Notes under the pieces: model-generated
What the model was told of the DNA's origin: nothing
Seen by the model: the letters and a program-made list of their open reading frames with translations, nothing else
Database searches by the model: none
Source: a virus
Strand: one strand, 5' to 3'
IMG/VR virus record: IMGVR_UViG_3300005827_000118
Location: 1 to 44,377 of that record
Length of the DNA: 44,377 nucleotides
In this document: positions 1 through 44,377 of the stretch, in pieces
How positions within the stretch are numbered: the first letter of the stretch is position 1
How the letters are laid out: every line of letters starts with the position of its first letter
Translations under genes and position numbers: made by a program

Positions 1-1
1 C

Positions 2-205
2 TACATCGAAGGGAAGCGTGGCTCGAAGGAGAAGCACGAGATCAGGCTCAGCCAGATCAACTTCCTTGAGGAGAAGAGGCAATGCGGAGCAATCGTCGGC
101 ATCTACACCTCGGCGGACGAGGCGGTGCGCATTGTCACCACGTACGGTGAGTTCGACGGTGGCTTCGCTTCGATCAGGGACAGCAACAGGAGGAAGAAAG
201 AGTGA
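2..205 (+). CDS. VRR-NUC domain nuclease, C-terminal fragment
   Basis: Open from base 2, cut by the left window edge, ending in TGA at 203-205. The 67 visible residues look like the end of a VRR-NUC (virus-type replication-repair nuclease) domain. An IEGKRG stretch is consistent with the E-x-K part of the PD-(D/E)xK active site. It is followed by LSQINFLEEKRQCGAIVG and IYTSADEAVRIV, which match the family pattern LSp-Q--fle-lr--Gaiagv--s-edal-i. Family members are structure-selective DNA nucleases and are common as stand-alone genes in phage replication modules. The N-terminal half with the first catalytic acid is outside the window. The gene overlaps the next one by a GTGA junction. The family call rests on the second half only. 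Confidence 0.72.
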   Translation, partial: YIEGKRGSKEKHEIRLSQINFLEEKRQCGAIVGIYTSADEAVRIVTTYGEFDGGFASIRDSNRRKKE

Positions 206-489
206 AGCAGCTTTACCAGAAGAAGCCCGTCGTCGTGTTCGCGGTGCATTACACGGGCGGACCCGAGTCGCTCAGAGCCGTCATAGACATGGCTGGCCCT
301 GAGTGGGAGGACCGCATCCAGTACAACGCCGACGGCACGCTGACCATCAAGACGCTCGAAGGCGATATGGTTGCGGAGGAGGGCGACTACGTCATCCAGG
401 GCGTTGAAAAGGAGATCTATCCCTGCAAGCCCAACATCTTCGAAAAAACGTATCTGCCCGCTTCTGGCGTCAACCGGCTCGGGCATTAA
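202..489 (+). CDS. Small phage protein with a GDYVIQGV...YPCKPNIF motif
   Basis: 95 aa from a GTG start whose last two bases lie in the upstream TGA, so it is translationally coupled to the nuclease gene. The second half reads GDYVIQGVEKEIYPCKPNIF followed by EKTY. This is the signature of a widespread small phage protein (pattern GDwii-GvkGEfYPCKPdIFe-tYe) usually found in early or replication modules and of unknown biochemical role. The N-terminal half (KPVVVFAVHYTG) looks like a beta strand leading into a compact alpha/beta fold. No membrane segment or catalytic motif was seen. Identity as a conserved phage family is fairly sure from the motif; no function is proposed. Confidence 0.75.
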   Translation: MKQLYQKKPVVVFAVHYTGGPESLRAVIDMAGPEWEDRIQYNADGTLTIKTLEGDMVAEEGDYVIQGVEKEIYPCKPNIFEKTYLPASGVNRLGH

Positions 490-503
490 ACCAGGAGGAC
501 ACC

Positions 504-1265
504 ATGGCGAACCAGCCCAAGCAGCCCAAGGCTGTCTGCTCTCTGTGCGGATACCGCACCCGGCAGTGGAAGCACGACGACATCACCGACGCCGTCGTCT
601 GCGCCGACCCCGACGCGTGCCAGCAGCGCATCAAGACGTCGGCCCTGGCGACCGAAACCGCCCCCACGGAAAACGCCCCTGGCGTGCCCCAGGACGCGTC
701 GGAGGAGGCCCAGGCTACCGACACCCCCGCCGAGTCCGAAATGCAGCACACGAAGCCCGTGGCGCATCAAGGCGCCCATGCCCGCGTGAAGGTCGGCAGC
801 ACCCACGAGGAGTTCCTCATCCCGCTCTCCGGCGACGACATCGAGAAGCGCGGTCGGCTGCTCGCCCGCGCATCGCTCGAGGTCACGAACCTCAAGGCGG
901 GCAAGGCCGAGGAGATGGCCGAGTGGAACGAGAAGATCAAGAAGGCCGAGGGCAACCGCGACCGCATCGCCCAGGCCATCAACTCCGGCTCCGTGTTCGA
1001 GTACCGCAGCGCCGACATATACTTCGAGTTCGGCACCGTGACCTACGTCGACCCGGTGAGCGGCTTCGTCTACAAGAGCCGCCCGGTCCAGCCCGGCGAG
1101 CAGTTCCGCTTGCCGGTCGAGGAGCAGGTCGAGGAGCAGGTCGAGCAGGAAGCCGAGAAGCCGACCTGCTTCGGCAAGCACGACGGCCCGACCGACGGCA
1201 ACCGCTGCTCGGAATGCACGGTCGCAGAAGATTGCGGAACGGCCATCGCCGAGGCGCACGACTAG
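504..1265 (+). CDS. Zinc-ribbon-like hypothetical protein with VEEQ repeats
   Basis: 253 aa, ATG preceded by CAGGAGGACACC, an excellent ribosome site. There are three visible parts. An N-terminal Cys cluster (CSLCGY near residue 12, further Cys near 33 and 39) could bind zinc. A low-complexity Ala/Thr/Pro/Glu linker spans about residues 45-85. A central helical/beta segment has the DIYFEFG and TYVDPVSGFVYKSRPV stretches. Near the C-terminus a short VEEQ repeat precedes CFGKHD...RCSECTVAEDC, a second Cys motif. The paired Cys motifs suggest a metal-binding nucleic-acid or protein interaction role, but this is inference. No named family was recognised. A strong hairpin follows the stop codon. 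Confidence 0.7.
   Translation: MANQPKQPKAVCSLCGYRTRQWKHDDITDAVVCADPDACQQRIKTSALATETAPTENAPGVPQDASEEAQATDTPAESEMQHTKPVAHQGAHARVKVGSTHEEFLIPLSGDDIEKRGRLLARASLEVTNLKAGKAEEMAEWNEKIKKAEGNRDRIAQAINSGSVFEYRSADIYFEFGTVTYVDPVSGFVYKSRPVQPGEQFRLPVEEQVEEQVEQEAEKPTCFGKHDGPTDGNRCSECTVAEDCGTAIAEAHD
1115..1147 (+). repeat. Short in-frame tandem repeat encoding VEEQ units
   Basis: A 12-base unit GGTCGAGGAGCA occurs twice in tandem at 1115-1138, followed by a degenerate third copy. It is in frame and encodes VEEQ-VEEQ-VEQ near the C-terminus of the 504-1265 protein. Such units can change copy number by slippage without breaking the frame. Confidence 0.8.
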
Positions 1266-1271
1266 CAACCA

Positions 1272-1295
1272 GGGGGCCGCAAGGCCCCCTTCTTC
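1272..1295 (+). terminator. GC hairpin with GCAA tetraloop after the 253-aa gene
   Basis: GGGGGCC (1272-1278), a GCAA loop, then GGCCCCC (1283-1289) form a perfect 7-bp stem with a GNRA tetraloop, followed by TTCTTC. The T-tract is weak, so this may be a partial terminator or an RNA 3'-end stabiliser. It lies between the 504-1265 gene and the gene starting at 1304. Confidence 0.6.
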
Positions 1296-1303
1296 GAGGG
1301 ACC

Positions 1304-1531
1304 ATGAGACGACAGCTGGCAGACGAGATCATCAGCGCAGTAACCCGACGCGAGCCCGATGCTTGCATCAGCGTCATCGGGCTATCCGGCACCCACCACA
1401 TCAAGCTCTCGTGCCGCCTGGGCGAGCGCACAATGACGTTCACAGTCCCAAGCACCGCCCGCTCAACCAGGAGGCGAGTGCTCAACTACGCACGGAAGAT
1501 CCGCACGATGCTGCGGGAGGAGGAATCATGA
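1304..1531 (+). CDS. Small basic hypothetical protein
   Basis: 75 aa, ATG at 1304 after TTCGAGGGACC. The sequence has a THHIKLSCRLGERTMTFTVP core and an Arg-rich tail STARSTRRRVLNYARKIRTM. This resembles small phage proteins with the pattern KH-r(l/w)-----gr---v-P-TpsdrRa--N-----irr-lr, whose fold may be like a small double-stranded RNA-binding or HicA-like domain. That resemblance is by eye only. The ATGA overlap with the next gene (1528) indicates translational coupling. No HicB-like antitoxin partner is visible, so a toxin role is not proposed. Confidence 0.65.
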   Translation: MRRQLADEIISAVTRREPDACISVIGLSGTHHIKLSCRLGERTMTFTVPSTARSTRRRVLNYARKIRTMLREEES

Positions 1532-1713
1532 ACCTGCCGAATCAGTCCAGGAAGAAAGGCCCGACTCACGAAGTCGAGGTCGTTGTCAAGTACACGTTCA
1601 TCGCCATCGGTGAGTTCACCAAAGAGGACGCGTTCGAGGCGTGCACGAAGTCGATGCAGCTTGTCGCAGACAAGGTGAACGCGAAGATGCCGAAGATGGA
1701 AATGGTCGAGTAA
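1528..1713 (+). CDS. Small hypothetical protein, last gene of the rightward module
   Basis: 61 aa, ATG at 1528 overlapping the previous stop (ATGA) with a GGGAGGAGG ribosome site just upstream. The protein has a central EVEVVVKYTFIAIGEFTKEDA segment that looks like two beta strands then a helix, and a charged C-terminus with KMPKMEM. No family was recognised. It is the last plus-strand gene before the convergent terminator. Confidence 0.65.
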   Translation: MNLPNQSRKKGPTHEVEVVVKYTFIAIGEFTKEDAFEACTKSMQLVADKVNAKMPKMEMVE

Positions 1714-1719
1714 ACAAGA

Positions 1720-1752
1720 GGCCCCCTGACGGGGAGACACCGCCAGGGGGCC
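1720..1752. terminator. Bidirectional terminator between convergent modules
   Basis: Arms GGCCCCCTGACGG (1720-1732) and CCGCCAGGGGGCC (1740-1752) pair over 13 positions with one mismatch and a 7-base loop. It is the only sequence of note between the end of the rightward genes (1713) and the end of the leftward structural operon (1787). On the minus strand it is followed by a moderately T-rich stretch (TCTTGTTT); on the plus strand there is no T run. It is best read as a shared terminator that works better for leftward transcripts. Confidence 0.72.
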
Positions 1753-1786
1753 AAGTCGCGGAGGACACCACGACCCCAGGAGAGGG

Positions 1787-2290
1787 CTACTTGTTCATCT
1801 GGCGCTGTGCGAACCACCAACCACCAGAAAGCTCGGCCATGAAGATCACGGACTTGACGCAGGTCAGGGCCAGCTTGCCGTCCTTCGCCGCCTCGGCGAT
1901 GCCCTGGAACCCGAAGTAGACGACGAAGGCGAAGCTCAGGATCGTCAGAAGGACGCGCACCATGCCCTTCGCGAACTCTCCGAGCACGAAGATGTCCGCG
2001 ACCCTAGGGCTCACCTTCTCGGCGATGCCGGCGGGGATGTCCACACGGGCTGCGGCCTGGGACGCGGTGAAGGCATCGGCTGCGCCCTGCTCGATGGCGG
2101 TCTGAGCACGGGCCTGTTCCAGACGCACAGCGTTCTCGGCCTCGGCGACCATAAGCTGCTTGTCCATGTCGCGCATCTTGATCTCGTGCTCCTGGTCGGC
2201 ACGCTTTTCCTTGAGCTTGAGCCAGCCGGTCGCGATGCCGCCGATGGCACCGATGAGCCCGCCGCTCAGAAGCCCGGTCAACCACTCCAT
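1787..2290 (-). CDS. Membrane protein, candidate holin
   Basis: 167 aa from the ATG at 2290 (an in-frame GTG at 2293 is the alternative), with GGAGG just upstream and a TGATG junction to the previous gene. An N-terminal Gly-rich hydrophobic segment (LLSGGLIGAIGGIATGW, residues 6-23) is followed by a charged helical stretch rich in K/E/Q/A (residues 25-100). Two C-terminal hydrophobic segments follow: VLLTILSFAFVVYFGF and the stretch around CVKSVIFMAELSGGWWF. The pattern of a Gly-rich N-terminal helix, a coiled middle and a paired C-terminal membrane hairpin resembles the 3-TM holin-like proteins of many phages. It sits last in the late operon beside DUF5675 and another membrane protein, as expected of a lysis cassette. 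The holin role is inferred from topology and position. Confidence 0.6.
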   Translation of the reverse strand: MEWLTGLLSGGLIGAIGGIATGWLKLKEKRADQEHEIKMRDMDKQLMVAEAENAVRLEQARAQTAIEQGAADAFTASQAAARVDIPAGIAEKVSPRVADIFVLGEFAKGMVRVLLTILSFAFVVYFGFQGIAEAAKDGKLALTCVKSVIFMAELSGGWWFAQRQMNK

Positions 2291-2673
2291 CACACCACCT
2301 CCAAGGTAAAGGGCTTGCGGCCCATGATTTCTTCGAACTTGCGCACAGCCGTCCCGCTGTTGAACACAGCGCGCTCGTCCTTGAGCCGCCCACGGGAGAG
2401 GCCGAGCATGATGCAGCCCTCGACGTGGGCCACGACGTTGCCACTATGAATGAGAATCCAGGTGCGGCCCGGCACATCGGACAGCCAGTAGGTCCAGGTC
2501 TTGTTCGGGCGCTGCCGCCACAGGCAGTGGTACGTGCCGGTCGGGACGCAGGACACGCCGTTCCTGTTATCCAGCCAGGGCCGCTCGAGTGTGAAGAACA
2601 ACGCACCGCCGGGCAGCACCAAGCGCCCCTGCGTGCAATGCCCGTCGTCGAGTTCGCGCACCAGCTGGACCAT
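2290..2673 (-). CDS. DUF5675 family protein, candidate cell-wall-active lysis protein
   Basis: 127 aa. The sequence LVLPGG...FTLERPWLDN...SCVPTGTY...LSDVPGRTWILIHSGN...VEGCIMLG...AVFNS...F..IMGRKPFTLEV is a clear DUF5675 pattern. The IHSGN (His) followed about ten residues later by GCI (Cys) recalls the H-x-G...GC arrangement of YkuD L,D-transpeptidases. A peptidoglycan-peptide role is therefore plausible, but this is inference. It lies between two membrane-segment proteins at the end of the late operon, and no lysozyme, amidase or transglycosylase gene is visible nearby. The stop overlaps the start of the candidate holin gene (TGATG). The family call is strong; the enzymatic role is a hypothesis. 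Confidence 0.78.
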   Translation of the reverse strand: MVQLVRELDDGHCTQGRLVLPGGALFFTLERPWLDNRNGVSCVPTGTYHCLWRQRPNKTWTYWLSDVPGRTWILIHSGNVVAHVEGCIMLGLSRGRLKDERAVFNSGTAVRKFEEIMGRKPFTLEVV

Positions 2674-2674
2674 G

Positions 2675-3064
2675 CTATCCTCCGACCTTGACGGCCCCGA
2701 GCTTCACAGCGCCCATGACGAACAGCGAGAAGATGAGCAGCCCGACGAGAGCCCAGAGAAGAATGTGGGCAAGCTTGTCGGCGAAGCCGCCGAGCACGCA
2801 GCGGACCTTCGACCACATGCTGTGGTTGGCCGTGTACTCTTCATCAAGCTCCATGCGGTCGATCAGCCACAGATGCGCCTTGCGCAGCTGCTCGACGCCA
2901 GCACGAAAGCTGCCGTCGGCCTCGCCGGTCGCAGCAGCACCGATGTCGATGACCATGCCGACCAGATGGTCGACCTCCTTCGAGGTCACATCAAATCGGC
3001 ACGGATGATTCTTGAGTGCATCCTGCACCGCACTGATGATCTCTTCCCTGGTCAGCTCAGCCAT
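2675..3064 (-). CDS. Small protein with C-terminal membrane anchor (lysis-cassette candidate)
   Basis: 129 aa, ATG at 3064 with GGAGGGACC upstream. Residues 1-80 are soluble and helical (TREEIISAVQDAL, then KEVDHLVGMVIDIGAAATG). The C-terminus carries one long hydrophobic stretch (ILLWALVGLLIFSLFVMGAV) followed by a short KLGAVKVGG tail. The domain order, a helical domain then one C-terminal anchor, resembles small phage membrane proteins encoded next to endolysin genes. It could be a holin, antiholin or inner-membrane spanin-like factor. No outer-membrane lipoprotein partner was found. Only one base separates its stop from the DUF5675 start at 2673. Confidence 0.6.
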   Translation of the reverse strand: MAELTREEIISAVQDALKNHPCRFDVTSKEVDHLVGMVIDIGAAATGEADGSFRAGVEQLRKAHLWLIDRMELDEEYTANHSMWSKVRCVLGGFADKLAHILLWALVGLLIFSLFVMGAVKLGAVKVGG

Positions 3065-3096
3065 GGTCCCTCCGGTGAGTGGGAGTTGAAGTTGAC

Positions 3097-3459
3097 TTAG
3101 TAGCCGAGGCCAACAGCACAGGCGTTGTAATCGTCTATAATAGCATTAACGACTTCCCATGATATGGGAGAGCGCAGCACTTCTTCGTGCGCAGGAACAA
3201 TGCAGTCAGCGATGCCAGCGAGATTCCCGTTTTCATCGTAGTACCGACGCCTCTCGCTGTATGCCGGAACGTCGATGACCACGGACGGGTAGGCGCTCAC
3301 GGCGTAGTCGCCTGGGCCTTCAATCACCTCGACGTAGTTGCAGTCACACGGCCCCGGCTCAAGCGCGGGGCCGTTGTTCACAGCGCAATCGCTGTGGTGA
3401 GGCTTGGTCGCCAGTAGGGTGCGCGAGAGTTCGCTTTCAGGATGATGCAAGAGTTTCAT
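3097..3459 (-). CDS. Hypothetical protein downstream of the tail adhesin
   Basis: 120 aa, ATG at 3459 only 12 bases after the adhesin stop, with an AGGAGGC site overlapping that stop region. Visible features are an N-terminal HHPESELSRTLLA, a Cys-containing segment (CAVNNGPALEPGPCDC), YPSVVIDVPAYSERRRYYDE, and an ISWEVVNAIIDDYNA helix. Small proteins of this style sit next to Gly-rich tail adhesins in some phages and prophages, and they may help fold the adhesin or attach to it. That is a recollection of pattern, not a confirmed family. No membrane segment is present. Confidence 0.6.
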   Translation of the reverse strand: MKLLHHPESELSRTLLATKPHHSDCAVNNGPALEPGPCDCNYVEVIEGPGDYAVSAYPSVVIDVPAYSERRRYYDENGNLAGIADCIVPAHEEVLRSPISWEVVNAIIDDYNACAVGLGY

Positions 3460-3470
3460 ACTTCGGCCTC

Positions 3471-5375
3471 CTATGCCGCGTTCTGGAAGATATTGACCGA
3501 GCCAGCGCCACCAGTGCCGCCCTTGGAGTTCGCATCGTAGGTCGTAGTGCCATACACACCGCCGTTTGCCCGAACTGTCCCGGCGTTGGTATAGCCTCCG
3601 GGGGAGGTGACGATTGCTACGCAGCCACCGCCAGCAGCCGCACCAGAAGCATAGCCATTGCCCCCGTTACCGCCACCAGCGCTGATGACGCAGCCGGACG
3701 CGATGGATACGGACGGCGAGAACACCATGAGCAGCCCACCTCCGGGGCCACTAGCAGCAGTGCCAGCACTAGCAGGAGCGCCTACGGGGTCGCCCGCAGA
3801 ACCTCCGACAGGATACGCGTAGCCATCATTCACGGCTGCTCCAGCGGGGCCACCGTATGGAGAGGCAGAACTCGCAGAGTTGGAAGCGATTGAACATATG
3901 GAGCCACCCCCTGCGCCACCACAGCAAGGACCACCATTTCCACCGGATCCGCTGGTAGAAGTCCCACCACCAGAGCGAGGAGCACCACCACCGCCACCCC
4001 CGGTCTGGAGGGCGGACGCAGCGGAACCCGGCAAGCCATTGATGGTAGCACCTGTGGTCGCCTGTCCTGCACCACCCGCAGCACCCTCACCGAGCACAAC
4101 GTAGTTGTCGTAGAACGACTTCTTGAGCTTCTTCTTGATGGCCGTGGGCGCAAGGTCGTAGGCGGTGAGGTTGCCGAAGTTGCCAGCCTTGCCGAGCTTG
4201 TCCATGTGCATTATCGCGCCATTCAGGAGCGTGACGGAGCCAGCCACAAACCCGATGAGTCCCTTGCAGTTGGTGGAGGCCGTTAGCGAGGCCGAGGGGC
4301 CATCGCCTACGATGTTCATTGCAGAGAACGCGGCAGCGCCTGTTTCAGCGTCCGGGGCCACAGTAGCCGCTCCGGTGATGACTATGGCGTTGGGGATGTC
4401 GGGCGGGACAAGCTGCATTTCTCCGATGCCGACCCAACCCCCGCTGCCCGCCGTAATGTTCAGGCGGTAGTAGGGGTACGAGGCCACCCCGCCAGCCAAC
4501 GTGAAGGCTTTGACCTCCGAGTTTGCCCAGGTGGTGCCTACACTCTGCGTGTCCAGCGTCACCCAGGACGAGCCATCATTGGACCCCTGGAACTGCCAAG
4601 CGGAAATCATCCGCTGGTAGGTGGTGACATCCGAAGGGGCCTGAATGGTGTACCCCTTGGTCGGCGCTGGTGATGGGCAAGCAATCTGGAATGTGGCTGT
4701 ACTGGCGTTGTAGTTCCAGCAACTCCCGGCAACGAAGGTGCCTACCACACCGTCGAAGGCACACCACGGATAACAACCCCCTTGCGTTCCCGTGGCCGAC
4801 ACCGTGAACCCGCCCTGCGAGGCCGAGGCCATAGTGGGCATGAGGTCGGCGCGTGAGTAAGTGGTAGGCTGCAACACCACGCGCTCGTAGATGTACAGTT
4901 CCCCCACCTGGAACGGGATGGCTCCGTTGGTAGTAATGAGCCGCCAGTAACAATGCCATCCGTAGTCGTTGATGGTGAAGTCGCTGGTGTAGTTCGACCC
5001 GGTGTACGGGCAGTTGATTGCCGTCTGATTCGTGTCAGTCCAGGTCGTGCCATTATCGCTGTACTGCCACTTCGCAGCGCATCCGTAGGACAACGCCGCA
5101 AGCTGGTAGATGCTTACTTGCCGGACGTTACGAGCCGTGGCGAAGTAGAAGCCGAGGGCGTTGGATGCGCTTGATGTTGCACTCGCCGCAGTCCCGGTGT
5201 TGTTGTCAACAGCCTTCGCCGCCTCGTAGCCGCCTTGGTAGGTTCCCACAGCATTGAGTGTGGCCTGAGCCGCTATGTTGGTGGCGGAATCCTGGACGAT
5301 GTTCTGCGAGTAGGTGCCATCACCGAAGAGGTACTTCTTCACCCATCCGACGAAGTTCTTGATACCCAAGTGCAT
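3471..5375 (-). CDS. Tail adhesin with two discoidin-like domains and a polyglycine C-terminus
   Basis: 634 aa from the ATG at 5375, with CCAGGAGG upstream and only one base after the fibre gene's stop. An N-terminal docking segment (residues 1-25, GIKNFVGWVKKYLFG) is followed by two domains resembling F5/8 type C (discoidin) lectin folds. The first (about 30-165) has AAKAVDNNTGTAA, WQYSDNGTTWT and YWRLITTNG. The second (about 180-330) has FDGVVGTF, WQFQGSNDGSSWVTL and YYRLNITAGSGGW. After a linker domain (330-425) the last 205 residues are extremely Gly/Ser/Ala-rich with runs of six Gly and one Cys-Cys. This recalls polyglycine-II sandwich receptor-binding domains of phage adhesins. It is the likely receptor-binding tip carried by the preceding fibre. 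The domain calls are made by eye. Confidence 0.8.
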   Translation of the reverse strand: MHLGIKNFVGWVKKYLFGDGTYSQNIVQDSATNIAAQATLNAVGTYQGGYEAAKAVDNNTGTAASATSSASNALGFYFATARNVRQVSIYQLAALSYGCAAKWQYSDNGTTWTDTNQTAINCPYTGSNYTSDFTINDYGWHCYWRLITTNGAIPFQVGELYIYERVVLQPTTYSRADLMPTMASASQGGFTVSATGTQGGCYPWCAFDGVVGTFVAGSCWNYNASTATFQIACPSPAPTKGYTIQAPSDVTTYQRMISAWQFQGSNDGSSWVTLDTQSVGTTWANSEVKAFTLAGGVASYPYYRLNITAGSGGWVGIGEMQLVPPDIPNAIVITGAATVAPDAETGAAAFSAMNIVGDGPSASLTASTNCKGLIGFVAGSVTLLNGAIMHMDKLGKAGNFGNLTAYDLAPTAIKKKLKKSFYDNYVVLGEGAAGGAGQATTGATINGLPGSAASALQTGGGGGGAPRSGGGTSTSGSGGNGGPCCGGAGGGSICSIASNSASSASPYGGPAGAAVNDGYAYPVGGSAGDPVGAPASAGTAASGPGGGLLMVFSPSVSIASGCVISAGGGNGGNGYASGAAAGGGCVAIVTSPGGYTNAGTVRANGGVYGTTTYDANSKGGTGGAGSVNIFQNAA

Positions 5376-5376
5376 A

Positions 5377-6492
5377 CTAAGCCTCCTGGGTACGGCCCAA
5401 CAGAATCCAGTTGGTTCCATCGTAGCAGCGGAACTGCATGAAGATACGCTTGCCAGCCACGAACACCGTGTCCAGGGAAACATCCGCATTCGGCTTGAAT
5501 ACACCATTCCAAGTGATGGTTAGGGCCGAGGCAGCGTACAGGGTGAGGAACAGCGTCTTGCCCTTCGCCGGGGAAGTGGGGGCAGACATCGTGACATTGC
5601 CATTGGCGTTGATTTCCAAATCCTGATGGTTGTCTGCGTTGAGGCCCATAGCCCCAGACACAGCACTCCACACAATAGGTGCCGCGTACTGCTGCTTCGT
5701 CCAGGCTCCAACACCAAAACTTGTCAGGTAGGCCCAGAACTCCGTGAATGTTTTTTTGACGACAGTGCCAGCGGTCGAAGCTCCGACAATGACATCCCAG
5801 GCGGCAGCAAACAGGCCCTTACTCACCTTGTCGTCGATCTGCGCCTGCACATCGGTCGGGATGCTGGCAACAGCCGCTTCCGCCGCGTCCTGCGCAACCT
5901 CGGCTGCGAACTGCGCAAGACCTGCGTCGGTACTGGCCGCGATGGCCGCATCGCGCGCGGCCTCTGCTGCGGGCACGATGCCGTCGGGGTCGCCGGCAGT
6001 AAGGGCTCCGGTCGGTGTGAAGCACAGAAACTTGTTCGCACGCTGAGCGACAGGGGGGAGAACGGTGGAAAGCCCGTCCGGGTCCTGGTCAGGGAAGCGC
6101 AAACTCATACCCAGGCGCATCGAAAGTTCCTGGGTGATGCGGGTCAGCTTGTCGAGCGCGGCCTCGTGGCTCTTGGAGGGGAACGCCCCGCCGCCTCCGT
6201 AGGACCGCTGCTGCTCGATGATGCTCGCGCTGGTGATGAGGATGCCCTGCAAGATCGTGGGCGCCACGGTCAGATGCACGAAACCGCCGTCGCCGGCCAC
6301 GTTGATCTCGACCGTGTAGTCGACGCCGCGCACAAGGTCTGTCAGCTGGCCGTAGGTCGCGCTGGCCGGGTTTTTGTCCTCGCGCTGGACGAGCAGTTCG
6401 TCCTCGGCGAAAATGCGGAACGGAACGACAGGATCTTTCCAGATTCCGTCGCCCGTGTAGCTCGCCTTCGGGAGCGTAGTGTCCAGCGTCAT
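5377..6492 (-). CDS. Tail fibre protein with T7 gp17-type N-terminal domain
   Basis: 371 aa. Residues 1-140 follow the T7-like fibre anchor pattern: VPFRIFAEDELLVQRED, LVRGVDYTVEI, APTILQGILITSASIIEQQ, then GGAFPSKSHEAALDKLTRI and LSMRLGMSLRFPDQD. This domain docks the fibre on the tail/portal junction. It is followed by an Ala-rich helical segment (AAEAARDAAIAASTDAGLAQF, about 160-210) that looks like a trimeric coiled coil. A short beta-rich C-terminal domain (240-371, with KTLFLTLYAASALTITW) ends the protein. At 371 aa it is shorter than T7 gp17 (553 aa), and the receptor-binding part appears to be moved to the next gene. Spacing of one base to the adhesin implies coupled expression. Confidence 0.85.
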   Translation of the reverse strand: MTLDTTLPKASYTGDGIWKDPVVPFRIFAEDELLVQREDKNPASATYGQLTDLVRGVDYTVEINVAGDGGFVHLTVAPTILQGILITSASIIEQQRSYGGGGAFPSKSHEAALDKLTRITQELSMRLGMSLRFPDQDPDGLSTVLPPVAQRANKFLCFTPTGALTAGDPDGIVPAAEAARDAAIAASTDAGLAQFAAEVAQDAAEAAVASIPTDVQAQIDDKVSKGLFAAAWDVIVGASTAGTVVKKTFTEFWAYLTSFGVGAWTKQQYAAPIVWSAVSGAMGLNADNHQDLEINANGNVTMSAPTSPAKGKTLFLTLYAASALTITWNGVFKPNADVSLDTVFVAGKRIFMQFRCYDGTNWILLGRTQEA

Positions 6493-6501
6493 CGCGTCCT
6501 C

Positions 6502-9324
6502 CTACTCGGGCAGCATGAACTCGCGCCCGACCTTCTCCTCGTTGAAGCGGATGCGCGCGTGCCTCGACGGTGCATCCAGCATGTTCTCGACGTTCCGCAC
6601 AACGGCCACATCGAGAGCAGCCCTGGCCCACCAAATGTTCTGCCCTGGCGTGTTTTGGTTAATAAGCTTGAAAGCACGGAAAGCCCAAGCCTCGTCAGCC
6701 TGTACGCCACGATAGATGAGATCGACGACGTCCACGCCGGTCGACACCATCGGCCCGCCGGCGGCGTTGATCGCGTTCACAACCCACGGGCGGCTCTTCG
6801 GCCCGTCGACGATGTTGAGCAGCGCGTCGCCGTAAGGCCCCATGAAGCTCGACTTGCGAAACGCGCCCATGAACGCACGGCCAGCACCCTCGCCGACGAT
6901 GTTGCGCGGAGTGTAGCCCTGGGCGATGTCGAGCATCCACTGGCTCGCGTAGCCCATGACGATGCTCGAGGCTATCCACTTAGCGGCGTCCCACCCGATG
7001 TTCTCGCCGGGCGGCAGGTTGCGTGCCTGACGCATGACGCTCGACATGACGCCCATCGGGAATGACCGGAACATCGCGAGCGCGCGCAGGAACTCTCCGC
7101 CGATCGTACCGGGGTTCGTTCCACGAAGCAGCGCATAGCGCGTGCGTGCGTCACCCTCGACCACGGCGCTCTTCGCCTCGTCAGACAGGAAGCCGACCAT
7201 GTTGCGGACAAGGTCGCGCCGGAAGCCCTCGACGTCAGCCTTCCACCGGGCCTGGGTAGGCCGGGCGGCACGGGCAATATCCTCGGGCATGTGAAGCGGG
7301 GTGTCGTCCAGGTTGAGCGCGGTACGCAGGGTGTCGGCGTCCAGAGTGCCGATCAACTCAGGCACGAAGTAGACCTTGCCGTTAGGCAGCTGCGCGATGG
7401 CGCGCCGGGACGCTTCCCACTGAGCACGCCCGATTCCCTGGTAGCCGAGCGAGTACTGCAACCGCAGCGGCAGGTCGTCGAAGCCCTTGTGCGCGTTCTG
7501 GCCGAGCCACTGCATGTTGAGCCGCCACGCGACTCCGCGGTTCATGTCCGTCGACGACGTGAGGCCCGTGGCCCGGTAGAACCAATCGTTCAGGCGCGTG
7601 ACGGACAGCGGATTGTCGGCGTGCGCCGCGCTGTAGAGCGACGGCATCAAGCCCTCGAATGCGGCGGACAGGAGCGGCCAATCGTCGAGTGCATCGCCCA
7701 TCTTCGAGACGTCGCCACCCGCAGCCTGGATAGCCTTGCGCAAGCCACCGTGCCGCATCTGCGCGTGCTGAGCGTACTCCGTCAGCATACCGGCCAGGGC
7801 GCTCTTGTAGGCCATGCCCTTCGTCATCATGGACAGGACGATGTTCTGTGTGTCGGCGATGGAGGAGATGGCCGCGCCGCCTAGGGCCGACCAGGATTTC
7901 ACAGCTCTGACCACCGACCATGTGTCGGACAGGCTCTTGTCCTTCGAGTTGAAGGTGTCGCCAGCGATCTCGGCCAGAGCCATCGTGAGCCCGCCGTCCT
8001 TGGGAGAGACGAAGTCCATGGCCTTCACAGCTTCGAGCCGCTGCGCCGGGTCCGGGTTGAACTCAAGCAGCCGGGCGATGTCGTGAGAGGCCGAGGGGAT
8101 GTCGAGCACGAAGCCGTCAGGGCTCTTGTCGACCGCGCGCTGCAAGGCCCCGAGCAACTCGGACTTGACCAGCTGCGCGCCCAGGGCAGGGTGCGGGCCA
8201 AAGATCTCGAACATGGCAGCGGCGCGTGCGCGGCGGCTCATGTCCGACATGAAGCCCTTGAGCGGGTCCATCGTCTTGCCGAAGTCGGCATGGTAGTCGC
8301 GCCACGCGGCCCCGTCCTTGAACACGATGTCGCGGCCAAGCTCGAACTTGAAGTGCGCGGAGTCGTTGACACCGCTGAACACGTCCTCGCCAGCCTCCTT
8401 GGGCGCGTCGGCCTCAAAGCGGTCGGTCCAACCACGGTAGATGGCGACGAGCGCCTCGCGCAGCGCGTCGTCGCGGCTCTGGCCCTTCTTAGGGGAAAGC
8501 TCCTTGACGAGCGGAGAGCGCTCGGTGTCGATGTTCTTCATGACGCTGGCAAGCCATGCCTCCTCGCCGGCGGCGATCATTCGGGCGGCGTCGTGGTAGT
8601 TCGGCACGTAGACGTCGGAGCGGCGGATGTTCAAGCCCAGGTCGTTCATCAACTCGAGACTGCCGTCGTATCCGGAGCGGATTGCCTGGGCCACGCGCTG
8701 AGCCGGGGTTTCCGGCTTGAAGTCAGGCGACGCAAGGCGCTGGTCAAACATGTGAAGCGTCACATCGTCCATGAACCGCTCGTAAGCCGCGTGCGCCTCG
8801 GTGCCGGGCACGCCCTCAAGCATCGACTTGAGCACCGGAGTCTGGTCGATGACGGACATGGCCTGGGCCGCGAACATCTTGAGGTTGCGGTCGAGCAGCT
8901 TCGAGCCACGGTGCAGCATGTGCTCGCGGAACGCCTTCACCGCGTTGGCCTTGCCAACCTCGGCCATCTGGCCGGGCCGGTCGGAGAGATTGTCACGAGA
9001 CGCGGCCTGGACAAGCTGCTGCGCGATGTCGAGGAACGACCGCGACGCGGCCTCCTGGGTACGCACGACGCGCAGGAACTGCTCGGCGTTCTTCTGGCCG
9101 ATCTTCTCGCGGGTGAGCTTCGCCACGGCCTTGCGGTCCTGGGCGCTCAGCACAGACATAAAGGTCTGGATATCGCCGCCGGTCATGTCCAGGCCAAGCG
9201 CGCGTGCGCTCTCGGCGTAGGTGTCCATGACGGCGTCGACGTATCCATTGAGCCGCCCGAGCGAGACATCCGGCAGATGCTTGCTGATCTCGAGCGCAAG
9301 TTCGATGCGGCAGTCGCGAGCCAT
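6502..9324 (-). CDS. Giant internal virion protein (gp16-like, 940 aa)
   Basis: 940 aa with an AAGGAGGGC ribosome site and a TAATG overlap with the 1298-aa gene. It is mostly helical. Features are an N-terminal helical region (1-200), a middle region with DSAHFKFELGRDIVFKDG, a Gly/Ala-rich hydrophobic stretch (WSALGGAAISSIADTQNIVL, about 480), and a C-terminal part with ALAMFRSFPMGVMSSVMRQ and amphipathic helices (WIASSIVMGYASQWMLDIA). The F(R/K)SFP motif near the C-terminus is typical of large podovirus core/ejection proteins. These are thought to leave the capsid and form a conduit across the envelope. It likely acts with the 1298-aa protein. No transglycosylase motif was found. Confidence 0.75.
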   Translation of the reverse strand: MARDCRIELALEISKHLPDVSLGRLNGYVDAVMDTYAESARALGLDMTGGDIQTFMSVLSAQDRKAVAKLTREKIGQKNAEQFLRVVRTQEAASRSFLDIAQQLVQAASRDNLSDRPGQMAEVGKANAVKAFREHMLHRGSKLLDRNLKMFAAQAMSVIDQTPVLKSMLEGVPGTEAHAAYERFMDDVTLHMFDQRLASPDFKPETPAQRVAQAIRSGYDGSLELMNDLGLNIRRSDVYVPNYHDAARMIAAGEEAWLASVMKNIDTERSPLVKELSPKKGQSRDDALREALVAIYRGWTDRFEADAPKEAGEDVFSGVNDSAHFKFELGRDIVFKDGAAWRDYHADFGKTMDPLKGFMSDMSRRARAAAMFEIFGPHPALGAQLVKSELLGALQRAVDKSPDGFVLDIPSASHDIARLLEFNPDPAQRLEAVKAMDFVSPKDGGLTMALAEIAGDTFNSKDKSLSDTWSVVRAVKSWSALGGAAISSIADTQNIVLSMMTKGMAYKSALAGMLTEYAQHAQMRHGGLRKAIQAAGGDVSKMGDALDDWPLLSAAFEGLMPSLYSAAHADNPLSVTRLNDWFYRATGLTSSTDMNRGVAWRLNMQWLGQNAHKGFDDLPLRLQYSLGYQGIGRAQWEASRRAIAQLPNGKVYFVPELIGTLDADTLRTALNLDDTPLHMPEDIARAARPTQARWKADVEGFRRDLVRNMVGFLSDEAKSAVVEGDARTRYALLRGTNPGTIGGEFLRALAMFRSFPMGVMSSVMRQARNLPPGENIGWDAAKWIASSIVMGYASQWMLDIAQGYTPRNIVGEGAGRAFMGAFRKSSFMGPYGDALLNIVDGPKSRPWVVNAINAAGGPMVSTGVDVVDLIYRGVQADEAWAFRAFKLINQNTPGQNIWWARAALDVAVVRNVENMLDAPSRHARIRFNEEKVGREFMLPE

Positions 9325-12300
9325 TAACAGCCCTCCTTGGTGATCTTCTCGATGGCCTTGGCCGTGACTGTTTCTACCGACAAATTGACCTGCGGCGCAA
9401 GGGCCGCGTTGTTGAGCTTGGCGTCCGCCTCAAGCTGAGCCTTCGTCGCCGGGCTCAGCCACTTGTCAGGCGTCTTGCGCGGCTCGGCCAGCTTGATCGA
9501 CCGGCCCCCGTCGTCCAGCACGCCCTCGGCGGTCATGTCCTTCTGCGTCTCGGCCAGCCTGTCCTCGGCCCGCTTGCGCGCCTCCTGGACGGCCTTGGGG
9601 TCGCGGATGTCGAGCGCGCTCGAGTTGACGGGCCGGGCCGGATTGTCGCCGGAAACACGAGCCGACGCGCTGCCACCGGCCTGTGCATAGTTCGGGAGGC
9701 TGGCGAACAGGCGGTCCTCGTAGGCCGTGAGCCTGTCGATCTCCTTCTCCATGAAGGCCACGTTGCTGCCCACGAGCGGCCTGGGCTTGCCGTTCTTGTC
9801 GGCACGCGCGACGAGCGCGGCGTGCTCCTCGGGGTGGATCTCCGCACCGGGCTCAAGGGGCGTCCCGTCCATGAGGTAGACTTTCTGGAACACGACCTGG
9901 TGCTCCGGCTCGCCGCTCTGGTGGAACTTCTCAAGCTGGTCCTTCATGTCCTCGAGCGCGTCCTGCGTGCGAGCGAGATGGTCGCCGACCTCATGGGCAG
10001 CGAGCGCACCGGACTTGCCCTCGACATACTGCGGCTTGGCGATGGTGTCGGGCATGGCCGGGTCGAGGTCGCGGCCTTCGCCGGCCACGCGCTCAGCCTG
10101 TGCGGCCTGTTGCACATCGCTCCGGCGCAGGTCGGCGTAGGCGCGCATGGCGCTCTCGGCCAACTCGACGTCATCGAGCGGACCAGCCTTCTTGCCCAGG
10201 CCATCGTGGGCCTTGCCCATGACGGTCATGCCGTCCTGAATCGCCATGCGCGCCAGGATGTCCTCGTGGTAGACGGGAGTGTCGGACAGGCCCAGGGCGT
10301 TCTCAGAACGCAGCTTGCGCAACTCGACGACCCACTCGCGGACGTCGCTACGCTTCGGCAGGGCCTTCGGCTCAGCCGCGGGCTTGGACCCGAACAGGTC
10401 GGCTAGGGCCTCGGCGCGCGCGATGTCGGAGATTTCCTTGATCGCGCCGATGATGGTGCGGCGCGCCTCGTCGCGGGCCAGGGCATACAACAGGTTGTTG
10501 ACGCCGGTGCGACGCTCGGAGTTGGCCTTCTTCAAACGGCCCATGCGCTCGGCGCTTGCCATGCGCTCGTCAAGGTCCAGCTGAGCGCGCTCAAGTTCGC
10601 GCACCATAGCAGGGTTGATGTCGATACGCTCGGCCATGACGCTTCCGTCAGGGTGGAAGCCGACACCGATCTCAGGCAGGTTCTCGAGCGCGTCGGCCAC
10701 GAACATATGGTCGTTGCCATGCAGGTGCTCGACGATGTGGCGGATAATGTCCGTCTCCTCGCGCTCAGCCGTTGTGAAGTACCGCGAGACGATGCCCTTA
10801 ATGTCGCGCTTGTAGCTGGTGCGGACAGCATCCTTCATGGCCTTGACGGTCGGGACGTCGGAAGCATCGCGCGTCCAGGACGCCTCGAGCATCTTCTTCG
10901 TGCTCTCGGGCATGGCCTTGATGCGCTCGTCAATGCGTTCCTTGAGGCGATTCACCGCCACCTTCGCACCGGCCTCGGCAGCTGCATCGCCCTTGGCGCT
11001 GACGTTGTGAGCGAAGTACCGAGCGAGGTTGTCGCGCATGGAGGCAAAGCCGCCACGGTCGCCGCTGGCGAAGGTGTCGATCATGCCCTGGACATGCCGA
11101 GCGAACCAATTCTGCTTGGCCTCCTCGAACTCGAGACGGTAAGCCGTCAGCTTCTCGCGGAACATCTTGAGGTTCGGCAAGCCGGGCTGAGCCTTGAGGA
11201 ACTCCTGCACACCCTTGAGGTCGTTCGCGAGATGGTAGCCCTCGCTCCTGCGAACTTCCGGCTCTGCCAGCCGGCCATGCACAGGATGGTCGGTGAGCAC
11301 GCGCCCGTTCACGATGAACCATTCGTCTCCGCGCCACATAATACCCAGGCTCGAGCGTCCATTTGCGCCACGGAGAACCTTGTGCATCTCCTCGGCCAGC
11401 ATCCGCACCTCAGGCTGCGTCCAGTTCGCCGCCTTGAGCGCAGCGCGTACATCGTCGGGAGTGACGGTCCCGGCCTGAACAGCGGAAGCCAGCGCGTCGC
11501 CCTCGTAGAAAGTCCAGCCACCGGTGTTTCCAGGGTCGGACATGAAGGCGACTTCGCCCACGGAGTCGCGAGTCGCGATGAGCACGCGCCCTTTCTTGTC
11601 CTTCGCCAGAAAGCGATCGTCGCCACCAATCCAGCGCTGGAAGGTAGCAGCCTCGGCCTTCGCAGCCTTCGCCGCGTCGACGCGCTTGGGGTCCAGGTAG
11701 ACAGAGACATGCTCGCCAGAAGAGGTCGGAATCTTGTGCTCGACGCGCGTCTCGACGGTCTTGCCGACCTCCTTCGCAGCCGACATGATCTCGTCGACCT
11801 TGGGCGCGGCGTCGGCCAGGACAGCCTTCGTCTCCTGGATGTCGGCATGGTGAGCTTCGACGGCCTGGGTATGCGCCTCGATCTTGGTCTGCAACTCACC
11901 GGCCAGGGCAGCGCGCGCCTCGGGCTCCATCTGCATGACGGCACGCAGGGGCTCCTCGCGCTTGGACAGCTTGCCCTCGACGGGCCGGGCCGGGGCATCC
12001 GGGTTGTCGAGGATGTACTGCAACCGGGACTGCATGATGCGCAGTTCCTTGACCGACTCCATCTGCGAGGCGTCCATGCGCTCGACGCGCAGGGCCAGCG
12101 CCTTCATCGTCTTGTTCAGGCCGTGGATGGCCTCGCCGACGCCGGAGATATCAGCGCGCTCGCCAGCCTGGGTGAGCCTCGTCTCGAGGTCGCGCATGGC
12201 CCTGGTGACGTCCGTCGCCCCCTGTGAAGCAGCAGGGCGTGTCGGAGCAGACTGCCCGGCCTTGATATCCTCGCGCCACTTGGGCGCCAGGATTTCAGAG

Positions 12301-13220
12301 GTCGGCCTGGACAGATCCGCCTTTTGTCCGGACATGTCCGCCTTGTCCGAGCGGCCCATGACCTTATCGACCCCGTCCTTGACCCAGGCCCGCCAGCCCT
12401 TCGTCTGCTTCGACTCCTGCGGGGCGTCGGGCCGGAAGTCCTTGACGCTCTGTTCGTCGAGCCTGTCGGCCAGCCCGTTGATGCCGCCCTTGAGCTGGCC
12501 CTCCGCATCCGCGAGCTTCTGCGCCACCCGGAGGCGAGCATTGCGGGCAAGCGCACCCCCGGCGAGGCCGACGGCTTTCACACCGGCCCCCAGGATGAAC
12601 CCTGCGCCGGCCGCGTTGCCGATGTCGGTGACGGCTTCCTCGAACCCGTAGGGCTTGCCCTCGGCCTCGAGAGCCTGGGAGATGATCGGGGCCATGCCGG
12701 CGGTGACGAGCACGTTCTCGATGGCCGCGACCTTGCCGGCCTGGGCAATGGCCTTGCCAGCGCGCATCCCCGTGGTCAGGTACATCGCGCCGGGCAGGGA
12801 GACGAAGTTCTCCGGGGCCAGGATGCCACCGGCCAGCTGACCGCCCAGGGCTCCGGCAAGCTCATGGTCGCCGGTGTACTGCCCAAGGAAAAGCTGGCGC
12901 AGCTGGCGCTCATCGTGGCCCTCGGCATTCACACGCGCCTCAAGCGGGGTGAGCCCGTCCTTGAACGGAAGCTCCTTGCGGGCAAACGGGCCGGCCTCGT
13001 ACTCCTCGCGAGAGAGCTTGCGCGTGGCCTCCTCAGGCCCCATCTCCGCGCGCGCGGCCACTGAGCGCCCGAACCTCTTGGCGAGGTTGATGCTGGTGTA
13101 GTCCCACCCTTCCTTGACGTTCTGCGCGAAGTAGTCGGCGAAGCCGCTGCCGGTCCTGCCGATGTAGTGCTCGGTCAGGGCAGCGGAGACAGGAAGCCCG
13201 CGCTCGGTGTTCAGCAGCAT
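9324..13220 (-). CDS. Giant internal virion protein (1298 aa), probable ejection protein
   Basis: The longest gene in the window; TAGATG junction with the 526-aa gene upstream. The N-terminal region (1-240) has Gly/Ala-rich membrane-compatible segments (ELAGALGGQLAGGILAPENF and GNAAGAGFILGAGVKAVGLA) typical of podovirus core proteins. Residues about 250-500 are charged and contain likely coiled coil (AMRDLETRLTQAGERADISG and ALALRVERMDASQMESVKEL). A central globular region (about 510-700) with GEVAFMSDPGN, GWTFYEGDALASA and LGIMWRGDEWFIVNGRVL is not like anything recognised. The C-terminal 550 residues are helical and charged. The size matches T7 gp16 (1318 aa), but no lytic transglycosylase signature was seen. 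The virion role is inferred from position and composition. Confidence 0.75.
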   Translation of the reverse strand: MLLNTERGLPVSAALTEHYIGRTGSGFADYFAQNVKEGWDYTSINLAKRFGRSVAARAEMGPEEATRKLSREEYEAGPFARKELPFKDGLTPLEARVNAEGHDERQLRQLFLGQYTGDHELAGALGGQLAGGILAPENFVSLPGAMYLTTGMRAGKAIAQAGKVAAIENVLVTAGMAPIISQALEAEGKPYGFEEAVTDIGNAAGAGFILGAGVKAVGLAGGALARNARLRVAQKLADAEGQLKGGINGLADRLDEQSVKDFRPDAPQESKQTKGWRAWVKDGVDKVMGRSDKADMSGQKADLSRPTSEILAPKWREDIKAGQSAPTRPAASQGATDVTRAMRDLETRLTQAGERADISGVGEAIHGLNKTMKALALRVERMDASQMESVKELRIMQSRLQYILDNPDAPARPVEGKLSKREEPLRAVMQMEPEARAALAGELQTKIEAHTQAVEAHHADIQETKAVLADAAPKVDEIMSAAKEVGKTVETRVEHKIPTSSGEHVSVYLDPKRVDAAKAAKAEAATFQRWIGGDDRFLAKDKKGRVLIATRDSVGEVAFMSDPGNTGGWTFYEGDALASAVQAGTVTPDDVRAALKAANWTQPEVRMLAEEMHKVLRGANGRSSLGIMWRGDEWFIVNGRVLTDHPVHGRLAEPEVRRSEGYHLANDLKGVQEFLKAQPGLPNLKMFREKLTAYRLEFEEAKQNWFARHVQGMIDTFASGDRGGFASMRDNLARYFAHNVSAKGDAAAEAGAKVAVNRLKERIDERIKAMPESTKKMLEASWTRDASDVPTVKAMKDAVRTSYKRDIKGIVSRYFTTAEREETDIIRHIVEHLHGNDHMFVADALENLPEIGVGFHPDGSVMAERIDINPAMVRELERAQLDLDERMASAERMGRLKKANSERRTGVNNLLYALARDEARRTIIGAIKEISDIARAEALADLFGSKPAAEPKALPKRSDVREWVVELRKLRSENALGLSDTPVYHEDILARMAIQDGMTVMGKAHDGLGKKAGPLDDVELAESAMRAYADLRRSDVQQAAQAERVAGEGRDLDPAMPDTIAKPQYVEGKSGALAAHEVGDHLARTQDALEDMKDQLEKFHQSGEPEHQVVFQKVYLMDGTPLEPGAEIHPEEHAALVARADKNGKPRPLVGSNVAFMEKEIDRLTAYEDRLFASLPNYAQAGGSASARVSGDNPARPVNSSALDIRDPKAVQEARKRAEDRLAETQKDMTAEGVLDDGGRSIKLAEPRKTPDKWLSPATKAQLEADAKLNNAALAPQVNLSVETVTAKAIEKITKEGC

Positions 13221-14801
13221 CTACTCCTCCTTGGCCTTGCGCACGATGTTGTCGCGGACCCTGCGCCCCTCGCGCACGAGCGGATGGATGACCGTGTCGG
13301 TGACGGCGTCGACACCAGCGTTGACCGTGTTGCTGTAGATGTCCCACAGGTTGCGGAGCCCGGTGATGCCGGAGACTTGCTCGAAGGTGATGTTGAAGTC
13401 GCGCCACTGGCTGCTGGCCTTGTCTATCGTGCGCTGCGACGGCGTGACGGAATCGAGCGCGGCACGCGCCGTACCAGCGACGGCCCGGCCAGTGACCTTC
13501 TCGAGCGCGCCCAGGAGCGTGTCCGCCTTGGCCTTCTCGTTGCGGTCCATCTGTCCGGAGATGATGCCAGCAAGCTCGCCCTGGTCGAACCTCTTCATGG
13601 CCCGACCATCCTTGCCGATGAGCGCGATCTGCTCGCCGTCGTTACGCAGCCGGAGCTTGTCGACGGAGAACATGTCGTCGGCGGTCTTGTCGACAAGCTG
13701 GCGCAGGGCGTCCTTGGTGAGAACCTGCGGAGCGCTGTAGGCCAGCTGCCCGTCGTTGGCCCCGGCCACGCGCACCACATAGTTGCCGTCCTTCTTGTCG
13801 TCGACGGAGATGCCAAGCTGCGAGATAGCAGCCCGGTTGACGCCGTCCTCGAAGTAGTCGCGGTCGTGAGAGAACTCGATGGCCGAATCGCGCACGGCGC
13901 GCATGACCGACGCGTCCTGGTGGGCCTGGACGACATGGTCGGGCTTGAGCGGCGAGGATTTGAGCAGGGCGACCTTCGTTCCGCTCTTGCCCCACAGCGC
14001 GTTGGCGAGCCACATGGAGCGGCCCTTGACCGCCGGCTCGGCGTCGACGTCCACGAGCGTTGTGCCCTTGTCGATGGCCGAGAGGATCTCCGCGCGCCTG
14101 GACTCCGGCAGCTGAGCGAAGCCGAAGATGATGCTGTTCTGCATCCTGCGACCCTCAGGCGTGTTGTCGCCGGAGAACATCGCGGAGAAGAAGCCGGAAC
14201 CCATGATGGCCTTCTTCACATCGGCGTACTCCTCGGCCCCCTGCTCCTTCGTGGCATAGCCCTTGATGACCGCAAGCTGCTCGCCAGCGACCTTGTCGCC
14301 GAGCCCGCCAGCGGATACGCGCCGGTCGACGGAGATGATGGAAGCGGTCAGGTCGTCATAGCCACCGTTGGCCGAAAGGATGACCGGGGCCAGGGTGCGG
14401 TGGATGCCAAGCTCGGACAGCACGCGGCTCGCCCCATCCTTGACCTTGGAGTAGCGCATGACCAGCCCGTTGAGCGCAGCGCCCATCGCGCCGGAATCAA
14501 GGTATCCGCCGCTCTGGTCTTTGCCGGTCAGGCCGTAGAACTGCTTCTTGTCCTGGTCGGACAGGAGCACAGGCCGATGGCCAGCCCCGAGATACTGTTG
14601 CTGCATGAGGTCGCGCTGGCGGATGAACTCCGGGTGCGAGAGCGGGTCTGCCCGCATCGTCTCGATCTCCTGCGCCGCCGCGCCCTGGTTACGCAGCTTC
14701 TCGGCAGCGCGCTCGACCGCCCAGGGCGTCGACACCTTGACCGGGTCTTTCGCCATGGCCTCCGCGAACTTTGCCTCTTCCTCGTAGAAAATGTGGTTCA
14801 T
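13221..14801 (-). CDS. Internal virion protein (526 aa)
   Basis: 526 aa; TAATG overlap with the upstream gene and TAGATG junction with the downstream one. The protein is soluble and alpha/beta. The N-terminal half has PEFIRQRDLMQQQYLGAGHR, SGAMGAALNGLVMRYSK, VILSANGGYDDLTASIISVD and KGYATKEQGAEEYADVKKAI. The C-terminal half contains VNRAAISQLGISVDDKKDGN and LRNDGEQIALIGKDGRAMKR. By order it corresponds to one of the T7 gp15-type core proteins that stack on the portal and are ejected with the DNA. No enzymatic motif was recognised, and the family is not named with confidence. Confidence 0.7.
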   Translation of the reverse strand: MNHIFYEEEAKFAEAMAKDPVKVSTPWAVERAAEKLRNQGAAAQEIETMRADPLSHPEFIRQRDLMQQQYLGAGHRPVLLSDQDKKQFYGLTGKDQSGGYLDSGAMGAALNGLVMRYSKVKDGASRVLSELGIHRTLAPVILSANGGYDDLTASIISVDRRVSAGGLGDKVAGEQLAVIKGYATKEQGAEEYADVKKAIMGSGFFSAMFSGDNTPEGRRMQNSIIFGFAQLPESRRAEILSAIDKGTTLVDVDAEPAVKGRSMWLANALWGKSGTKVALLKSSPLKPDHVVQAHQDASVMRAVRDSAIEFSHDRDYFEDGVNRAAISQLGISVDDKKDGNYVVRVAGANDGQLAYSAPQVLTKDALRQLVDKTADDMFSVDKLRLRNDGEQIALIGKDGRAMKRFDQGELAGIISGQMDRNEKAKADTLLGALEKVTGRAVAGTARAALDSVTPSQRTIDKASSQWRDFNITFEQVSGITGLRNLWDIYSNTVNAGVDAVTDTVIHPLVREGRRVRDNIVRKAKEE

Positions 14802-16033
14802 TAGAGCGGTCCTCCGCGACGGTTCAGGATGGTCTTGTACGCCTCGACCTGCGCATCGACTTTCTCAGCCCTGGCGTCGGCAAGTTCCTTGCGGCCACGC
14901 TTTGCCCCCTCGCCCCTCTGTGCGGCAGAAAGAGCGACCTCGGCATCATACTCCAAGCCCGCGGCCTCTTCGAAGCGCCTGAGGGCCTCTGGGCGCTTTT
15001 CTGCGGGCACAGGCGCGGACATGGCCTCCTGCGCCAACTGCATCCGCTTCTCCTTCGCCGTCTGGTAGCGGAACTGCAACTCGACGCGCTCCTCGCTCTT
15101 GCGCTGCCGGGACTCGAACTCACGGCTGCGTACCTCGGACTCGATGGCCTTGTCGATCTTGAGCTTCATCTCGTGCCGCTTGTCGGCATCAAGCGGAGCC
15201 CTCTCGTACTCCTTGAACAGCGAATCGCCAAGGCCCTTCGCCTTCTTGAGATCTCCTCCCGTAACGATGTAGTCGAGCACCTTCGCGGTGTCGACCTCCA
15301 TCGCGACCTTCGCGCCCTCTTCCATGATGCGGTTGCGCTTGGACTCGAGAACCTTTGGGTCCATCTTGAGGCGCTCGACCATCTGCTTCTCGAGGTCGAC
15401 CATAGCCGAGAACGCGCCGTTGCCAGCGCGCATGGCCTCGTCCTTCATCAAGTCGGGGTTGCGCTTGACCGCGTCCTGGAACACGGCAGCGGCCTCGTTG
15501 TAGGAGGAGATAAGCACCTTGCCCGTCTCCTTGACGTCGTTCTCGACGGCAGCAGAGACAAGGCGCTGCTCAGCGACCTTGAGGCGGTCCTCAAGCTGAG
15601 CACGAATCTTCGGATCTGTGATCTTCTCGATGCGCCCGCGCTGCGACTCGCGGAACTGAGCGACCTCGCTACGCACGTAGGCCTCGCCGCCACCAGATTG
15701 CGTGCCGGTAAAGTCCTTGTCCAACTGCGTCTTGAGCTTCTCGCCGGCGACCTCCATATCTGTCTGGACGGCGGACACATTGATCGCGTTCTCGGCCTTT
15801 TCCTTCTCGACCGCCCAATCGGCGAGCGCACCGCCCATCTTGTCAGCCGCAGCGGCCATCATCTTGCCGGCGCGCATCCAGGATTCGCCGGCTTCGTTAC
15901 GCTGGCTCTGGTAGATGATCTGATCGAAGGCCCGACCAGCGGTGTAGGCGCTCTGCCCCTTGAAGTCCTCGCGGCCCCCTTCGAGGCCAGACGACTTCCC
16001 GGAGAGCCCGATGGTTCCTTTTCCTCCCGCCAT
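14801..16033 (-). CDS. Internal virion protein, coiled-coil rich (410 aa)
   Basis: 410 aa, ATG at 16033 with GGAGGCAGAC upstream. It is almost entirely charged helix: WAVEKEKAENAINVSAVQTD, AQLEDRLKVAEQRLVSAAVE, RMQLAQEAMSAPVPAEKRPE and KELADARAEKVDAQVEAYKT. The composition suggests an extended coiled coil. The N-terminus is Gly-rich (GGKGTIGLSGKSSGLEGG). In gene order it lies between the gp14-like protein and the 526-aa core protein, so it is probably a core or ejection protein. The role rests on context. Confidence 0.72.
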   Translation of the reverse strand: MAGGKGTIGLSGKSSGLEGGREDFKGQSAYTAGRAFDQIIYQSQRNEAGESWMRAGKMMAAAADKMGGALADWAVEKEKAENAINVSAVQTDMEVAGEKLKTQLDKDFTGTQSGGGEAYVRSEVAQFRESQRGRIEKITDPKIRAQLEDRLKVAEQRLVSAAVENDVKETGKVLISSYNEAAAVFQDAVKRNPDLMKDEAMRAGNGAFSAMVDLEKQMVERLKMDPKVLESKRNRIMEEGAKVAMEVDTAKVLDYIVTGGDLKKAKGLGDSLFKEYERAPLDADKRHEMKLKIDKAIESEVRSREFESRQRKSEERVELQFRYQTAKEKRMQLAQEAMSAPVPAEKRPEALRRFEEAAGLEYDAEVALSAAQRGEGAKRGRKELADARAEKVDAQVEAYKTILNRRGGPL

Positions 16034-16042
16034 GTCTGCCTC

Positions 16043-16612
16043 CTACGACTTCCTGATGAAGTAGCTGCTGGCCGTGTTCGCCGCCGAGCCGACGCCCTGG
16101 AAGATGCCGCTCGCGAATTGCGAGGACGCCTGGGCATCGCCGGAAGAGATCGTCGCTCCCGCTGTGGCAATGCCCATCTTCTCAGAGAAGTCAGCCTCGT
16201 TGAGCAGGATGTTCGCCTCGTCGACCTTGCGCAGAATGCGGTTCTGCCACTCCCACTGGAGCACCGTCTCGCCGAGCTTGTCGTGCGCGGCCTCCTTGTC
16301 AATGAGGTCGCCGATCGTGCCAGCCGCCTCAAAACCTCCGGCTGCGGCATTGGCCTTGCGCTCAGCGTCCAGGATGCGGTTCTGCCTCCGCTTCTCAGCG
16401 AGGTCGAGCGCCTCCTTCTGGCGCATGGTATCCGCGTCGATCATCGTGCGGTCGGCGTTGGCCCTGTTGATCGCGGCCTGTTGATCGGCCTGGGCACGCT
16501 GCAACGCAGCTGTGTTGCGCGCTGCGGTCGCCGTCGCCGACGATGCCATCGCACCCGCTCCGATCGACGCCACAGCGGAGATCACGCCAGCCCAAATGAT
16601 TTCAGAGCCCAT
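16043..16612 (-). CDS. Internal virion protein, T7 gp14-like
   Basis: 189 aa, TAGATG junction with the tail tube B gene. The first 30 residues are Ala/Gly/Ser-rich and hydrophobic (IIWAGVISAVASIGAGAMAS), like a membrane-inserting segment. A long Ala/Gln/Arg helix follows (AALQRAQADQQAAINRANAD), then EWQNRILRKVDEANILLNEA. The Ala/Gly N-terminus with a polar helix, the length near 196 aa and the position directly after tail tube B match T7 gp14. That protein is ejected first and sits in the outer membrane. The sequence pattern fits this class well. Confidence 0.78.
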   Translation of the reverse strand: MGSEIIWAGVISAVASIGAGAMASSATATAARNTAALQRAQADQQAAINRANADRTMIDADTMRQKEALDLAEKRRQNRILDAERKANAAAGGFEAAGTIGDLIDKEAAHDKLGETVLQWEWQNRILRKVDEANILLNEADFSEKMGIATAGATISSGDAQASSQFASGIFQGVGSAANTASSYFIRKS

Positions 16613-19138
16613 CTAGCTTCCCTCCTGCCATTCGATGACGAGGCCCTGCAAGTGGAAGCCCGTCGGCTCGTCGTGGATGATGTAGAGCGAGGACTCCGGC
16701 GAGTACGTCGTCGGAGCGATGACGGTCTTGTCGCCGGTGTACGGCGGCACTGGCGCGTCCATAGGGTCGCTCGGGGTGCGGAAGTTGACCCACTCCCAAG
16801 CAGCCTCATTCGAGTAGTTCACATCGGTCGCCACGGCCATGCCATAGCCCGTCTCGGCCAGCTTGGCGATGACTTTCGCGAGCTTGATGTTCTGGCCCTG
16901 GATGGTGCCCGTGGGCATCTCGTGCTCGAGATTCTGCGTATGAACGATCGAGCGGTTCGTCAAGCCGACGACGACCTGGGAGGCCGTCACCGTCCCATCC
17001 TCACCTTCGAGCGCAACGATACCTCCGGCGGAAACAGTCTGCCGCTTGAGCAGCACACCGTCGGCCACGATACGGACCGGCATCCCTGCGAGGTGCGTGA
17101 GGCCGGAAACCTGAGTAACCGGAGTGCCGGAGTAGGTCAGAGAGCAGAAGGAGTTGCGCCACTCGAGAGGCTTGCGGCCCTCCGGCTCGAACATCTCGAC
17201 ATAGCGCCGGGTCTGGCCGTTGATCGTCCGCTTAACCGTCACCCACACTTCGTCCTTACCGTCCTGGCCCGGCCCGGCGGTGATGGACTCGACCACGCCA
17301 CCGATGTCCTGCACCGCCCAGGCGTTGACCTTCTGCTTCTTGAGGTAAGTGCAGGTCGCGATGGTGCCGTCGTCGCGCACAACCCACAGCACGCCGAACG
17401 GGCGCTGCTGCCACGCCATGCCGCCAGCCTTGGAATCGTTCAACACGTGCTCGGCGTAGAGGGTGAGCTCATCGGTGTCCCAGGAATCGCTCTCGAGCGA
17501 GTAGGACATCTCGCGAAGGCTGCGCCGGCTGCGCTCAAGGAACACGATGACCGTGTCGATGTAGAGCGCCTCCTCGTCGTCGGATCCGAAGGCCGACTCC
17601 GGCACGGACTTGATGCCCGACGGGGAGAGCGGCTTCCCGGCCTCGCTCGACTTGATGCGCCAGACGCCGAAGTCGGTCCCGACCCACATGTCCGCACGCG
17701 ACGTTGCCCACTTGATGTTCTCGACCTGCGGCCCGGTGTCCAGAAGGAGGAACATACCGCTGGTGTCAAGCTCCGGGTCATAGGCGTCGAAGTTCTCGAA
17801 GTCATCGGTCTGCGAGGCCCACATGCCATGAGGAAACTCGCGGTTGCCGTAGAGCCACATGCGGCGCTCGAAGATATGTCCGCAGAACGGATAGCCGTTC
17901 GTGCTGTTCAGGGCCTCCCACGCCCAATTCACGCAGGCCCAGGAGTGCGCCGGCCCCTTCTCGCGGAAGGTGATCGCGTTGATAGTCAGCGTATCGCTTG
18001 CCCCTCCGTTCCACTTGATCTTGAGCGTTCCCTGCATCTTGTCAGGGTCGGGCGGGTAGCTGTTGTGCGTGCTCTCGTATGGCAGCTGGCCGTGCTGGTA
18101 GTCGCCCATGTCCATGTTGATGCAGAAGTCACCGGCAGCGATGCGGCTGATGTCTAGCGGCGTCTCGATGTAGGCCCCGCCCATAAGCGCGTTGGTAGAC
18201 GGGTTGAAGTCATCCGTGGACATCGACACCTGGACGCTCTTGCCGGATGCGATCGCAGCGCCGACAAGCTCCATCGCGAGCAGGTACTCGTCGCCGTAGT
18301 ACAGGTTGAAGGTCTTTTGGATTTCGAACGGGCCAGTTCCTGCGACGCTCGTCGCCGTGTTCGTGGTCAGCGTCCCGCTGTTGACGGTCCAGGTTCCGGA
18401 GAGGATCTCCTTGCCTAGCCCGCCATCGTGCTCCTTGTCGCTGATCTCCTCCGTGATGTCGGCAGTCGCGCTACGCGCATTCGTCACGGCGGTGATCTTG
18501 GCCTCGCCGTCAAGGATGCGCAGCTTCTTGCCGACCATGCCGGTGAACATGTCGCGGCGCGAGGTCAGCGTCACAGACCCGGAGCGCCCGCTGTAGGCGA
18601 CCTGGGACATCTGCTCCTCATTCTTCGGCTTGTACGGGCCGTTGCGGAACACGACCTCCTCGATCGTCCAGTTGTTGTGGGCGTGCCTGATGAGCTTCCT
18701 GGGCTGGTAGTCCTCGTGGAAGATGTAGATGACGTCGCGGTCCTGGCGGAAGCGCAGGTTCGCAAGGTCCGCCGTCTTGTAGGGCGTCTCGACCTCGAGC
18801 GGCGTGGTGCCGCTGGTGACGATGATGCCCTGGTCGGCAAAGATCCTCAGGTATCCGCCAGACTCGACCGGGCCGAGCCAACGCTGGCCCTCGAAGCACA
18901 GGCGGTAGATGCTCTGGCTGCTGCACTTCGCCGTGTAGATAAGCGCCGGCTGCGTCTCGTTCTTCTGCTCATAGATGAACCGCGTGCCGGGCAGCTTGCC
19001 AACGCCGCCGTAGGGCTTGACGATTCCGTTGCGAATCATCTGGGCCGAGTTGTAGTAGGCCTTGAGGTCCATGCGCCCGCGCAGGAGCGGGGTGAACTCG
19101 CCGCCGGTGAAGTTCGTCCATGGAGTGCGGAAGGGCAT
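16613..19138 (-). CDS. Tail tubular protein B / stabilization protein (gp12-like)
   Basis: 841 aa. The N-terminus (TPWTNFTGGEFTPLLRGRMD then YYNSAQMIRNGIVKPYGGVGKLPGTRFI) is a textbook podovirus tail-nozzle signature, FtgGEfsPll-GR-Dl--Y-----------p-GG--krPGt. Later sections contain GHIFERRMWLYGN, GMWASQTDDFENFDAY and TDFGVWRIKSSEAGKPLSPS, typical of the beta-propeller part of these proteins. The length compares with 794 aa for T7 gp12. The product forms the tail nozzle below protein A. The gene follows the tail tube A gene with only three bases between them. Confidence 0.88.
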   Translation of the reverse strand: MPFRTPWTNFTGGEFTPLLRGRMDLKAYYNSAQMIRNGIVKPYGGVGKLPGTRFIYEQKNETQPALIYTAKCSSQSIYRLCFEGQRWLGPVESGGYLRIFADQGIIVTSGTTPLEVETPYKTADLANLRFRQDRDVIYIFHEDYQPRKLIRHAHNNWTIEEVVFRNGPYKPKNEEQMSQVAYSGRSGSVTLTSRRDMFTGMVGKKLRILDGEAKITAVTNARSATADITEEISDKEHDGGLGKEILSGTWTVNSGTLTTNTATSVAGTGPFEIQKTFNLYYGDEYLLAMELVGAAIASGKSVQVSMSTDDFNPSTNALMGGAYIETPLDISRIAAGDFCINMDMGDYQHGQLPYESTHNSYPPDPDKMQGTLKIKWNGGASDTLTINAITFREKGPAHSWACVNWAWEALNSTNGYPFCGHIFERRMWLYGNREFPHGMWASQTDDFENFDAYDPELDTSGMFLLLDTGPQVENIKWATSRADMWVGTDFGVWRIKSSEAGKPLSPSGIKSVPESAFGSDDEEALYIDTVIVFLERSRRSLREMSYSLESDSWDTDELTLYAEHVLNDSKAGGMAWQQRPFGVLWVVRDDGTIATCTYLKKQKVNAWAVQDIGGVVESITAGPGQDGKDEVWVTVKRTINGQTRRYVEMFEPEGRKPLEWRNSFCSLTYSGTPVTQVSGLTHLAGMPVRIVADGVLLKRQTVSAGGIVALEGEDGTVTASQVVVGLTNRSIVHTQNLEHEMPTGTIQGQNIKLAKVIAKLAETGYGMAVATDVNYSNEAAWEWVNFRTPSDPMDAPVPPYTGDKTVIAPTTYSPESSLYIIHDEPTGFHLQGLVIEWQEGS

Positions 19139-19141
19139 GGC

Positions 19142-19774
19142 CTAGCCCCCCACGATGTTGACTTTCGTCTGCTCGAATCCCTCATTGTCCAGGCCATTGC
19201 GGTAGTTCGCCAGCTGGTCGACTCCGCGCGCGACCTCCAAAGCGCCGCCGCCCTTGTCCGCTTCGACCGCGACGCCGAGCTTGAGGTCGTAGATCTCGAA
19301 AGCATAGGCCGCGGACTTCTCCGACATGCCCAGGGCGCGCGCTCCGTTCGCGACCATCGCTGCGGCGATGGCGATTTTGAGCGTCTCGGGCATGAACGCA
19401 TAGGGGATGTCGCGCACGTAGAGCACCTCGATCGGCCCCTCGTTGCTCATGATCTTGCCCTGCTCATGGACAAACCTCGGATGCGGGAGGCGGTATCCGT
19501 TGACGAACCAGGGGCGCATACAGTCGTTGGGGAGTGTGAAAGACTTGCTCCATCCGAAGGCCGGAGGTGTCGCGTCCTCTGCGAGCTTCACACGGGTGAG
19601 CGCGCAGGACCACGGGAACTGCTCGAGCACTTCCCGCTTCGACACGGGGAGCATTGTGGCGCAGGTCTTGGGGATGTTGCCCTCGTCGTCGATGCTCAAG
19701 ATGCGCTCGATTCCGGCGAGGCCCAGGCCCAGGTTTGCGACGTCCGTCGCCGTCTTGATCGTGACTTCTGCCAT
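19142..19774 (-). CDS. Tail tubular protein A (gp11-like adaptor)
   Basis: 210 aa from the ATG at 19774, chosen because of the AGGAGGACTC ribosome site immediately upstream; T7 gp11 has 196 aa. The sequence has the usual features of the adaptor ring that binds under the portal. These include CATMLPVSKREVLEQFPWSCA, FTLPNDCMRPWFVNGYRLP, the VLYVRDIPYAFMPETLKIA stretch and a C-terminal helix. The gene is the first after the coat terminator, so its own expression must come from read-through or an unseen promoter. Confidence 0.86.
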   Translation of the reverse strand: MAEVTIKTATDVANLGLGLAGIERILSIDDEGNIPKTCATMLPVSKREVLEQFPWSCALTRVKLAEDATPPAFGWSKSFTLPNDCMRPWFVNGYRLPHPRFVHEQGKIMSNEGPIEVLYVRDIPYAFMPETLKIAIAAAMVANGARALGMSEKSAAYAFEIYDLKLGVAVEADKGGGALEVARGVDQLANYRNGLDNEGFEQTKVNIVGG

Positions 19775-19787
19775 GAGTCCTCCTAGC

Positions 19788-19818
19788 AAAAAGGGCGAGA
19801 GGCCGTAACCCCTCGCCC
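19788..19818 (-). terminator. Rho-independent terminator after the capsid genes
   Basis: On the minus strand the arms GGGCGAG and CTCGCCC (plus-strand 19812-19818 and 19793-19799) enclose a 12-base loop and are followed by five T (plus-strand AAAAA, 19788-19792). It lies between the coat-associated gene (ends 19848) and tail tube A (starts 19774). This is the same position as T phi after gene 10 of T7. Confidence 0.82.
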
Positions 19819-19847
19819 CCTGTGTAGCGCAGGTGCGCGGCGCGCGT

Positions 19848-20270
19848 CTAGTCCGTGGCCTCGACGTATTGCAGGATGAGCATGACGGTGCCGGTGATGG
19901 ACGCGCCAGCCGTGGTGAGGATGAACTTCTCCTCGGCGGTGTATCCGTTCTCGACAGCGGAGATGGGCACGGTCAGCTCAGTGGATCCGGCGCTCGCCGT
20001 GCTGGTCGCGGCGAGGTACTTGTTGGCCGTGGTGCCATCACCCAGGGCCAGGGTGCTCGAGCCGCCAAGGGCGTCGTAAGTGATGCGGCCCTCGAGCAGC
20101 CGGGCGCCCACGGGCAGGGAGTCCATCTCGAGCAGGGAACCAGCGGCCAGGGCAGCGGCCTCGATCTTGGAGACGCGGGTGCGGACCTTGCCGCCACGGA
20201 GGGTGCCCTGAACCATGCTGGCGGGCTTGCCCTGGAGAGCGGTGCGGACGTCAGAGTAGTAGGTCGCCAT
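19848..20270 (-). CDS. Coat-associated structural protein (decoration-like)
   Basis: 140 aa, ATG at 20270 with AGGAGAAAGAGAAC upstream. The N-terminus SDVRTALQGKPASMVQGTLR leads to a small beta-rich Ala/Gly/Thr protein with SLLEMDSLPVGARLLEGRIT and GTVMLILQYV. Proteins of this style and length directly after the coat gene in podoviruses are usually virion components, possibly capsid decoration or minor head proteins. No exact family was recognised. The terminator that follows makes scaffold, coat and this protein the last products of the head part of the operon. Confidence 0.7.
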   Translation of the reverse strand: MATYYSDVRTALQGKPASMVQGTLRGGKVRTRVSKIEAAALAAGSLLEMDSLPVGARLLEGRITYDALGGSSTLALGDGTTANKYLAATSTASAGSTELTVPISAVENGYTAEEKFILTTAGASITGTVMLILQYVEATD

Positions 20271-20299
20271 GTTCTCTTTCTCCTTCCCAGGCTACCGGC

Positions 20300-21166
20300 T
20301 TACGCCTCGTGGCACTGGATTTCCAGAACCTTCGTCTCCTCGGAACGGACAGCGCCGATCATCGTGGAGGCCCAGATCTGGGTGTTGTAGTTCTTGTCGT
20401 CGCGCTCGGACACGCGGGTGTCCATGCCCTTCTGCTCGACGAAGCCGATGGCACCCTCGGTGAAAGCGAGGCAGCGGCGCTTGCCGCCGGCGGTGGTCGG
20501 CAGACGGTTGGAGATGAGGAAGGTGAAGCCCATGAAGGTGTCGACTTCACCCTGCACCAGAGCCTTCACGGCAGCGTAGTCGGCGCTGGTGACTTCCGTG
20601 GTCCCGAGCAGGTTGTCCAGCTGGTCGGGGGAAATGACCATCCACCACTTGCCGCGCTCCTCGTTCTTGAGGTTGCGCTTCTTGGCGGCGCGCAGCTTGG
20701 CGAGGGTCAGGCCGTTGGTGCCGGCCTCGGTCTGGATCTGGTTGGTCTGGTTGGACCACAGCACCGAGGAACCACGCTCCTCCCCGGTCACGACGTCGGC
20801 GAAGGCAGCGGCGATGATGACGTCGTCGATCAGGCGCGCGAAGCCCTTGGCCGCGTTGCGGGTGTACGGGCCGGTGGGGTCGTACAGCATGTTCGCCTTG
20901 TCCTGGGACTCGATGATGTCGGCGAAGTCCCAGGTTTCGGCCACGAACCAGCGCCGGTAGTGCGGGGTGCTCTGCAACTGCGTGTCCGCGTTGCGACCCT
21001 CGCGCTTCTTCGGGCTCACGGGGCCGATGAAGTCGATGCTGCCGGTCTTGCCGGTCAGCGGGTAGTCATCGACCAGCCCACGCAACAGGCTTGCGCCCTG
21101 CTGGCTGAGCATACGGACGGAGTCCGCAAACTGCACGACGCGATGTTCCTCAATGGTGATGCCCAT
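20300..21166 (-). CDS. Major capsid protein
   Basis: 288 aa from the ATG at 21166, chosen because GGAGGAATGAC precedes it; the frame stays open further upstream but without a ribosome site. It follows the scaffold gene in the classic head order. Visible signatures are HYRRWFVAETWDFADIIESQ, the DPTGPYTRNAAKGFARLIDD stretch, KWWMVISPDQLDNLLGTTEV and YAAVKALVQGEVDTFMGFTF followed by LISNRLP. The last is the conserved coat-protein pattern of many HK97-fold podovirus capsids. No protease gene or long N-terminal delta domain is apparent, so assembly probably depends on the separate scaffold. Confidence 0.88.
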   Translation of the reverse strand: MGITIEEHRVVQFADSVRMLSQQGASLLRGLVDDYPLTGKTGSIDFIGPVSPKKREGRNADTQLQSTPHYRRWFVAETWDFADIIESQDKANMLYDPTGPYTRNAAKGFARLIDDVIIAAAFADVVTGEERGSSVLWSNQTNQIQTEAGTNGLTLAKLRAAKKRNLKNEERGKWWMVISPDQLDNLLGTTEVTSADYAAVKALVQGEVDTFMGFTFLISNRLPTTAGGKRRCLAFTEGAIGFVEQKGMDTRVSERDDKNYNTQIWASTMIGAVRSEETKVLEIQCHEA

Positions 21167-21167
21167 G

Positions 21168-21398
21168 TCATTCCTCCGTCTTGGTTTCTGCTTCCTGTTC
21201 TGTGGGCTTTTCGCCCTTGACGTACTTGAACAGCTTCTCGGCCTTCGCGGTGGGGTTCTCGCGGTCAACCTCGGAACCGATCACCATGACCATGTGAATG
21301 CAGCATAACCGGAGGTATTCGTCCGTTGCAAGCTGGACGGGCACAGCCTGTACGTCAGGGCTGCGCACGAGACTCGAGGTGTCGCCCTTCTTGCTCAT
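21168..21398 (-). CDS. Small hypothetical protein between scaffold and coat
   Basis: 76 aa, one base before the coat start (stop at 21168) and one base after the scaffold stop. The middle, LRLCCIHMVMVIGSE, is hydrophobic but short for a membrane span. The C-terminus is Glu/Thr/Lys-rich (KGEKPTEQEAETKTEE). No family recognised. Its tight placement suggests a head-assembly accessory, which is inference from context. Confidence 0.6.
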   Translation of the reverse strand: MSKKGDTSSLVRSPDVQAVPVQLATDEYLRLCCIHMVMVIGSEVDRENPTAKAEKLFKYVKGEKPTEQEAETKTEE

Positions 21399-21399
21399 A

Positions 21400-22338
21400 C
21401 TACTTCACCCCGCCGTCCTGGATGACCTTGTAGAGATCGGCGACTTCCTTGACGCGAGCGGCGTTGTTGGGGTGGCGCTTGTCCCAATACGCGTCGTTCT
21501 TGTCGCCCATGATGGACGCGACCTTCGACTTAGCCTCGGCCACGCTGACGACGGAGCCGATGCCAGCGCCGGCACCGAGCTTCATGCCTTCCTCGCCGAC
21601 GGCCTTGCCCCAGAACTGGCCCATGCGAGCCATGACGCGCATGACCAGCGGGTCGTTACCGACATCGGGACGGGCGAGCAGGGCCTCGAACGCGTCTGCG
21701 TCCTCACCGGCGATGGCGCGCACAGCGTTGCGCATCTGGCCCATGCCGGCCTGGAAGTTGCTCTCGCCGTAGAACTGCTTGAGCTCATTCGTGGTCGTCT
21801 CGCCCATCTTGGCGAGGGCCTCGCGGTTGGCGACGGCCTGACGGCTGATGCGCTCGTTCCAGGCTTCGTTCAGCTTCTGCGCCGTCTCCTTCGGGAGCCC
21901 GAGCGCATGGAAGGTCTTGGCCGACCAATCCTTGAGGTCCGGGTCAAGCTGGATGCCGGAGGCCGGGTCGATACCCTTGTCGCCAAGCTCGTAGCCTTCC
22001 GGCGCGTCGGGACGGCCCAGGGCCTTGTGGAACGCCTCGCGCTCCTCCGGCGTGGCGTTCTCGCCAGGGATTTTGAGGCCGCTGTTATCGGCGCGGCCCT
22101 TGAGGTCGGCCATGCGTTTGACCAGCTCGTCGGGCGTGTTGACGCCCTGGAACAACCCGGTCTTGCCAGCCTCGCCGAACAGCTTGAGGAACTCCTCGCC
22201 CTGCGGGCCAGCGGGAACGGGCGGCGTATCGTTGCCGCTCTGGGAGAAGATGCTCTTGTCATTGCCCGGCGCAGGGGCCGGTGCGGGAGCGCCGCCATCG
22301 GGCGCGCCACCGGGGGCGGGAATCGGTCCATCAGCCAT
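21400..22338 (-). CDS. Scaffolding protein
   Basis: 312 aa, close to T7 gp9 (307 aa), and overlapping the preceding gene by 8 bases. The N-terminus is Pro/Ala/Gly-rich and disordered. The middle has GVNTPDELVKRMADLKGRAD and the PEEREAFHKALGRPDAPEGY pattern that recurs in podovirus scaffold/capsid-assembly proteins. Helical segments then contain DLKDWSAKTFHALGLPKETA and NEAWNERISRQAVANREALA. The C-terminus ends in YWDKRHPNNAARVKEVADLY, where coat-binding helices usually lie. It is expected to guide coat assembly and leave the mature head. Confidence 0.85.
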   Translation of the reverse strand: MADGPIPAPGGAPDGGAPAPAPAPGNDKSIFSQSGNDTPPVPAGPQGEEFLKLFGEAGKTGLFQGVNTPDELVKRMADLKGRADNSGLKIPGENATPEEREAFHKALGRPDAPEGYELGDKGIDPASGIQLDPDLKDWSAKTFHALGLPKETAQKLNEAWNERISRQAVANREALAKMGETTTNELKQFYGESNFQAGMGQMRNAVRAIAGEDADAFEALLARPDVGNDPLVMRVMARMGQFWGKAVGEEGMKLGAGAGIGSVVSVAEAKSKVASIMGDKNDAYWDKRHPNNAARVKEVADLYKVIQDGGVK

Positions 22339-22642
22339 TGGTGTCCTCCTCTTCTGCGTTTGCGTCCTTCTCGATGGGCCGGAAGGCCTCCCCTTCCGCC
22401 ATCGCGATCAACTCGAGAGCGAACTCGCGAAGGTGTTCGTTCGCGTAGGTCTGTACCGTGTCACCAGGGACGATGCAAGAGGTGTAAGCGAAGCACCTGT
22501 CCGCGATGTAGGCGAGCACGACGTCGAACGCCATGTCGCCCTTGAGCCTGTCGAACGCAGTTGCGAGCTTGCGCTCGTAAAGGTCCGCGTTCTCGTCAGA
22601 GTCGACGAGCTTGCGCAGACGATTTATGACCTTCATGTCCAT
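22331..22642 (-). CDS. Bbp19-like small head-region protein
   Basis: 103 aa, ATG at 22642 with AGGGAGGACAC. The core AFDRLKGDMAFDVVLAYIAD, a Cys-containing FAYTSCIVPGDTVQTYANEH and LREFALELIAMAE resemble the pattern of the small Bbp19-type phage domain (--F---dG--vL--L------p------d---------q-R----ri----). Such genes usually sit between portal and scaffold, as here. The function in the virion is not known. The family match is by eye and moderate. Confidence 0.6.
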   Translation of the reverse strand: MDMKVINRLRKLVDSDENADLYERKLATAFDRLKGDMAFDVVLAYIADRCFAYTSCIVPGDTVQTYANEHLREFALELIAMAEGEAFRPIEKDANAEEEDTNG

Positions 22643-22651
22643 GTGTCCTCC

Positions 22652-24325
22652 CTACACCATCATGCCTTGGACACGCTGCAAGCCGCCCATGTCCTTCGTA
22701 GCGCTAGCGATGTCCTTGATCGCGCCGGCCATGCTGGCGGCGTTCTCGCTGGTAGCGCCCTGCATCTCCATCTGCTTCTTCTGCTCTTCGTCGGCTTGCA
22801 GCGCCTTCATGTACTCCTCGGGGTTGTGGATGACCTCGAGCGGAGCGCCGAAGCTCTTGAACACGAACTCGGTCAGCTTGCTCTCATTGAGCGCGTTGAG
22901 GATCTCCGGCTTGGCGTTGGCGAGCGGCGTCAAGACGTCGACCGCGCTGACCAGGGCCTGGACCTCGGCCACGCCCTGCTGCCGGGCGATGGGCGAATTG
23001 ATCTTCACACGCAGGCCCCCGCGCTCCATCATCGAAGCCGGCGGCTGCGGGATGAGCCCGCGCCTCATGCCCTCCATGAACGTGCGCTGCACCACGGGCT
23101 CGAGAAGCTCGCGGTGCATCCTGCCAAACACCGGGGCGAAGTGCCGGCTGTTCTCCTGGGCGCGCTGGTAGATCTCGGCGGCGCTCATCCGGTCGGCCTC
23201 GCGGACCTGCAAGCGGTCCACGAAGAAGTCGCGCTGCACCATCTCGCGCAGCGACTGCTTCTCCTCGTGGCTGATGTTGAACTGCTGGCCCTGCGGGAAC
23301 GGAGCCACGAGGTTCGCGCCGCCCTTGAGCGCGGCCATGCCCGACTTGTTGTAGTAGTTCACGCCGCCGGCGGACAAGTCGAGCGGCCCCATGAACGCCC
23401 TGTGCGGCATCATGATCGGCGGGTCGGTAGCCCGCTGAGCCGCGCGCAGCGTGTGCTTCTGCATCATGTGAAGAGTCCGCGAGTTGGGCAGCGCCACGGC
23501 GCCCTGGCCGTAGCCGTACTTCTCGCCGGGCCGCACCGACCAACGCGCGATCGCCACCGGGAACTCGTAGTACCCGCCGACGTCGAGTACATCGCCGCCG
23601 TCCTTGATGACGTAGACGCTCTCGAATGGCCGCGCCAGCTTGTGCCAGGGCGGCAGGGGCGAGCGCTCCTTGCGCGGGCGAACGAAGTGCAGGATGTCGA
23701 ACTTATCGGTCCAGCAGCGGTCCACGTGGTTGAACGCGTCCGCGACCTTCTTCGGGATGCGCTCCTTCGGGAACTGCGCGACGATCTGCCTGGGCGTCAT
23801 GCGAATGCCGCGGATGGCCGTGTCGACCTCGTCGCGCTCGTTGACGTCCCACACGATGTCCGAGAGCGGGATAGAGGTGTAGCGCATGAGGGTCTTGGGG
23901 TCGGGCTCCATCCAGAGCGCCATGTTGCCGAACGTCGAGATGTCCGCGTAGCCCTCGTGGACCTGCGAGTAGAAGTTGCTGCGCAGGAACACGTTGAACA
24001 GGAAGCGGTCGACGGCCTGACCGTACTCGACGACCTCGAAGTCGCGGGCGACCTTCTCGTCATTGGCAGCGACGTTGGCCCACATCGCAGCAGGGTTGGT
24101 CAGAAAGGCGTGCAGCGCAGCGGCCAACATGCCCATCGCCCACATCGGAGTGCCGTCGTAGATCTTGCGGAAGTTGGGACGCACGAGAGGAGACTGCCCG
24201 CTGAACGTGGCCCTGAACGGGAACACGTTCTCGGCGATCTCCTGCCAGAACGAGACGTACTGCGACTTCTCAGCCGACAGCGCCTCGTACATTTCGAGGT
24301 ACTTCTTCCCTGCCTTCTCGTCCAT
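22652..24325 (-). CDS. Portal (head-to-tail connector) protein
   Basis: 557 aa, near T7 gp8 (536 aa). It shows the head-to-tail connector family pattern: YVSFWQEIAENVFPFRATFS, LAAALHAFLTNPAAMWANVA, ISTFGNMALWMEPDPKTLMR, YGQGAVALPNSRTLHMMQKH and DFFVDRLQVREADRMSAAEI. The C-terminal part is Gln/Met-rich and probably flexible. Twelve copies would form the ring used for packaging and tail attachment. It follows a short Gly-rich gene and precedes the Bbp19-like gene and the scaffold. Confidence 0.92.
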   Translation of the reverse strand: MDEKAGKKYLEMYEALSAEKSQYVSFWQEIAENVFPFRATFSGQSPLVRPNFRKIYDGTPMWAMGMLAAALHAFLTNPAAMWANVAANDEKVARDFEVVEYGQAVDRFLFNVFLRSNFYSQVHEGYADISTFGNMALWMEPDPKTLMRYTSIPLSDIVWDVNERDEVDTAIRGIRMTPRQIVAQFPKERIPKKVADAFNHVDRCWTDKFDILHFVRPRKERSPLPPWHKLARPFESVYVIKDGGDVLDVGGYYEFPVAIARWSVRPGEKYGYGQGAVALPNSRTLHMMQKHTLRAAQRATDPPIMMPHRAFMGPLDLSAGGVNYYNKSGMAALKGGANLVAPFPQGQQFNISHEEKQSLREMVQRDFFVDRLQVREADRMSAAEIYQRAQENSRHFAPVFGRMHRELLEPVVQRTFMEGMRRGLIPQPPASMMERGGLRVKINSPIARQQGVAEVQALVSAVDVLTPLANAKPEILNALNESKLTEFVFKSFGAPLEVIHNPEEYMKALQADEEQKKQMEMQGATSENAASMAGAIKDIASATKDMGGLQRVQGMMV

Positions 24326-24328
24326 GCG

Positions 24329-24568
24329 CTACCCCCCGAGGGTGCGCGCGTAGACGCTCCCGGCCTGGGACGGAGAGCCCAGGGCTTCGGAGTCAGACGC
24401 GTAGACCGACCGCTTCGCAGCAGCCGCCTTCTGCGTCTTGTCGTCCGCGACCTGGACGGTCGTGTCTTGGGCTTCCGGGTTAACGGCCCGCACCGGGGCC
24501 GGGGTCGGAGCCACAGTTGCCGGGGGGATGCTCGCACCGCCGCCTTTTCCGCCGCCTCCACCGCCCAT
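24329..24568 (-). CDS. Small Gly/Ala/Pro-rich protein upstream of portal
   Basis: 79 aa, ATG at 24568 with TTGGAGGTGACGT. It starts with a Gly-rich run, MGGGGGGKGGGASIPPA, continues with Pro/Ala/Val repeats and ends with YASDSEALGSPSQAGSVYAR and TLGG. The sequence is intrinsically disordered. Short Gly-rich genes of this type next to the portal are frequent in podoviruses and may be minor virion components, but no function is established here. Confidence 0.65.
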   Translation of the reverse strand: MGGGGGGKGGGASIPPATVAPTPAPVRAVNPEAQDTTVQVADDKTQKAAAAKRSVYASDSEALGSPSQAGSVYARTLGG

Positions 24569-24571
24569 ACG

Positions 24572-25057
24572 TCACCTCCAAATCCTTGCAAGCAGGTAGT
24601 AGTCATTGCGCTCGAGGTCGTATTCCTTGAGCGTGCCTTCGTACTTGAAGCCCATGTGCTCGAGCATGAAGTAGCTCTCGTCGAGCCACGACGGGACTAG
24701 CCCTTCAATGCGATGCAGCCCCCACGCCTTCTGGACATGCAGCAGGAGCTTACGCGCCATGCGCACCCAGGCCACGGCCAGCTGGTCCTTCACACACACA
24801 TCCGGGGCCATGAACGCTCGCGCGCACCCGCCGCCGCAGCCGGCGAACTGCAAGATGCAGCCCATGATGCCGAGAGGCCGGGCATGGTAGTCCGTGATGG
24901 TGTACACCTTCGCGCAGGTCGCGGCCAGGGATTTGAGCATCTCGCTCGGGTCCTGGCCGAAGTGAGCGTAGCTCTCGACGACTTCCGGCCGCACTGTCAA
25001 GAGCCCCAGGTGACGTGGCTCGAAGTCGACGGCGCAGAGGGGGAACACGATGCTCAT
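24572..25057 (-). CDS. GNAT-fold acetyltransferase-like protein B
   Basis: 161 aa. The pattern of YTITDYHARPLGIMGCILQF, a Gly/Cys/Ala loop (GCGGGCARAFM), VRMARKLLLHVQKAWGLHRI and SYFMLEHMGFKYEGTLKEY follows the order of GNAT acetyltransferases: strand 4, acetyl-CoA loop, helix, then a C-terminal MGF motif. The Q/RxxGxG/A loop is not clearly kept, so catalytic activity is doubtful. Similar GNAT-like proteins occur in podovirus head/core regions and may act as virion proteins. It is the second of two such genes in tandem. Confidence 0.7.
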   Translation of the reverse strand: MSIVFPLCAVDFEPRHLGLLTVRPEVVESYAHFGQDPSEMLKSLAATCAKVYTITDYHARPLGIMGCILQFAGCGGGCARAFMAPDVCVKDQLAVAWVRMARKLLLHVQKAWGLHRIEGLVPSWLDESYFMLEHMGFKYEGTLKEYDLERNDYYLLARIWR

Positions 25058-25061
25058 AGGC

Positions 25062-25460
25062 TCACTCCGTAACAGGGGCGACAGGGGTTGTCGAGATGTA
25101 CAACCTGCTGCACGGGTTGAGCCCCATCAGCTCCATGAACTTCGCGTGCCGCTCGCCAGGGTCGACGTCGAACATCGCAACGATGAACTCCTGCCCGTAG
25201 GGGCTATCATGCGCGAACACCTCGCGCAGCGCGTCGATGGCCTTTCGGGTGAGCCGGGCAGACTCCGGCCCGAAGCACGACACCTCGAGATGGACCTGCA
25301 CGGCGTTGAAGTGAGCCTTCATGCCGATGCGGCACAGGTGCCGCTTGCTCGGAGCGGTCTGCATGACGTCGACCCACGTGTAGCCTGGGCCGTGCCGCCG
25401 CTCTTTCTCCGTCAAGTCAGCGTCCTCTACCTGCCTGAGTGCGATTCTGGAATCCTTCAC
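25062..25460 (-). CDS. GNAT-like protein A, GTG start coupled to terL
   Basis: 132 aa from the GTG at 25460, chosen for the GGAGAGGAGGACACA site; the GTGA overlaps the terL stop. The C-terminal half (YGQEFIVAMFDVDPGERHAK then FMELMGLNPCSRLYISTT) resembles the end of a GNAT fold and parallels the corresponding part of the next gene (ESYFMLEHMGFKYEG). It is shorter than a full acetyltransferase and no acetyl-CoA loop is seen. It may be a degenerate paralogue of the next gene or a virion protein with a GNAT-derived fold. Moderate confidence in the fold; function unknown. Confidence 0.55.
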   Translation of the reverse strand: MKDSRIALRQVEDADLTEKERRHGPGYTWVDVMQTAPSKRHLCRIGMKAHFNAVQVHLEVSCFGPESARLTRKAIDALREVFAHDSPYGQEFIVAMFDVDPGERHAKFMELMGLNPCSRLYISTTPVAPVTE

Positions 25461-27088
25461 TGTGTCCTCCTCTCCCGAAGTTCCTGGAACTCGTCGTAGT
25501 CGTAGGCGTTGCGCGTCTCCCTGCGCTTGCCGCGATGCAGAATCTCGTCGATGTCGTTCTCCTCGCCATACTGCCCAACCGCCTCGGCATCGAACCACGA
25601 GTAGATCACAGCCTCGGCCCGGTCGGGGCTGTCGAGGCCGTACTGCTCCTTCATGATTTCCTTGGGCACGATCGAGGTGACGCCGGTGTTCGGGTCGATC
25701 TTAAACTTGATGCTGGCGAACTGCGCGACGAGGTCGTCCTCGACGTCGCCGGTCGAGTCATACTCAGGCAGCGACACCATGCCGCGAATCATGCGGTCGC
25801 GCACATCCTCGAAAAGCTCGGCCTTCGCGAACTTCCAGCGAGACGGGTCGCTCGAGCCCCATCCGGCGTTGAACTGATCGACCGGGAAGCCCTTCGTGTG
25901 CAGGATGTCCCACACCGCAGCGCCGATGCCAGCCGTGTCGATGATGATGCGGTCTGGCCGGTCGGCGTCGGTGCAGCTGTTATACATGCGCATCACGCGC
26001 TGCGCCGTCTGGTCCGTCTGGCTCTTGCGCCAGCTGGTGAGCGGCAACACCTTATAGCCGTGGCGCGGGGCAAGCACCGTCGAGTCGTCGCCCATGCGCG
26101 CGACGTCCAGCGCCCACACGATCGGCTTCGTCACGTGGACCTCGCGGCCCACGCAGGACATCACAAGCTCGAGGGGGAACATCTGATCTGGCTCGCCGCC
26201 GGGGAAGCGGCCCAGGACGCGGACACGGTAGACGTCGGAGTTGATGCCGTAGCGGCGCGCGATGCTCTCGGCCTTAGACCTCGGGTAGAACGGAGAGTCG
26301 AGCGCGCTCATCTCGTAGTAGCAGAAGTCCTGCGGCGTCTGCGCCGCCTTGTACACGTAGCCTCCTGTGCGCGTCGGGTTCGTCGCCACCAGCATGAGAT
26401 TGTCCTCTTCCGTCAGCGCGTTCTCGATCGTCTCGAAGATCTTGTCGTCGACGCCGCAGCCTTCGTCGACCAGGATTAGCAGATGCCGGTTGTGCCGGCC
26501 CTGGATGCCCTCGGGCTTGTCCTTCCTGGCCGTGCGGCACTGGATGTACCACTCTTCCTTGTAGTCCACGTGCCAGAAGCGGTCGCCGCTCTTGTCGAAC
26601 ACGAAGCCCTGGTTGCAGAGCGGGGCCGGCAGACGACCGAACAGGCTCGAGAGTTCCTTCCACAACAGGTCGTACAGCTGGTGCTTCGTCGGCGCGGTAG
26701 CCAGCACGATCGCTTTGTAGCGCGTCAGCATGAACCACAGGCTGAGCGCGGCCATCAGCGTCGTCTTGCCGATGCCGTGGCCCGAGGTGATGATGACCTT
26801 CTTGCGTGGGTCGCGTGCCAGGGACTCAGCGGCCTTCGCTTGCTGCGGCGACAGGTGCAGCCCCAGGCAGTCGGCACAGAAGCCGACCGGGTCCATCGCG
26901 TAGACGCTGAACGTGTCGTACACGCTCCGCGCCTTCTCCGTCATGTCGTGGAACCAAAGGTCAGTCACAAGCATGAGGCAGGTATGCACCAAAGTATCCA
27001 CCTGTGTCCATCCCGCTCGTGACGGCCAAACGCTCGGAAAACGCCTGTCAAACGCCGGGAAGCCACGGCCCGCAATGCCTGGGACCAT
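25457..27088 (-). CDS. terL: Terminase large subunit
   Basis: Packaging ATPase and headful/cos nuclease, 543 aa if started at 27088. The ATPase domain has Walker A SGHGIGKT (residues 102-109), Walker B LLILVDEG (202-209) with the DE pair, and the coupling motif LMLVATNPTRTGG. The nuclease domain carries acidic centres WALDVARMGDD (Asp about 327) and RIIIDTAGIG (Asp about 383). EDDLVAQFASIKF follows near the end. Start choice: 27088 has GAGAGGACACC upstream with a 10-base gap. The first 48 codons have weaker G/C third positions and include a TATCCAC box, so a start at 26974 or 26944 (MTEKARSVYD), although without a visible ribosome site, is possible. It leads the late operon. Confidence 0.93.
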   Translation of the reverse strand: MVPGIAGRGFPAFDRRFPSVWPSRAGWTQVDTLVHTCLMLVTDLWFHDMTEKARSVYDTFSVYAMDPVGFCADCLGLHLSPQQAKAAESLARDPRKKVIITSGHGIGKTTLMAALSLWFMLTRYKAIVLATAPTKHQLYDLLWKELSSLFGRLPAPLCNQGFVFDKSGDRFWHVDYKEEWYIQCRTARKDKPEGIQGRHNRHLLILVDEGCGVDDKIFETIENALTEEDNLMLVATNPTRTGGYVYKAAQTPQDFCYYEMSALDSPFYPRSKAESIARRYGINSDVYRVRVLGRFPGGEPDQMFPLELVMSCVGREVHVTKPIVWALDVARMGDDSTVLAPRHGYKVLPLTSWRKSQTDQTAQRVMRMYNSCTDADRPDRIIIDTAGIGAAVWDILHTKGFPVDQFNAGWGSSDPSRWKFAKAELFEDVRDRMIRGMVSLPEYDSTGDVEDDLVAQFASIKFKIDPNTGVTSIVPKEIMKEQYGLDSPDRAEAVIYSWFDAEAVGQYGEENDIDEILHRGKRRETRNAYDYDEFQELRERRTQ

Positions 27089-27284
27089 TCACAGGTGTCC
27101 TCTCATCAAACTCCCGATAGGGAGATAATCGTTATCCGGGTGGAAAAAGTGGGTAGTCCGAAAAAAAAGACATTACCCACCCCTTCTGTTGAAAACTTTT
27201 CGATTCCTCAAGCATTATATAGGGATGGATTCAAGATCTCTTTCCACAGTTTATGCCTGGGAAAGACTATATATTATCCACTTA

Positions 27285-27451
27285 GTATCCAGGTTTAGCC
27301 CTACTCTCCCAACGACTTTCGCGTTTTTGGATACTCTGGGTAATCGAAATCAAAAGTTGACGAGTCAATTCAATCGCTCCCTATAAAGGAGTATCCACAT
27401 TACCCCCCTTCGTCCGCAAAGCCGCATGGCTCTAGTGCTAAACCTGGATAC
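27285..27451. repeat. 15-bp inverted repeat GTATCCAGGTTTAGC, arms 137 bp apart
   Basis: GTATCCAGGTTTAGC at 27285-27299 and its exact reverse complement GCTAAACCTGGATAC at 27437-27451. The arms flank the putative rightward promoter and the 27391 TATCCAC box. They could be two sites for one protein bridging a loop, or origin elements. Confidence 0.75.
27357..27387 (+). promoter_or_regulatory. Candidate rightward promoter with palindrome over the -35 element
   Basis: TTGACG (27357-27362) and TATAAA (27382-27387) are separated by 19 bases, longer than the ideal 17, so the promoter may be weak or activator-dependent. The -35 is part of the palindrome TTGAC-GA-GTCAA (27357-27368), which could be an operator. 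It points toward the early genes that start at 27797, leaving a leader of about 400 bases. Confidence 0.45.
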
Positions 27452-27796
27452 AGTGAAAGTAGCCACCTGTATCCACTCAGGCCGCTTTCGCACAGTGAAG
27501 CATCGGCGCTTCGCGGGCTGCGACCCTGGGTAAACATCAACTATCCACACTCGTATACCCCATGGGGGAATGCTGCCCGGTTTCGTACCCGGCCAGTTGG
27601 GAGAAAATTTGGAGTTCAAAATTTTGTGGGGGGCGGCGTCTGATGGGGGGGTACTCCCCTTGCGGAAGGCGCTTGGGGGGCCCCACCCCGGTAGCGCTGC
27701 TATATGAAGGCGGAAAGGCAGAGATGGCAGTGTGCATCGCTTGTTGTTCTCTTGGTTGGCAAGAGGACGTAGCACCGCAACCCCAAGGAGCACACC

Positions 27797-28066
27797 ATGT
27801 ACGTCACCATCACTACCCCTCGCGGCATCTCATCCTTCGAGCCCCGTAGCTCCTCGGCCCTGCGCCGCACCGTCACCACGCGTATACAGGCGCTGCGCCG
27901 CAGCGGCATCGCCGCAAGCATCGACCTCTACCTGCAACGGATCTCCGAATCCTGCGAAGAACTCGCGCAGGACGACGTGTGGGTCGCCGGGTGGACGCCG
28001 GAGAGCGGCTGGCGCGTCGCACATCAGCCGCAACTCGATGGAATCGTCGCGCTCATGGACGCTTAG
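27797..28066 (+). CDS. Hypothetical protein, first early gene
   Basis: 89 aa, ATG at 27797 with CCAAGGAGCACACC. The N-terminus YVTITTPRGISSFEPRSSSA is followed by a basic helix (LRRTVTTRIQALRRSGIAAS), then DDVWVAGWTPESGWRVAHQP. Net basic in the first half. No family recognised. As the first rightward gene after the control region it is likely expressed early, which would suit a host-takeover role, but nothing in the sequence proves it. Confidence 0.6.
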   Translation: MYVTITTPRGISSFEPRSSSALRRTVTTRIQALRRSGIAASIDLYLQRISESCEELAQDDVWVAGWTPESGWRVAHQPQLDGIVALMDA

Positions 28067-28070
28067 TTAC

Positions 28071-28106
28071 GGCGGCGGCAGCGAGACAGCGTCGCTTCGC
28101 TCCGCC
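28071..28106. repeat. GC-rich hairpin after the first early gene
   Basis: GGCGG (28071-28075) pairs with CCGCC (28102-28106), with an inner AGCGA/TCGCT pair. Similar (G)CTCG-CTTCG-type hairpins lie after other plus-strand genes at 30784-30804 and 38334-38354. There is no T run, so it is more likely an RNA-stabilising or processing element than a terminator. Confidence 0.45.
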
Positions 28107-28177
28107 CACCCCCGCTCCCCTGCCTCTTCACCCTTATGAGTCAACGCAGCATCGCCCAACTCGGTGCTGTTGCCGTC

Positions 28178-28228
28178 AGTTAGCAGGGTGCAAACGCAAG
28201 TTAGCACCCATGTATCCACAAGTTAGCA
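28178..28228 (+). repeat. Three AGTTAGCA direct repeats spaced 21-22 bp
   Basis: AGTTAGCA at 28178-28185, 28199-28206 and 28221-28228, i.e. two helical turns apart. The last two extend to CAAGTTAGCAC. A TATCCACA box (28214-28220) lies between copies two and three. The array ends 18 bases before the ATG of the DUF4326 gene, so a protein bound there would face one side of the helix and could block transcription or translation of that gene. Confidence 0.7.
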
Positions 28229-28246
28229 CACCCGAAGGAGCCCATC

Positions 28247-28663
28247 ATGCACAACAACAACACGAACCCGGCCTATCCGATCGAGGTCATCAACATCCGC
28301 CACTTGTGCGCTGTACAGGTCGGGACGATCATGTTCCGTATCGGTCGTGGCACGAGCCTGGGCAACCCCTACACGATGGACACAGAGGCAGACAGGGCCG
28401 AAGTAATTGAGCGTTACCGGCACTGGCTGTGGAACAAGATGGCCGAGCCGGGCTGGAACGCTCAGAAGGCAGCATTGCGTGCGATCATGGACGCGCAGGA
28501 CAGCGGAGTACGCGTGGTCCTGGCGTGTTTCTGCAAGCCCAAGGCTTGCCATGGCGACGTAATCGTAGCGGCTATTGGCTGGCTGCGGGGTCAGCCGACA
28601 GCGCTGGCGTTGACGCAGCGTTGGCGGTCGCCTCAAGGCGCTGGTTCCGGCGCTGCTGGATGA
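28247..28663 (+). CDS. DUF4326 domain protein
   Basis: 138 aa, ATG at 28247 with GAAGGAGCCCATC. Residues 12-110 fit DUF4326: VINIRHLCA, FRIGRGTSLGNPYTM, RAEVIERYRHWLWNKM and LACFCKPKACHGDVIVAAI, with conserved Cys and CH pairs that may bind metal. The domain's biochemical role is unsettled in the literature I know. The last 27 residues after the domain overlap the 3' end of terS on the other strand (28572-28663) and are probably unstructured. Confidence 0.82.
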   Translation: MHNNNTNPAYPIEVINIRHLCAVQVGTIMFRIGRGTSLGNPYTMDTEADRAEVIERYRHWLWNKMAEPGWNAQKAALRAIMDAQDSGVRVVLACFCKPKACHGDVIVAAIGWLRGQPTALALTQRWRSPQGAGSGAAG

Positions 28664-29207
28664 TATCGGCAGCGCCTTCGAGCGCGTCGGCGAGGTCGGT
28701 CGGGCTGAGCTTGGACTGAAACTCGCGGCGAGCAGGAGCGTAGGACTTGGGAGCGAGGCGTTCGGCGACGAATTGCCTCGCCCTGATCTGCTGGCCCTGC
28801 TTGAGCGCGTCGGTATGCGAGGTGATCGGGCGGTCGGCAATCTCGATCATCTGGTCGACGGCGTTGTGTGCAAGCGCAGCACGAGCGACATCATAGCGGC
28901 AGCGGAAGTCAAGCATATCGCCGTCATCGGTAGGCTCGACCAAGCACCTGTGAACAGCCAGGAAGGACGGCATGGAGGGCATAGAGCAGACAGACTTGAG
29001 CGGCTGGCCGTCGACGACGAACGCGAGGATATCGGCAACGCAGGGCTGCACCTTGGCCCACACCTCGCAGAGAGACAGCAAGGCATCGACGCGGTTCTTC
29101 GCGACAGCGTCGTTCGCTTCGCTCACGACACACGGCATCGCTTCATTCACCGTAACCGGCCCAGGTTGGGCCACAGAGGGAGCCTTGGGCTTCCGAGGAG
29201 ACGCCAT
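28572..29207 (-). CDS. terS: Terminase small subunit, isolated on the minus strand
   Basis: 211 aa from the ATG at 29207, preceded by GGAGGTAATATTC; a TTG at 29225 is also possible. The N-terminus is basic and Pro-rich (SPRKPKAPSVAQPGP). The middle has a helical region (VDALLSLCEVWAKVQPCVAD), then RCRYDVARAALAHNAVDQMI and EIADRP. KQGQQIRARQFVAERLAPKS followed by Y is the typical terminase small-subunit stretch (A------i-EiADd ... r-rvdarkWlasKlaPk-Y) that recognises and loads genome DNA. The gene lies about 1.5 kb from terL, with two rightward genes and the control region between. Its start shares a CATG with the rightward gene at 29206, and its end overlaps the DUF4326 gene. Confidence 0.78.
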   Translation of the reverse strand: MASPRKPKAPSVAQPGPVTVNEAMPCVVSEANDAVAKNRVDALLSLCEVWAKVQPCVADILAFVVDGQPLKSVCSMPSMPSFLAVHRCLVEPTDDGDMLDFRCRYDVARAALAHNAVDQMIEIADRPITSHTDALKQGQQIRARQFVAERLAPKSYAPARREFQSKLSPTDLADALEGAADIIQQRRNQRLEATANAASTPALSADPAASQ

Positions 29208-30051
29208 GAATATTACCTCCGTCAATCGTCAGTATGTTGCGGATTTGCGCATTCCGCGAAACGTGGAAGTGTGCTGGAACCCGGTTCGCAAGCGTTGCGA
29301 GTTCCACAGGACCAGCGAGCGCCCGGCGCGCTGCGTGCCGATCGACAAGATGCGTCTGGTCGACGCGGCTGCGAAGGGCCTGTGGGCCTGTGGAGAGGAG
29401 CAGGTCATGTGGTCCTGCTACCACGCAGGGCGCTTGCCCGACAAGCCCAAGGAGCACGACGAGCCGACAAGCTGGTTCAACCACTTCGACGGCAACATCG
29501 AGCCGCTGAATGACATGAAGGACGGCTCATGGTGGGAGTTCACACGCTGGCAATATGCAGGGCGCGAGACGGCCCGCACCAAGCTCTACGCCGAAGGGAA
29601 GATCCACGGCGAGGGCACAGCGACCGCCGAGGACATGAGGTGGGAGGAGTTGCCGGCCACGTGGGCTGGCGACCCGGACCGCAAGAGGCGCGAGCGCATG
29701 AGCCTGTACGGGCGCGCGACCTACGCCGAGTTCGCTCACACCTGGAAGGAGATGAACTACACGAAGGACGAGTTGGTCGAGTTCCAGCCCGTCTACGAGG
29801 AGCGCGCCGAGCAGTACGAGCTTTGCCTCGCGACGTGCCAGAACGGGCGCAACATCGGGTGCATCGACTACGAGGCCGAGGCTGACCTCAAGGCGATGAA
29901 GGAGCTTGGCTGGCATGAGGCCGGGATGCACGCTCAGATCGTCAACGACCTGATCGTGAGCCAGGAGCAGTCGGTCGAGGATTGGTTCTGCATGATTCAA
30001 CCCGGTGACGAGCCGGAAGGCCTGGGCGACGAGCCCTGGTACGAGGAATAA
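29206..30051 (+). CDS. Hypothetical protein with many Trp/Tyr/Cys
   Basis: 281 aa from the ATG at 29206, with CCGAGGAGACGCC upstream; the frame is open further left, but only inside the antisense of terS. It is rich in aromatic residues (SWWEFTRWQYAG, YGRATYAEFAHTWKEMNYTK) and has scattered Cys. The C-terminus is acidic (QPGDEPEGLGDEPWYEE). No family recognised. The beginning, VADLRIPRNVEVCWNPVRKR, looks like beta strands. It leads a run of closely spaced small plus-strand genes. Confidence 0.68.
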   Translation: MNITSVNRQYVADLRIPRNVEVCWNPVRKRCEFHRTSERPARCVPIDKMRLVDAAAKGLWACGEEQVMWSCYHAGRLPDKPKEHDEPTSWFNHFDGNIEPLNDMKDGSWWEFTRWQYAGRETARTKLYAEGKIHGEGTATAEDMRWEELPATWAGDPDRKRRERMSLYGRATYAEFAHTWKEMNYTKDELVEFQPVYEERAEQYELCLATCQNGRNIGCIDYEAEADLKAMKELGWHEAGMHAQIVNDLIVSQEQSVEDWFCMIQPGDEPEGLGDEPWYEE

Positions 30052-30054
30052 ATC

Positions 30055-30315
30055 ATGAGCAAGCAAAGAGAGGAGCTAAAGCAAGTAATGCGCTACAACT
30101 TCCAAGGGCACTACGTAGGAGGACACGCGTCGGCACACGCGATACGAGCCCTAGGGGGAGTGTACGGAGGCAACGACAAATGGGACGATCTTGTCGACAA
30201 AGCCAGCGAGCGCGAAGTCAAGGAGGTTTACAACTACCTCAAGGGCTACATCGACTTCATGCAGAAAAACCCAACAAAGATTTGCCCCTGCTGCAAGCAG
30301 ATATGCAGGGCGTAA
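30055..30315 (+). CDS. Small hypothetical protein with C-terminal Cys motif
   Basis: 86 aa, ATG at 30055, three bases after the previous stop, with GAGGAATAAATC. The N-terminus is charged and helical (KQREELKQVMRYNFQGHYVG) with a His/Gly-rich patch. The C-terminus ends in CPCCKQICRA, four Cys in a cluster. No family recognised. Confidence 0.6.
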   Translation: MSKQREELKQVMRYNFQGHYVGGHASAHAIRALGGVYGGNDKWDDLVDKASEREVKEVYNYLKGYIDFMQKNPTKICPCCKQICRA

Positions 30316-30325
30316 GGAGTAGGCC

Positions 30326-30520
30326 ATGAAGATCGACTACCGCGCGCTGCTCAAGAAGTACATGGTGGCCCTAGAGTCTCACGAGGGCATCAACTTCGTC
30401 TCATGCCTGGACAAGTACGACAAGGAAAGCGCGAAGATGACGGACGAGGAATATGAGGCGCTGTGCCTGTTGGTAGACGAGCTTGAAGAGGACGAGATCA
30501 AGAAAATCAAGGAGGAGTAG
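30326..30520 (+). CDS. Small acidic hypothetical protein
   Basis: 64 aa, ATG at 30326 with TAAGGAGTAGGCC. Helical and acidic at the C-terminus (DELEEDEIKKIKEE), with DYRALLKKYMVALESHEG at the N-terminus. Such small acidic phage proteins often inhibit host enzymes, but no evidence beyond charge is present. Confidence 0.6.
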   Translation: MKIDYRALLKKYMVALESHEGINFVSCLDKYDKESAKMTDEEYEALCLLVDELEEDEIKKIKEE

Positions 30521-30523
30521 GCC

Positions 30524-30778
30524 ATGGGACGCGAGCCCTGGGAACAGCTTGCAGGCATCAAGAGCATCATCATCACGAGCTACCTGTACCGCGAGCCGAA
30601 GCTCAAGGACATGCAGCCGGAAGAGTGCGTCAAATGGCTGCGCGACTTGCAGTTCAAGACGCAGAAGGAGGCGAACGAGTTGCGCGAACAAGCATACAAC
30701 GACCGCGAGGCGCTGCGCAAGGCCGGGAAGGCGGCAGCGATCGCGGAGGCCATCAAGGACTACTTGAACGACGACTAA
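30524..30778 (+). CDS. Small hypothetical protein
   Basis: 84 aa, ATG at 30524 with AAGGAGGAGTAGGCC, three bases after the previous stop. Contains KSIIITSYLYREPKLKDMQP, a WLRDLQFKTQKEANELREQA helix and a long charged C-terminal helix. Probably a helical regulatory or inhibitor protein. No family recognised. Followed by a GC hairpin. Confidence 0.6.
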   Translation: MGREPWEQLAGIKSIIITSYLYREPKLKDMQPEECVKWLRDLQFKTQKEANELREQAYNDREALRKAGKAAAIAEAIKDYLNDD

Positions 30779-30783
30779 AGGCA

Positions 30784-30804
30784 GGGCCTCGCTCCGCTCG
30801 GCCC
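30784..30804. repeat. GC-rich hairpin after the 84-aa gene
   Basis: GGGCC (30784-30788) and GGCCC (30800-30804) enclose a TCGCTCCGCTC loop. No T run follows. It separates the small-gene run from ssb. Confidence 0.45.
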
Positions 30805-30887
30805 CCACAAGAATGTAAGACGGCGGGCCTTGGACGGTCCAGGGCTCGCCACAACGCCACCGAGTTTCGACACCGCAGGAGGACAGT

Positions 30888-31316
30888 ATGCCCACGAACA
30901 GCACTCGCATCATCATGGAAGGCCGCTTGACCATCGACCCCGTGCAGCACATGGACGGCAAGATGCTCCGGTTCGGAATGGCCGTCGACGACGACTACCA
31001 GGACCGCAACAACCAGTGGGTCGAGCAGACGATCTTCATGGAAACCCAGGCCTGGAACGGCGTGGCCGAACGCGCCCGCAAGCTCGGGCTGCGCAAGGGC
31101 GACAAGGTCGCGATCATCGGCCAGATCAAGCAGAGCCCCGACAAGAACGACCCGAAGAAGATCTGGACGAAGGTCTGGGCTTCCGAGATCAACCTGCTGG
31201 CGCGCAAGGGCGACGGCAGCAAGAGTGCTCCGGCTGCGGCTCCCGTCGAGGACGTGCCGCCCATGGACGCCGACGACATGGGCTTCGGCCTGGGCCACGA
31301 GGACGTGCCCTTCTAG
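30888..31316 (+). CDS. ssb: Single-stranded DNA-binding protein
   Basis: 142 aa, ATG at 30888 with CAGGAGGACAGT. Residues 1-105 fit an SSB OB-fold: RIIMEGRLTIDP, LRFGMAVDDDY, TIFMETQAWNGVAERARKLG, LRKGDKVAIIGQIKQSPDKN and VWASEINLLARKG. A Ala/Pro linker then leads to the acidic tip DDMGFGLGHEDVPF. The ending DVPF parallels the D-D-I-P-F tip of bacterial SSB that recruits replication and repair proteins. It should protect ssDNA during phage replication and may recruit host enzymes. A stem-loop follows the gene. Confidence 0.9.
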   Translation: MPTNSTRIIMEGRLTIDPVQHMDGKMLRFGMAVDDDYQDRNNQWVEQTIFMETQAWNGVAERARKLGLRKGDKVAIIGQIKQSPDKNDPKKIWTKVWASEINLLARKGDGSKSAPAAAPVEDVPPMDADDMGFGLGHEDVPF

Positions 31317-31521
31317 ACACCCGACAAGGCGGGGGCAGGGACCACTCTGCTCCCGCTTTCGCCGTGGCCCTGGCGGAATCGCCCCCCCTCTGCGGTGCGC
31401 ACAATACGGCACCTTGAGGCCCGGCGGCTAGGCCACATTCGCCATTAGCGAACAGCGAACAGGCGGGCCATAGGCGGAGGTGTGAAGCGCTACAAACTGC
31501 GGGAAAACCCAGGAGGGAACC
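31317..31521 (+). other. Non-coding gap after ssb with terminator-like hairpin
   Basis: The 205 bases hold a hairpin GCGGGGGCAG (31329-31338) / CTGCTCCCGC (31347-31356) with an 8-base loop and a TTTC tail, a probable weak terminator for ssb. The rest has no visible gene or repeat; the last bases carry the CCAGGAGGGAACC ribosome site of the next gene. Confidence 0.6.
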
Positions 31522-31992
31522 ATGATCGTCATGCGCCACGAGATCAAGAAGTCGAACGACAAGTTCGAGGAGCAGATTGCGCGTCTGCGCTTCGACCAGC
31601 AGAACAAGGTCAAGACCATGTGGGAGTCGCGCAACACGGTGCCGTTCCTCAATGAGTGCATCGCCACCCTCGAGCGCATCCCAGGCGTCCAGAAGGCCCA
31701 GGCGAGCTTCGGCTACCTGCGCGACTACGGCAGCATCACGGTCGACGTGAGTAGCTGTATGACCATCATCGACGTCGCGGCCGAGTTCGAGCGCCGGGGC
31801 TGGTGGTTCGACTACGAGGACCTCGAGAAGAAAGACGAGGACCAGCACGTGACCTTGCACCTATGGACGCTGCCGAACAAGAAGGGCGTCAACATCGGGC
31901 TCAGCCTGTGGCTCAAGGACGGCCCGACCTGCAAGGTGGTCGAGTACGAGGAATACGAGCCTGTCAAGAAATACCGCTACGAGTGCGCGTAG
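31522..31992 (+). CDS. Hypothetical protein (156 aa)
   Basis: 156 aa with CCAGGAGGGAACC upstream. A charged N-terminal helix (RHEIKKSNDKFEEQIARLRF) precedes an alpha/beta body with ASFGYLRDYGSITVDVSSCM, FERRGWWFDYEDLEKKDEDQ and VTLHLWTLPNKKGVNIGLSL. The end is acidic and Tyr-rich. The alternating strands suggest a small alpha/beta fold, not assigned to a family. Confidence 0.65.
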   Translation: MIVMRHEIKKSNDKFEEQIARLRFDQQNKVKTMWESRNTVPFLNECIATLERIPGVQKAQASFGYLRDYGSITVDVSSCMTIIDVAAEFERRGWWFDYEDLEKKDEDQHVTLHLWTLPNKKGVNIGLSLWLKDGPTCKVVEYEEYEPVKKYRYECA

Positions 31993-32001
31993 GAGGAAAC
32001 C

Positions 32002-32343
32002 ATGCTGAACATCAACAAGCTCAAGCGTCTCGAAGGCTACGACATGTTTTTCTTCACCGACCACGAAGGCAACGCCGTGTTCAAGGGCATCGAGCGCATG
32101 GGCGGCTTTGCCGAGTGCATGTACAACACCGGGAAGCAGTACATGCACGCCTACTCCCGCGCTGACGAGCACAACATGCAGAACTTGCGCGGCGCGCTGG
32201 CGCACGGCTCGCGTCTGCAAGAGTTGCTCTCGCTGGCCTGGACAGAACTTCCCGCAACATACGCCCACTGTGTCACAGCACTTGTGCTTCTCGGCTACTC
32301 GCCGGCGACGATACTCGGGCTGTTCAAGGGAGACATGAACTAG
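32002..32343 (+). CDS. Hypothetical protein (113 aa)
   Basis: 113 aa with TAGGAGGAAACC. MFFFTDHEGNAVFKGIERMG looks like beta strands, followed by YMHAYSRADEHNMQNLRGAL and a C-terminal helical, mildly hydrophobic stretch (AHCVTALVLLGYSPATILGL). No family recognised. Confidence 0.62.
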   Translation: MLNINKLKRLEGYDMFFFTDHEGNAVFKGIERMGGFAECMYNTGKQYMHAYSRADEHNMQNLRGALAHGSRLQELLSLAWTELPATYAHCVTALVLLGYSPATILGLFKGDMN

Positions 32344-32352
32344 GGAGGACAC

Positions 32353-32535
32353 ATGGACATCTGCGAAAGCTGCGGCGCGCAGATCGACGAGGACGAGCCG
32401 CACTACTACACGAGGGACGAAGGCGGCGGCAGGATGCGCAGGGTTTGCGAGAACTGCCTGGACGCCGACGACAAGCAGAACCTTGACCGCTGGAACACCG
32501 CGGACGCCGTCGCGATGCACGCGATGGTCGGCTAG
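32353..32535 (+). CDS. Small CxxC zinc-finger-like protein
   Basis: 60 aa with TAGGGAGGACAC. CESCGAQIDEDEPHYYTRDE is followed by RVCENCLDADD, two C-x2-C pairs 29 residues apart, typical of a zinc ribbon of the ribosome/RNA-polymerase-associated sort. It could bind a host protein or nucleic acid. Role unknown. Confidence 0.68.
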   Translation: MDICESCGAQIDEDEPHYYTRDEGGGRMRRVCENCLDADDKQNLDRWNTADAVAMHAMVG

Positions 32536-32543
32536 GAGGCCAC

Positions 32544-32951
32544 ATGCCCAAGATCGTCAAGAACGCGAACATCGACCGCATCCGCAAGCACATCGACGAC
32601 GTCGAGCAAGGGCTCCCGGTGCCGGGATTCCTGGGTCTGTTTATGCCGAACGAGAGCTACTGCGTCATCGCCGGAACGCTCGACGACATGACGGACCACG
32701 GCAGGGTGCTGGCCGCTGTGAAGGAGGCCGGGATCATGTTCGGTGCCGCACTGGCTCAGCTGTTCACGCCCGAACAGCCCGCACAGGTGCAGGTGCTCGC
32801 CATCCAGGCGATGATGCGCGGCACTCGCGACGCCTTCTCCGAGGGCATCTACAAGGCGCTGCGCCAGGAAGCGAACGCGGAAACGAGGCTCCGGCTGGCG
32901 GCCATGGAAACCGCCATATCCACCGGGGTGAATCTGCGTTCCGAGCAATAG
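32544..32951 (+). CDS. Hypothetical protein (135 aa)
   Basis: 135 aa with TAGGAGGCCAC. The N-terminus (NANIDRIRKHIDDVEQGLPV) leads to ESYCVIAGTLDDMTDHGRVL. The rest is helical (AALAQLFTPEQPAQVQVLAI, DAFSEGIYKALRQEANAETR). Lacks recognisable motifs. Confidence 0.62.
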   Translation: MPKIVKNANIDRIRKHIDDVEQGLPVPGFLGLFMPNESYCVIAGTLDDMTDHGRVLAAVKEAGIMFGAALAQLFTPEQPAQVQVLAIQAMMRGTRDAFSEGIYKALRQEANAETRLRLAAMETAISTGVNLRSEQ

Positions 32952-32953
32952 CC

Positions 32954-33130
32954 ATGTGCTACGGCATCTGCAAACACGAGCGCATGGACGGAGATTGCAC
33001 GCTCAGCCCTGGCGAGCGTGATTGCCCGTGTGCCGGTTGCGGCGAGCACGGCGACGACTGCACCTGTAACCAGGAGGACATCTCCAATGCCCAAGAATCC
33101 GACGGTTCCGCTGACGAAGGACATGCGTGA
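32954..33130 (+). CDS. Cysteine-rich small protein
   Basis: 58 aa, ATG at 32954, two bases after the previous stop. It has eight Cys: two in MCYGICKH, one in DGDC, one in ERDC, and four in PCAGCGEHGDDCTC. The number and spacing suggest a metal-binding or disulfide-stabilised peptide. There is no strong ribosome site, so translation probably depends on termination of the upstream gene. Its 3' end overlaps the next gene (starts 33087) by 44 bases, which is unusual among these tightly but not deeply overlapping genes. It may be real or a chance frame. Confidence 0.45.
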   Translation: MCYGICKHERMDGDCTLSPGERDCPCAGCGEHGDDCTCNQEDISNAQESDGSADEGHA

Positions 33131-33734
33131 GAAGCTGATGTCTCACATCGCTGAAATGGACGCCGCGCCCGAAGAGCGCAAGAAGTACGAGGAGGCCAAG
33201 AAGCTGCTCGTCAAGGCGCTCAAGCCTGAGGTCGCCGCGCTGTTTCCGCCCGACATCCGTTCCATCGTCGAAAGCTTCGACTTCGAGCACGTGAACGAGC
33301 AGCAGTCGCCCTACATCCTGCCGCTTGACCACAACTACCGCATCGACCGGGTGACGAAGATCCCCGACATCGAGTACCGCGACCGCCAGAAACACACGCT
33401 CGAGGACGTCAAGTTCGAGGACATCGGCGTCACCATACCCTACTGCAAGCGCTTCCCGCGCCAATACACCGCCGTCCTGGTGGTCAGCAAGGCGACCTGG
33501 GAGCTTTTCGAAAAGGCGCGCGACTTGCGCAAGGCCTGGAAGAACATCGAATGTCAGATCAAGAAGGCGTACTCGGACTTCGTCAGGCACGCCCGCACGG
33601 TCGACAGGCTCGAGGAGGTCTGGCCGGGCAGCGCAACCATCGCCGGAGAGCCGCAGGTCGCCATCAAGACCTACGACCCGGCCCAGATCGTGCGCGACCA
33701 CAGCAAGGCTCTCATGGAGCAGGAGGCGAAGTAG
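33087..33734 (+). CDS. Hypothetical protein (215 aa)
   Basis: 215 aa from the ATG at 33087, supported by CCAGGAGGACATCTCCA; the frame is open to the left without a ribosome site. Segments are PTVPLTKDMREKLMSHIAEM (N-terminal), EVAALFPPDIRSIVESFDFE, RVTKIPDIEYRDRQKHTLED, PYCKRFPRQYTAVLVVSKAT, and a helix QIKKAYSDFVRHARTVDRLE. Mostly helical with a beta centre. No family recognised. It is the longest of the orphan genes in this run apart from the 29206 gene. Confidence 0.66.
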   Translation: MPKNPTVPLTKDMREKLMSHIAEMDAAPEERKKYEEAKKLLVKALKPEVAALFPPDIRSIVESFDFEHVNEQQSPYILPLDHNYRIDRVTKIPDIEYRDRQKHTLEDVKFEDIGVTIPYCKRFPRQYTAVLVVSKATWELFEKARDLRKAWKNIECQIKKAYSDFVRHARTVDRLEEVWPGSATIAGEPQVAIKTYDPAQIVRDHSKALMEQEAK

Positions 33735-33735
33735 C

Positions 33736-34035
33736 ATGGAGGACCAAGCCGTTCGCCTCTTGGGTGGCTTCATGGGCCGCGCCTTCTACCAGAGCGAGGT
33801 CCGCTTCGCGCACGACATGATCGAAGGGCTCGAGGCCCTGTGCGACGACAGCGCGCAGTTCCAGGCCGAAAAGCTCGACGACATGGAGAGAGACGGAAAG
33901 AAGCACTACAGCGACGACGACGTCGCGTGTTTCCAGGCCAAGATGCGCCGCAGCCGCATGGCCCGCAAGCTGGTCATGAAAATGGCCGACGAGCTTCGCA
34001 AGCAGTACCCGTCGCCGGCGGAAGGCCCGGAGTAG
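33736..34035 (+). CDS. Hypothetical helical protein (99 aa)
   Basis: 99 aa, ATG at 33736 after an AGGAGG eleven bases upstream, one base after the previous stop. Helical and charged (FAHDMIEGLEALCDDSAQFQ, QAKMRRSRMARKLVMKMADE). No family recognised. Confidence 0.6.
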   Translation: MEDQAVRLLGGFMGRAFYQSEVRFAHDMIEGLEALCDDSAQFQAEKLDDMERDGKKHYSDDDVACFQAKMRRSRMARKLVMKMADELRKQYPSPAEGPE

Positions 34036-34039
34036 CCAC

Positions 34040-34252
34040 ATGGTCTACATCAAGGACATCATCAACGCGGCGCTATATGCGGAACTCAAGCCCTGCCCGA
34101 CCTGCGGCCAGGACAAGGTCGTGTACACGGGCATCCTGGGCTTCGACGTCAAGGCGAAGTGCAAGGCGTGCAACACCGAATACTCCATCAACGTCAAGAG
34201 CGAATGGCAAGCCGCCGTCGCGAAGGAGAAGGAACATGCAGAAAGGACTTGA
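34040..34252 (+). CDS. Small zinc-ribbon protein (Lar-like pattern)
   Basis: 70 aa with CGGAGTAGCCAC. LKPCPTCGQDKVVY and AKCKACNTEYSINV form two C-x2-C knuckles about 20 residues apart. This recalls the restriction-alleviation protein Lar and other phage zinc ribbons. Whether it blocks restriction is unknown. It overlaps the DUF932 gene by 17 bases. Confidence 0.65.
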   Translation: MVYIKDIINAALYAELKPCPTCGQDKVVYTGILGFDVKAKCKACNTEYSINVKSEWQAAVAKEKEHAERT

Positions 34253-35303
34253 TCTTGTCGCCCTGGCGCAGCGCGTCCAGGCCCAGGCCCAGGCGAACCG
34301 CGACTTCGTGGTTGACACCCGCGAGGTGCGCATGAACAACGACGCGACGCTGAGCATCCCGTCCGCCGAGCAGATCATCACCGGGCAGTTGCCCATCACC
34401 GAGCACGCGCACGACCAGATCGGTGCCCGGCTCAAGATACCCGCGACCTACTACGACCGGCTGCGCAAGGACCACCCGGCCCTGCTGGCGCAGAACGTCA
34501 ACGCGCTGTTCACCGCCGAGCCGGAGCGCCGCATGGTGCGCACCAGCGAGAGCGGCGTGCGCGCGTTCCTGTCCGACCGCTACCGCCGCCTCGACAACCT
34601 CGAGGTCATGCAGAACGCCGTGCTGCCCATCCTGGGCGACGACCCGAACCTGTCCGTCGTGTCCTCCCAGGTCACGGAGAAGAAGCTCTACCTCAAGATC
34701 GCGAGCCGCACTGTGAAGGGCGAGATCAAGGTAGGCGACGAGATCATGGCCGGGTTCATCCTGTCCAACTCCGAGATCGGCTCGGGCGCCCTGTCCGTGG
34801 CCCCGTTCATTACCCGGCTTGTCTGCATGAACGGTGCCAAGGTCGACAGCCTGGGCAAGCGCAAGTTCCACGTTGGCCGGCAGGTCGAGGAGGACGGCGA
34901 GCTGTTCAGCGACAACACCCTCAAGGCCGACGACCACGCCTTTATGCTCAAGGTCCGCGACATGGTCCGCATCGCCGTCGATCAGAAGCAGTTCGACATC
35001 GTGGTCGAGCGGATGCAGTTGAGCATGGCCGTCACCCTGCCGCACGAGAAGCCGGCGGATGCCATCATGGAGCTTGGCAAGGCCGGGCATCTGCGCGAGG
35101 GCGAGGTCGATCTGGTAGCCCAGGTGCTCCTCATGAACTCGCACCGGGACGGGCTCAGCCAGTTCGGCGTGGCCCAGGCCATCACACAGGTCGCGGGCAC
35201 GGACGCCGTGAGCTACGACCGCGCCACCGAGCTTGAGAGCCTTGGCGGGAACATCTTGCTCATGCCGGGCCGCGACTTCGAGCGCATAGTCAGGGCGGCG
35301 TAG
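34236..35303 (+). CDS. DUF932 family protein
   Basis: 355 aa from the ATG at 34236 (GAAGGAGAAGGAAC upstream). ITEHAHDQIGARLKIPATYY followed by DRL matches the start of DUF932 (Pfam, plasmid and phage). VRAFLSDRYRRLDNLEVMQN, LKIASRTVKGEIKVGDEIMA and GFILSNSEIGSGALSVAPFI then CMNGAKVDSLGKRKFHVGRQ are further family blocks. Family members occur in phage, plasmid and mobile replication modules; the biochemical function is not established. Located between small orphan genes and the helicase/primase block. Confidence 0.87.
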   Translation: MQKGLDLVALAQRVQAQAQANRDFVVDTREVRMNNDATLSIPSAEQIITGQLPITEHAHDQIGARLKIPATYYDRLRKDHPALLAQNVNALFTAEPERRMVRTSESGVRAFLSDRYRRLDNLEVMQNAVLPILGDDPNLSVVSSQVTEKKLYLKIASRTVKGEIKVGDEIMAGFILSNSEIGSGALSVAPFITRLVCMNGAKVDSLGKRKFHVGRQVEEDGELFSDNTLKADDHAFMLKVRDMVRIAVDQKQFDIVVERMQLSMAVTLPHEKPADAIMELGKAGHLREGEVDLVAQVLLMNSHRDGLSQFGVAQAITQVAGTDAVSYDRATELESLGGNILLMPGRDFERIVRAA

Positions 35304-35307
35304 GCCC

Positions 35308-35493
35308 ATGCGTTGGGCACCGCTCATCGACAAGGCCCTCAAGTTCGAGCGGCAGCTAGACATCGTTGCCGACAACGCGAAGCTCGACTTGCGACCGTCC
35401 GAGTCGATCAGGCAGATCGAAAAGGCAAAGGAGTGTATCGCAGCGGCCCGCGGGCATCTCGTGGAAGCAGCGAAAGAGAACAAGAGGAAATAG
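35308..35493 (+). CDS. Small helical hypothetical protein
   Basis: 61 aa, ATG at 35308. Basic and helical: DKALKFERQLDIVADNAKLD and RQIEKAKECIAAARGHLVEA. It has no clear ribosome site and starts four bases after the DUF932 stop, so coupling is likely. Confidence 0.58.
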   Translation: MRWAPLIDKALKFERQLDIVADNAKLDLRPSESIRQIEKAKECIAAARGHLVEAAKENKRK

Positions 35494-35495
35494 CC

Positions 35496-35966
35496 ATGAA
35501 AGGACACAAGTACCTCCTCGGCCTGTGCGACGCGGAGGGCAGAGGCGTCAAGCGCAACGAGGCCTACATAACGTGGGACTTCGAGGACGGAAAGTTCTCG
35601 ATGTGCGCGGAGGTGTGGCTCCCGAGCAAGCGCGACATCATCATGGGCGGTCAGTGCGTCGGAGAGGTCGCGGCCATGTTCCCGCACGATGCCAAAGCGC
35701 AGCGCATGGCCGAAATCTGGAAGCGCTGGCACCTGAACGACATGACCGCTGGCAGTCCCGCCCAGGAGGACTACCTCCGCAACAACCCCATCACCTGGAA
35801 GTTCCCGCAGTCCCACTACACCGTGGCTTCACAGGTGCTCGCCGACGCCGGCCTCAACCCCGACCCGAACTACAGCTACAAGGGAAAACCCTACAGCTAC
35901 GGACATGCGTGGCTCATGGAGGAAATCCCGTCTGAGATCGCAGCCGAGATCGAGTCGTGGTCTTGA
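35496..35966 (+). CDS. Hypothetical protein (156 aa)
   Basis: 156 aa, ATG at 35496 with CAAGAGGAAATAGCC. HKYLLGLCDAEGRGVKRNEA then YITWDFEDGKFSMCAEVWLP look like beta strands; SKRDIIMGGQCVGEVAAMFP, a WHLNDMTAG motif and HYTVASQVLADAGLNPDPNY follow. Unassigned, although the aromatic and Gly content suggests a compact enzyme-like or binding fold. Confidence 0.65.
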   Translation: MKGHKYLLGLCDAEGRGVKRNEAYITWDFEDGKFSMCAEVWLPSKRDIIMGGQCVGEVAAMFPHDAKAQRMAEIWKRWHLNDMTAGSPAQEDYLRNNPITWKFPQSHYTVASQVLADAGLNPDPNYSYKGKPYSYGHAWLMEEIPSEIAAEIESWS

Positions 35967-36033
35967 CCAAGTAACCCCAAACGGGTACAGAAAATCCCAG
36001 GCCCGTACACCCTTAAACCCAGGAGACAGCCTC

Positions 36034-36219
36034 ATGAGCGAGACGACCGACAACACCGAGAAGAAGGGCTTCAAGCTGAGCAAGGACGACCGCAAGGCCA
36101 TCTGCGCCGGCCTCAAGCTGCACCGCCAGGAAGTGACCGACATGCCCGACCATCCCAAGTGGGACAAGCGCGCCGAAGTCGCCAACCTGGACCGCCTCAT
36201 CGAGCACTTCGAGAAGTAG
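36034..36219 (+). CDS. Small charged hypothetical protein before the terminator
   Basis: 61 aa from the ATG at 36034 with CCCAGGAGACAGCCTC. Basic/acidic helix, KKGFKLSKDDRKAICAGLKL then HRQEVTDMPDHPKWDKRAEV. It ends just before a strong terminator. Confidence 0.62.
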   Translation: MSETTDNTEKKGFKLSKDDRKAICAGLKLHRQEVTDMPDHPKWDKRAEVANLDRLIEHFEK

Positions 36220-36232
36220 CTCAGCCCAACCG

Positions 36233-36278
36233 AAGGGCCTTCATGAAGCAGAGTGATGCTACATGAAGGCCCTTTTTT
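36233..36278 (+). terminator. Strong rho-independent terminator before the helicase genes
   Basis: AAGGGCCTTCATG (36233-36245) and CATGAAGGCCCTT (36262-36274) form a perfect 13-bp stem with an inner AGCA/TGCT pair; the T run continues to 36278. It separates the early orphan genes from the replication block. Confidence 0.9.
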
Positions 36279-36318
36279 GTTGGCATCCGTCTGACCATTT
36301 GCTACTTTGGAGGCACCG

Positions 36319-37719
36319 ATGAAACCGAACTATACTCTCAACAAGGGGCTGTGGAAACATCAGGCCCTCGGAGTCGTTCTCGCACGTGAGCGCGGCCATG
36401 TTTTCAACATGGACATGGGCACGGGCAAGACGCTCACGACGCTCGGCGTGGCGAAGGAGATCGGCGCGTGCCGCATCCTGAACCTGTGCCCGAAGGTCGC
36501 GCTGGACGTCTGGCCCAGGGAAATCGCCAAGCACGTTGACGGCCCGATGGTCGGCATCAGCATGACCGGCACGCGCCCGCTGGCCCGGCGCACGAAGGAC
36601 GCCTTCCAAGAGATCCGCCGGTGTGAAATCCATGACCGGCCCTACATCCTGTCCGTCAACTACGAGGCATTCTACCGAGAGCCGCTGTTCAAGATGCTGT
36701 TCGAGATTCCCTGGGACATCATCGTGTGCGACGAGAGCCGCAAGATCAAGGCCCCGAGCGGGGTGCAGAGCAAGAACGTCTACGCGCTCGAGAACTTGCT
36801 CGGCTCGCGCAAGCGCCCTCTCCCGCTCGCCCTGGACGGCACGTTCCTGGCCCACTCCATGCTCGACGCCTTCGGGCAGATGCGCTTCGTCGCTCCCCAG
36901 GTGTTCGGCATGAGCTACTTCATGTTCGAGAAACGCTACGCCATCAAGGGCGGCTTCGAGCAGAAGCAGGTCGTCGGCTTCCAGAACGTCGAGGAGTTCC
37001 AGGAACGGCTCCGGCCCTGGGTCTACACGGTCAAGAGCGAGGAAGTGCAGGAGCTTCCACCGGTCGAGGACATCCCCATCGTGTTCGACCTGGACGGAGC
37101 GACGGCAAAGCTCTACGACCAGATGGACAAAGAGTTCTGCGCCGACGTGCAGGGCGGCATGGTCACGGCGAAGAACGCCATGGTCAAGGTGCTGCGCTTG
37201 CAGCAGATCACCGGCGGATTCCTGCCGGGCGAGTCCGAGTCCGTCCAGGTCGGCACCGACAAGCTCGCCGCGCTCGAGGAGTTGCTCGACGGCATCCCCC
37301 CGCACGAGCCGGTCGTCATCTTCACGAGGTTCACACCGGACCTCTACGCGTGCGTCGGGCTGCTCAAGAACAAGCGCGGCACAGTCGCCATCGTGGGCGA
37401 CGGCAACCACGAGTCCGAGCAGTTTATGGCCGGAGAGCACAAGAACATCGTGCTCAATATCAAGGCCGGTGGCATGAGCATCGACCTCACGCGCGCCCGC
37501 TACGTGATCTACTACTCCATCGACCCGAGCCTGTCCGCCTACATGCAGTCGCGCAAGCGGTCGCACAGGCCCGGCCAGGAGCGGCCCGTCGTCAACTACC
37601 ACCTTGTTGCACGTGGAACAGTCGACCAGAAGATCTACCGGGCGCTGGCCCGGCGCGAAGAAGTCATTGAGTCCGTGGTGGAAGGCATCCGCCGCGGCAC
37701 CCCCGACACGCTGGAATAA
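36319..37719 (+). CDS. SNF2-like superfamily 2 helicase
   Basis: 466 aa from the ATG at 36319 with TTTGGAGGCACC. Motif I MDMGTGKT (residues 31-38), motif Ia near ILNLCPKVALDVW, motif II DESRKIKAPSG (138-148), and C-terminal motifs V and VI GGMSIDLTRARYVIYYS and MQSRKRSHRPGQERPV. The region after motif II reads ALDGTFLAHSMLDAFGQM (171-188), where most relatives have LTGTP at the DGTF position. This departure may weaken coupling between ATP hydrolysis and DNA translocation. SNF2-like phage enzymes are thought to remodel or unwind DNA during replication or recombination. Confidence 0.88.
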   Translation: MKPNYTLNKGLWKHQALGVVLARERGHVFNMDMGTGKTLTTLGVAKEIGACRILNLCPKVALDVWPREIAKHVDGPMVGISMTGTRPLARRTKDAFQEIRRCEIHDRPYILSVNYEAFYREPLFKMLFEIPWDIIVCDESRKIKAPSGVQSKNVYALENLLGSRKRPLPLALDGTFLAHSMLDAFGQMRFVAPQVFGMSYFMFEKRYAIKGGFEQKQVVGFQNVEEFQERLRPWVYTVKSEEVQELPPVEDIPIVFDLDGATAKLYDQMDKEFCADVQGGMVTAKNAMVKVLRLQQITGGFLPGESESVQVGTDKLAALEELLDGIPPHEPVVIFTRFTPDLYACVGLLKNKRGTVAIVGDGNHESEQFMAGEHKNIVLNIKAGGMSIDLTRARYVIYYSIDPSLSAYMQSRKRSHRPGQERPVVNYHLVARGTVDQKIYRALARREEVIESVVEGIRRGTPDTLE

Positions 37720-37728
37720 GGAGAGCGC

Positions 37729-38052
37729 ATGTCTGTCACGCAGAACTACAAGAACAAGATGTACCGCTGGCGCGAGCGTTCCCCGCTGCGCATGTGGCGG
37801 CAGGAGAAAGGCTTCGGCCAGGACGAAGCGGCCCGGCTGCTCGGGCTGCACCCTGCCAGCTACGAGCGCTACGAGACGGGCATCACCACGCCCAGGAAAA
37901 TCGGGAACGCCTACTGCGTCGGCGTGCGCACGACGCTGATGGATGCCCGCAAGAACTACCCCTGGGACGATTGGATGGAGCCCAGGACCGGCGTGAGCTT
38001 CGCCACGTTCAGCGCCTGGATGATGGAACGCCCGAAGATTGAGAGATGCTAG
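37729..38052 (+). CDS. Helix-turn-helix (XRE/Cro-like) regulator
   Basis: 107 aa, ATG at 37729 with TAAGGAGAGCGC. Residues about 20-58 give an HTH_3-type domain: LRMWRQEKGFGQDEAARLLG then LHPASYERYETGITTPRK. The N-terminal 19 residues are basic. The C-terminal 45 residues (ARKNYPWDDWMEPRTGVSFA) have no known fold. Being next to a helicase in the replication operon it could regulate transcription from the control region. A temperate lifestyle is not implied because no integrase was seen. Confidence 0.75.
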   Translation: MSVTQNYKNKMYRWRERSPLRMWRQEKGFGQDEAARLLGLHPASYERYETGITTPRKIGNAYCVGVRTTLMDARKNYPWDDWMEPRTGVSFATFSAWMMERPKIERC

Positions 38053-38061
38053 GAGGAAACC

Positions 38062-38331
38062 ATGCCTGAGTTCAGAATCGGCGGTGCGCTCATCGACGCG
38101 ATCTACCGCTACGTCTACGAGTGGAGAAGCAAGGACATGCGCGAGCCCAAGGACCATCTTCGCATCATCCTCAGTCCCGAGGCAGTACGCTCCATTCTCA
38201 TCCTCCCGCAGAGAGACATCATCTCGTTCGTCGAGATGGACTACCTGAGTTCGGGGCCGGTCAAGAGCATCATCGGAATCCCGGTCGAGATCAGCAACAA
38301 CGTCAACATCATGGCGATCAAGCAGGTCTAG
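38062..38331 (+). CDS. Hypothetical protein (89 aa)
   Basis: 89 aa with TAGGAGGAAACC. IGGALIDAIYRYVYEWRSKD and LRIILSPEAVRSILILPQRD then VKSIIGIPVEISNNVNIMAI suggest an alpha/beta fold with a buried core. No family recognised. Confidence 0.62.
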   Translation: MPEFRIGGALIDAIYRYVYEWRSKDMREPKDHLRIILSPEAVRSILILPQRDIISFVEMDYLSSGPVKSIIGIPVEISNNVNIMAIKQV

Positions 38332-38333
38332 CC

Positions 38334-38354
38334 CGGCTCGGCTTCGCCTCGCCG
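38334..38354. repeat. GC-rich hairpin after the 89-aa gene
   Basis: CGGC (38334-38337) pairs with GCCG (38351-38354); inner GGC/GCC pair around a TTC loop. Related to the hairpins at 28071 and 30784. No T run. Confidence 0.4.
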
Positions 38355-38393
38355 TCACAACACCGGATACTACTGCCAAACCCAGGAGGACTT

Positions 38394-38840
38394 ATGGACT
38401 TGAAGGACAAGGTCGCGGCGTTCACCGCCGCCAAGAGGAAGGCCAAGGCGCTCAGTGCGCAGCTTGACGACGCCAAGGCGGAAGCCTTGACGCTCGGCGA
38501 GGAGCTTCTCAGCGACATGCTCGAGGCCGAGATGCAGAACATCAAGGGCGCGGACGGCTCCGTGGTCTACATCCGCCGGGCGTTCACAGCCGGCGTGGTC
38601 GAGGGCCAGATGCCCGTGCTGGTCAAGGGCCTCATCGAGCAGGGCAACGACACCGTCGTCTCCGTCAACAGCATGACCCTCAAGGGCATGGTGAACGAGG
38701 CGCTCAAGCTGGCGTCGGAGGAGAAGGGACTCAAGCTGGACACCCTCACCAGCGAGGAAGCTCTCGCCATCCTGCCGGAGCCGCTCAAGTCTACCGTGCA
38801 GCTGAGCACCAGGACCACCGTCGAAGCGAAGGGCCTGTGA
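38394..38840 (+). CDS. Helical phage protein of the replication operon
   Basis: 148 aa from the ATG at 38394 with CCCAGGAGGACTT. The N-terminal coiled coil (DKVAAFTAAKRKAKALSAQL and EALTLGEELLSDMLEAEMQN) is followed by VVYIRRAFTAGVVEGQMPVL, a VNSMTLKGMVNEALKLASEE helix and LPEPLKSTVQLSTRTTVEAK. This order resembles a small phage family of unknown function often found near recombination or ssDNA-binding genes; the match is by eye. The GTGA overlap with the next gene couples them. Confidence 0.62.
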   Translation: MDLKDKVAAFTAAKRKAKALSAQLDDAKAEALTLGEELLSDMLEAEMQNIKGADGSVVYIRRAFTAGVVEGQMPVLVKGLIEQGNDTVVSVNSMTLKGMVNEALKLASEEKGLKLDTLTSEEALAILPEPLKSTVQLSTRTTVEAKGL

Positions 38841-39067
38841 GCCTCAAGAAGCGCGTCGACAGGGCGTATGAGGGCGCGTCCGAGCATCTCAAGGGTGAAC
38901 CGACTTGTTACCTCGCAGTCGTCGTGGCAGACGAAGAGGGCAAGTTCGTCATCCGGGAGGGTGGAACCATGACCGCCGAACAGCGGCAGCACATCCTCAC
39001 GGAATTGAAGAACGCCAACGGAGTTGGCAGTCTCATCAACCTCAAGCCGCATGGCTTGAGCCACTAG
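38837..39067 (+). CDS. Small hypothetical protein with GTG start
   Basis: 76 aa, GTG at 38837 overlapping the previous TGA. CYLAVVVADEEGKFVIREGG followed by TMTAEQRQHILTELKNANGV looks like a strand pair then a helix. No family recognised. Confidence 0.6.
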   Translation: MSLKKRVDRAYEGASEHLKGEPTCYLAVVVADEEGKFVIREGGTMTAEQRQHILTELKNANGVGSLINLKPHGLSH

Positions 39068-39075
39068 GAGTCAAC

Positions 39076-39816
39076 GTGAGCAAGCGTCAGTCTGACGAAG
39101 CTTCCCCGTCCCAGGTTCCCGCTGTTGTCGGCGAGAACTTCCTCGCCATCGCCCAGGCCGACACCATCGGCGAAGTGATGAAGGAGAACCTCGAAGGCGT
39201 CGACCTCGGCAGCTTCGATCTTCCCTCCATCAAGGTTCCGACCGGCGACGTGACCTTCTTCCAGGTCGCCACCGCCGCCGGGCCGAAGGCGGTCAAGGAG
39301 TTCGAGGCCATCATCCTGCACCATCACAAGTGCCGCCGCTACTACGAGAAGAGCGTCGACGACGCCGACGACCAGGGCGCGCAGCCCGATTGCAAGAGCG
39401 ACGACGGCATCATGGGCGCCAAGAACGCCGAGTCTCCGGCGGCTGACAAGGGCCAGGGCGGCGACTGCTCCAAGTGCCCGCTCGCGCAGTACGGCACGGC
39501 CAGCAAGGGCGACGGTCAGGCGTGCTCCGAACGCCGCCGCCTGTACCTGCTGCTGCCCGATGCCACGCTGCCCATGCGCCTCGAGCTTCCCCCCACTTCG
39601 CTCATCCAGTGGAAGGAGTTTACCGTGCGCATGACCAACGCCGGAATCGGCGTCAAGTCGTCCGTCGTGAAGATCGGCCTCATGGCCGACACCAGCAAGT
39701 CGTCCAAGAAGAAGTGCGTCCGCGCCACCTTCGAGCTGGTCGGCCAGCTGAGCACCGACCAGAAGAGCCTCGTCACCGGCTACCGCGACGCGATCATGGG
39801 CAACCTGCACAAGTAG
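39076..39816 (+). CDS. Cys-motif protein of the replication operon
   Basis: 246 aa from the GTG at 39076 with TAGGAGTCAAC. Three parts are visible: an N-terminal helical region (GEVMKENLEGVDLGSFDLPS), a segment with KEFEAIILHHHKCRRYYEKS, and a Cys region with CKSD, CSKCPLAQYG and ACSERRRLYLLLP, probably binding one metal ion. PMRLELPPTSLIQWKEFTVR and RATFELVGQL follow. Proteins of this pattern occur in phage replication or recombination modules and may bind single-stranded DNA. That function is inference from context and Cys spacing. A terminator follows. Confidence 0.65.
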   Translation: MSKRQSDEASPSQVPAVVGENFLAIAQADTIGEVMKENLEGVDLGSFDLPSIKVPTGDVTFFQVATAAGPKAVKEFEAIILHHHKCRRYYEKSVDDADDQGAQPDCKSDDGIMGAKNAESPAADKGQGGDCSKCPLAQYGTASKGDGQACSERRRLYLLLPDATLPMRLELPPTSLIQWKEFTVRMTNAGIGVKSSVVKIGLMADTSKSSKKKCVRATFELVGQLSTDQKSLVTGYRDAIMGNLHK

Positions 39817-39825
39817 AACCACAAC

Positions 39826-39863
39826 GGGGCTGGCTCGCCACGAGAGTCAGCCCCTTCATTTTT
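39826..39863 (+). terminator. Terminator before the primase gene
   Basis: GGGGCTGGCT (39826-39835) pairs with AGTCAGCCCC (39845-39854) with one G-T wobble, followed by TTCATTTTT to 39863. It lies between the Cys-motif gene and the primase gene. Confidence 0.75.
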
Positions 39864-39874
39864 CCGGAGGTCGC

Positions 39875-41560
39875 ATGGGCCAGAAAGCGCCGATCAAAAT
39901 GGAGAGGCCGGGCACAGAATTTCTCATGAAGTGGTTCGGCGACGTGCCGCAGCGCATGGCGCTCAACCTCTGGACGGCGCAGGATAAGAAATCCCGCTGG
40001 TATCATCACATCCCCCGGCAGACGGACATCAACGCGCTGGTCAAGCAAGGCCACGACGTATACTTCGGCACGTGCCTCGGGCCGCAGGGTCTGAGCAAGC
40101 ACAACCGCGTGACGTCGATCACCGTCACGATGATGCCGGGCCTGTGGATGGACCTCGACTATGGCCCGAACCACAAAAAGACGGACCTGCCCGCCACGCT
40201 CGAAGAGATCCTCGAAGAAGTGGACAAGCTGCCCATGCGTCCGAGCATGATCGTCAAGAGCGGCAACGGCATCCACCTGTACTGGAAGTTCAAGGAGCCC
40301 GTCGAGTTCGAGACGCTCGAAGAGCGGCACAACATGGAGATGCTCAACCGCCGCTGGCACCAGCTGGTCAAGAACCGCTGGCGCGACAAGGGGTGGGGCA
40401 TGGACTCCGTGTGGGACTTGGCGCGCGTGCTGCGCGTGCCCGGCACCTACAACTACAAGGGCCAGGAGCCGGTGCTGGTCGAGCTTCACTACGACGGGCC
40501 GGAAGAATACAACCCCGACGACTTCGACCCGTTCCTGCCGGAGCTTACCGAGCAGGAGGCCAGGAGCGGGACGCTCGAGGTCCAGAAGTGCGGCGACCTC
40601 ATCCTGCGCCTGGACGCAGCGCCGCCGATGCACAAGTTCGAGGCGCTGCGCGAGAACAATGAGAACTTCGCGGCGACCTGGGACCACAAGCGCCGAAACC
40701 TCAAGGACACCTCGCCGTCGGGCTACGATATGAGCCTCGCTCTGTTCGCAGCCCGTGCAGGTTGGACGGAGCAGGAGATTTGCGACCTGCTCATCTTCCA
40801 CCGCGTCAAGTGGGGGCACGAGCCTGACCTGCACCGTGGCGACAAGTTCCGCACCACGATCGGGCGTGCGCTCGAGGCGACAAAGGACGACCGGGCCGTG
40901 AGCCAGTTGCAGAACGAGGCCCCGGAGAACGAGACGCCGGAGCAGAAGCGCACGCGCGTGCTCGGCATCTTGTCCGAGACGTTCGCGATCGAGGTCGTGC
41001 GGCTGTGTAAGTTCGCCAGCGACCCGCCGACCTACTCGATCACTGTCCGCATGAAGGACGGCGCGCTGCGCGAGATGACGCTCGGCACCGTCGACAAGCT
41101 GGTGAGTTCCGCCCTGTTCCAGAAGTGCATGGCGGCGACCTGCGGCAAGCGCCTTCCCGACTACAAGGGCGCTCAGTGGCATGTCATCTCGCAGCACCTG
41201 CTCGACTCGTGCGAGGAGATCGACATGGGCGAGGAGGCGACACCGGCTGGAGAGATGCGCTCGATCATGCGCGAGTACCTGCCGGCGAACAAGCCCATCG
41301 CCGACGTGAACAAGGCTGCGGCGAGGCAGATGCCGTTCTTCAAGAACGGGCGGCTGCACGTGTGGGCATCACACATTGCGACCTGGATGACCATGACCAT
41401 GCGTGGCCGGCTGGACAAGTCGACGCTGTGCCGGATGCTGGTACAGGCCGGAGGCGAGCCTGTGAAGATCCACGTGGTCCTGGGGTCGGTGCGCACCAGC
41501 ACTTCGGTGTATTCATTCCCGCTCGATGACTTCGTCGAGTGGAAACCCAAGGAGGACTGA
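39875..41560 (+). CDS. AEP/RepB-type primase
   Basis: 561 aa with CCGGAGGTCGC. The N-terminal half is a RepB-type archaeo-eukaryotic primase domain. Motif I is LWMDLDYGPNH (residues 90-100, the D-x-D metal ligands), motif II is KSGNGIHLYWKF (128-139) and motif III lies in SVWDLARVLRVPGTYNYK (178-195). A helical linker (240-310) follows. The C-terminal part (about 310-561) has no Walker A or helicase motif, so the protein looks like a stand-alone primase rather than a primase-helicase. A helicase partner may be the UvrD-like protein encoded downstream or an unseen gene. Confidence 0.87.
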   Translation: MGQKAPIKMERPGTEFLMKWFGDVPQRMALNLWTAQDKKSRWYHHIPRQTDINALVKQGHDVYFGTCLGPQGLSKHNRVTSITVTMMPGLWMDLDYGPNHKKTDLPATLEEILEEVDKLPMRPSMIVKSGNGIHLYWKFKEPVEFETLEERHNMEMLNRRWHQLVKNRWRDKGWGMDSVWDLARVLRVPGTYNYKGQEPVLVELHYDGPEEYNPDDFDPFLPELTEQEARSGTLEVQKCGDLILRLDAAPPMHKFEALRENNENFAATWDHKRRNLKDTSPSGYDMSLALFAARAGWTEQEICDLLIFHRVKWGHEPDLHRGDKFRTTIGRALEATKDDRAVSQLQNEAPENETPEQKRTRVLGILSETFAIEVVRLCKFASDPPTYSITVRMKDGALREMTLGTVDKLVSSALFQKCMAATCGKRLPDYKGAQWHVISQHLLDSCEEIDMGEEATPAGEMRSIMREYLPANKPIADVNKAAARQMPFFKNGRLHVWASHIATWMTMTMRGRLDKSTLCRMLVQAGGEPVKIHVVLGSVRTSTSVYSFPLDDFVEWKPKED

Positions 41561-41562
41561 CC

Positions 41563-41790
41563 ATGCGAGTTGCCCAAAAGGATAAGATATTCTGCGACGT
41601 CTGCGGAAAGAAAATGGAGGGACAGGCAGAACGGGAGCCGGTAATCACAGGATATTTCCCGGTCGACGCAGGAGGCATGAGCATCGGACTCTTCCCGTTC
41701 GGCGCTGTTGACTACAAGGACATCTGCCAGACCTGCTACGACAACACAGTGCTGCGGGCGGCAGAGCAAATCAAGGAGAAGCGCCCGTGA
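41563..41790 (+). CDS. Small zinc-finger-like protein
   Basis: 75 aa from the ATG at 41563 with AAGGAGGACTGACC. FCDVCGKKMEGQ and ICQTCYDN make two C-x2-C pairs. The protein joins the primase and UvrD-like genes with overlapping ends (GTGA at 41787), which suggests a partner of one of them. Role unknown. Confidence 0.66.
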   Translation: MRVAQKDKIFCDVCGKKMEGQAEREPVITGYFPVDAGGMSIGLFPFGAVDYKDICQTCYDNTVLRAAEQIKEKRP

Positions 41791-43490
41791 TCGTCAAGAT
41801 ATTCGGCCCGCCGGGCACAGGCAAGACGACCACGCTGGTCCGCAAGATCACGGAGTTGTGCGAGAAGTACGAGCCCTGGGAAATCCTCGTCTCGAGCTTC
41901 ACACGCGCGGCGGCGCGTGAGCTTGTGCGCCGCGACCTGCCCATACCCGAGGAGAACATAGGCACCCTGCACGCGATCTGCTGGCGAGCGCTCGGTCGAC
42001 CCAAGATCGCTGAGCTACACCTCAAGCTCTGGAACGAGGAGCACCCGGACTACGCCATCACCACGGACGGGACCGTCGACGTCGACGACCCGAACGTCAT
42101 GCCGAGCGGACAGAGCGAGGGAGCCCGGCTCATGAGCCAGTACCAGATTCTGCGCTCGAAGATGATACCGCAGGACGAGTGGGACGAGGAGGTGTTCAAG
42201 TTCCACCTCAAGTGGAAGGGCTGGAAGGCCGACCACGAGTTCGAGGACTTCACTGACCTGATCGAGCGTGGCATACTGGCGCTACCCGCACCGCCAGACG
42301 GACAACGCGTCGCGTTCTTCGACGAGGCGCAGGACTTCACGAAGCTCGAGATGACGCTCGCGATGCAGTGGGCTGAGCAGATCGAGCTTGCCTACTTCGT
42401 GGGCGACGACGACCAAGCGATCTACGGCTTCAAGGGCGGCGACAACAAGACCTTCTACCGTGGCCCTGCCGACGAGAAGGAGTACCTCATCCAGAGCTAC
42501 CGGCTCCCGGAGGCCATCGTCCGCAAGGCGCTGACCTTCATCGAGCAGGTCGAGGACCGGGAGTACAAGACCTTCCGCCCACGCGAGGAGCAGGGCCGGG
42601 TGATCGAGGAGAGCGCCGGCTTCAAGCGCGGTGACCTCATCGTCGACATCGCCGAAGGCTACGTGCGCCAGGGCAAGACCGTCATGATCTTGGCCTCGTG
42701 CTCCTACATGCTCGACCCCATCAAGCAAGCGCTCTATGCAACGGGCTTGCCCTGGCACAACCCATACAGGCTGCGCCGTGGCGATTGGAACCCGATGCGC
42801 CGCAGCAGCGAAAACCGCAAGACGACACTGGGCCGCATCCTCGAGTTCTTCATGCAGAGCGACGAGGAACCACCGCTGCGCAAGCTGCGCGTGAGCGAGC
42901 CTGGAGGCCCGTTCTACATGGCCGACGGCTGGCCGCTGTGGACGGTCGACGAGTTCAAGAGCTTCCTCGCCCTGCTGTCCACGGAGAAGCTGCGCAGGAA
43001 GGGCAAGAAGGGATTCAAGGCGGCGCTGGCCGTGCTGTCCGAACCGGACGTCATGACGGCCCCGCACTTCTACAACCCGCGCTACCAGAACGTGCTTCAC
43101 ACCTGGGCGCACGAGTGGCTCTCGGACGAGGCCATCCTCAAGCTGTCCAGCGCGTGCCGCAAGTGGGACTTGACGTACTTGCAGGAGGTAGCGCTGGCGC
43201 AGAAGAAGGACGCCATGAACTTCCCGCAGAACGTACTCAGCAAGCAGGGCTTGCCGGCGCTGTGCGACCAGCCGAAGGTCGTCATCGGCACCATCCACAG
43301 CGTCAAGGGCGGCGAGGCCGATGTGGTCATCCTGTTCCCGGACTTGTCACCGAGTAGTATGATGGGCTACCTCGAAGGCGGGGATGTGCGCGACGATGTC
43401 ATCCGCCAGATGTACGTGGGCATGACGCGTGCCCGCGAGACGCTCGTACTGTGCGGACCCTCATCGCCGAACGCCGTCAACTGGACATGA
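41787..43490 (+). CDS. UvrD/Rep-like superfamily 1 DNA helicase
   Basis: 567 aa, GTG start overlapping the upstream TGA. Complete set of motifs: I GPPGTGKTTT (residues 7-16), Ia SSFTRAAARELVRR, II FFDEAQDF (177-184), III YFVGDDDQAIYGFKGGDN, IV LIQSYRLPEA, V GTIHSVKGGEADVVIL and VI YVGMTRARETLVLC near the C-terminus. A typical 3'-5' DNA helicase involved in replication restart, recombination or genome unwinding. It overlaps the next gene by ATGA. Confidence 0.92.
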   Translation: MIVKIFGPPGTGKTTTLVRKITELCEKYEPWEILVSSFTRAAARELVRRDLPIPEENIGTLHAICWRALGRPKIAELHLKLWNEEHPDYAITTDGTVDVDDPNVMPSGQSEGARLMSQYQILRSKMIPQDEWDEEVFKFHLKWKGWKADHEFEDFTDLIERGILALPAPPDGQRVAFFDEAQDFTKLEMTLAMQWAEQIELAYFVGDDDQAIYGFKGGDNKTFYRGPADEKEYLIQSYRLPEAIVRKALTFIEQVEDREYKTFRPREEQGRVIEESAGFKRGDLIVDIAEGYVRQGKTVMILASCSYMLDPIKQALYATGLPWHNPYRLRRGDWNPMRRSSENRKTTLGRILEFFMQSDEEPPLRKLRVSEPGGPFYMADGWPLWTVDEFKSFLALLSTEKLRRKGKKGFKAALAVLSEPDVMTAPHFYNPRYQNVLHTWAHEWLSDEAILKLSSACRKWDLTYLQEVALAQKKDAMNFPQNVLSKQGLPALCDQPKVVIGTIHSVKGGEADVVILFPDLSPSSMMGYLEGGDVRDDVIRQMYVGMTRARETLVLCGPSSPNAVNWT

Positions 43491-43861
43491 ACTGGAAGCA
43501 GATCACAGACACGCTCTCGCTGAGCGACACCGGGTTCTTGCGCCACACATGCAGCGGCCACGGCGTAATCTGTGGCTCGCTGCGCAAGCCCCACAACGTG
43601 GGCGGGCGCATCTATTACTTGGTCGACGGCAGCTACTTCCGCGTTTGCGACCTGCTCAAGAGGCACTTCGGCAAGTGTGAAATTGAACCGGACCAGCATT
43701 GGTACAGGCGGGCAGGACTCCTCATCTTCCAGCACAACTTGCTGCTGCGTTTCGACGAGGGGCGCAAGGCCCGCCGCAAACAGAAGGAGCCGCGCAATGC
43801 GCATGACATCCGGGACGTACAAATCGAGGATCTCTTCTCCAACGACACGTGGGCAGGATGA
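43487..43861 (+). CDS. Hypothetical protein (124 aa)
   Basis: 124 aa from the ATG at 43487 in the ATGA overlap with the helicase; an ATG at 43451 inside the helicase gene is less likely. NWKQITDTLSLSDTGFLRHT has a helix-turn-helix-like appearance, followed by CSGHGVICGSLRKPHNVGGR, YYLVDGSYFRVCDLLKRHFG and a basic stretch RKARRKQKEPR. May bind DNA; not assigned. Confidence 0.6.
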   Translation: MNWKQITDTLSLSDTGFLRHTCSGHGVICGSLRKPHNVGGRIYYLVDGSYFRVCDLLKRHFGKCEIEPDQHWYRRAGLLIFQHNLLLRFDEGRKARRKQKEPRNAHDIRDVQIEDLFSNDTWAG

Positions 43862-44297
43862 GGCCATCCTCGTCCGCATGACCGACAGGCCGGCGTGCAT
43901 CATCTACCACCAGCCAGACGACGAGGCGAAGGTGCGCATTGACGTCTGGGCGACCGGCGACCTGCCGAACATTGCCGAGCACTTCCTTGGGGTTCACACC
44001 GACCTGTGCTGCCAAGGTCGCTGCCGCATGTGGGCTCCGCTTTTCCTCTCCGGCTCGATGTCGAGCAAGATCTACGACTTCGTCCGTCTCCCGTGGGCGA
44101 GCGGCGATATCGTGCTCGATGCCGTGCAGCTGGCCTTGCACACGCTGAATTACGGCAAGCTCAAGCTGCTCGGCATGAAGGACCACGACGTTCTGCCGAA
44201 CGAGTGGCGTCGGTTCGCGGAACTGAGCGACATGCGCAAGATGCTGCGTGACCGGCTCGAGTGCGACGTCCCGGCCCTGGCGTGGCTGTTCGAATGA
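43797..44297 (+). CDS. Hypothetical protein (166 aa)
   Basis: 166 aa from the ATG at 43797 (AAGGAG seven bases upstream), overlapping the previous gene by 65 bases; an internal start at MTDRPACIIY is possible but has a poorer ribosome site. Sequence has CIIYHQPDDEAKVRIDVWAT, a CCQGRCRMW motif and the LRDRLECDVPALAWLFE C-terminus. No family recognised. Confidence 0.55.
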   Translation: MRMTSGTYKSRISSPTTRGQDEAILVRMTDRPACIIYHQPDDEAKVRIDVWATGDLPNIAEHFLGVHTDLCCQGRCRMWAPLFLSGSMSSKIYDFVRLPWASGDIVLDAVQLALHTLNYGKLKLLGMKDHDVLPNEWRRFAELSDMRKMLRDRLECDVPALAWLFE

Positions 44298-44377
44298 GCG
44301 CGCCTCGCCGCCGCAAGGCGGTGCCGGAAACGACCGGCCCGAACCTGGACAAGATCGCGGCCATGCTCGAAGAGGAC
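44294..44377 (+). CDS. Start of a gene cut by the right edge
   Basis: 28 codons from an ATG overlapping the previous stop (ATGA). The visible residues begin with a basic SAPRRRKAVPETTGPN, then LDKIAAMLEED. No function can be given. If the window were closed into a circle the frame would not join the VRR-NUC fragment at base 2, so the missing sequence is not just a zero-length junction. Confidence 0.55.
   Translation, partial: MSAPRRRKAVPETTGPNLDKIAAMLEED

Follow-up and report, generated by a model that had tools for sequence, protein, structure and literature searches.

A terminase small-subunit gene set apart from its large-subunit partner in a metagenomic virus genome

Placement and identity of the small-subunit gene

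In the window analysed here, i.e. the whole of a 44,377-base record of an uncultured podovirus-like phage consisting of a single metagenome contig, the gene encoding the terminase small subunit (terS, 28572-29207, minus strand) is separated from the gene encoding the large subunit (terL, 25457-27088, minus strand) by a promoter-like region followed by two rightward genes. This separation is the true oddity of the locus. As a full explanation, it is probable that terS belongs to the leftward (late) arm of the genome but got separated from terL. The gene order is real and uncommon, and its components are ordinary.

The genome is divided in two. Its leftward arm is structural and extends from 27088 to about 2000; its rightward arm begins at 27797, reaches the record end and seems to resume at the record start. 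The terL gene matches PHROG 5902 (1.4e-49) and PHROG 2 (8.2e-43), and also annotated terL genes by tblastn. As in a canonical terS-terL packaging pair, both genes are on the same strand; they are not adjacent, since 1483 bp (27089-28571) and two opposite-strand genes intervene. A first-pass annotation of this DNA had placed terS inside the rightward module, at about 1.5 kb from terL, with which the coordinates and strands agree. It had also described terS as isolated on the opposite strand. This description does not hold, as terS has the orientation of terL and of the late arm and is opposite solely to the early genes that flank it.

The same annotation had proposed a profile search of the 211-aa product against terminase small-subunit families. 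In a Pfam profile search, this product matched PF20901 (Sf6_terminase) with an E value of 2e-14 and 53.9 bits (curated cut-off 27), over positions 5-101 of the 106 in the profile, and it also matched PHROG 1482 (terminase small subunit; 1.6e-15). The best sequence match was Sf6 gp1 (1.1e-6). An AlphaFold2 model, built with terS relatives in its alignment, has a core pLDDT of about 90. Structures of Sf6 gp1 occupied ranks 1-6 in the fold search with this model (probability 1.00, E about 3e-3) and were its sole convincing fold match, with a TM score normalised by target of about 0.5. Among the scanned minus-strand open reading frames (ORFs) of the right arm, only terS had a family match. Its codon score (0.224) was the highest of these ORFs; the next best reached 0.196, and the mean for shadow ORFs was -0.21. 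Since this score is positive but barely above those of the best shadow ORFs, the identification of terS relies on its matches to profiles and folds. Judged by its sequence and predicted fold, the product is a genuine Sf6-type terminase small subunit. In the usual mode of action, it would form an oligomer that recognises the phage DNA for terL.

Alternatively, the 211-aa protein could be a DNA-binding protein that resembles terS and has another role, the true terS lying unrecognised elsewhere. Its gene is surrounded by early genes, the protein is longer than the open frames of its relatives (about 120-160 aa), and terS proteins are so variable in sequence that another one could escape recognition. 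However, all three lines of comparison (profile, sequence and fold) lead to terminase small subunits. Moreover, no coding-like minus-strand ORF was found between terL and terS, and the small minus-strand ORFs near terL matched no terminase family in a Pfam scan. The search thus yielded no rival terS beside terL, in line with the first-pass annotation, and we consider this other role very improbable.

The region between terL and terS

The leftward and rightward arms diverge from an AT-rich region (27089-27796), in which the GC content goes down to 39%. This region holds two of the four best sigma70-like sites of the window, one on each strand; a promoter-like plus-strand site at 27189 is at chance level. 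The word TATCCAC occurs eight times in the window for 1.6 expected, and four of these eight occurrences are inside the region. These words resemble DnaA boxes, and a strict search for DnaA boxes across the window gave no more than expected by chance. Two further occurrences of TATCCAC lie nearby, at 26995 and 28213. The region also contains a pair of inverted repeats (27285-27303 and 27433-27451; 19 nt, 95%). It is likely that the early and late promoters are situated here, and the region may also be a replication origin. No RNA families or tRNAs were detected.

Two rightward genes follow. The first one (27797-28066) opens the rightward arm and encodes 89 aa with no clear family; it is supported as an ORF with a Shine-Dalgarno (SD) sequence (AAGGAG) and a positive codon score. 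The second one (28247-28663) is a DUF4326 gene (PF14216, 4.2e-18). Just upstream of the latter (28197-28229), CAAGTTAGCAC is found twice, exactly, 22 nt apart. It is a possible operator, and in a window-wide search allowing one mismatch the repeat was not above chance.

The DUF4326 gene overlaps terS tail to tail, its final 92 bp being shared with the terS 3' end, an overlap absent from the first-pass annotation. Its final 30 codons (28571-28663) score as non-coding, whereas terS has a coding score at that end, and the DUF4326 domain is complete, its match reaching position 81 of the 82 in the profile. We regard the tail as a read-through into antisense terS, i.e. a shadow of the terS codons and not an evolved protein. 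From these scores, the DUF4326 gene was probably brought up against terS, its frame continuing into the latter.

An assembly artefact would be another explanation, either terS or the stretch from 27.1 to 28.6 kb being misjoined in the metagenome contig. Indeed, the arrangement is known from one contig only, and close relatives were not found in our searches. Nevertheless, intact reading frames cross both junctions: the DUF4326 domain runs to position 81/82, terS is whole, and the starts of terS and of the gene on its other side abut with strong SD sequences. Such intactness is seldom left by a random join, and a misjoin appears very improbable.

An imperfect inverted repeat of 29 nt (76%) flanks terS (28518-28546 and 29181-29209) with an exact 12-nt core, AAGCCCAAGGCT. 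It was the longest of such repeats around the 43 genes tested. It is probably due to chance, both arms encoding KPKA. An inversion of terS through this 12-nt repeat was considered and rejected, because, as terS now lies, the DUF4326 domain is whole and terS is co-oriented with terL, and because both arms encode KPKA.

The head-to-head junction and transcription

On its other side, terS meets a rightward gene of 281 aa (29206-30051). This gene has coding-like codon use (score of about 0.4-0.46) and no detectable relatives: it matched no family in the Pfam and PHROG profiles and gave no tblastn match in phages, and its structure model (mean pLDDT 36) is unusable for function. The ATG of terS (29207-29205, minus strand) and that of the 281-aa gene (29206-29208, plus strand) share the palindrome CATG (29205-29208), so that the two coding sequences overlap by 2 bp. 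The SD sequence of terS (GGAGGT, 29215-29220, minus strand) lies within the 281-aa gene, 7 nt from the ATG, with an anti-SD duplex of -10.8 kcal/mol. That of the 281-aa gene (GAGGAG, 29195-29200, plus strand) lies within terS, 5 nt from the ATG, with a duplex of -8.9 kcal/mol. The sequence and these strong SDs bear out the earlier description of a CATG common to both starts, with each ribosome site inside the partner gene. As also described, there is no space for promoters between the two starts.

The start of the 281-aa gene had to be considered with care, as its frame is open back to 28972, where an ATG with a possible SD (GGAAGGA) is found. If this were the true start, the protein would have 359 aa, the head-to-head overlap would reach 236 bp and CATG would be incidental. 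However, the added codons have a non-coding score and atypical GC contents at the three codon positions (0.47, 0.65, 0.77), and the start at 29206 has a strong SD. The 359-aa form was therefore rejected with high, although not complete, confidence, and we hold it to be quite improbable.

The shared CATG was also considered as a special signal. A C precedes the ATG in 23 of the 34 starts examined, including nearly all of the rightward ones (16/17), and this candidate was rejected on that basis. Because C precedes most ATGs in this phage, an antisense ATG at the start of a neighbour is nearly automatic once two genes abut. The CATG coincidence is thus weak evidence, and the uncommon part is the zero-gap head-to-head junction.

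The first-pass annotation had concluded that either mRNA must be initiated inside the partner gene or be supplied from elsewhere. This is not needed for the 281-aa gene, which would require no promoter of its own, as a rightward operon would read into it. An early rightward transcript would start in the 27.1-27.8 kb region and pass through the 89-aa gene, the DUF4326 gene, antisense terS and then the 281-aa gene. The statement stands for terS only, which does need a leftward promoter. This promoter would lie inside the 281-aa gene or to the right of it. No convincing leftward promoter was detected to the right of terS, the best sites matching 7/12 up to 30350 and one matching 8/12 in the 30779-30887 gap; such promoter scans are weak evidence. 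Early rightward transcription would in addition yield RNA antisense to the whole of terS, which could delay its expression. We infer all three of these steps, i.e. the rightward read-through, the leftward terS promoter and the antisense delay.

Such a layout could act as an excludon-like timer, in which early rightward antisense RNA or interference would hold terS off until late leftward transcription, so that packaging could not begin early. Reaching the 281-aa gene requires rightward reading across terS, unless a promoter lies inside terS, where the sites are only weak, and the terS mRNA would be fully complementary to the rightward transcript. The layout makes an overlap between opposing transcripts likely. 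However, the layout alone gives antisense RNA, whether functional or not, and no conserved arrangement of this kind was seen in the mapped relatives. It is accordingly unlikely that the start of packaging is timed by a head-to-head terS within an early operon, kept silent by antisense RNA or by collision up to the late switch. We retain the reading of terS as a late-arm gene separated from terL.

Relatives and comparison with known systems

Kin of this genome were found in viral contigs through the capsid protein only. They are HTVC010P-like contigs and Pelagibacter phages, with about 40-44% identity. No close relative was detected in viral contigs through terS, terL, the 281-aa gene, the primase, the portal, the tail or the internal virion protein, nor in genomes through terL and capsid, and there were no DNA-level matches in phages. 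PF20901 terS genes scored above the cut-off in 12 out of 30 related contigs. In the seven capsid relatives that were mapped, terS directly precedes terL and is co-oriented with it, with a gap ranging from a slight overlap to about 275 bp; terL was recognised in these seven contigs by its position and a Walker-A-like N terminus instead of a profile match. In four annotated phages with a PF20901-type terS, this gene likewise comes just before terL, in the same orientation. As terS adjoins terL on the same strand in these 11 relatives (seven mapped and four annotated), the order in the window is derived. In two contigs (L029 and L048), terS heads the late arm and diverges from an opposite-strand gene across 185-198 bp.

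The terL gene of the window had no match in any of the 30 related contigs and falls in PHROG 5902/2, so that the packaging region has probably been reshuffled. The genome is therefore a mosaic, its terL group (PHROG 5902/2, with P1 PacB-like hits) differing from that of the HTVC010P-like relatives that share its capsid and portal. Two routes, both compatible with these data, may have led to the present order: a relocation of terS, or an insertion that brought the promoter region and two genes in between it and terL.

This gene order would show that a separate expression of the terS-terL pair is possible. For annotators, it provides a concrete case of a terS that has to be looked for away from terL. 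A new kind of system is not indicated.

The closest known protein is gp1 of Shigella phage Sf6 (PDB 3HEF, 4DYC), to which the likeness is one of family and fold over residues 55-158. Compared with gp1, the window protein is extended by 54 residues at its N terminus and has a longer tail at its C terminus, and its gene is apart from terL. With the HTVC010P-like Pelagibacter phages and contigs, the window shares related capsid (40-44% identity), portal and tail proteins, whereas it differs in gene order, terS being directly upstream of terL in the seven mapped contigs. A known exception to adjacency is Yersinia phage PY100, in which terS and terL are non-adjacent (PMC3488191). Non-adjacency is thus common to both phages, but the terminase genes of PY100 are on opposite strands and widely separated, while those of the window are co-oriented and lie 1.5 kb from each other. 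Finally, divergent overlapping gene pairs are a known class that is strongly under-represented in prokaryotes (PMC2174442). In our count over annotated phage tables, one overlap was found in about 15 divergent pairs. The junction of terS and the 281-aa gene resembles these prokaryotic divergent overlaps in that the coding sequences overlap at their 5' ends, and its own overlap is the minimal one, 2 bp through CATG.
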